Below, one piece after another: positions 1 through 34,311 of a stretch of 34,311 nt of DNA. Both the position numbers and the translations under genes were made by a program. The notes below the pieces were generated by a model. It was not told the origin of the DNA and made no database searches. It saw only the letters and a list, made by a program, of their open reading frames with translations. The stretch is from a virus. Numbering within the stretch: position 1 is the first letter of the stretch; every line of letters begins with the position of its first letter. The stretch spans positions 1 through 34,311 of IMG/VR virus record IMGVR_UViG_3300042453_005615. One strand, 5' to 3'.

Positions 1-2500
1 TGCTAGGATGGTTGTTCTTGACGGCAACGAAGCGATCGGATCGAAGTTTGACTCTGCTGTCACTGACGACGACGTTGCTCAGCCCGTTTCTGGAAAATTC
101 AAGCTTGTCATATCATCTACACTTGGCACAAGCTTTTCATTCGATGACAAAAAAGCAGGTATAAAAGTTTATACAGCTTCTCTCAATCCTTCAAGCGCAG
201 ATTACTTTGGAAAAATCTTGAATAAAGATCCAGAGAAATTTGAGCAATATCAGCATCTTCTGTACGCTGACTTTGCTGTTGACAATGAAGTTGCATTTGT
301 GAGTGACACAGACAGGCTCGCAGTCGTTTCGGGCTCAAGCAATACAAGCTTGACATCAGGCGACGCTACACTGCACTTCAGCGGTGCATATTCAGCATTC
401 GATACAAGATACGCAGCCCCTCGCACAACATTCTTCATCTCACAGCCTTTTGGAACTTCTGAGTATGACCTCTTTGCCGTTGAAGCAATCGATGACGGTG
501 AATACGCTAATAGTCTTTACAAGGTTTCTATCAGCAATTTGAAGGTTTCAGAAAATGATGCTGATGAGTATGGAACGTTCAACCTACAAATTAGAGACTT
601 CAACGACACCGACTTGAACCCTGCTGTTCTGGAGGAGTTTGTCAATTGTTCTCTCAATCCAGATGCAGACAATTATGTTGCAAAGCTTGTCGGTGATCGA
701 AAAGTCACTTATGACTTTGATCAAGATGTATCACTTGAGCGCAGGATTATAACTACAGGCAAGTATCAGAATGTTTCTAAGCTTGTTAGAGTTGTTATGT
801 CGTCTGCAGTTGAGGACAAGAAAGTACCAGCAAGATCACTGCCATTCGGCTTCAGAGGGCACGAGCTTTTGAAAACGAATGACACGTTGACTGATGGAAT
901 TACAGTTTCTCCTCGTCTTGCTGGTGTTCTAGGCAGCTTTGGAATATTGTCACAGTCAATCTTGCCTCCTGTTCCATTCAGGTACAAAGTAACTAAGGGC
1001 GCAACAGATTCAACACCTGCCTGGAGCGGGGAGCCTGGACCACTAGAAGCTGCTCTTCCTTCACTGTATTGGGGTGTAAAGTTTGAGAGAAATGTTGATC
1101 CTCTCAACAATAATCTTACGGAAGAGAAGAACCCTCTAATTGAATCTTTTACGAAGTTTGCGGGAATTAAAAAGCTTGATGTCTTAGTCACAGGGTCTGG
1201 CGCTGATACATTCAATAACAACAAATTCACGCTTTCAAAAGTTGCATTCTCAAATGGCTCTATTGCAAACTTGACAGGCACTGTCCGTGCTCACATGCGC
1301 GAAGCTGCATACATTCGCGATGCAAAAGTTGATCCAACAACGTACACAGTTAGCGATCCCACACTCGGCAATAGAATCACATTTGCTTCTCTGCTTTCGA
1401 ACGGTGAGCCTTATGAGTTCAATAAGTTCTCTTCATTTGCAAAATTTACAACATTCATGCAAGGTGGCTTTGACGGATTGAACATTCTTGATTCAGCGGC
1501 AAAGCGCATGAATGATAAAGCAACATCATTTGAGACACCATTGGGAGCAGCATCTGACCTTTACGTCTCGCCTGGATTGTTGTCCAACGTCTCTGGAAAG
1601 AACGTCGATAATAACGCTGTAAGTTCTTACATTACTGCGATTGATGTCATGACTGATCCGCTACAGGTCAACGTGAACCTCTTGGCTTTGCCTGGCATCC
1701 GTGAAGACTATATCACAAATTATACTTCGAAAAAAGTGCGCGATTATGGTCTTGCTATGTATATCATGGATTTGCCTAACTATGATGATGACGGCGAAAG
1801 AATCTATGATGACACAACTAAGAGGATAAACATCGAAAATACAGCTGCATCCTTTGAAGACAGGACGTTCGACAACAACTACGTTGCGACTTATTTTCCA
1901 AATGTTTATGTCAATGATGACATCAATAAGCGCTATGTAAAAGTGCCAGCTTCCGTTGCTGCTCTTGGCGCAATCGGGTTCAATGACAAGAATGCGTATC
2001 CGTGGTTCGCACCAGCTGGCTTCAACCGTGCAGCTCTTGATTTCGTGAACAACGTTGAGGTAAGACTCAACGTGTCTGATAGAGATCGCCTCTATGATGC
2101 TAGGATCAATCCAATTGCCACTTTCCCGCGGTTGGGATTCGTGATCTATGGGCAAAAGACACTGCAGATTAGAAAATCTGCGCTTGATCGTGTCAACGTA
2201 AGGCGCTTGCTTCTCGAAGTGAAAAGAATTATCATCGGAATCGCAAATAGAATCATATTCGAGCAGAACACGCCAGCTGTTCGCAACAAGTTCGTTGCAG
2301 ACGCAATTCTACAGCTGGGGTTGATACAGACACAAGCAGGCATCGAAGCCTATCAAGTCATAATGAATGAAACTAACAATACACAGGAAGACGTCGATCT
2401 TAATAGACTCAATGGTCGAATCGTAGTCGTCCCAACACGAGCGATAGAGTTTATTGCAATCGACTTTATCGTAACTAACGCCGGCGTCGAATTTGTCTGA
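1..2500 (+). CDS. Contractile tail sheath protein, copy 1 (5' end outside window)
   Basis: Structural subunit of the contractile tail sheath (T4 gp18 family). The frame is open to the left edge. Aligned by eye with the two following paralogues, the first visible residues correspond to about residue 200 of those proteins, so the ATG at position 8 is internal and roughly 200 residues are missing. Visible landmarks are a GGFDG motif near position 1470 and the conserved sheath C-terminal block beginning GQKTL near 2150, followed by SALDRVNVRRLL. This C-terminal domain is the most conserved part of sheath proteins and joins neighbouring subunits in the polymer. This copy is clearly more divergent from copies 2 and 3 than those are from each other. 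The frame ends at TGA 2498-2500, and 52 bp separate it from copy 2. Confidence 0.9.
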   Translation, partial: ARMVVLDGNEAIGSKFDSAVTDDDVAQPVSGKFKLVISSTLGTSFSFDDKKAGIKVYTASLNPSSADYFGKILNKDPEKFEQYQHLLYADFAVDNEVAFVSDTDRLAVVSGSSNTSLTSGDATLHFSGAYSAFDTRYAAPRTTFFISQPFGTSEYDLFAVEAIDDGEYANSLYKVSISNLKVSENDADEYGTFNLQIRDFNDTDLNPAVLEEFVNCSLNPDADNYVAKLVGDRKVTYDFDQDVSLERRIITTGKYQNVSKLVRVVMSSAVEDKKVPARSLPFGFRGHELLKTNDTLTDGITVSPRLAGVLGSFGILSQSILPPVPFRYKVTKGATDSTPAWSGEPGPLEAALPSLYWGVKFERNVDPLNNNLTEEKNPLIESFTKFAGIKKLDVLVTGSGADTFNNNKFTLSKVAFSNGSIANLTGTVRAHMREAAYIRDAKVDPTTYTVSDPTLGNRITFASLLSNGEPYEFNKFSSFAKFTTFMQGGFDGLNILDSAAKRMNDKATSFETPLGAASDLYVSPGLLSNVSGKNVDNNAVSSYITAIDVMTDPLQVNVNLLALPGIREDYITNYTSKKVRDYGLAMYIMDLPNYDDDGERIYDDTTKRINIENTAASFEDRTFDNNYVATYFPNVYVNDDINKRYVKVPASVAALGAIGFNDKNAYPWFAPAGFNRAALDFVNNVEVRLNVSDRDRLYDARINPIATFPRLGFVIYGQKTLQIRKSALDRVNVRRLLLEVKRIIIGIANRIIFEQNTPAVRNKFVADAILQLGLIQTQAGIEAYQVIMNETNNTQEDVDLNRLNGRIVVVPTRAIEFIAIDFIVTNAGVEFV

Positions 2501-2552
2501 TGCGAACGTCGATGATCTTATACTTAACAAACAAAGCGTAGGAGCGAATTAA

Positions 2553-5500
2553 ATGGCACAGCTCAAATTTGGAAGTGCGGGTGTAACAGCAAGAGAAATA
2601 GATCTGACCGGTCCTGTTGAAACAGGGCCGACAGGCATACCAGCGGGTGTTATTGGAACATCAGTCAAAGGACCAGCGTTCGTCCCCTTGACTTACGGTA
2701 CGTTGAAAGACTTTTTTGCTAAGTTCGGCGAAAGTGATTCAAAAAAGTTTGGTCCTCTCGCAGTTTCAGAGTGGCTTTCTCGTGCCACATCTGTGACATA
2801 CTTGAGAGTCTTAGGTGTAGGCGATGGTAAACAGCGTATAAAAGCTGGTGCTACTGCTGGTGAGGTTGTAAGCGCTGGGTTCGTGGTCGGTGAAGAACAA
2901 CCACAGACTGACGGGACAATCGGACAAAATCCTTTTGCAAACTTTGGTGGCCCACTGGGAAGAACATACTTCCTAAGCTGCTTCATGTCAGAATCAGTGG
3001 GTTCAACATTCTTTAGCGATGCAGGACTGCAGGGTCCAAATCGTGTCAACATGCCCAGCATGTTTGCTACTGCTTCAGTTCCAATTGTTAGAGGCATTTT
3101 GATGGCTCCATCAGGAGTTATACTCAGGCTCTCATCTGCAGTTGGATCAGTTGCAGGGGCTTCTGCAGCCCCTGCTTCTACTCTTGTGGCAGATGAATCA
3201 AATTCTAAAGGCACAACAGTCGGCTCACTTGTACTCTCTTCTAACAACGCTTCAAAGCAAGAATTCACATTGCTTCTCAACGGTCATAAGGGAAATGATG
3301 CGTCTTATCCCAACGTGTTGACGGCATCATTTGATGTGAATGCTGCAAACTTCATTACAAAAGTCTTCAACACTGATCCATACAAGCTTCAGCGCGCAGG
3401 ACATTATTTAGCAGCACATTGGGATATCCACCCATCGTTAGCAGTGCTGACTGGCACAGGTGTTGTTCCTGTGGGCAGCGGTTCAACTGCGCCTACTACA
3501 AGTTTGCATAAGATTGGTACTGAAAGAATTGTTTTCTTGTCAACTTCTTCGCTTGCTCGCAACGTGGGCAGTGCAACTGTTCCTAACTATGAATCTTTTA
3601 GAGACAGATTTTCAAGCGCTCATACACCTTGGGTTATTTCTCAAAAATTCGGCGGAAAGCCCGCTAATTTGTTTAGGTTCCACTCATTGGATTCAGGTGC
3701 TGGTGTTTCAAATAAAGTTAAGATTTCGATATCAAACATCACACCATCTTCAGCAGCAAATTACAAATATGGTTCTTTCAACGTTTCATTCAGGCGACTG
3801 GATGATAATGATGTTGAACCAAAAGTTCTAGAATCATTCAACGGTGTCAATCTTGACCCTTCATCAGATCGCTACATCGCTAAAGTCATCGGTGATGTCA
3901 ACGCATACTATGACTTCGATCGAGACGATGCAAGCCAAAAGCTTGTGATTGAAGGAAATTATTCCCTCAGGTCTCGCTATGTTAGAGTTGAAGTTTCGAA
4001 TGAGGTCATTGACCTCGCAGTCGATCCTTCAGCTCTTCCAATGGGCTTCCGCGGCATTGCGCATCTTGTAACATCAGGATCTGCGCCTCTAGCAAGCCTA
4101 CCTGCTGCTGGATCTGTTGAGACTGGTCTTGTGGATCCTTCTTTCATAAAGAACGCTGTTGAACCGCCGTTACCCTTTAGAAAGAATATCACAGATGGAT
4201 CAGGCGTTCAAGCTCAAGAAAATCTTCGTTATCACTGGGGCGCGAAGTTTGAGCATGTTGTCGACTTGAACGACCAAAACAGCAATATTACACCTGATAA
4301 ATCTTTCGACAGCTTCACAAGCTACTTCCCAGATTTTTCAACAGTAAACGCTAATTTTGTTGTTGGAGATAACACAGGTGCCGCAGACACAGCAGCTCTT
4401 GGAATTGTTGATGCCGACAGATTCTGCAACAACTTATTCACACTTGAGCATGTGCAGATTGTGACGGGGTCGAATGGCACTGTCGATCAACCAGATTCAT
4501 GGAAGTATGCTACGTACGTCCGAAATGGTGCAATCCCGACGAACGATGCGACAAAGACAAGAGCTGTAAATGTTAGTGACTTGACATTCTCGCAGAATAG
4601 AAAGTTCCTAAAATTCTCGATGGTGATGCAAGGCGGATTTGATGGTGTCAATATCTTTGATGAAGATGAGAGCCAGATCAACAATGCAGCCGTCACAGCT
4701 GACATGGGCGACGTCAACAGGGGCAGAGAAAAAGGACCGAACGTTTCAGCGTACCTCAAGGCTCTTGAAGTAATGAAGAATACAACCAACGTTGATATTC
4801 AGCTCCTCGCCATTCCAGGAATCAGAACACCTGTCATCACTGACGCCGCGATCGCTGCTACTGAAGAGCGCTTCGACGCACTTTATATTATGGATATTGA
4901 GCAGGTCGACAAAGATGGCAATTTGATCAACATCACAGGAAATGTGAAGCCTTCAGTCGGTGAGACGATACTGCAACACAAAGCGCGTGATCTTAATACA
5001 TCATTCGCTGCTGCGTACTTCCCAGACGTCTTGATGAAGGATCCATCAAGGGCATCAAACACTGTTGTGGTGCCGCCCTCTGTCGTAGTCCTCGGAGCGC
5101 TTGCATTAAATGATTCTCTTGGTTATCCATGGTTTGCACCAGCTGGCCAGACTCGCGGTGTGCTGCCAACGACACTTGAGACGAGCATCCAGCTAAAGGA
5201 TGAGGATCTAGATTCGCTATATGATGAAGACATCAATCCACTGTTTGCTCAGATTACACAAGCGCGAGGAGGTCTTAACCCGAAGGGTGGCGTAGTTGTT
5301 TGGGGACAGAAGACACTTTATCAAGCTGCTTCTGCGCTTGATAGAATCAACGTCCGTCGTCTTCTCATCGATGTTCGCCGTCAGGTCCGTGAGATCGCCC
5401 AGACGATCATCTTCGAGCCCAACCGCGAAGCAACCCTTGCACGGTTCTCTGCTGCTGTCACACCACGTCTACAGAGAATCCAAGCACTTGCAGGTCTCGA

Positions 5501-5654
5501 GAGGTTCAGGGTCATCATCGACTCTTCGACGACAACACAGGCCGACGTCGAGAACAACACGGTCCGTGGGAAGATCTTCCTACAGCCCACAAAGACGATC
5601 GAGTTCGTGTCACTCGACTTCGTCGTCGCCAACAACCTGCAGTCTGTTTCCTGA
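2553..5654 (+). CDS. Contractile tail sheath protein, copy 2
   Basis: Full-length sheath subunit of 1033 aa, much longer than T4 gp18 (659 aa). The N-terminus has the typical sheath opening, with SAGVTAREID at about residues 8-17 and GPAFVPLT at about 40-47. GGFDG lies near residue 693, and the C-terminal polymerisation domain with GQKTL and SALDRINVRRLL begins near residue 918. The ATG at 2553 follows an AGGAG ribosome binding site at 2540-2544. It is clearly paralogous along its whole length to the copies on either side and closest to copy 3. The last 300 bp are markedly richer in G+C and C-ending codons than the rest. A terminator-like hairpin follows 24 bp after the stop. The sheath assignment is firm. 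The role of having several sheath types is unknown. Confidence 0.95.
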   Translation: MAQLKFGSAGVTAREIDLTGPVETGPTGIPAGVIGTSVKGPAFVPLTYGTLKDFFAKFGESDSKKFGPLAVSEWLSRATSVTYLRVLGVGDGKQRIKAGATAGEVVSAGFVVGEEQPQTDGTIGQNPFANFGGPLGRTYFLSCFMSESVGSTFFSDAGLQGPNRVNMPSMFATASVPIVRGILMAPSGVILRLSSAVGSVAGASAAPASTLVADESNSKGTTVGSLVLSSNNASKQEFTLLLNGHKGNDASYPNVLTASFDVNAANFITKVFNTDPYKLQRAGHYLAAHWDIHPSLAVLTGTGVVPVGSGSTAPTTSLHKIGTERIVFLSTSSLARNVGSATVPNYESFRDRFSSAHTPWVISQKFGGKPANLFRFHSLDSGAGVSNKVKISISNITPSSAANYKYGSFNVSFRRLDDNDVEPKVLESFNGVNLDPSSDRYIAKVIGDVNAYYDFDRDDASQKLVIEGNYSLRSRYVRVEVSNEVIDLAVDPSALPMGFRGIAHLVTSGSAPLASLPAAGSVETGLVDPSFIKNAVEPPLPFRKNITDGSGVQAQENLRYHWGAKFEHVVDLNDQNSNITPDKSFDSFTSYFPDFSTVNANFVVGDNTGAADTAALGIVDADRFCNNLFTLEHVQIVTGSNGTVDQPDSWKYATYVRNGAIPTNDATKTRAVNVSDLTFSQNRKFLKFSMVMQGGFDGVNIFDEDESQINNAAVTADMGDVNRGREKGPNVSAYLKALEVMKNTTNVDIQLLAIPGIRTPVITDAAIAATEERFDALYIMDIEQVDKDGNLINITGNVKPSVGETILQHKARDLNTSFAAAYFPDVLMKDPSRASNTVVVPPSVVVLGALALNDSLGYPWFAPAGQTRGVLPTTLETSIQLKDEDLDSLYDEDINPLFAQITQARGGLNPKGGVVVWGQKTLYQAASALDRINVRRLLIDVRRQVREIAQTIIFEPNREATLARFSAAVTPRLQRIQALAGLERFRVIIDSSTTTQADVENNTVRGKIFLQPTKTIEFVSLDFVVANNLQSVS

Positions 5655-5677
5655 CAGTAGACAACAAGCGCAACAAG

Positions 5678-5711
5678 TGTGGGCTGCTCGAAAGGGCGGC
5701 CCACTGCTTTT
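5678..5711 (+). terminator. Rho-independent terminator after sheath copy 2
   Basis: A 10-bp stem, AGTGGGCTGC at 5678-5687 with GCGGCCCACT at 5696-5705, has one G-T wobble and an 8-nt loop. It is followed by GC and four Ts. It lies 24 bp after the stop of sheath copy 2 and probably ends the transcript coming from copies 1 and 2. Confidence 0.65.
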
Positions 5712-5737
5712 CAGCCTATCAAAAAGATCTTTTATAA

Positions 5738-5764
5738 TTGTTTCTTTATTATTTTCCATATAAT
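5738..5764 (+). promoter_or_regulatory. Promoter-like sequence upstream of sheath copy 3
   Basis: TTGTTT at 5738-5743 and a perfect TATAAT at 5759-5764 are separated by 15 bp in a very AT-rich stretch. The site lies just after the terminator-like hairpin and about 95 bp before the copy 3 start. It could read as a host-type -35/-10 promoter, or the TATAATATA block could be a phage-specific late element, since T4 late promoters use TATAAATA. The rest of the 203-bp gap holds a tandem 10-bp repeat at 5771-5790 and a 13-nt motif at 5784-5796 that recurs at 28004. Confidence 0.45.
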
Positions 5765-5770
5765 ATACAG

Positions 5771-5790
5771 CGAATTATTGCGAATTATTG
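5771..5790 (+). repeat. Tandem 10-bp direct repeat
   Basis: The decamer CGAATTATTG occurs twice back to back, just downstream of the promoter-like TATAAT and within the expected untranslated leader of sheath copy 3. The second unit runs into the sequence TAGAGA that recurs upstream of the methyltransferase-like gene. Confidence 0.8.
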
Positions 5791-5857
5791 TAGAGACAAT
5801 AGTGTATTCAGCGATTTTGTGTTCGTGATAGTTATTGTCGTACAAAAAGAAGCTTAG

Positions 5858-8800
5858 ATGGGACAATATAAGTTTAATAGCGCCGGAATATCAGCACAAG
5901 AAGTCGGCACTTTGGGTCCGACGCCCACTGAGCCTGTCGGCAGGTCTGCTTGTATAATTGGAACGGCTTTTGGTGGTCCTGCTTTTGTTCCATTGACACT
6001 TGGATCTTTAGAAAATTTTGTAAACATATATGGAAACGTCGATGGAACATTATTCGGACCGCTTGCTGTAAACGAATGGATGAGAAACGCAGCTTCAGTC
6101 ACATACTTTCGTGTTCTTGGAGTAGGCGACGGCAAAAAGAAAGACTCTGATGGATTTGTAAATGCTGCAGGTTTCACAGTTGGAGAAGAGCAGCCCTACA
6201 TTTCATCGAGCGGCATGATATCTTCAAACAGTTTTGCAAATTCGGGCGGACCTCTTGGAAGAACATATTTCTTGGGGTGCTTTATGTCTGAATCTGCGGG
6301 AGAAACATATTTCAGCTCAGCGGGTCTACAGGGCACAGGCAGCCAAAATGGTATTGTCTCAGCGGCTGTGCCTGTTGTTCGTGGTATTTTGATGGCTCCA
6401 TCAGGCGTCATACTTCGATTATCCTCATCAGGCGGCGGTTTGGATTCATCAGCTCCGCCTGCAAATTACGTTGCACAAGAATCTACAGCCTACGGTACGA
6501 CGCTTGGATCTGTGACGCTATTCCAAAATCTCAATGTGAAGCAAGAATTCGTGCTTTTGCTCAATGGATATAACTCTGGATCGACGCCTGTTACAGCGAT
6601 CACAGCTTCACTTGATATGCAGGCTCCCAACTATTTTGCGAATGTTCTAAATACGACAGCGTCGTTGATTCAAGAGCAGGGTCATTATCTCTATGCACAC
6701 TGGGACATTCATCCAACAGTCGCAATTCTAACAGGCACAGGGGTTGTAGCTGCAGGTGCTGACATGCCCACAGATTCTAATAGAATCAACGGCACTGAGC
6801 GCTCAATTTTTCTTCTGACATCTTCTCTTGCAAGAAATACTGGAAGCGTGACAGTTCCAAATTATGAAGCTTTTAGAGATAGATTTTCATATGCAAAGAC
6901 GCCGTGGTTTATTTCACAAAACTTCCATGGTAGTCCAATCAATCTATTTAGACTGCACTCTTTAGATGCGGGATCAAGGTTTGCGCAAAATTATAAAGTT
7001 ACAATAAAAAACATAGCTCCACAAGAAGAAACGTCAACGTATCGATACGGTTCTTTTGATGTGCTAATTAGAAACATTGACGATCCAGACAGTGAGCTGT
7101 CGATACCATTAGAATCACACATAAATGTTAATCTTGATCCATCTTCAGATCGCTACATTTCAAAAGTTATAGGTGATCTAAACGTGTACTACGATTTTGA
7201 TCGACCTGAAAATGAGCAACGGATTGTCTATGAAGGAAATTACGCTTTAAATTCAAGATTCGTGCGTGTTGAAGTTGCACAAGAAGTAGAAAATAAGTCG
7301 ATACCTCAGGAAGCACTTCCTGTTGGGTTTAGAGGAATTTATCATTTAGTGACGAGCGGATCGGCACCTCTTGCGCCTCTTAACAACCCAGATTCTTCTG
7401 CTCTTTTGAATGCAGATTATTTGCGTAATACGGTGCAACCGCCTCTTCCAATGAGGATGAACAATAAAAGCGGCAATCCTGTGAAGACGCCGTCGACTAA
7501 CAATTCCTGGGGTGTTGTGTTCAACCATGCAACACAAGACAGCAATAACCTAAAGGGGCTCAATAGATCTATCGAGTTTTACACGAAGCATTTCCCAACA
7601 AACTGCACGACAAACGTCAACGTGCTTGTAGGGGACAACACAGGCCAACTCGACACGGCGCAAAATGGAATTTTGGACGCTGACAGGTTTTGTAATAATT
7701 TGTTTACTCTTGAAAATATCCGTATTGTCACAGGATCGAACGGCACAGTAGATCCCTCCTATGATTGGAATTTAGCTGAATACGTGAGACACGGCAAAAT
7801 ACCAACTGACGACAATTCAAAAACGCGTCGTTTGCAGGTGGCTGATTTCTTGTCAGCTTCTAATAACGGATACTTGCGCTTTGACACAATATTTCAAGGC
7901 GGGTTCGACGGCATCAACATTTTTGACAACGATGAAGCCAACCTTACAAATGCTGCAGCAGTTGCTGATATGTTCGATCCCGTGCGCGGAAGGCTTCAGG
8001 GCCCTACTGTCGCTACATACCGAAAAGCAATTGAAATAATCAGCAGCCCAACTGCCGCTGACTTCAGCGTCTTGGCAATCCCAGGCCTTAGAGAACCTGC
8101 CGTCACTGAAGCAGCGATCGACGCTGCCGAGCAAAGGTTCGATACAATTTATATAATGGATCTTGAAGACGCTGAGACAGCTCGTGAAGCAGTAGATCTT
8201 GTTAAGCTTCGAGGATTAAACTCATCTTTCGTCGCGGCGTATTTCCCAGATGTCGTGATGAAACCGTTCGAGAATTCTTCATTAGAAATCATCGCACCAC
8301 CTTCAGTTGTCGTCCTCGGGGCTATCTCGCTCAATGACAGCATAGGCCAGCCTTGGTTTGCTCCTGCAGGTGTAACTCGAGGTGTGCTTTCAACTACACT
8401 AAAAACTTCTATACCAATAGCTGAATCTGAGATCAACCTATTATACAGCAACGACATCAACCCTCTATACGCAACAACTAACATAAACGGAGCTGATAAT
8501 TTTGCTTCTGTAAGCGGCGTAGTTGTTTGGGGGCAAAAAACGATGCAGAGATCTGAATCTGCGCTCGATCGTGTCAACGTCAGACGACTCATGATTGAAG
8601 CCCGACGCGCTGTCAAAGACATCGCTCTGCAGCTCCTTTTTGAACCAAGCAGACCAGAAATAATAAGTCGTTTCAACGCAACAGTGTCTGAGCGACTTGG
8701 TCAAATACAATCCCTCGGCGGCATGGACGCTTACAAAGTATTTGTTGATTCTTCAACCACGACGACCACAGACGTCGAAAACAACACCATCAGGGGCAAG

Positions 8801-8875
8801 ATCTATATCAAACCCAAGAAGACGAACGAGTTCGTGTCTCTCGAGTTTTTAGTATCAAACACAGGTGAAGTTTGA
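5858..8875 (+). CDS. Contractile tail sheath protein, copy 3
   Basis: Third sheath subunit, 1005 aa. It aligns with copy 2 over its whole length: the N-terminal SAGISAQEV and GPAFVPLT blocks, the RDRFSYAKTPWFISQ segment, GGFDG near residue 680, and the C-terminal block with GQKTM and SALDRVNVRRLM near residue 892. The ATG at 5858 fits the paralogue alignment, but the upstream AAAAAGAAGCTTAG offers only a weak ribosome binding site. Unlike copies 1 and 2, this gene has a promoter-like sequence upstream and terminator-like hairpins on both sides, so it may be expressed separately. It could make mixed sheaths with copy 2 or replace it under some conditions. That is inference. Confidence 0.95.
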   Translation: MGQYKFNSAGISAQEVGTLGPTPTEPVGRSACIIGTAFGGPAFVPLTLGSLENFVNIYGNVDGTLFGPLAVNEWMRNAASVTYFRVLGVGDGKKKDSDGFVNAAGFTVGEEQPYISSSGMISSNSFANSGGPLGRTYFLGCFMSESAGETYFSSAGLQGTGSQNGIVSAAVPVVRGILMAPSGVILRLSSSGGGLDSSAPPANYVAQESTAYGTTLGSVTLFQNLNVKQEFVLLLNGYNSGSTPVTAITASLDMQAPNYFANVLNTTASLIQEQGHYLYAHWDIHPTVAILTGTGVVAAGADMPTDSNRINGTERSIFLLTSSLARNTGSVTVPNYEAFRDRFSYAKTPWFISQNFHGSPINLFRLHSLDAGSRFAQNYKVTIKNIAPQEETSTYRYGSFDVLIRNIDDPDSELSIPLESHINVNLDPSSDRYISKVIGDLNVYYDFDRPENEQRIVYEGNYALNSRFVRVEVAQEVENKSIPQEALPVGFRGIYHLVTSGSAPLAPLNNPDSSALLNADYLRNTVQPPLPMRMNNKSGNPVKTPSTNNSWGVVFNHATQDSNNLKGLNRSIEFYTKHFPTNCTTNVNVLVGDNTGQLDTAQNGILDADRFCNNLFTLENIRIVTGSNGTVDPSYDWNLAEYVRHGKIPTDDNSKTRRLQVADFLSASNNGYLRFDTIFQGGFDGINIFDNDEANLTNAAAVADMFDPVRGRLQGPTVATYRKAIEIISSPTAADFSVLAIPGLREPAVTEAAIDAAEQRFDTIYIMDLEDAETAREAVDLVKLRGLNSSFVAAYFPDVVMKPFENSSLEIIAPPSVVVLGAISLNDSIGQPWFAPAGVTRGVLSTTLKTSIPIAESEINLLYSNDINPLYATTNINGADNFASVSGVVVWGQKTMQRSESALDRVNVRRLMIEARRAVKDIALQLLFEPSRPEIISRFNATVSERLGQIQSLGGMDAYKVFVDSSTTTTTDVENNTIRGKIYIKPKKTNEFVSLEFLVSNTGEV

Positions 8876-8883
8876 TTTTTTTT
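8854..8883 (+). terminator. Terminator overlapping the stop of sheath copy 3
   Basis: A 7-bp perfect stem, ATCAAAC at 8854-8860 with GTTTGAT at 8870-8876, has a 9-nt loop. The right arm leads straight into a run of eight Ts (8876-8883). The stop codon TGA (8873-8875) is inside the right arm. The stem is AT-rich and therefore weak, but the T run is strong. Confidence 0.5.
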
Positions 8884-8940
8884 GGTTATATCTTCTTTTG
8901 TGAATATTTATGTTAGTTCCAAACACAGGAGTAATTTACA

Positions 8941-9429
8941 ATGGCTGAAACGCTTGACGTCACGTCAATGATTCCAAATAAATTTGAACCGAAGCGCAAA
9001 AACCGCTGGGTTCTCATGATCGAAGGCATCGATGCTTACATCTTAAAAACTGCAGCACGTCCACAGATTACGACAGAAGAAGTCGCAATCCCCTTCATCA
9101 ATTCAACCCGCTATTTAGCAGGCAAAACGACATTCGGTCAGATGAACGTGACTCTACACGATCCAATCGCACCCTCGGGCGCTCAACAGGTCATGGAATG
9201 GATTCGCCTCCACTTCGAATCAGTCTCTGGCCGCTCTGGCTACGCAGACTTCTACAAACGAGACATTCAGCTGAAGATGCTTGACCCAGTTGGTACAGTC
9301 GTCGAATTATGGGATATCAAGGGTGCTTTTATTACTGACGCAAATTTCAACGACTTGACATACGAAGATGGTGGTCCAACAGAAATCACGCTTACACTGC
9401 GCTTTGATAACTGTGTGTTGCAGTACTGA
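8941..9429 (+). CDS. Tail tube protein (T4 gp19-like)
   Basis: Subunit of the inner tail tube around which the sheath contracts and through which DNA passes. At 162 aa it matches the T4 gp19 length (163 aa). It begins with a short polar lead and then the typical pattern FEPKRKNRWVLMIEG. A middle segment of the type RYLAGKTTFGQMNVTLHDPI and the closing beta segment EITLTLRFDNCVLQY also match this family. The ATG at 8941 follows AGGAG (8927-8931) with 9-nt spacing. The position right after the sheath genes is the standard order in contractile tails. It is likely a late, highly expressed gene. The 65 bp upstream contain the T run of the preceding terminator and no clear promoter. Confidence 0.93.
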   Translation: MAETLDVTSMIPNKFEPKRKNRWVLMIEGIDAYILKTAARPQITTEEVAIPFINSTRYLAGKTTFGQMNVTLHDPIAPSGAQQVMEWIRLHFESVSGRSGYADFYKRDIQLKMLDPVGTVVELWDIKGAFITDANFNDLTYEDGGPTEITLTLRFDNCVLQY

Positions 9430-9451
9430 TGCAACGATAGTTCATACTGGG

Positions 9452-9480
9452 TTATACGTTTTAGAATTGTGAAGTATACT
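9452..9480 (+). promoter_or_regulatory. Possible promoter for the homing endonuclease gene
   Basis: TATACT at 9475-9480 is a good -10 match. The TTATAC 17 bp further upstream (9452-9457) is a poor -35, so this may instead be a phage-specific element. Transcription from here would begin near 9486-9488, almost at the ATG and inside the left arm of the hairpin at 9481-9506. A related GAAGTATA...TATGG stretch precedes the ribonucleotide reductase gene at 34008. Confidence 0.35.
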
Positions 9481-9506
9481 ATGGTATATGGGAAACCGTA
9501 TACCAT
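9481..9506 (+). promoter_or_regulatory. Hairpin enclosing the homing endonuclease start codon
   Basis: ATGGTATATGG (9481-9491) pairs with CCGTATACCAT (9496-9506) over 11 bp with a single T-G wobble, closed by a GAAA (GNRA) tetraloop at 9492-9495. The start codon ATG 9488-9490 lies in the left arm, so a transcript arriving from the tail genes would hide it. T4 homing endonuclease genes such as I-TevI are known to use start- or SD-sequestering hairpins with a promoter placed so that only late transcripts escape the fold. Here the same use is inferred. Confidence 0.6.
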
Positions 9507-11143
9507 GCCCACAGTGTGAATATCAGTTTGGACAAGAAGTAAGGCTTTTAGAGCATCTTAGTTCTGTTCATAGCATTGTAGATTACGAACAGTTGTATTG
9601 CGATGTGTTTTTGGAAGGCGTAAAGCCGAGGTGTGCATGCTCAAAAGAGTGTGCACATTTCCTCATTTGGCGTGGGTGGAAAAAAGGATATACATCAAAA
9701 TATGCCCGTGGGCACAATGCTCGAATTGACAGTGTTTATTTGAATAAAGAGCGCCAAGCTGAAATGGCCTCAAAGCGAGTTGCTGGTTTTGCAGAAGGAA
9801 AATATCATGTGTGGAATGCCGGCATGTCAAAAGAGACGTCTGCAAAAGTCAAAGACAGCAGTGAGAAAATATCTAAAACCATAAAGCAAAAAAAACTCGA
9901 CGGTGTATACGTCAATTGGCGCTCTGTAGATCCTGAAAAAGCTCAAGCTGCTGTTAGAAAAATGTCAGCAAAGAAGCAAGAGCTTTATTCTACAGGAATT
10001 CTTAGTCCTTGGAATAAAGGGTTGACGAAGCATGATGATCCTCGAGTTGCTTCAATTTCGAAGGGAATAAAAGAAAATTATCAAGAAAGTGATGATGCTT
10101 CAGCGAAAAGGTTAACGCCTGAACAGTTTCTTGAGAGAGTTTTAAGCGTAGGCAAGTTTGATTTGTTGTCAAACCCCAGCGACTATAAGAACAAGTATCA
10201 AAAATTTAGCTTTAGATGCCATTCATGCAATGCGACACAATTAAAAAGCCTAGTGATGCTTGAAACATCACCTGTTTGTTTTTTCTGCAAACCTAAAGAA
10301 TCAAAATCGCAGCTTCAAATTTTTGAATTTGTTCGTTCACTTGAACCTACAGCGCTTTTATCAAATCGCGATGTGATTGCGCCAAAAGAGCTCGACATCT
10401 GGGTGCCATCAAAGAATTTTGCAATTGAATATAACGGACTATACTGGCATTCAAGCGCTGTGCTATCTGACAATCTGTATCATCAAAAGAAGCATGAAGA
10501 GTGCTGGAAAAGAAGTATTAGTCTCTTATCAATCTATGAGGACGAATGGCGAGATAAGCGAGCGATTGTAGAAGGCATGATTAGACACCGCATCAAACAA
10601 CCTATAGAGCGATGGTCTGCGAGAAATCTTCAGCTGGTTGAGCTTGCTAAAGATAGAGCTGCAAATTTTTTTGACAACAATCATCTAGAGGGTTTTGCGC
10701 GCTCTAGTGTTACTTTTGGATTAGAGCATAAGTCTACAGGTGAGCTTCTCGCAGCGATGTCGTTACGCAAGCCTTTTCATAGAAAATACTCTGATGCTCT
10801 TGAGGTGGCTCGCTGTTGCGTGCTTGCAGGTCATTCGGTCAGAGGCTGGCTTGGAAAGCTTACAACTAAAGCGATAGAATATGCTCACGGCAAAGCAGCG
10901 AGGCTTATCACATATGTGGATGGTCGAGTTGGCCGCGGTAATGGGTATGAACAGTCAGGATGGACCCGCGCTGCTTCAGAAAATATTCCGCGATTTTGGT
11001 GGACTGATTTCCACAATCGATTTAATCGATTTAAATATCGTGCAAATAGAGCACAAGGCATCACACAAGAAGAAGCTGCACAGTGTGCAGGTGTCGTGGC
11101 CATCTATGGTTGTTCTAATTCACTTTATGAAATTTTACTATGA
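9488..11143 (+). CDS. Free-standing Vsr-like (EDxHD-type) homing endonuclease
   Basis: Site-specific DNA endonuclease that promotes its own spread between phage genomes (551 aa). From the N-terminus: a C2H2 zinc finger (Cys7, Cys10, His23, His28), two NUMOD3-like DNA-binding segments (around WNAGMSKET, 109-117, and SPWNKGLTKHDDPRV, 173-187), and a zinc ribbon (Cys244, Cys247, Cys264, Cys267). Next is a Vsr-fold nuclease core with ELDIWVP (Asp303), AIEYNGLYWHS (Glu314, His321), YHQKK and YEDEW (Glu351-Asp352). A C-terminal Mom/GNAT-like domain (about 380-551) ends in IYGCSNSLYEI. The residues resemble the I-Bth0305I group. Both flanking genes are complete, so it is intergenic and not in an intron. 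No good ribosome binding site is seen. The start must be near 9488 because the zinc finger begins at residue 7. Confidence 0.88.
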   Translation: MGNRIPCPQCEYQFGQEVRLLEHLSSVHSIVDYEQLYCDVFLEGVKPRCACSKECAHFLIWRGWKKGYTSKYARGHNARIDSVYLNKERQAEMASKRVAGFAEGKYHVWNAGMSKETSAKVKDSSEKISKTIKQKKLDGVYVNWRSVDPEKAQAAVRKMSAKKQELYSTGILSPWNKGLTKHDDPRVASISKGIKENYQESDDASAKRLTPEQFLERVLSVGKFDLLSNPSDYKNKYQKFSFRCHSCNATQLKSLVMLETSPVCFFCKPKESKSQLQIFEFVRSLEPTALLSNRDVIAPKELDIWVPSKNFAIEYNGLYWHSSAVLSDNLYHQKKHEECWKRSISLLSIYEDEWRDKRAIVEGMIRHRIKQPIERWSARNLQLVELAKDRAANFFDNNHLEGFARSSVTFGLEHKSTGELLAAMSLRKPFHRKYSDALEVARCCVLAGHSVRGWLGKLTTKAIEYAHGKAARLITYVDGRVGRGNGYEQSGWTRAASENIPRFWWTDFHNRFNRFKYRANRAQGITQEEAAQCAGVVAIYGCSNSLYEILL

Positions 11144-11147
11144 ATTG

Positions 11148-11175
11148 TTTACACAATCAGAACGAAATTTATATT
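11148..11175 (+). promoter_or_regulatory. Possible promoter for the gp26/gp51-like gene
   Basis: TTTACA at 11148-11153 and TATATT at 11170-11175 are separated by 16 bp, directly after the endonuclease stop. A 13-nt palindrome, TGATACAGTATCA (11179-11191), lies between this and the AGGAG ribosome binding site (11191-11195), and could be an operator. The T4 early -35 box also contains TTTAC. The match is suggestive only. Confidence 0.35.
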
Positions 11176-11199
11176 GTTTGATACAGTATCAGGAGATAT

Positions 11200-12072
11200 A
11201 TGTCAGAACAGCGTGAAACGAAGAATGCAGTTTTTTCAAGTGGTGTACCTGCAGGTGTAGATCCAAGAATGCCGATGCAATCATCGGCAGAAAAAGTAAA
11301 AGCAGAGTTTGGTTTGGATATACCAACGGAGCTTGTGCCTCTGCCGTCAGGAGGAAAAGTGTATCCAGCTGGGTCTTCGCTCCACAATCAAGATGTAGTA
11401 GAGATTCGACCTATGACTGCACGAGAAGAAGATATTTTGACTTCACGCGCACTCATCAAAAAGGGTACAGTGATCACAGAGCTCATCAAAGCGTGTCTCG
11501 TAGATCGTTCAGTCAATACTGCGGACCTTTTAGTAGGAGATAGAAACGCTCTCATGATGGCTGTTCGTATTACTGGGTATGGTCCTGATTATACAGTCGA
11601 GATGGAGTGTGATGAGTGTAGTTCGAAGAATCAGCAGACGTTCAACCTAACTGAGCTTCCAATCAAGAAGCTGGAGATTGATCCTGTCATTCCAGGACAG
11701 AACTTGTTTGAGTTTGTTTTGCCGTTCTCGAAGAAAAAAGTTCATTTTAAGTTTTCGACAGGACGTGATGAAGAGGAGGCCTCAGCTCTAGCTGATAAGC
11801 AGAAGAAGCTTGGTCTGGGTAACGAGACGGGTGTTACAACATCTTTGTTGCAGTCAATTGTTTCAATTGATGGTGTTGAAGACAGGTTCAAGATTTCCAA
11901 CTTTGTGAAGCACATGCCCGCCAGAGATTCACTTGCTCTGAGGACTTATATGCGAGATTGTGAACCAGGTGTCAACATGAAGCAAGAGACCGTGTGCCCC
12001 GCATGTGGAAACACCGAGGAGGTGAATATGCCACTTGGGATCACGTTTCTTTGGCCTGCGGCCGGAAGATAA
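11200..12072 (+). CDS. T4 gp26/gp51-type baseplate hub assembly protein
   Basis: Member of the family usually called T4 base plate protein (Pfam T4_baseplate), 290 aa. Diagnostic features are LPSGGKVYPAG (48-58), followed by VEIRPMTAREEDILTSRALIKKG (67-89) and LLVGDRNALMMAVRITGYGPDY (110-131), with two CxxC knuckles (Cys137/Cys140 and Cys266/Cys269) that probably bind one zinc. In T4 the related gp26 and gp51 help build the baseplate hub. The location, directly after the tube gene and before the tape measure, is where lambda-type phages keep tail assembly chaperone genes. AGGAG precedes the ATG by 4 nt. The 3' end overlaps the next gene by 38 bp in another frame. Confidence 0.85.
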   Translation: MSEQRETKNAVFSSGVPAGVDPRMPMQSSAEKVKAEFGLDIPTELVPLPSGGKVYPAGSSLHNQDVVEIRPMTAREEDILTSRALIKKGTVITELIKACLVDRSVNTADLLVGDRNALMMAVRITGYGPDYTVEMECDECSSKNQQTFNLTELPIKKLEIDPVIPGQNLFEFVLPFSKKKVHFKFSTGRDEEEASALADKQKKLGLGNETGVTTSLLQSIVSIDGVEDRFKISNFVKHMPARDSLALRTYMRDCEPGVNMKQETVCPACGNTEEVNMPLGITFLWPAAGR

Positions 12073-12322
12073 AGAAGCAGTCATATTGGAACCTGTGTTC
12101 CTCTTGATGTACTACGGCGGGTTTACTTTCAAGGAAGCTTATAATCTTCCTGTAGTATACAAGCATTGGTTCATCAAGAGGATCAGCAAGGAATTTAGCA
12201 GATCTTCTGAGGAGGGTGGTCAAACGCAGTCTCGCGCTGCGCACCACAACACACCTGAGATGCGTGCCATGACGGGTCATTCGCGTGCGGAGTCTCCTTC
12301 ACGCCTGAGGCGCTTCACGTGA
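12035..12322 (+). CDS. Small tail-assembly protein overlapping the gp26/gp51-like gene
   Basis: Reading frame of up to 95 aa that overlaps the upstream gene in the +1 frame. The conserved-looking part begins with EDKEAVILEPVFLLMYYGGF and contains NLPVVYKHWFIKRISKEF. The C-terminus is polar and ends PSRLRRFT. The only usable start before this part is TTG at 12035. The frame is closed by TGA at 12023-12025, and the next ATG (12107) would remove the conserved beginning. GAGGAGG at 12016-12022 could serve the TTG, but at a long 12-nt spacing. Alternatively it is reached by a +1 or -2 ribosomal frameshift from the upstream gene, giving a fusion like lambda gpG-gpT. Its role as a tape-measure chaperone is inferred from position only. 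Confidence 0.7.
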   Translation: MGSRFFGLRPEDKEAVILEPVFLLMYYGGFTFKEAYNLPVVYKHWFIKRISKEFSRSSEEGGQTQSRAAHHNTPEMRAMTGHSRAESPSRLRRFT

Positions 12323-12379
12323 TGACGCTATTGTGACATAAATCAAGGTTGTTTTTTTGAAAGGTTATTAGATATTCGC

Positions 12380-12676
12380 ATGACGCGCCCAAAGAACAAC
12401 AGAAAAATTGAAGAAAATTCCTCTGTAGATTCAAGCACTCTTTTATTTTCGAATATTGCTGCCTTACTCTCAGGTCACACGACTGCTGAATTGAAGCTGC
12501 ACGGTACGCCTGAGCAGATTGAAGCATTGAATGAAGCCTTCACAGCGACGCAGGGTTTTCAGGATGAGCTGTATTCATCTTCCGCAAGCTTAGATTCAAT
12601 CGTCGAAGCCCTACGCGCTAAGCATGCAGCTGCAGCAAAGTTTGAAAAATTGCTCGGCGTCTCTTGGGCACTTTGA
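12380..12676 (+). CDS. Small protein of unknown function before the tape measure gene
   Basis: Encodes 98 aa that I do not recognise. The N-terminus is polar and basic (MTRPKNNRKIEEN). The middle contains LKLHGTPEQIEALNEAF, and the C-terminal half is helical with many Ala and Lys residues (ALRAKHAAAAKFEKLLG). No signal peptide or membrane segment is seen. The ATG at 12380 has only a distant AAGG (12361-12364). It sits between the overlapping chaperone-like gene and the tape measure gene, 16 bp before the latter, and is probably a tail assembly or baseplate factor of the same operon. The coding case rests on its fit in the gap, its direction, and the absence of any other use for the interval. 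Confidence 0.7.
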   Translation: MTRPKNNRKIEENSSVDSSTLLFSNIAALLSGHTTAELKLHGTPEQIEALNEAFTATQGFQDELYSSSASLDSIVEALRAKHAAAAKFEKLLGVSWAL

Positions 12677-12692
12677 TTAGAGTGAGGCTGCA

Positions 12693-15600
12693 ATGGCTAA
12701 AAGACCGAATGATAACAACATTGCAGCAACAAAAACTACACCTGACGACCCCGCAAAAGCTGCCAAAGAATTTGCAAAAAATACAGCAGCACAAAAAGCA
12801 GCGATCCAGGCATCTGCAGATGCGATGGAAGCAGCTCGCCGGGCAGCTGAAAAATATTTTCAAACTACAGAAAAAGTAGCAGAATCGTCAATAAAGTCTG
12901 CTGATGCAATTCAGAAAATATCAGATAATGCAAAAGAGCAAGTTAAAAAACTTGCATCAGTTTCTGATAGTCTTGAATCAGTCAGCGAAGGACAAAAAGT
13001 ATACAATGATCTTTTGAAACTGGGATCGAAAGCAGTAAAAAATGCTTCAAAAGACATAACAAAACAAACAAATGATTTTTCAAAGAACAGCAAAGCTGCA
13101 ACTGCAGCCGCTGTAGCGCTCAAGACTTTCGGTGCAACTATAAAGGGTCTTAAAGCCATCTTTGGCGGTGTGACAGGTGTCATAGGAAAGTTTGTTGAGC
13201 TTATTTGGGAAGTTGGATCTGCGATCGTCTCTGCACCATTTATGTTGATGGAATCGCTCATTGGGCGAGCCAAAGAGGCGATGCGTCAAGGGCTTGAGCT
13301 TGCAACTGCTCGTGAAGAAGTTCGTGAGATTTTTGGTGATATATCTAAGGGCACATCGAAAGATGTAATTAATATTGGAAGATCTCTTGCAACAGGCGTA
13401 ATTGCGCCTGGGCTAATGGCACGACAGGTGTTTGGCACATTTGCAGAAGCCCTTGATCGAATACGAGAGCTTGCAGCAGAAACACCTGTGCTTTTTCAAA
13501 AGCTTGGTGATCAATTCAACAACTCAGGCCTTCAGATTATGTCAATGGCTAGTGGGCTGGGTATTGCGAAAGAAGAGCTCGCGGGCCTGCAGGCTCGAGC
13601 AGTAGCAACAGGTGAGCCCCTGACTGCGACTCTGTCAGAAGTCACGAAGTATGCGAAGGGTCTCGGCGCACAGTTTGGGATTAATTCTAAAGCCATGTCT
13701 CGTGATATGGGTCGCGCGATGAAAGACGTGAAGCATTTCGCAAATGCTACTGTGAAAGAAGTCGCACAGGCGACAGTATACGCCCACAAGCTTGGCCTTG
13801 AGCTCAAAGACATCACAGGAGTGCTTGATGCATTCAATACATTCGATCAAGCTGCAGAGAACGTCGCAAAATTGTCTCAAGCCTTTGGTGTCAACATTGA
13901 CCTAATGAAGTTGATGGAAGCTGAGACGTCTGCTGATGCGCTTGATGAGATCAAGAAAGCATTCACTGCAGCAGGTAAATCTGCTGATCAAATGAGCCGC
14001 CACGAGCTTCAGCTTATTGCTCAGACAGTGGGCATGGATGAAGCAGTTGTACGTCAATCATTGTCCATGAAAAATGCTGGTGTCTCGATGGACGCTGTCA
14101 AGAGCTCTGCGAGCGCCCTGCAAGCGCAGACAATGGACACTGGTCAAGCGATTACTGCTCTTGCCTCTGACATAAAGCGTCTTGTGAAAGAAGGCCAGGC
14201 GCCAGAGGGTAAGTCATTCTTTGAGATATTCTTTGAAGGATTCAAAAAGGGAATTGACTTATCGGGCGAGTTCCAAAAGCTGATCCAAGATGTGATGAAA
14301 GACATGTGGATTGTTCGTGACGCAGGCATGCGCGTTGGTCAGGCATTCGTCAAATTCTTCCCAGGATTCACTGAATTTCTGCGGGGGCTTAGGGCATTTC
14401 TTGATCCTGCAAAGATGAAGAGTCTGATGTCGGGCGTCACATCCGTATTTACTGATTTCTTTAAACAGCTTGGAAATGGCACTGCTACGTTTGAAGGATT
14501 AATTGAAGCCCTCCAGACAAAATTCATTACATTCTTCAATAATGACAAGGGCGGTAGATTGCTATTGGGCGGCCTTACCAAAATGTGGAAGGCTGTTGAA
14601 AGGATCATATCTACAGGATTAGATTGGCTTACGGAAAAGCTAAAGACAGGAATCCAATTCTTAGTTGATTTGTTGAGCGGCAAGTATGCTGATAAGTTAT
14701 CTGCCGCGGGTAAAGGTATTCTTGGTGGACTCGACATCGCAAGCAAGTCTCCAATCGTAAAATCTCTTATAAATGCCTATGAACAACTAAAAGATCCACT
14801 TGGTCAGTTGTTTGAAAAAGTCTTTAATTTAGCAATTGATAAATTAGGTGAAATTTTATTAAAGTATAAGTGGGAGATTGCACTTGTTACTCTTGGTCCA
14901 ACCCTCGGAAATCTTGCGCTTCAAGCTTTTATTGGCGCTATGCAGAATAAAGCATTGGCAAACACACTGTCAGATACACTAACCAAAGCAGGAGTGGGAA
15001 AGACTACACCCGGCGCTGCAGGTGGAGTGCCCGGCGCTGCAGGTGGAATGGGAAAGTTGGGCCAAGTTACTTTGGTTGCTACAGCAGCGATCATAGGATT
15101 TGAAACAGGAAAAGCGATAGCTGATTCAATATTAGATTCTTGGGAAAAGCAGCAAGAATCTTTTAGACAAGGGAGCATGAATAGTGCAGAAGCTTTAGCC
15201 AACCTAAATGTATCTGCACAGTCTGCTTCTAGAAGCATCAAAAATCTTGGAGGGCTGTCAAAAGAAGAAGCACAAAAAATAGTAGATCAGAAAAAAGCAG
15301 CAGAAGATGCGATTGCAGCTCAAGAAAGTAAGCTCGCGAATGCGCGAGCAGTTGCAGCCCGCACAAAAGCTTCTCAAAATGTTCAGGGAGTTGCAGGTTT
15401 AGCTGGAATTGGAGGTCTAGCGACCGCTGCGCAGCTTGTTGGGTCTCTAGGTGAATATACATTCGAGGGTAAGGACTTCGAAAACACGATGTTTGGAGAA
15501 CAGCTGTTTGCAGGCGCTGCTATGAGCCCCGAACAATTGAAAGATCTTGAAAAACAGCTTGCTGATGATCAGGCAAAATATAAAGAATTTCTTGACAAGC

Positions 15601-17078
15601 ATGGTAGTAATCTTGCTGTAATAGCTGATACAGCGTCTGGTAAGATACCTGAAAAAATAGCTGAAGCTGCTGCAGATAATAGCGCAGATATGCTTGAAAA
15701 GCTCGGTCTCGATGCTGAGTTTACGATTGAGACTGCTGCTGAACAGCTGAAGAAAGTCGATGAACTCGCAAAGAAAGTGTTGTCTAAAGATTTTAATTTG
15801 CCGGAAACGATTGCACAAATTAAGGAAAAGCTAAGCACTGTAAAATGGGACATAATTAGCCTTGAATCTGAAAAAGAACTAAAAAAGTCCGCGGAGGTTA
15901 TGGGTAGTCTACAAAAAGTTTTTGAATCTATCAAAAACTCGCTTTCCAGTGTTTACGAGTCTGCGCAAGTATCTTCTAAACTTGGGACAGCTGGGGGCGG
16001 TGGACTTATAGACAATTATAAAACAGGAGTTTTAAGCTTACTTTTAGTAGCTATAGAAATAAAACAGAGCTTACAAAAATTAGATTTCAGCGTAATAAAA
16101 GAAAAAGTAGAGCCTTTAAAAAACGCTTTTGAAGCAATTAAAGAAGCGATTACTCCTGCAAAGGATGTTGCTGATCTTTTGAAGAAAAGCTTTTCTAGTG
16201 ATAAGAGCGAGGAGCTTGGAACTCATACAGAAAATTTCAAAAAATCAATAGATAAAATCAACAAAGGCCTCGGCGGCATTGCGACTACAAGCGGATACAC
16301 TTCAGTAGCTACTACAACAGCAGCGCAAAATGTGCAATCTACAGGAGAAGCAATTAAGACATCTTTTACTCCCCTGCTCGAATCTATAGGCATGCTTGCT
16401 TATTTGCCGAAAGCTCTTGCACAGACGGTGTCTGCGTTATCTGATCCCACGTTTTTTTCTAATATTGCATCTCTTGGAAAGATTTTAGGTAATGAAGGAG
16501 AAGAATACTCAATTGCATCTAAGTTTTCAAGTATAGCTGATCTATCTGAAATGGAAGTAAATGTTGCGAGCTGGATCACTGACTCAACTACAATATTGAA
16601 TTCAGTTAAAGACTGGACGGGAACTGACGGCTTTATAGGTCTCGACGAAGTTACAAAAAGCGTCATATCAGCTGAAGATAAATTCAGTCGGTTGTTCGGT
16701 GCAATGTCTTTCATTGAAGATCATATTCGCGGAATGGCTGAACTTGATTTTGCTCAAGCAGTCGGCAAGATGGTCGAAAATATAAATTCTATGAACGTTG
16801 CTTTGAGCAACGTTAACATCGGCAAGGACGGCCAAGTTCGTGTGAAGCTTGCGGCTGCTGCTGATGGAATCATGAAAGCTGACCAAGTTTTTAACATCAA
16901 AAAAGCTCCCATCAACATCAACATGGAAGTGCATGTTGAACTTGCTGTGTCAGACGTCGAAAAGGTAATCCTAAAGCCTGGTCGTGCAGTTGGAAAATTA
17001 TTTGATGATCTTGCTGGAAAACAAACACCACCACTTGCTAGAGTAGGCAATGAATTTCAACCGCAACCTGAAATATAA
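12693..17078 (+). CDS. Tail tape measure protein
   Basis: Long, largely helical protein (1461 aa) that sets tail length and is expelled during infection. The N-terminal 130 residues are Ala/Lys-rich and coiled-coil-like. A hydrophobic stretch at about 146-190 could cross or enter a membrane, as in many tape measure proteins. A second hydrophobic Ala-rich segment follows a PGAAGGV/PGAAGGM double repeat encoded near 15009-15047. The C-terminal part is again charged and helical. The ATG at 12693 follows GAGG. With the usual rule of about 0.15 nm per residue, the tail could be up to about 200 nm long. The position after tube and chaperone-like genes and before baseplate genes is canonical. No peptidase or lysozyme motif is evident. 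Confidence 0.9.
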   Translation: MAKRPNDNNIAATKTTPDDPAKAAKEFAKNTAAQKAAIQASADAMEAARRAAEKYFQTTEKVAESSIKSADAIQKISDNAKEQVKKLASVSDSLESVSEGQKVYNDLLKLGSKAVKNASKDITKQTNDFSKNSKAATAAAVALKTFGATIKGLKAIFGGVTGVIGKFVELIWEVGSAIVSAPFMLMESLIGRAKEAMRQGLELATAREEVREIFGDISKGTSKDVINIGRSLATGVIAPGLMARQVFGTFAEALDRIRELAAETPVLFQKLGDQFNNSGLQIMSMASGLGIAKEELAGLQARAVATGEPLTATLSEVTKYAKGLGAQFGINSKAMSRDMGRAMKDVKHFANATVKEVAQATVYAHKLGLELKDITGVLDAFNTFDQAAENVAKLSQAFGVNIDLMKLMEAETSADALDEIKKAFTAAGKSADQMSRHELQLIAQTVGMDEAVVRQSLSMKNAGVSMDAVKSSASALQAQTMDTGQAITALASDIKRLVKEGQAPEGKSFFEIFFEGFKKGIDLSGEFQKLIQDVMKDMWIVRDAGMRVGQAFVKFFPGFTEFLRGLRAFLDPAKMKSLMSGVTSVFTDFFKQLGNGTATFEGLIEALQTKFITFFNNDKGGRLLLGGLTKMWKAVERIISTGLDWLTEKLKTGIQFLVDLLSGKYADKLSAAGKGILGGLDIASKSPIVKSLINAYEQLKDPLGQLFEKVFNLAIDKLGEILLKYKWEIALVTLGPTLGNLALQAFIGAMQNKALANTLSDTLTKAGVGKTTPGAAGGVPGAAGGMGKLGQVTLVATAAIIGFETGKAIADSILDSWEKQQESFRQGSMNSAEALANLNVSAQSASRSIKNLGGLSKEEAQKIVDQKKAAEDAIAAQESKLANARAVAARTKASQNVQGVAGLAGIGGLATAAQLVGSLGEYTFEGKDFENTMFGEQLFAGAAMSPEQLKDLEKQLADDQAKYKEFLDKHGSNLAVIADTASGKIPEKIAEAAADNSADMLEKLGLDAEFTIETAAEQLKKVDELAKKVLSKDFNLPETIAQIKEKLSTVKWDIISLESEKELKKSAEVMGSLQKVFESIKNSLSSVYESAQVSSKLGTAGGGGLIDNYKTGVLSLLLVAIEIKQSLQKLDFSVIKEKVEPLKNAFEAIKEAITPAKDVADLLKKSFSSDKSEELGTHTENFKKSIDKINKGLGGIATTSGYTSVATTTAAQNVQSTGEAIKTSFTPLLESIGMLAYLPKALAQTVSALSDPTFFSNIASLGKILGNEGEEYSIASKFSSIADLSEMEVNVASWITDSTTILNSVKDWTGTDGFIGLDEVTKSVISAEDKFSRLFGAMSFIEDHIRGMAELDFAQAVGKMVENINSMNVALSNVNIGKDGQVRVKLAAAADGIMKADQVFNIKKAPININMEVHVELAVSDVEKVILKPGRAVGKLFDDLAGKQTPPLARVGNEFQPQPEI
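15009..15047 (+). repeat. 21-bp period direct repeat inside the tape measure gene
   Basis: An 18-bp unit beginning CCCGGCGCTG occurs at 15009-15026 and again at 15030-15047, giving the heptads PGAAGGV and PGAAGGM. It looks like a recent in-frame duplication that forms a flexible Gly/Ala/Pro linker. Confidence 0.85.
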
Positions 17079-17095
17079 CAATTAGCGTACAACAC

Positions 17096-17377
17096 ATGTC
17101 TAAGATTCCAACAAAAGAAGAATATTTCAAGAAGCTTCGTTCAAATGAAGGATATATTGCTGTTCTCAAAAAGGCTCCTGATGAAGAAACCCGTAAGAGG
17201 ATAATCTCAACGGTCGAGCATGTTGCAGGGTCTCTGTTTGATGGGATTTTGCCTGTCCTGGGTTCGCTCAAGTCTGATCCTGAAGCTGCGTCAAAGATTT
17301 CTGAGGCCTTGAAGACAGGCATCGGCATAATTAAGGAAAACGACGGCGCGCCGATTGTGTCGGGCTCGAAAGGATGA
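17096..17377 (+). CDS. Small helical protein of unknown function between tape measure and baseplate genes
   Basis: Encodes 93 aa that I do not recognise. It is mostly amphipathic helix (KIPTKEEYFKKLRSNEGYIA, then ETRKRIISTVEHVAGSLFDG), with a Gly/Ser-rich end. It has no cysteine, signal peptide or clear membrane segment. The ATG at 17096 lies 17 bp after the tape measure stop with no evident SD sequence, so translation may be coupled. The stop is 6 bp before the next start. Its place between tape measure and baseplate genes suggests a minor tail component or assembly factor. That is inference. Confidence 0.75.
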   Translation: MSKIPTKEEYFKKLRSNEGYIAVLKKAPDEETRKRIISTVEHVAGSLFDGILPVLGSLKSDPEAASKISEALKTGIGIIKENDGAPIVSGSKG

Positions 17378-17383
17378 CTGTAA

Positions 17384-20300
17384 ATGGCTGGTACAAAAAC
17401 TGGGAACAAGGGATTCGTCAATCCAGCCGACGGAGATAAAGTCTACACAATGGACCCTGTGGCACCAGGCTCACCTGGTGCCAATGAAAATCCGCCAAGC
17501 TACGACCCTGGAGACATAAAGGTCGATAACACTGTCAAAGACATCAGCAAAAAGACGCGCATCACTCTTGGTACGTACTTAAGCCAAGTCACAAAAGGTG
17601 TCGCTGGGTCGACAACAGTTCCCAACAAATATTCGATTGATCCATCGACCCCCGGGTCTCTTCCGCAACCCATCACAACAAATGGCTTGCCGACACCGCT
17701 GGGCATCTCAGATAATTCTGAGCAATTCGAGCAGATATTACCAAGTTCTTTTTCTGCGAATTTTGCAGAAGTCCAATCTGATCCTGCTGGACCTCCCATC
17801 AAAAAAGGCAAGGCTGAGGGCTCTGGATCTGATGGCCATTCGTTGCTGCCAGAAGCCACAGTAGACAACGCAACACGGCAACTTGCAGTAAATGGCCCTG
17901 TCGATAAGTACACAAAGGTAGCGATTGAACAAAACCGCTGGGAACCAGGAGGCGCAGAATTTACGGATGGAGTTGATCCTGTCAACCCTCCAAAAGATTT
18001 CAATGTTCCCCTGCAGTCGATAGCAACTGCAGTTTTTCCATCAGAAGAAGCGACAGATTCTGCGAATGTTGCTTATGAGCTTGATCTACAAGCTGCTGCT
18101 CGAATTGCTGAAAAAGTAACAGAAAACAACACTTTCCCTGTGGTCGTTGGCAATGTTACACTTGGGTCGACTACCACAGCTGATGGACAACATCCTGCGC
18201 CCCTAACTCCGCAAACGGACGGTGTATTCGCACCGTATTTGCGCAATTCGTACAATGAGCAAGACTACGTTCAGCTTCGTGTTGGACAACCCGACGGTCT
18301 GCAGAAGGGTAGCTCGCCTATAGAGGGGTTGTCTGGGCACGAGCTTCTGCCAAGTGTGGAGGTTCTCAACGGACAGCTAAATGGTCCTGGGGCATTGAGC
18401 GATTATTCAAAAGCAGCTGCTGAGCCCAACCGATGGTCGAATGAGCTTGCAGGATTTACGGATGGAGAAGATCTGCTCAACCCCTCGAGAGACTTCAATA
18501 GGCCGCTGCAGTCAGTTGCTACTGCTGTTATGCCGAACGCAGAGGCGATTGATCCCACGAACGCACAGTTCAATCTTGATCTAGCTGCAATAGCTCAAAC
18601 ACCAGTCGAGCTCACTGAAAACAGCAACAATTTTTATGCAGTTTCCCAACCTGATGTGACAAGCTTGGCTGCTCTGACTGACACCAGTGGGTATCCTGCT
18701 CCCCTAACACCTGCTACCAATGCAAATGATGAAGTGCACGCTTCTGTCATTCCGCCCGCTGCAACTCCTGCGTATGCTGCGGTTGCCAATGAGATCAGCA
18801 AAGGAAAATCCAACAACGGTGGGCTCGGAGGAAACGAGCTCCTCGGCAGCAGCATACAGCAGAACTCAAGTGGAAAAGTCGTTCTGCCCAGTCCGCTCGA
18901 GGACTTTACCCGGATCACAACTGAAAATAATAGACATGGATCTGACAATCCGCTTCTTGAACCTGAAATAGATCCAACTGCACCTCCTGCTAACTTTGAT
19001 CCGCTTCTTAAAGACGTCAATGAAAAAGGTAAAAATGCGGGAGCTTCATTCACTGTTATACCTCGTGATGCTTTGCGGAAAATTCCAAGTCAGATAACTG
19101 CTGATAACAGTTTTCCCATAGACTCTACACTCTATGACTTAGGTTCAACAACAGAAGAGCCAGTTGTTCTTGGTGATTCACAAAATGATTTTCGTTACGT
19201 CGAAAACAGAAACGACATACTGCCGTTGTCAAATGACGCAACTTTGTCGAATTTCTCAAAAGGTAAAGGCGACGCTGCGTACAATGGTCATAATTTTTTA
19301 AGAGACATTAGTGGTAATAGAACAGTCGTAGAAAGCAATCGTATTGCACTACCAAAAAAAGATACTACACCTGCAGACCATCCGATTCGTCAATACAAGG
19401 GTTCAACAGGTCCGCTACAGGCTGGGTCGAGCAGGTTTTCACCATCTAATATTCGTTCTGGATTCAATCCAATCTTGAAGCTTTCTGATGGCACCGAGGT
19501 CTCAGCACTAAAGCTTGCAAAAGTTGGCACAGGTCTCACACAAAGAGCATCAGCTGAAATCCCTGCGTGGACAGCTTCACAGTTTGATCCAACGGGTGAA
19601 GGTGCTGAAGCAGGGTCAATTTTACCATCTGTAGCTCAGCTCGGTATTTTAAAGGTTAATAATCAGCTTTTGTCAGCAAAAGATGTTCTTGACTCGATTT
19701 CTGAAGCAGAAGACGTGCCTGAAGGAGCTCTCGTCGAGATTGCACCTTTCGGCGGTCAATCGTGGGGTTCCATGACCAATGCGTCTGAGGCTTTCGATGA
19801 TCCAGGCAGTTCAATTGGATTATTTTTGACGCTTCTTGGAATTTTGATCGCAATCACAGCGCTTTATGGATTAATTGCTCTTATTCTCAATCCATCATCG
19901 ACAGTCACTGAAACTCCAAATAAGCAGCTCACTCTTGGTAGTTATAGGTTTAAAGAACCTAACAATTCGCTGTTTTCTTTCCCAGACGCATCTGAAATAT
20001 TCGGTATCAAACCGACTGTGAATGCATTTGACGACGCTCTTCTTGCTGGATTCTCTTCTTTTTTCCTAGGGGCTCGAAATCTTGATACTTCCGCACTCGG
20101 TATCGTTTTAGCTCTTTTAGCGTCTTCAGTCAATGCTCTTACTGATGCAACTTTTACTGACAATAGCGTTCTTGGTGCGAACCTTGTTACATGTAGATCA
20201 ATTGTTCGTTCAGGGCTTGTATTTGCTGAATATATTTCAAGCCTTGTTCGAAAGTTTCAATTATCAGTTGTTGGCGGCATCAAAGCAGCTCTCGGCATAT

Positions 20301-21820
20301 TGAAAGTGTTCAGGTCTTCAAAGTTCGTTGCAAGTCTCAACGTTTTCTCTGCTCTTGGTGATCAGCTGCTTAGTGCAAAAAATAAGCTCACGCAGCTCCC
20401 AGGTCCAGATGGAAAACCTCTAAGTATTCCTCACAATGACAACTTGCCTGTTGATCTTGTTCCACAGTCTTCCGTTAGAAAACATAGGCTTTCTAATGGG
20501 TTGACTGGATACGATCCAACGCTGTCTTGGACTTCAAAGCGTGCTCCTTCATTATACTTGGTTCCTTCGAGCATTCAGTCGTTGCAGCTCGCAGATTCTG
20601 GAAATTTACTCGGTTCTTTCAAGGGGCCCACTGTTCTTGAACAAGACAAGGCTAAGGTCAGAGAAAGAAATTATTATTCTAGAACAGAAAAGAGAGCATC
20701 TGATGAAGAAAGAAAGAAAATAGAGCGCATGCTCGATGCTGAGTATGTTCCGTTCTATTTTCATGATGTGCGCACGAACGAGATCATATCTTTTCACGCG
20801 TTTTTAGCTTCGCTTTCAGACAGCTACTCAGCAGCTTATGATTCTACAGAAGGCTTCGGTAGAGTAGAGCCTGTGAAAGTATACAAGAGCACAACACGAA
20901 AGATTGATTTAAGTTTCTTTGTTGCTTCAACAAACCCAGATGATTTTGACCACATGTGGCACAAGATCAACAAGCTTACGACTCTTGTATATCCGCAATA
21001 TACAAAGGGTAAACAGATCGCTACTGAAGGCGGATCAAAATTCAAATCACCCTTCAGCCAGCTTGTAGGTGCGTCACCTCTTGTTAGAATCAGGCTTGGT
21101 GATCTGTTGCGTTCGAACTATTCCAGATTTGCTCTTGCTCGACTCTTCGGTGCTGCTGACAACAACATTGCTTTACCAAATGAAGAAGGAAAACCAGAAA
21201 GTATTAACACGAGCAAATTACAAGACGGCCTTATTGAACAAAGTAAAGAATATGAAGAAAGAATTTATGATCTTCAGCCAGGAGATATAGTAACCGTGAA
21301 TGGTAGTGAAGAGTTTGGTTCTTTCAGAATCATAGAACAAAATAAAAGCGACACTTTCTATTATAGATTAGAAAGTGTCGATAGAGATGCTTTATCAACT
21401 ACTTTTGCAACAGATACTATAGATATTTTTACAACAAGGCCGTATCCAAGGATTTTTCTAAAACCCACAGCCGAAACTAAGATAAAGATTTTTTCAGAAA
21501 TTTTTAGAAAAAATGATTTTTCTGTTTTGACAGATTTCATGAGCCCACAGAAGAATTCGATTGTTAAGTCTTTTGAGTCTTCAGGCGGAAAGGGTCTTGC
21601 AGGCTTCATCGAATCGATGGCATTCGACTGGTATGATCGTGTGACTTGGGAAGTCGATCAGTATAGAGCTGCACCGAAGATGTGCAAAGTGACAGTGTCG
21701 TTCTCTCCGATCCATGATATTTCACCCGGAATCGATCATCTTGGATACAACAGGGCGCCAATTTATCCTGTTGGTTCTGCTATGGCATCAGAACAGGCTG
21801 AAACTGGACCTGGTCGATAG
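17384..21820 (+). CDS. Very large baseplate structural protein with internal repeats
   Basis: A 1478-aa protein. The first 650 residues are Pro/Asn/Ser-rich and contain degenerate repeats of about 150-165 residues, starting at GHSLLP (151), GHELLP (318), GNELLG (483) and a partial GHNFLR (635). Repeats 1 and 2 share NRW, FTDG, DFN.PLQS.ATAV and APLTP. One hydrophobic segment (about 811-835) looks like a membrane helix, and a second Ala/Leu-rich region lies at 885-975. The C-terminal third begins near residue 1120 with VPFYFHDVRTNEIISFHAFL, followed by FGRVEPVKVYKSTTRKI, a conserved-looking block of the kind found in myovirus baseplate proteins. Context (tape measure before, LysM-like protein after) places it in the baseplate, perhaps as wedge or central hub. 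The exact T4 equivalent is not clear. Confidence 0.75.
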   Translation: MAGTKTGNKGFVNPADGDKVYTMDPVAPGSPGANENPPSYDPGDIKVDNTVKDISKKTRITLGTYLSQVTKGVAGSTTVPNKYSIDPSTPGSLPQPITTNGLPTPLGISDNSEQFEQILPSSFSANFAEVQSDPAGPPIKKGKAEGSGSDGHSLLPEATVDNATRQLAVNGPVDKYTKVAIEQNRWEPGGAEFTDGVDPVNPPKDFNVPLQSIATAVFPSEEATDSANVAYELDLQAAARIAEKVTENNTFPVVVGNVTLGSTTTADGQHPAPLTPQTDGVFAPYLRNSYNEQDYVQLRVGQPDGLQKGSSPIEGLSGHELLPSVEVLNGQLNGPGALSDYSKAAAEPNRWSNELAGFTDGEDLLNPSRDFNRPLQSVATAVMPNAEAIDPTNAQFNLDLAAIAQTPVELTENSNNFYAVSQPDVTSLAALTDTSGYPAPLTPATNANDEVHASVIPPAATPAYAAVANEISKGKSNNGGLGGNELLGSSIQQNSSGKVVLPSPLEDFTRITTENNRHGSDNPLLEPEIDPTAPPANFDPLLKDVNEKGKNAGASFTVIPRDALRKIPSQITADNSFPIDSTLYDLGSTTEEPVVLGDSQNDFRYVENRNDILPLSNDATLSNFSKGKGDAAYNGHNFLRDISGNRTVVESNRIALPKKDTTPADHPIRQYKGSTGPLQAGSSRFSPSNIRSGFNPILKLSDGTEVSALKLAKVGTGLTQRASAEIPAWTASQFDPTGEGAEAGSILPSVAQLGILKVNNQLLSAKDVLDSISEAEDVPEGALVEIAPFGGQSWGSMTNASEAFDDPGSSIGLFLTLLGILIAITALYGLIALILNPSSTVTETPNKQLTLGSYRFKEPNNSLFSFPDASEIFGIKPTVNAFDDALLAGFSSFFLGARNLDTSALGIVLALLASSVNALTDATFTDNSVLGANLVTCRSIVRSGLVFAEYISSLVRKFQLSVVGGIKAALGILKVFRSSKFVASLNVFSALGDQLLSAKNKLTQLPGPDGKPLSIPHNDNLPVDLVPQSSVRKHRLSNGLTGYDPTLSWTSKRAPSLYLVPSSIQSLQLADSGNLLGSFKGPTVLEQDKAKVRERNYYSRTEKRASDEERKKIERMLDAEYVPFYFHDVRTNEIISFHAFLASLSDSYSAAYDSTEGFGRVEPVKVYKSTTRKIDLSFFVASTNPDDFDHMWHKINKLTTLVYPQYTKGKQIATEGGSKFKSPFSQLVGASPLVRIRLGDLLRSNYSRFALARLFGAADNNIALPNEEGKPESINTSKLQDGLIEQSKEYEERIYDLQPGDIVTVNGSEEFGSFRIIEQNKSDTFYYRLESVDRDALSTTFATDTIDIFTTRPYPRIFLKPTAETKIKIFSEIFRKNDFSVLTDFMSPQKNSIVKSFESSGGKGLAGFIESMAFDWYDRVTWEVDQYRAAPKMCKVTVSFSPIHDISPGIDHLGYNRAPIYPVGSAMASEQAETGPGR
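17834..19370 (+). repeat. Degenerate coding repeats (about 160 aa period)
   Basis: Four units within the large baseplate gene start near 17834, 18335, 18830 and 19286 and encode GHSLLP, GHELLP, GNELLG and GHNFLR respectively. The first two are clearly similar over about 130 residues, the third partially, and the last only at its beginning. This indicates successive in-frame duplication with divergence. Confidence 0.75.
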
Positions 21821-21836
21821 TTAGTTTTAGTCAAAG

Positions 21837-22133
21837 ATGGCGTTCAGCAGATATCGAAATTCCCCCAAGCTTGCACTTGGAACGCAATACGGCACATCGC
21901 GCTCTGTTGAAATCGTGCGTCGAGGAGTGCGGAATGGCACCATACCCATCATCGATGTTGTAACCCTGACTGGCAACCAGCGGCTCGATCATCTGGCTGC
22001 AATTTATTATAAAGACTCAAGATATTGGTGGGTCTTAGCTGCTGCAAGCGAGATTGGATGGGGTTTACAGCTGCCCGCTGGCACGGTAATCAACATACCA
22101 GATTTAACTGTTGTTTCTAGTGTCATAGGATGA
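21837..22133 (+). CDS. LysM-like small baseplate protein
   Basis: Encodes 98 aa. The C-terminal two thirds have the LysM-like pattern of small phage baseplate proteins: NQRLDHLAAIYYKDSRYWWV followed by LAAASEIGWGLQLPAGTVINIP. This pattern occurs in tail protein X and in the gp53 type of baseplate wedge proteins, where it is thought to bind peptidoglycan or to act as an assembly domain. T4 gp53 is about twice as long, so this is a shorter analogue and not a full homologue. The ATG at 21837 is 16 bp after the previous stop with a weak SD sequence. The next gene starts 7 bp after its stop. It probably joins the baseplate with its two large neighbours. Confidence 0.8.
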   Translation: MAFSRYRNSPKLALGTQYGTSRSVEIVRRGVRNGTIPIIDVVTLTGNQRLDHLAAIYYKDSRYWWVLAAASEIGWGLQLPAGTVINIPDLTVVSSVIG

Positions 22134-22140
22134 CGTAGAG

Positions 22141-25100
22141 ATGCCCACGATCGAAGATTATTTTAGAAGCTTTGCAACAACGGGCGCAATCGGCGCAAAG
22201 ACTCTCTCACGCGCGGTCGATGTGGCTGGGTATACTCCATCACAAGAAGAACAGCTTTTTAAAAAAATCGTAGAACTTTTGAACCCTCCAGCGGGCGGCG
22301 AGTTCAAAAGCGTAGAGGAAATCTTTAAAGAGATGCAAATTTTAGCAGGGGCTAAAATATCTAGTGCAGATTCTAAGGCTCAGATAGCAAAGCTCATGCG
22401 TCTGTATACGTACTCGCACAAAGATCCAGATTCCCCTCTAAGCACAAGTATTGCAAACTTTTACAAAGATATTCGCCCCTCAGCTTACACAGCACTTGAT
22501 GCAAACAGCAATGTTGTTGGGTCAGGGTTCGATACAACGGCGTTTAAACAAATGATTGTAGGTGTAGGTGGACAAGCGAATCCATCTGAAGGGTCTGCGA
22601 AACTGCCCACGATCGGGTCGCTTACTTTTTTGCTTATTGATACACCCAGCATCGACATGAAGTATAGGTCTGCCGATAAAGTTGAAGCTTTTATGAACTA
22701 CATGCCTTCGTTCATAGCTTCACAGCTCACACCTTATCTTGATGTTGAATTTACGTTCACACGCTCTTCAGTCAGCGATGAACGCAGGCATGATGGCATG
22801 AATCCACTGCGATTTTTGCTTGGATCTGCTGAAGTTGATCCAAGGCGCACAGCAGACGTTGCGATGTACGATGCAACTGTGCGCAAATCACCAAATGCTG
22901 CAATTTCAGAAGCTGATTTGCGAAGTGGTCAAGAAATAGTCAGCGCAGCTGTTACGGCTCGTGCTCGAGGCGCAGACGTAGCTGCGGATGCCAAGAACAT
23001 AGTTGTTGGAGTAACAGACCCAAAAACTGGCAAAAAAACAAATGTTAGTCAGAAAGAAAAAGCAAGACAAGAGGCGGCAGCGCAAGAAACTACTAATGCA
23101 TTGAAAGACGTCAAGTTCGTTCCTCAGCAGAGTTCTACGATGTCTACTGGCATGGAGCTATTCACAATGCCACAGACGTTGGTCAATTTTGACACATCAC
23201 AAGATTATAGTTCACGATATAATCCAGTTATTAATCCTTCTTTACCGTTCGGCGTGATTACAAACCTCACAGTTGATGTGAAGACGAATGTGGGCATGCC
23301 TGGTGGATTCAAGACTGCAAATTTGAGTTTGAAAATATTCGATCGTTCAAGGTTGATTGAGATTGCAGACTTCATATCTCCGAAGCTCTCTCGCTCTGTG
23401 ACAATATGGTTGACATATGGGTGGCGTGCGCCTGTTTACCCACAGGCCTCTATGCCTGGTGCTGCTTCTGATGTGAAGACTTACTATGATTTTATCAATG
23501 AGAACATGCTGAAGCGTGAAGCTTATTCAGTAATGAATTCTTCTGTAAACATTGAAAAAGATGGAACAGTAACCATCACACTGCAGCTCTTTACACGAGG
23601 CGCAATGGAAGTTGTTTCTTCAAAAGACGCTTTTTCTCATGCGTACGAGCAAAGGCTGCAAGTTTATGAAAATGACTTAGCTGAGATGCGCATGATCGCT
23701 CGTCGTCTTGGTCTACAGTCTGTTGCAGACTATGCAGCTGACGTGCGCGGTTCGACGATTATTACATCAGCGCTTGCAGGTAATATTGCAACGATCGATT
23801 CAAAGTCTCTTGATGCTGAAGTTCGTGCATTGGAAAAATTGATTGGAAGCAAGAACTTTGGTGATGATGGATCAAGATTTGTTGAGATTGTCAAAAAATT
23901 CTATACGCAGACGGGCGGCTCATCAACTAACGGACGTGATGCTGCGCTGAAGTTTGAATCACGTGGCGCCGCCGCAGCCCGTTTTATAGGATTAAAAGAT
24001 CCAAGGGCTGTAGACGTTTTTATGTCTCCCATGTTGGGCAATGATAATAAAAAATATGAAAAAGATTTGCTTGAGCCTAAAATTTCGCCCTTGTCAAAGG
24101 TTCGTGACTGGAACAGCAAAGATAAAATAAAAACACGCACAGCAGTTTCAGTTCAAGAAGTCGCCGAACGTTCGTACGGAGAATTTGGAGCTGTCACATT
24201 CGGCAAGCTTTTTGCACAATACTTCGGAGCAGTGTCGCGCAATCTTGTAGAAGGTGCAACTGTGCAAGAAGTTCAAGTCGTGTTTTACAACTTAAATTCT
24301 CAGGCAGGCAACGTCGCGGGAATCAATATAGCTGAATTTCCGATGGAGATGGCTTCAGTCGAAGAAGCATACGCACGTAGAATTGCTGAGGCCCGAGGTG
24401 AGAACATGACATTCAGCATGCTCATTGAAATTGTACGAGAGTCACAGTTCAGCAACATACAACATCCAGCGTATGGCTTTAGAGATCTGTACATGCCAGA
24501 TAAAGATGGCAAGCTCGTTGTAAAAGATCAGCGTTCTTCTGACGAACTTTCAAACCGTATCGCACAAAATTTCGGCAATGGTGGCACATTCAAACAACCC
24601 GTGATTGAATTCTATATTGAGACTGGGTATACGGGTTTGCCTCCTGAGTATCGCTCGACTGATCTTCTTAATCAGTATGAGCTCGCCGCAGGCGCTGTCG
24701 TTAATTCTGAGATTGCTTCGCTTCGTAAGATATTGAGGATACACATCTACGACAAGAATGCAATTCCATCCCCTGTCGTTTCGAAGATCTTGAACAATCC
24801 TGGTGGATACACAAAAATGTCGATAACTGAGCTTGTTGAGTCTTTGAAGACAAACAACAAGTATACAATAAAAGAACTCGAAGAAATAACTAAAAAAATT
24901 ACGTCTGCAGGAGAAAATATTGAACAAGTCAAAGCAGCGCTTTCTGAAGCCATCGGAAATGACCCGAGCGCAGTCTCAAAAGTTGAGGGCTTCTTTGAGC
25001 AGCTAAACTTTAAAGCAGATTCGGGCGTGTCATCGTTTGACAAAGTCAAAGAGGCAATTTCAGCTGTTGTTCCTACAATCACACTGGGCACAAACGCATC

Positions 25101-25560
25101 ATCGATCGAAAGCCTGACATTCTCTACGCAGCAGGACGCTCTCATGTCAACGATCTTCATGCAGAGGAACAGCAAAGGCATGTCAAATCCGACCATGCCC
25201 AATGGAAATGGAGCTGGCGATCTTCCGCTCAGAGTGGTGCCTGGAGCTCTTAGCATGACATCGCTTGGCTGTCCTGCGCTTGAATATATGCAACAATTCT
25301 TTGTTGATCTTGGAACAGGCACGACGATCGATAATTTATACAACGTGACTGGGTTAACACACACGATCACACCTGGAAAGTTTACGACACAAGTCAAGTT
25401 TTCTTTCGCTGATGCTTATGGTCAGTATGAGGAGGCACAGAGCTTCTCTGAAGGCATCGCGCAACAATTACGAATCTTTACAAAAGAACTTGAGGACAAA
25501 GAGAAAAAAGACAACGCAGATAAGAAAGCGCCAGCTAAACCACAAAAAGCGAGCAAGTGA
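22141..25560 (+). CDS. Large baseplate hub-like protein
   Basis: Encodes 1139 aa. The protein is soluble and beta-rich in parts, with a lysine-rich C-terminus (KKDNADKKAPAKPQKASK). A central region, with YNPVINPSLPFGVITNLTV and then GGFKTANLSLKIFDRSRLIEI and VTIWLTYGW, resembles phage hub proteins that form the junction between tube and baseplate. A C-terminal segment, TSLGCPALEYMQQFFVDLG followed by YNVTGLTHTITPGKFTTQVKF, is also typical of hub domains that match the tube fold. I assign it to the baseplate hub (T4 gp27/gp5-like position) from these patterns and the context; no lysozyme domain is visible. The ATG at 22141 follows GTAGAG. The gene ends the structural block; the next gene belongs to DNA metabolism. 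Confidence 0.7.
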   Translation: MPTIEDYFRSFATTGAIGAKTLSRAVDVAGYTPSQEEQLFKKIVELLNPPAGGEFKSVEEIFKEMQILAGAKISSADSKAQIAKLMRLYTYSHKDPDSPLSTSIANFYKDIRPSAYTALDANSNVVGSGFDTTAFKQMIVGVGGQANPSEGSAKLPTIGSLTFLLIDTPSIDMKYRSADKVEAFMNYMPSFIASQLTPYLDVEFTFTRSSVSDERRHDGMNPLRFLLGSAEVDPRRTADVAMYDATVRKSPNAAISEADLRSGQEIVSAAVTARARGADVAADAKNIVVGVTDPKTGKKTNVSQKEKARQEAAAQETTNALKDVKFVPQQSSTMSTGMELFTMPQTLVNFDTSQDYSSRYNPVINPSLPFGVITNLTVDVKTNVGMPGGFKTANLSLKIFDRSRLIEIADFISPKLSRSVTIWLTYGWRAPVYPQASMPGAASDVKTYYDFINENMLKREAYSVMNSSVNIEKDGTVTITLQLFTRGAMEVVSSKDAFSHAYEQRLQVYENDLAEMRMIARRLGLQSVADYAADVRGSTIITSALAGNIATIDSKSLDAEVRALEKLIGSKNFGDDGSRFVEIVKKFYTQTGGSSTNGRDAALKFESRGAAAARFIGLKDPRAVDVFMSPMLGNDNKKYEKDLLEPKISPLSKVRDWNSKDKIKTRTAVSVQEVAERSYGEFGAVTFGKLFAQYFGAVSRNLVEGATVQEVQVVFYNLNSQAGNVAGINIAEFPMEMASVEEAYARRIAEARGENMTFSMLIEIVRESQFSNIQHPAYGFRDLYMPDKDGKLVVKDQRSSDELSNRIAQNFGNGGTFKQPVIEFYIETGYTGLPPEYRSTDLLNQYELAAGAVVNSEIASLRKILRIHIYDKNAIPSPVVSKILNNPGGYTKMSITELVESLKTNNKYTIKELEEITKKITSAGENIEQVKAALSEAIGNDPSAVSKVEGFFEQLNFKADSGVSSFDKVKEAISAVVPTITLGTNASSIESLTFSTQQDALMSTIFMQRNSKGMSNPTMPNGNGAGDLPLRVVPGALSMTSLGCPALEYMQQFFVDLGTGTTIDNLYNVTGLTHTITPGKFTTQVKFSFADAYGQYEEAQSFSEGIAQQLRIFTKELEDKEKKDNADKKAPAKPQKASK

Positions 25561-25580
25561 AAATTTGTATTTTTCTATTT

Positions 25581-25586
25581 TATAAT
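25581..25586 (+). promoter_or_regulatory. TATAAT element 10 bp before the polymerase start
   Basis: A perfect TATAAT followed by AC lies at the boundary between structural and replication genes. No good -35 is present. If used, the transcript would start about 4 nt before the ATG at 25597, leaving no room for a ribosome binding site, and indeed none is seen. Confidence 0.35.
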
Positions 25587-25596
25587 ACGCATCTTG

Positions 25597-26787
25597 ATGG
25601 ATGTGACGATTGATTCGTGCATGCTTGGAGCTCAGAAACATCTTGTTGTTTCTGATGACGGTGTTTCTTGGTCACATCGTGTTGTGTCTGATTCATGGCA
25701 CTTTTCAGGCGGTTTGAAACAAACAGGCAACAAGTGCTGGGATACGATGTTGAAGCTTTCACATACTTCAACACCTAAAATTCCTGAAAAATATGTTGCA
25801 GCCATGGCGCTTGTTGCACCTAATGAAACGAAGATTCCGTGGCGCTTCGTCGTACCACAAACTGTATACAAACAATATTTTGATGAAATCTTGTCCCTTG
25901 CACGCAAACCCATTGATGATGCAATACTGAAATATTACACGGATGTGTGGTTGCCAGGTGATCAGTTACTTAATTCGCTACGACCCGCTCGAACAGACGG
26001 ACAACAGGTTGAACAAGCCATCGAAAGCTCTGTGCATTCATCAACAACTGTTTCTACTTTTCGGCCGCGTTCGGGCGGCTTTGCGCAACCTGTCGTTTAT
26101 ACAAGATTCGGCACTGTAACTGGTCGTTTAGTTGTTGAATCTGGTCCAAATATTTTACACTTGAAAAAAGAGCACAGATCGATTATAAAACCGTCCACGT
26201 CGGGCGGCAAGATTGTATCAATTGATTTTTCTTCTCTTGAAGCCCGCATTCTCCTGTATGAAACAGGTGGTGCTTGTGATGAGTCTGATTTGTATACTTC
26301 GATTGGTGAGCAACTCGGAGGTATACCGCGGAAGATCGTGAAAGGTGCCATTCTCGCTGAACTCTACGGCTCTTCTAGAAATTCTTTGGCATTAAGCCTT
26401 GGATTATCAGATACTGCATTATCACAATTTATTAAAAGAATCGGAGAGGTCATCGATACACGTCCTTTGTTGTCTAAAATAAAAGCACAATTTGCAATGT
26501 GCGGTTATATCACAAATAAACACGGTAGAAGGATTGAGGTCACAAGACCACAAGACAACATATTCATTAATTATTATGCGCAGAGCACGGGGGTTGACGT
26601 AGCGCTCTATGGCTTCAATAAGATCATCAATGATATTGGTGTAGACGGTATTCGACCTCTATTCGTTTTGCACGATGCTCTGATTCTAGATGTAAGAAAT
26701 GATAGACTACAGGATGTATGTGAAGTAAAAAGGGTTTCAGTCCCAGGGTACTCGCAGAATTTTCCAGTAAAAGTCGAAATCTTGTAA
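25597..26787 (+). CDS. polA: Short family-A DNA polymerase (palm/fingers only)
   Basis: DNA polymerase of the Pol I family, 396 aa from ATG 25597 (a TTG one codon upstream is possible). Visible motifs, numbered from that ATG: RFGTVTGRLV...PNILHL (about 170-188); motif A VSIDFSSLEARIL with catalytic Asp210; motif B with Arg245, Lys249, Leu253 and Tyr257 in exact Pol I spacing; NYYAQSTGVDVALYG; and motif C VLHDALIL with His359-Asp360. Two things are odd. The protein has no 3'-5' or 5'-3' exonuclease domain and little room for a thumb. Leu occupies the position of E. coli Phe762, and Ala replaces Glu883 after the motif C Asp. The exonuclease could be encoded outside this window, or this may be an accessory polymerase. 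No SD sequence is seen. Confidence 0.88.
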   Translation: MDVTIDSCMLGAQKHLVVSDDGVSWSHRVVSDSWHFSGGLKQTGNKCWDTMLKLSHTSTPKIPEKYVAAMALVAPNETKIPWRFVVPQTVYKQYFDEILSLARKPIDDAILKYYTDVWLPGDQLLNSLRPARTDGQQVEQAIESSVHSSTTVSTFRPRSGGFAQPVVYTRFGTVTGRLVVESGPNILHLKKEHRSIIKPSTSGGKIVSIDFSSLEARILLYETGGACDESDLYTSIGEQLGGIPRKIVKGAILAELYGSSRNSLALSLGLSDTALSQFIKRIGEVIDTRPLLSKIKAQFAMCGYITNKHGRRIEVTRPQDNIFINYYAQSTGVDVALYGFNKIINDIGVDGIRPLFVLHDALILDVRNDRLQDVCEVKRVSVPGYSQNFPVKVEIL

Positions 26788-26834
26788 TGTAAAGCTCCTG
26801 AACATGTTAGATACAACAAGGTACATTTTGTTTT

Positions 26835-27431
26835 ATGTCTCTAACACCTGAAAAAATTGCAGCTAATTTTGATAAATTTCGTTCATTGTGCGAAAAGCTA
26901 GGTGATCGTTCACCTGCCGCGTTGTCTTTAGTTGATCATTTCGAAGAAAGGCTAGCTTTATGTCCCGCATCAGGTCGCAAGGAATATCATCTCGCAGAGC
27001 CTGGCGGGTTGGTCGATCATTCTCTTCGTGTCCTCAGCAACGCCATGAAGCTATGCAAGGCATTTGAGCATGATATTCCCAAGGAATCGCTGATCATCGG
27101 ATGTCTTTTCCACGACATCGGTAAGCTCGGTGACCTCGACCATGAGTATTATCTACCCCAAGATTCTGATTGGCATCGTGAAAAGCTTGGCGAAAACTAC
27201 AAGCACAACAAGGACATCAAGTATATGACTGTTCCTCATCGCGGTGTGTGGTTGTGCCAGCATTTTGGTTTAAAATTGACCCAGGATGAATGGCTGTCAA
27301 TCATGCTAAATGATGGGTGGGTTCTGCAAGAAAATAAGGCGTATTGCCTCAAAGAATCTAGTTTAGCTCATGTTGTCATGACTGCTGATTATATTTCTAC
27401 AAAGCAAGAGAAAGAATCAGTTGAAGAATAG
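26835..27431 (+). CDS. HD-domain phosphohydrolase
   Basis: A 198-aa HD-domain protein. Metal ligands visible in order are His62 in GGLVDHSLRV, His93-Asp94 in GCLFHDIGKLGD, and a late Asp in VMTADYIS near the C-terminus. Proteins of this type hydrolyse phosphate from nucleotides or cyclic nucleotides. Phage versions may adjust the nucleotide pool or cleave nucleotide signals, but the substrate cannot be told from sequence. The ATG at 26835 has no clear SD sequence in the 47-bp gap after the polymerase gene. Its place among polymerase, dUTPase and reductase genes favours a nucleotide-metabolism role. Confidence 0.8.
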   Translation: MSLTPEKIAANFDKFRSLCEKLGDRSPAALSLVDHFEERLALCPASGRKEYHLAEPGGLVDHSLRVLSNAMKLCKAFEHDIPKESLIIGCLFHDIGKLGDLDHEYYLPQDSDWHREKLGENYKHNKDIKYMTVPHRGVWLCQHFGLKLTQDEWLSIMLNDGWVLQENKAYCLKESSLAHVVMTADYISTKQEKESVEE

Positions 27432-27439
27432 TTAGGGTA

Positions 27440-27655
27440 ATGAACAACGTCCTTCGTCGCTATATTGTAGAGATCATCAAAGACATTGATGAAGATTCTA
27501 ATGAAACAATCGATGTTGATGTCAACGAGTTTAGTTCTATTGGTGGCGGATCTATTGTGGGTTTTACTGCACCGCTTGGATTATCAGGAAAAGACATAGA
27601 GGGCCCAAGAGTAAAAGAGAGAAAGAAAAAGAAAAAACAGTCAACTTGGAAATAA
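27440..27655 (+). CDS. Small protein of unknown function
   Basis: Encodes 71 aa that I do not recognise. The first half is acidic (EIIKDIDEDSNETIDVDVNEF), then a Gly-rich stretch (GGGSIVGFTAPLGLSGKDIEGP), and a strongly basic tail (VKERKKKKKQSTWK). This charge split suggests a nucleic-acid or protein-binding adaptor, but nothing more can be said. It starts 8 bp after the HD gene behind AGGG, and its stop is 6 bp before the next start, so it fits an operon. It contains no cysteine or membrane segment. Confidence 0.65.
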   Translation: MNNVLRRYIVEIIKDIDEDSNETIDVDVNEFSSIGGGSIVGFTAPLGLSGKDIEGPRVKERKKKKKQSTWK

Positions 27656-27661
27656 GACTTT

Positions 27662-27970
27662 ATGAATAAGTTGATTATTCCTTATACGATTCTTTTTTTG
27701 CTAGGTGTTATTGGAGCGCACATCACAAAGAAAGTGCAAGGCGGTTTGCTGCCAATGTGGTCGACGATTGGGCCATCAATTGCTAGCGGTTTTTTGTGGG
27801 GATGGATAGCAAAAAGATCGCAAAGCTTAAGTTTGATGTCAGTTTTGTTTGATATCATTTATACTTCTGCATTTGTGTTTGGATTTTTCCTGTTAGGAGA
27901 AAAACTGACACCATTCCAAATCGTGGGATTTGCCGTGTCGCTCATTGGAATAGCCATGATGGCTGCTTGA
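27662..27970 (+). CDS. Four-helix membrane protein resembling a DMT/SMR half transporter
   Basis: Encodes 102 aa with four predicted membrane segments: about 4-21, 33-50, 58-78 and 83-102. The end, LLGEKLTPFQIVGFAVSLIG, matches the closing signature of the drug/metabolite transporter superfamily (EamA and small multidrug resistance types). The length fits SMR proteins, which work as dimers. The first helix contains no glutamate, whereas SMR drug/proton antiporters need a conserved Glu there, so it is probably not a classical antiporter. It would lie in the host inner membrane. It could move a small metabolite or alter the envelope during infection. It starts 6 bp after the preceding gene. A transporter among replication genes is unusual. 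Confidence 0.75.
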   Translation: MNKLIIPYTILFLLGVIGAHITKKVQGGLLPMWSTIGPSIASGFLWGWIAKRSQSLSLMSVLFDIIYTSAFVFGFFLLGEKLTPFQIVGFAVSLIGIAMMAA

Positions 27971-27980
27971 TTCGCCTCTC

Positions 27981-28016
27981 TGTACAATTTGTCTTTATGA
28001 TTTATTATTGTAGAGA
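27981..28016 (+). promoter_or_regulatory. Promoter-like region and shared 13-nt motif before the methyltransferase-like gene
   Basis: TGTACA (27981-27986) and TATTAT (28003-28008) have 16-bp spacing. The overlapping 13-mer ATTATTGTAGAGA at 28004-28016 also occurs at 5784-5796 in the leader of sheath copy 3. Both copies are short distances upstream of a start codon in otherwise non-coding DNA. Confidence 0.35.
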
Positions 28017-28031
28017 ATAGGTAGGAAATTT

Positions 28032-28937
28032 ATGATGGTTACACTCAACGACAATCGTTCGACAGTTCTCAAGCACGTTCTAAAAATTGCAGGCGAAGCT
28101 TTTAAAATTGATCAAGAACCGTGGTTTGAAAATGCCGTTTTGACATCAACAAGAGACGATTGGCATATTACAGAGAAGCTTAATAAGGATTGGGTTGAGT
28201 GTGCACAAACACCACAAGATGAGAGCAAGTTGTATTCAAGTGCTGAATATGCTCTTGATATATGCAAGTGCTATACTCACTACACAAAAGGTAGTATCAA
28301 TGCAACTGTGCGGGGTCTGCTTGACCTTCGTAAACACTCACCTAACCTTGGAGATGGTTGGACATTCGTAGATTATTTTGCAGGTGTTGGGCTTGGCTCC
28401 ATCTATTTAGCTCAACAGCTCACTGCTGCTGGTATTAATGCTAATGTTGTGTATCACAACAGCTCAAAGAACAAGACACAGGTTGCTCTTGCAAAGAGGT
28501 TTGCCAAAGAGTTTGGATCACCCTCAAATTTAAGCATGCACCTCACTGCTGATCAACCTAAAGCGGACTGCTATTTGTTTTACGAGGTTCTTGAACACAT
28601 CAGAGAACCTTGGAATTTTATGAGCACGATCATAAATAACCATCAGCCTAAGTGTATCGTACACGCCAGCAGGTTCAATTTGCCTAATGTATCAGGGCAT
28701 TTTAAGAACTACACGATTGATGGATCTGTAGTATCAGGCAAAATTGCAACTCGCGAATTTGAGCGTAAATTTAAGACCGTTGATTTTGTAAGAACTGTGA
28801 TTCCACAAGAGTTCAATGGCACACCACGGTTTGAACTGCACAAGAGTGTAGTTCCTTCAACTGCACTTGTTAAAAACAACAAGTGGGATCTAAAAGCTTT
28901 GGCGAAGCAAGAAAAGCTCAATAGCGCCAAAGAATAA
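28032..28937 (+). CDS. SAM-dependent methyltransferase-like protein
   Basis: Encodes 301 aa with a class I methyltransferase-like core. A motif I-like segment TFVDYFAGVGLGSIYLA (111-127) would bind S-adenosylmethionine. ADCYLFYEVLEHIREPW (178-194) corresponds to the motif IV region of the Methyltransf_23 type. No DPPY or NPPY motif of DNA amino-methyltransferases and no Pro-Cys of cytosine C5 enzymes is seen. The target may therefore be a small molecule, protein or RNA, or a nucleotide. The N-terminal 100 residues and the Lys-rich C-terminus are unassigned. AGGA (28023-28026) precedes the ATG at 28032; a second ATG follows directly. It is separated from its neighbours by 61 and 98 bp, so it may be transcribed on its own. 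Confidence 0.7.
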   Translation: MMVTLNDNRSTVLKHVLKIAGEAFKIDQEPWFENAVLTSTRDDWHITEKLNKDWVECAQTPQDESKLYSSAEYALDICKCYTHYTKGSINATVRGLLDLRKHSPNLGDGWTFVDYFAGVGLGSIYLAQQLTAAGINANVVYHNSSKNKTQVALAKRFAKEFGSPSNLSMHLTADQPKADCYLFYEVLEHIREPWNFMSTIINNHQPKCIVHASRFNLPNVSGHFKNYTIDGSVVSGKIATREFERKFKTVDFVRTVIPQEFNGTPRFELHKSVVPSTALVKNNKWDLKALAKQEKLNSAKE

Positions 28938-28975
28938 AATAAATGAACACTCAATAGATAAAAAATTATGGTACT

Positions 28976-28996
28976 AAAACTGCATGAGGCAGTTTT
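28976..28996 (+). promoter_or_regulatory. Hairpin in the ssb leader (possible autoregulatory operator)
   Basis: AAAACTGC (28976-28983) and GCAGTTTT (28989-28996) form a perfect 8-bp stem with loop ATGAG. It lies 39 nt before the preferred ssb ATG. Four loop bases (TGAG) could also pair with CTCA at 28950-28953 to make a pseudoknot, which is weak and uncertain. T4 gene 32 has a leader pseudoknot at a similar distance where gp32 nucleates to shut off its own translation. The hairpin could instead be a terminator, but only a few Ts follow. Confidence 0.5.
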
Positions 28997-29003
28997 GTGC
29001 CTA

Positions 29004-29027
29004 CAAAGGAAAAGGCAAAGGAAAAGG
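29004..29027 (+). repeat. Purine-rich 12-bp tandem repeat containing the ssb ribosome binding site
   Basis: The unit AAAGGAAAAGG(C/T) occurs twice immediately before the ssb start. The second copy supplies AAAGG about 8 nt before ATG 29036. This is unstructured, A/G-rich RNA of the kind a single-strand-binding protein could coat. Confidence 0.7.
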
Positions 29028-29035
29028 TAAATATT

Positions 29036-29884
29036 ATGGCAATTGATCTAGAAGCAATCAAGCGACGTGTGGCTGAACTTAGCGGTGTAAAGAAGACTTC
29101 TTCTGTTCAAATGTGGAAACCCGGCATCGGCGAATACAAGGTTCGTTGCCTTCCATGGAAGAACGCACCTGAGGGTCAGCCATTTGCAGAGCGGTGGTTT
29201 TATTATATTGGAGAAAATGCTGGTATTCTTGCTCCAAATCAGTTCGGCAAGCCGGATCCCATCAACGATTTGATCCGTAAGTTATACAGCAGCGGTAAGC
29301 CTGATGATAGGGTTCTTGCTAAGAAGCTACAACCAAAAATGCGCTGTTATGCTCCTGTCATTGTTCGAGGTGAAGAGGACAAGGGTGTGCAGGTCTGGTC
29401 ATTTGGCAAGATTGTGTACCAAAGGATGCTTGGTTTCTTCCTTGATGAAGAGGTCGGCGATATTCTTGACCCCAACGAAGGATTCGACCTTAAAGTAACG
29501 ATCTCTAAGGCACCAGGAAAGCAGTTCAATGATACGATGGTGGATCCTGCGCGTCGACCTTCAAAGCTACATGAAGATCAAAAAACGATGGCCAATTGGC
29601 TTGAGAACATTCCAAACATTGATGACATGTACAGGCTTAAGTCAACTCAAGAAATTGAGACTGCACTAAACAACTGGCTCAATGGTGGGACATCTGAAGA
29701 CACAAACACGCCAGGTACAACAAGGGGTCCAGCACCTAGCGATGCTCTTGATGATCTTGTTGCTGAAGTAAAAGCTTCATCCTCAGAAAAAACTGTAAAA
29801 AAAGTAAAGAAAAATGAGGAAGATGCACCAGCCAAAAAACAATCGCTTGATGACGCGTTCGCTGACTTGATGAGCGATGACTGA
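29036..29884 (+). CDS. Single-stranded DNA-binding protein (T4 gp32-like)
   Basis: Coats ssDNA at the fork and organises replication and recombination (282 aa; T4 gp32 is 301). Visible features are a basic N-terminal segment, the core element GEYKVRCLPWKN, a later FGKIVYQRMLGFF beta segment, and a polar linker ending in the acidic tail LDDAFADLMSDD, which in gp32 recruits partner proteins. Only two cysteines are present (38 and 104), so the gp32 zinc site (one His, three Cys) is missing. ATG 29036 is preferred over an in-frame GTG at 28997, because the GTG abuts the leader hairpin and the best SD sequence lies before the ATG. It is followed by a terminator-like hairpin and uvsX. Autoregulation by binding its own leader is likely but inferred. 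Confidence 0.85.
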   Translation: MAIDLEAIKRRVAELSGVKKTSSVQMWKPGIGEYKVRCLPWKNAPEGQPFAERWFYYIGENAGILAPNQFGKPDPINDLIRKLYSSGKPDDRVLAKKLQPKMRCYAPVIVRGEEDKGVQVWSFGKIVYQRMLGFFLDEEVGDILDPNEGFDLKVTISKAPGKQFNDTMVDPARRPSKLHEDQKTMANWLENIPNIDDMYRLKSTQEIETALNNWLNGGTSEDTNTPGTTRGPAPSDALDDLVAEVKASSSEKTVKKVKKNEEDAPAKKQSLDDAFADLMSDD

Positions 29885-29904
29885 TACTAAGAAATGAAAC
29901 AATA

Positions 29905-29937
29905 CAAGCACCAAGGAAATAAAATCTTTGGTGCTTG
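29905..29937 (+). terminator. Hairpin between ssb and uvsX
   Basis: CAAGCACCAA (29905-29914) pairs perfectly with TTGGTGCTTG (29928-29937), with a possible G-T pair below the loop and a 13-nt loop. It is followed by ATTCATTTTG, a poor T run. It lies 20 bp after the ssb stop. It probably ends or attenuates the ssb transcript, and could also be an RNA processing or stability element. Confidence 0.5.
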
Positions 29938-29975
29938 ATTCATTTTGCATAAAACAACTTACAATAAAAGATAAC

Positions 29976-31163
29976 ATGGCTAAAAAAGACAAATTAGAAG
30001 AAACAGAGCAAGTAACTAAAAAGTCAGAAGTCGACAACATGATGAAAGATTTGATCTCTTCTATCAATAAAGAATTTGGTCAAAGAATCGCATATAATCT
30101 TTCAGAAATGGATGCACCAACAGTTGTTAAACGCTGGATTGACACAGGCTCAATTCAACTAAATTATGCAATCAAAAACGCGATGGGCGGTGGCTACCCT
30201 GAGGGTCGAATTATTGAGATCGCAGGTTTACCCTCTTCGGGCAAATCGCACCTTGCTTATCATGCAGCGAGTGTAGTTCAACAGTTGGGGGGTTTGGTAG
30301 TTTATATAGACACTGAAAACGCCACACCTGTTTCTAAGCTAGCTGACATGGGGATCGATGTTCGTAAAAGATTTGTTTACTGTGACTCACACTGTACTGA
30401 AGAAGTGTTCTCTATTATTGAGTCTACTATTACTAAAGCGAAACAAGTTCTTGACAAGAATATTCCCATTCTTGTCATTTGGGACTCGATCGCTGCTACA
30501 TCACCCAAGGCTGAATTAGATGGTGATTATGACCAAAATTCAATTGGTCTTCAGGCTCGAGCTATTTCCAAGGGCATGCGTAAGATCACAGGAGTTATTG
30601 GTCAGAACAATGTCACACTTCTTTGCATCAATCAAATTAGAGATGCAATAGGTGTGATGCATGGAGATCCAACTACAACACCTGGCGGTCGAGCAATCCC
30701 ATTTCACTCATCAGTTCGTATTCGACTTGGTAGCGGCAATCAGGTCAAGGATAAAAACGGTAATCCAATCGGCATCCACACGACTGTGACAATCAAGAAG
30801 AACAAAGTAGCAGCTCCATTCCGTAAGTGTGAGTTTGACATCATCTTTGGTAAGGGCATCGTTGAGGATGAATATCTTTTTGATGAGGTTCGTTCACACT
30901 GCAAAGCAAACGGTCCTGTGAAACGTGACGGACTTGAAATCAACATCAGTGGTGAAGGCGCGTGGAAAGAGCTGTCTGTTACAGATGTAAAAACAGGCGA
31001 AGTTGTGTTAGAAAAGAAGTTTTATAAATCAGAGTTTGGCAATATGCTAAAAGATGAAAAATATAGAAGTCATCTATTGACAGCAATCGATTCAGCGCTT
31101 GTTACATCAGGTGGTGAACCTTCAGGTGAAGGAGACGGTGAAGGAGGAACGAGCGATGAGTGA
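29976..31163 (+). CDS. uvsX: UvsX/RecA-like recombinase
   Basis: ATP-dependent strand-exchange protein (395 aa; T4 UvsX is 391). It carries Walker A GLPSSGKS (84-91), VVYIDTENA (108-116), Walker B ILVIWDS (165-171), the NQIRD segment (219-223) and a DNA-binding loop region with TTTPGGRAIPFHSSVRIRL (233-251). The C-terminus is acidic and Gly-rich, as in many recombinases. I start it at ATG 29976. An in-frame TTG at 29928 is rejected because it lies in the right arm of the hairpin and has no SD sequence. It works with the upstream gp32-like SSB in recombination-dependent replication and repair. The 3' end overlaps the dUTPase start by 8 bp, and its last codons contain the dut ribosome binding site. 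Confidence 0.93.
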   Translation: MAKKDKLEETEQVTKKSEVDNMMKDLISSINKEFGQRIAYNLSEMDAPTVVKRWIDTGSIQLNYAIKNAMGGGYPEGRIIEIAGLPSSGKSHLAYHAASVVQQLGGLVVYIDTENATPVSKLADMGIDVRKRFVYCDSHCTEEVFSIIESTITKAKQVLDKNIPILVIWDSIAATSPKAELDGDYDQNSIGLQARAISKGMRKITGVIGQNNVTLLCINQIRDAIGVMHGDPTTTPGGRAIPFHSSVRIRLGSGNQVKDKNGNPIGIHTTVTIKKNKVAAPFRKCEFDIIFGKGIVEDEYLFDEVRSHCKANGPVKRDGLEINISGEGAWKELSVTDVKTGEVVLEKKFYKSEFGNMLKDEKYRSHLLTAIDSALVTSGGEPSGEGDGEGGTSDE

Positions 31164-31596
31164 CGTAATGTGGATCGAATATCAAGCTGACGATGAATCC
31201 CTCGTTCCCAAGTATCAGACACAGGGTTCAGCAGGCTGTGATCTAAAATCAGCTGAAAACGTAACTATTCCACCTGGAAAAAGAGCGGTCGTCTCCACAG
31301 GACTCAAGATAGAGCTCCACCCAGGATTCGAAGCACAAATTCGTCCTAGAAGTGGATTGGCTGCCAACCACGGCATCACTGTGCTCAACTCACCTGGCAC
31401 AGTTGATGAGGACTTCAGAGGCGTGGTCAAGGTCATTCTTCTAAACACGGGTGACGAAGAATTTATCATCAAAAAAGGTGATAGGATTGCCCAGATGGTA
31501 TTTTCACGAGTTTTTCGTGGGATCTTCCAACCTAAGGAGAAGTTGCGTTCCACCGACCGTGGAGAAGGTGGCTTTGGGTCAACGGGACGTTCATGA
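31156..31596 (+). CDS. dut: dUTPase (trimeric type)
   Basis: Hydrolyses dUTP to dUMP and pyrophosphate, keeping uracil out of phage DNA and supplying dUMP (146 aa, normal length). All five trimeric dUTPase motifs are visible: SAGCDL (I), RPRSGLA (II), GTVDEDFRG (III), GDRIAQMVF (IV) and RGEGGFGSTG (V). ATG 31156 follows AAGGAGG (31141-31147) at 8-nt spacing. An in-frame TTG at 31099 would add a tail that only reads through uvsX and is not needed. The gene overlaps uvsX by 8 bp and the exonuclease by the ATGA quartet, so the three are probably translated together. Confidence 0.95.
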   Translation: MSDVMWIEYQADDESLVPKYQTQGSAGCDLKSAENVTIPPGKRAVVSTGLKIELHPGFEAQIRPRSGLAANHGITVLNSPGTVDEDFRGVVKVILLNTGDEEFIIKKGDRIAQMVFSRVFRGIFQPKEKLRSTDRGEGGFGSTGRS

Positions 31597-32564
31597 ACAC
31601 AGATAGGCCTGTCCTTATCATCGATGGACAGAATCTATTCATTCGATCGTGGGCGGCATATCCACAGATGTCGTCCCACGGTTATCAAATGGGTGGATGC
31701 ATCGGTTTTTTAAAGACCCTTAGACGAATATTGACTGAAATTCAACCCACGAAAGTATGCATCGCCTGGGAGGGCGGAGGTTCACAGCGTCGACGAGCCA
31801 TCTATCCTGATTACAAGCTTGGTCGACGTCCTGAGAAACTCAACAGGTTTTACGGTGATGACATACCAGAGTCTGAAGAGAATAGAAAGCATCAGCTTGT
31901 CAGCCTCCTGGACATGCTTAAAAATACACCTGTTTGTCAGGTCTATGCTTCCGATTGTGAAGGCGACGATATCATCGCGTTTTTATGTACTGGTCCCTAC
32001 AGAAATGTCAACAAGGTGATAGTTTCATCCGACAAGGACCTATATCAACTTCTCAATTCAAGCACGAGCATCTATTCGTTGCACAAAAAGAAGGTCCTGA
32101 CTGCTGAAGACATCTTCGAAGAGTTTCGAATCAAATCCCACAACTTTGCGATCGCCAAAGCCCTGTGTGGAGACCCAGGTGACAACATTCCAGGCATAAA
32201 AGGAATAGGCTTCAAGACGATCTCTAAAAAGCTGCCTTTTCTGGGAACAGACGAAGAAATTATAATTGAAGATGTCATTTCTTTTTGTCAATCACGTTCC
32301 AACGAATCGACCCTTTATAGGCGCATCGTCGAAAACAGGTCAGACATCGAAAGAAACTGGAAGCTCGTCCATCTCGACGGAGGCATGTTGTCGGCAAACC
32401 AGGTTTCCAAGGTGCAACATGCCATCGATACATTCATCCCACGTGTCAATAAGATTGGTCTCATCAAGTCTCTCGTCAAAGAAGGAATAGGGGATTTTGA
32501 TGTCGAATCTTTCTTCTATGCATTCAATTGTGTAGAAGGAATCGGTTTTACATCCGGAGAATAA
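31593..32564 (+). CDS. 5'-3' exonuclease/flap nuclease (T4 RNase H-like)
   Basis: FEN-type nuclease of 323 aa (T4 RNase H is 305) that removes RNA primers and flaps from Okazaki fragments. Metal-binding acidic residues are visible at Asp11 (LIIDGQN), Glu123, Asp125 and Asp126 (CEGDDIIAF), and Asp147 and Asp149 (SSDKDLYQLL). A helix-hairpin-helix motif GDPGDNIPGIKGIG lies at 193-206. It starts at the ATGA overlap with the dut stop and ends 1 bp before the helicase start, consistent with translational coupling. Since the polymerase in this window lacks a 5' nuclease domain, this enzyme probably provides that function. Confidence 0.92.
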   Translation: MNTDRPVLIIDGQNLFIRSWAAYPQMSSHGYQMGGCIGFLKTLRRILTEIQPTKVCIAWEGGGSQRRRAIYPDYKLGRRPEKLNRFYGDDIPESEENRKHQLVSLLDMLKNTPVCQVYASDCEGDDIIAFLCTGPYRNVNKVIVSSDKDLYQLLNSSTSIYSLHKKKVLTAEDIFEEFRIKSHNFAIAKALCGDPGDNIPGIKGIGFKTISKKLPFLGTDEEIIIEDVISFCQSRSNESTLYRRIVENRSDIERNWKLVHLDGGMLSANQVSKVQHAIDTFIPRVNKIGLIKSLVKEGIGDFDVESFFYAFNCVEGIGFTSGE

Positions 32565-32565
32565 A

Positions 32566-34002
32566 ATGCTGGAAAATGAAAATAAATCCACAGGATCCAA
32601 ACTAACATTCGGTTCCTACGGCAAGTCTTTCCAAGAAAAAATTATGCAGGCTCTGTTATCGGACTCAAAGTTTGCCGAGCAGATGATGGAGGTATTCGAT
32701 ACTTCCTACTTTGAGCTGAAATACCTTCAGTTCCTTGCCGATCGATATTTTTCGTATTCAAAGAAATACAAGGTCTTTCCGACACTTCAACTCCTCGTCA
32801 CCATCATTCGAGAGGACCTCAAGGTCGGTACTGATATCATTCTCCGCGACCAAATCATCGAATACCTCCAACGAATGAAGGCCAACCCTGATCCTGGTGA
32901 CCTTCAATTTGTTCGTGAAAAATCCCTTGATTTCTGCCGCAAGCAGGCCCTCAAGGCTGCCCTTGAGAATGCTGTTGATCAAATGGCGGCTGACAAGTAC
33001 GAATCGATAGTCGAATCCATCAAGAAGGCGGTACAGGTCGGAACAGCGCCCTCTGTCGGACACGACTTCTTCAACGAGATGGATGCCAGATTTACCCGTC
33101 TAAAAAGGGACACAATTCCGACAGGTATTCCTGAACTGGATAAAAAAGAAATTCTCAATGGTGGTTCTGGTAAAGGTGAGCTACTGTGTGTCGTCGGTGG
33201 AAGCGGTTCTGGCAAGTCACACTGGCTCACAATGATCGGAGCAAATGCTCTTCGGGAAGGTAAGAATGTCCTTCATTATACCTTTGAGCTATCTGAAACA
33301 GCTGTCGGTATTCGTTACGATTCAAATCTCTGTGACATGGATTCCAGTGAGGTAATGGAACACAAGGAAGAGATCGTCGAAAAATACAAGAACATGAGCC
33401 TTGGCCGTCTTTACATCAAGGAGTATCCAACCAACACTGCTTCAATCTTCACGATTCGTTCTCACATCGAACGCCTTGACCTAAAGGGTTTCAAACCCGA
33501 CGTTATAATCATTGATTATGCCGACATTATGAGATCAACTCGGCAGTTCGATTCACTGCGTCACGAACTAAAGCTGGTCTATGAAGAACTTCGTGGTCTT
33601 GCCATGGAGATTGGTGTTCCCATCTGGACGGCTTCACAATCCAACAAGGAAGGTGCCAACAGTGAGATCATCGACATGACAAATATGTCTGAGGCATACG
33701 GTAAGGCGATGATCTGTGACTTCATCATCTCAGTCTCCAGACGCGCCCACGAAAAGGCTTCTGGATGGGGTCGACTCTTCGTTGCGAAGAACAGGGCAGG
33801 TCGTGACGGACTTGTCTTCCCTGTAAAAATCAATACTGCGCAAAGCAAATTTGAGATTACGGGAAGCGCTGATTCACCTGAAGAACTAAGCGCTTCTGAT
33901 GAAGTTGAACAGAAAAAGGCGCTGCGTGCAAAATGGAAAGAGCTGAAAAACGAATTTTCAACAACAAGCTCAAGACAGCAAGAAACAGTAACAACGGTCT
34001 GA
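32566..34002 (+). CDS. Replicative DNA helicase (DnaB/T4 gp41-like)
   Basis: Hexameric 5'-3' helicase of the replication fork (478 aa; T4 gp41 is 475). The N-terminal 165 residues are helical, as in DnaB-type scaffolds. The RecA-like motor follows, with Walker A GGSGSGKS (211-218), HYTFELSETAVGIR (237-250), Walker B PDVIIIDYADIM (311-322; Asp317) and the motif WTASQSNKEG (354-363). The C-terminus is polar and disordered-looking. ATG 32566 follows GGAG in the last codons of the exonuclease gene, 1 bp after its stop. No primase domain is fused; a separate primase is expected outside the window. It is part of the uvsX-dut-exonuclease-helicase cluster. Confidence 0.93.
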   Translation: MLENENKSTGSKLTFGSYGKSFQEKIMQALLSDSKFAEQMMEVFDTSYFELKYLQFLADRYFSYSKKYKVFPTLQLLVTIIREDLKVGTDIILRDQIIEYLQRMKANPDPGDLQFVREKSLDFCRKQALKAALENAVDQMAADKYESIVESIKKAVQVGTAPSVGHDFFNEMDARFTRLKRDTIPTGIPELDKKEILNGGSGKGELLCVVGGSGSGKSHWLTMIGANALREGKNVLHYTFELSETAVGIRYDSNLCDMDSSEVMEHKEEIVEKYKNMSLGRLYIKEYPTNTASIFTIRSHIERLDLKGFKPDVIIIDYADIMRSTRQFDSLRHELKLVYEELRGLAMEIGVPIWTASQSNKEGANSEIIDMTNMSEAYGKAMICDFIISVSRRAHEKASGWGRLFVAKNRAGRDGLVFPVKINTAQSKFEITGSADSPEELSASDEVEQKKALRAKWKELKNEFSTTSSRQQETVTTV

Positions 34003-34007
34003 TTTTG

Positions 34008-34022
34008 AAGTATAGTTATGGA
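34008..34022 (+). promoter_or_regulatory. Promoter-like element before the reductase gene
   Basis: GAAGTATAGTTATGG contains TATAGT (34011-34016), with GTAACA 17 bp upstream (33988-33993) as a possible -35. It resembles GAAGTATACTATGG at 9471-9484 upstream of the homing endonuclease. It lies in the 45-bp gap after the helicase gene. Confidence 0.3.
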
Positions 34023-34047
34023 TCCAAACAATATCCTTGGAGCTAAA

Positions 34048-34311
34048 ATGACAACATATACATACAGTGAAGCATATGAAGCGTCGTTGGCGTATTTCAA
34101 TGGCGATGAGCTCGCAGCCAGCGTGTTCGTTTCCAAGTACGCTTTACGTGATAATGATGGAAATCTTTTAGAAAAGACTCCAGCTGACATGCACATGCGG
34201 CTCGCCCGAGAATTTGCGCGAATTGAAGCAAAGTATCCAAATCCTCTCTCTGAAAAAGAAGTCTTTTGTCTTCTTGCTGATGTTGATCATTTAGACGTTA
34301 CACAAATGTCA
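34048..34311 (+). CDS. Ribonucleotide reductase large chain, N-terminal part (cut by window edge)
   Basis: The 88 visible residues begin MTTYTYSEAYEASLAYFNGDELAASVF and contain KYALRDNDGNLLEKTPADMH and RIEAKYPNPLS, a pattern typical of the N-terminus of catalytic ribonucleotide reductase chains in phages. The enzyme reduces ribonucleotides to deoxyribonucleotides. The active-site cysteines, and hence the class (I or B12-dependent II), lie beyond the window. ATG 34048 follows GGAG at 34038-34041 (6-nt spacing). With dUTPase and the HD protein it completes a nucleotide-supply set. Confidence 0.85.
   Translation, partial: MTTYTYSEAYEASLAYFNGDELAASVFVSKYALRDNDGNLLEKTPADMHMRLAREFARIEAKYPNPLSEKEVFCLLADVDHLDVTQMS

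Follow-up and report, generated by a model that had tools for sequence, protein, structure and literature searches.

The control of free-standing homing endonuclease genes has been described in a few T4-type phages. For I-TevI, SegB and Aeh1 MobE, the passages of the published accounts that deal with these genes describe a common logic, in which RNA that reads through into the nuclease gene is locked while the transcript of the gene itself stays free (PMC2988022, PMC3014915). In I-TevI-type genes the read-through RNA is kept from being translated by a hairpin, within which a promoter gives rise to an RNA without the left arm, an arrangement resembling the one described here. There, however, the hairpin hides a Shine-Dalgarno (SD) sequence ~8 nt before the AUG, and the setting is one of T4 middle or late promoters and group I introns, whereas the locus studied here has no SD, a paired start codon, a sigma-70-like -10 box and no intron that we could find. 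T4 segB and mobE of Aeromonas phage Aeh1, two free-standing nuclease genes, share the hairpin-and-promoter arrangement, but they are SD-based and concern other nuclease families and sites; the passages devoted to them mention neither a leaderless start-codon lock nor an overlap with a tail tube terminator (PMC2988022). In T4 mobE and segF, the same source places a terminator at the 5' end of the nuclease gene, an overlap also present in many of the relatives presented below, yet this terminator lies inside the coding region with no nested promoter described, and differs from our locus, where no terminator was seen (PMC2988022).

A further point of comparison is Pseudomonas phage PA5oct, in which a Hef-like nuclease gene (~28% identical) adjoins the tail tube gene co-directionally. 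It differs in lying between the sheath and tube genes, and in being preceded by an ordinary terminator and then a separate TTGACT-17-TATACT promoter with an SD-like AAGGA, so that hairpin and start codon do not overlap. Our literature search, which covered few subscription papers and is weak evidence of absence, returned no homing endonuclease gene with a start-codon lock and a leaderless mRNA, and no nuclease hairpin that overlaps a tail tube terminator.

The stretch of phage DNA analyzed here (34,311 nt, hereafter the window) carries a nuclease gene flanked by the genes for a tail tube protein and a gp26-like baseplate protein, both of which are intact. The features of the locus are as follows, all promoters being consensus matches and all transcript starts predictions:

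8941 to 9429, plus strand: tail tube gene (gp19-like; phrog_4542 tail tube, E 2.6e-30; PF06841 match below the cut-off)
9453 to 9458, plus strand: weak -35-like TATACG, separated by 16 nt from the -10 box, with a score near zero and positional support only
9475 to 9480, plus strand: -10 box TATACT, starting at -13 from the start codon
9481 to 9491, plus strand: left arm of the hairpin, ATGGTATATGG, holding the start codon (9488 to 9490)
9492 to 9495, plus strand: GAAA tetraloop of the start-codon hairpin
9496 to 9506, plus strand: right arm of the hairpin, CCGTATACCAT, inside nuclease codons 3 to 7
9486 to 9488, plus strand: predicted transcription start of a leaderless or nearly leaderless mRNA, from the -10 spacing
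9488 to 11143, plus strand: intact Hef-type (EDxHD) homing endonuclease gene, 551 aa (phrog_3339, E 1.2e-59; conserved residues kept)
9488 to 9919, plus strand: N-terminal zinc finger and adjoining module (residues 1-144), common to HNH nucleases found at the same site
11148 to 11175, plus strand: sigma-70-like promoter TTTACA-16-TATATT of the next, gp26-like gene (10 of 12 consensus positions)

The catalytic region of the nuclease (residues 309-361) matched PDB 3r3p, listed as 'mobile intron protein' (E 4.6e-5), which we take to be the EDxHD enzyme I-Bth0305I. Since the window gave no Rfam match to a group I or group II intron at gathering score and the flanking genes are intact, an intron setting was rejected. 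The promoter of the gp26-like gene lies directly 3' of the nuclease gene, and similar elements precede gp26 in nuclease-free relatives. Two further observations concern this gene neighborhood. Upstream of the tail tube gene lie three consecutive tail sheath genes (8-2500, 2553-5654 and 5858-8875). The nuclease itself has a C-terminal part (residues ~372-525, at 10601-11062) for which a GNAT-like fold was predicted with high confidence; the best PDB match of this model was Mom of phage Mu, a DNA-modification enzyme (8bv8, E 3.3e-5), and the nuclease of one relative (L029) matched a Mom-like PHROG (E 3.1e-7). Such a fusion of a homing endonuclease with a Mom-like domain, as suggested by the predicted fold, would merit a separate study.

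The hairpin at 9481-9506 consists of an 11-bp stem with a single U.G pair and the GAAA loop (MFE -14.9 kcal/mol), and here the original prediction, including the ATG at 9488 and the TATACT box at 9475-9480, proved exact in its coordinates. None of 200 shuffles reached this stability, and the window holds six non-overlapping 26-mers as stable as this one, as compared to 0-2 in a first-order Markov window. Past the in-frame stop at 9470, position 9488 is the only usable start, because the first zinc-finger cysteine is residue 7, and the interval between that stop and 9488 contains no in-frame ATG, GTG or TTG. The start region of the window nuclease gene, when checked, had no SD. Folding of the read-through RNA gave a predicted probability of 0.001 that the AUG is unpaired, in line with the proposal that such RNA forms the hairpin, leaving the start region paired. 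An alternative pairing, of 9453-9462 with 9492-9502, was rejected as the main structure (-3.0 versus -15.7 kcal/mol for the local hairpin). Translational coupling from the tail tube gene, across a 58-nt gap and the hairpin, seems unlikely. Within the nuclease gene, ~145 nt past the start codon, there is a second strong hairpin, TGTGCATGCTCAAAAGAGTGTGCACA (9632-9657, -15.4 kcal/mol).

Ahead of the hairpin, the TATACT box is separated from the ATG by 7 nt. An extended TG is absent, and so is a good -35 element, the upstream TATACG standing where TATACA or TGTACA occurs in relatives. The T4 late promoter (TATAAATA) and the T4 middle promoter were not found, the -10 boxes of this register being sigma-70-like. 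With sigma-70 initiation ~7 nt past the -10 box, the RNA would begin at the start codon, and the predicted mRNA is thus leaderless. The claim that such an RNA could not form the hairpin went too far. The full hairpin would be lost, but RNAs starting at 9486, 9487 or 9488 are still predicted to fold a 6-, 5- or 4-bp GAAA hairpin (-5.6, -4.4 and -3.2 kcal/mol, respectively), with a probability of 0.004-0.14 that the AUG is unpaired. By these models, the lock in the window's promoter-born RNA is weakened by ~9-12 kcal/mol, and not removed.

Relatives of the locus were examined next to this single case. A viral-contig search with the window nuclease alone returned no relative, and the relatives came via alignment searches. 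Eighty related tail tube loci were compared for the sequence that follows the tube stop codon; nuclease-free loci exist among them, and these genomes mostly have an intrinsic terminator after the tube stop, where many other genomes carry a nuclease gene. Alignment searches with three nuclease groups yielded 83 non-redundant nuclease genes that lie immediately 3' of the tube gene and on its strand, of which 81 were retained for folding analysis after a further filter. These loci share ancestry, and the counts given below are therefore not counts of independent events. The catalytic domains of the tube-adjacent nucleases are of three kinds: Hef/EDxHD, TnsA-like (PF08722, E 3.7e-14) and HNH (weak PHROG matches). 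The N-terminal module of the HNH nucleases is common to the TnsA-like nucleases as well, and in hhalign comparisons it matched with E 2.4e-12 between Hef and HNH and E 2.7e-35 between TnsA-like and HNH. Many related phages also have a second Hef-like nuclease gene (L118-L145; L numbers denote loci), on the strand opposite the tail tube and without a start hairpin.

For the 81 same-strand genes, the median folding z-score of the region from -50 to +20 was -4.43, and 84% of the genes fell below -2. The corresponding control medians were close to zero, i.e., +0.48 for the opposite-strand Hef genes, -0.21 for gp26, +0.58 for the tail tube gene and -0.08 for the other window genes, indicating that the start structure tracks the same-strand position downstream of the tail genes and not the nuclease family or the phage.

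In the relatives, the structure is a 12-bp helix whose left arm spans -24 to -13 and whose right arm, at -2 to +9, covers the start codon and codons 2-4. Across 13 gap-free Hef loci this helix was 94.9% paired, and at 7 of its 12 pairs both partners had changed; helices slid along the alignment were 28-46% paired, and none of 500 shuffles reached the covariation score. When HNH loci were included (22 loci), pairing was 97.6%, both-side changes were found at 9 of the 12 pairs, and again 0 of 500 shuffles scored as high. The start codon takes part in this covariation, GTG starts pairing with C and ATG starts with U. Cells that are not Watson-Crick were overwhelmingly G.U rather than C.A (43 versus 1 in the 22 loci, 27 versus 2 in the 13), which argues for pairing of the coding-strand RNA and against a DNA palindrome. 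As far as sequence comparison can establish it, pairing at the start regions of the relatives is selected, and selected at the level of RNA. This covarying helix backs the I-TevI-like logic that had been proposed for the window, with the start codon in the stem. For the relatives, the AUG is predicted to be unpaired with a median probability of 0.006 when the RNA is a read-through product, and of 0.66 when it begins at the start codon.

The promoter was assessed in the 23 loci whose start codon lies in the stem, the window included, any hexamer that agrees with TATAAT at four or more of its six positions being counted as a -10 box. In 21 of them the hexamer starts at -14 to -12 from the start codon, as the window's own box does (shuffles: mean 2.9, maximum 8), and 18 have an extended TG (shuffles: 0.18, maximum 2). 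Thus, the placement of the -10 box for a leaderless mRNA, claimed for the window, recurs across these loci, the starts themselves being predicted. A broader count, in which the best promoter removes 50% or more of the left arm in 73 of 82, is weak for terminator-type loci (see below), where random placement often passes, and for this reason our conclusion rests on the register test.

The window departs from its relatives. Its helix (-7 to +3 with +8 to +18, the A of ATG being 0) is in a different register from theirs (-24 to -13 with -2 to +9), and a search with a degenerate pattern for the window stem matched only an unrelated phage locus, so that the search turned up no sibling of the exact stem. 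The evidence of compensation hence comes from the relatives' helix and not from the window's own, and it is in the former, compensated at 9 of 12 pairs, that pairing is conserved across related copies. One might consequently see the window stem as accidental or decayed, the copy having lost its family's regulation, a reading to which the residual stem, predicted to hinder even the promoter-born mRNA, also lends itself. We consider it unlikely. Random 34-kb windows hold just 0-2 stems of such stability, the position of this one coincides precisely with the start codon in a kind of gene that usually carries such a hairpin, and the open reading frame and its conserved residues are intact. The window is, more probably, an unusual member of the predicted hairpin-locked nuclease group.

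In many relatives with other nuclease types, the hairpin is terminator-like and, rather than containing the start codon, holds the SD or abuts that codon. The TnsA-like class has a hairpin of the form TATAAT-TACCTCCGTGGC...GCTGCGGAGGTTTTTATG, with an SD (GGAGG) in its right arm and a T-tract that runs into the ATG; unlike the window, this class is nearer to the hidden SD of I-TevI-type genes. Its TATAAT stands at the foot of the left arm, and the promoter-born RNA should therefore be without the anti-SD. In an AT-rich group (L187-L239) a hairpin with a T-tract abuts the nuclease ATG, as it does in L255 and L266-L277. Many loci of this group have TTGACT-16/17-TATATT or similar, with a predicted start in the loop or the right arm, and several of these promoters can also be read as TTG-N19/20-TAnnTTTG. 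The latter resembles the Bacteroidota promoter form. Remnants of nuclease genes were seen too: L311, L315 and L316 keep the hairpin and just ten codons of a lost nuclease gene, and in these three and L321 the hairpin, the promoter box and the first 10-17 HNH-type codons survive, the rest being lost or broken.

Such loci raise the question of whether the hairpin acts solely as an intrinsic terminator for tail tube transcription, any regulation of the nuclease being incidental. Nuclease-free relatives do have a terminator at the same place, that of L003 sharing 94% identity over 32 nt with a nuclease-gene hairpin (that of L183), and 30 nuclease loci have a hairpin and T-tract just before the ATG. 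In the window, however, the stem is not terminator-like, with no T in the 9 nt after it and no plus-strand terminator called there, and most Hef loci likewise lack a T-tract after the stem. Furthermore, the conserved helix covers the start codon, which itself covaries, and the roles of terminator and lock can coexist. We therefore hold it quite unlikely that termination is the whole of the hairpin's function. That the palindrome is a DNA site, either part of the nuclease target or an operator for autorepression like the one that I-TevI binds over its own late promoter (PMC2988022), is suggested by its overlap with the window promoter, but is very unlikely given that arm sequences vary with pairing kept, that coding-strand mismatches are G.U and not C.A, and that similar hairpins serve as terminators in nuclease-free genomes.

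Taken together, these results favor a model in which the hairpin locks the nuclease start in read-through RNA and the gene's own promoter gives a translatable leaderless mRNA. RNA reading through from the tail genes, the source in the window being the tail tube gene (8941-9429), would fold with its start codon paired, such that little nuclease would be made. A promoter with its -10 box ending ~6-8 nt upstream of that codon would supply a separate leaderless mRNA that, lacking most or all of the left arm, would be translatable, although in the window this bypass is predicted to be partial, with 4-6 bp remaining. The hairpin, the -10 register, the relatives' covariation and the missing SD are features of the sequence, from which we infer the transcript start, the repression of read-through RNA and translation without a leader; on this basis the model is probably correct.

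Judged by sequence, nucleases with three different catalytic domains share the hairpin-promoter design, and in many of them the hairpin is a terminator too. There is about an even chance that large phages commonly carry, behind their tail tube genes, a three-in-one hairpin combining a terminator for the tail genes, a lock on the start codon or SD and a nested promoter whose RNA does neither; it would serve nucleases whose catalytic domains are of three unrelated kinds, possibly across different host phyla, the Hef and HNH branches being those with the start-codon lock and leaderless mRNA. The design predicts leaderless phage mRNAs, and start codons that pair with upstream non-coding RNA. If true, a selfish gene could occupy a place downstream of a late structural gene and yet not be expressed from the RNA of that gene, leaving the 3' end of the host gene unspoiled, and, should the predictions hold, the merger of terminator, translational lock and promoter would be widespread and perhaps convergent.
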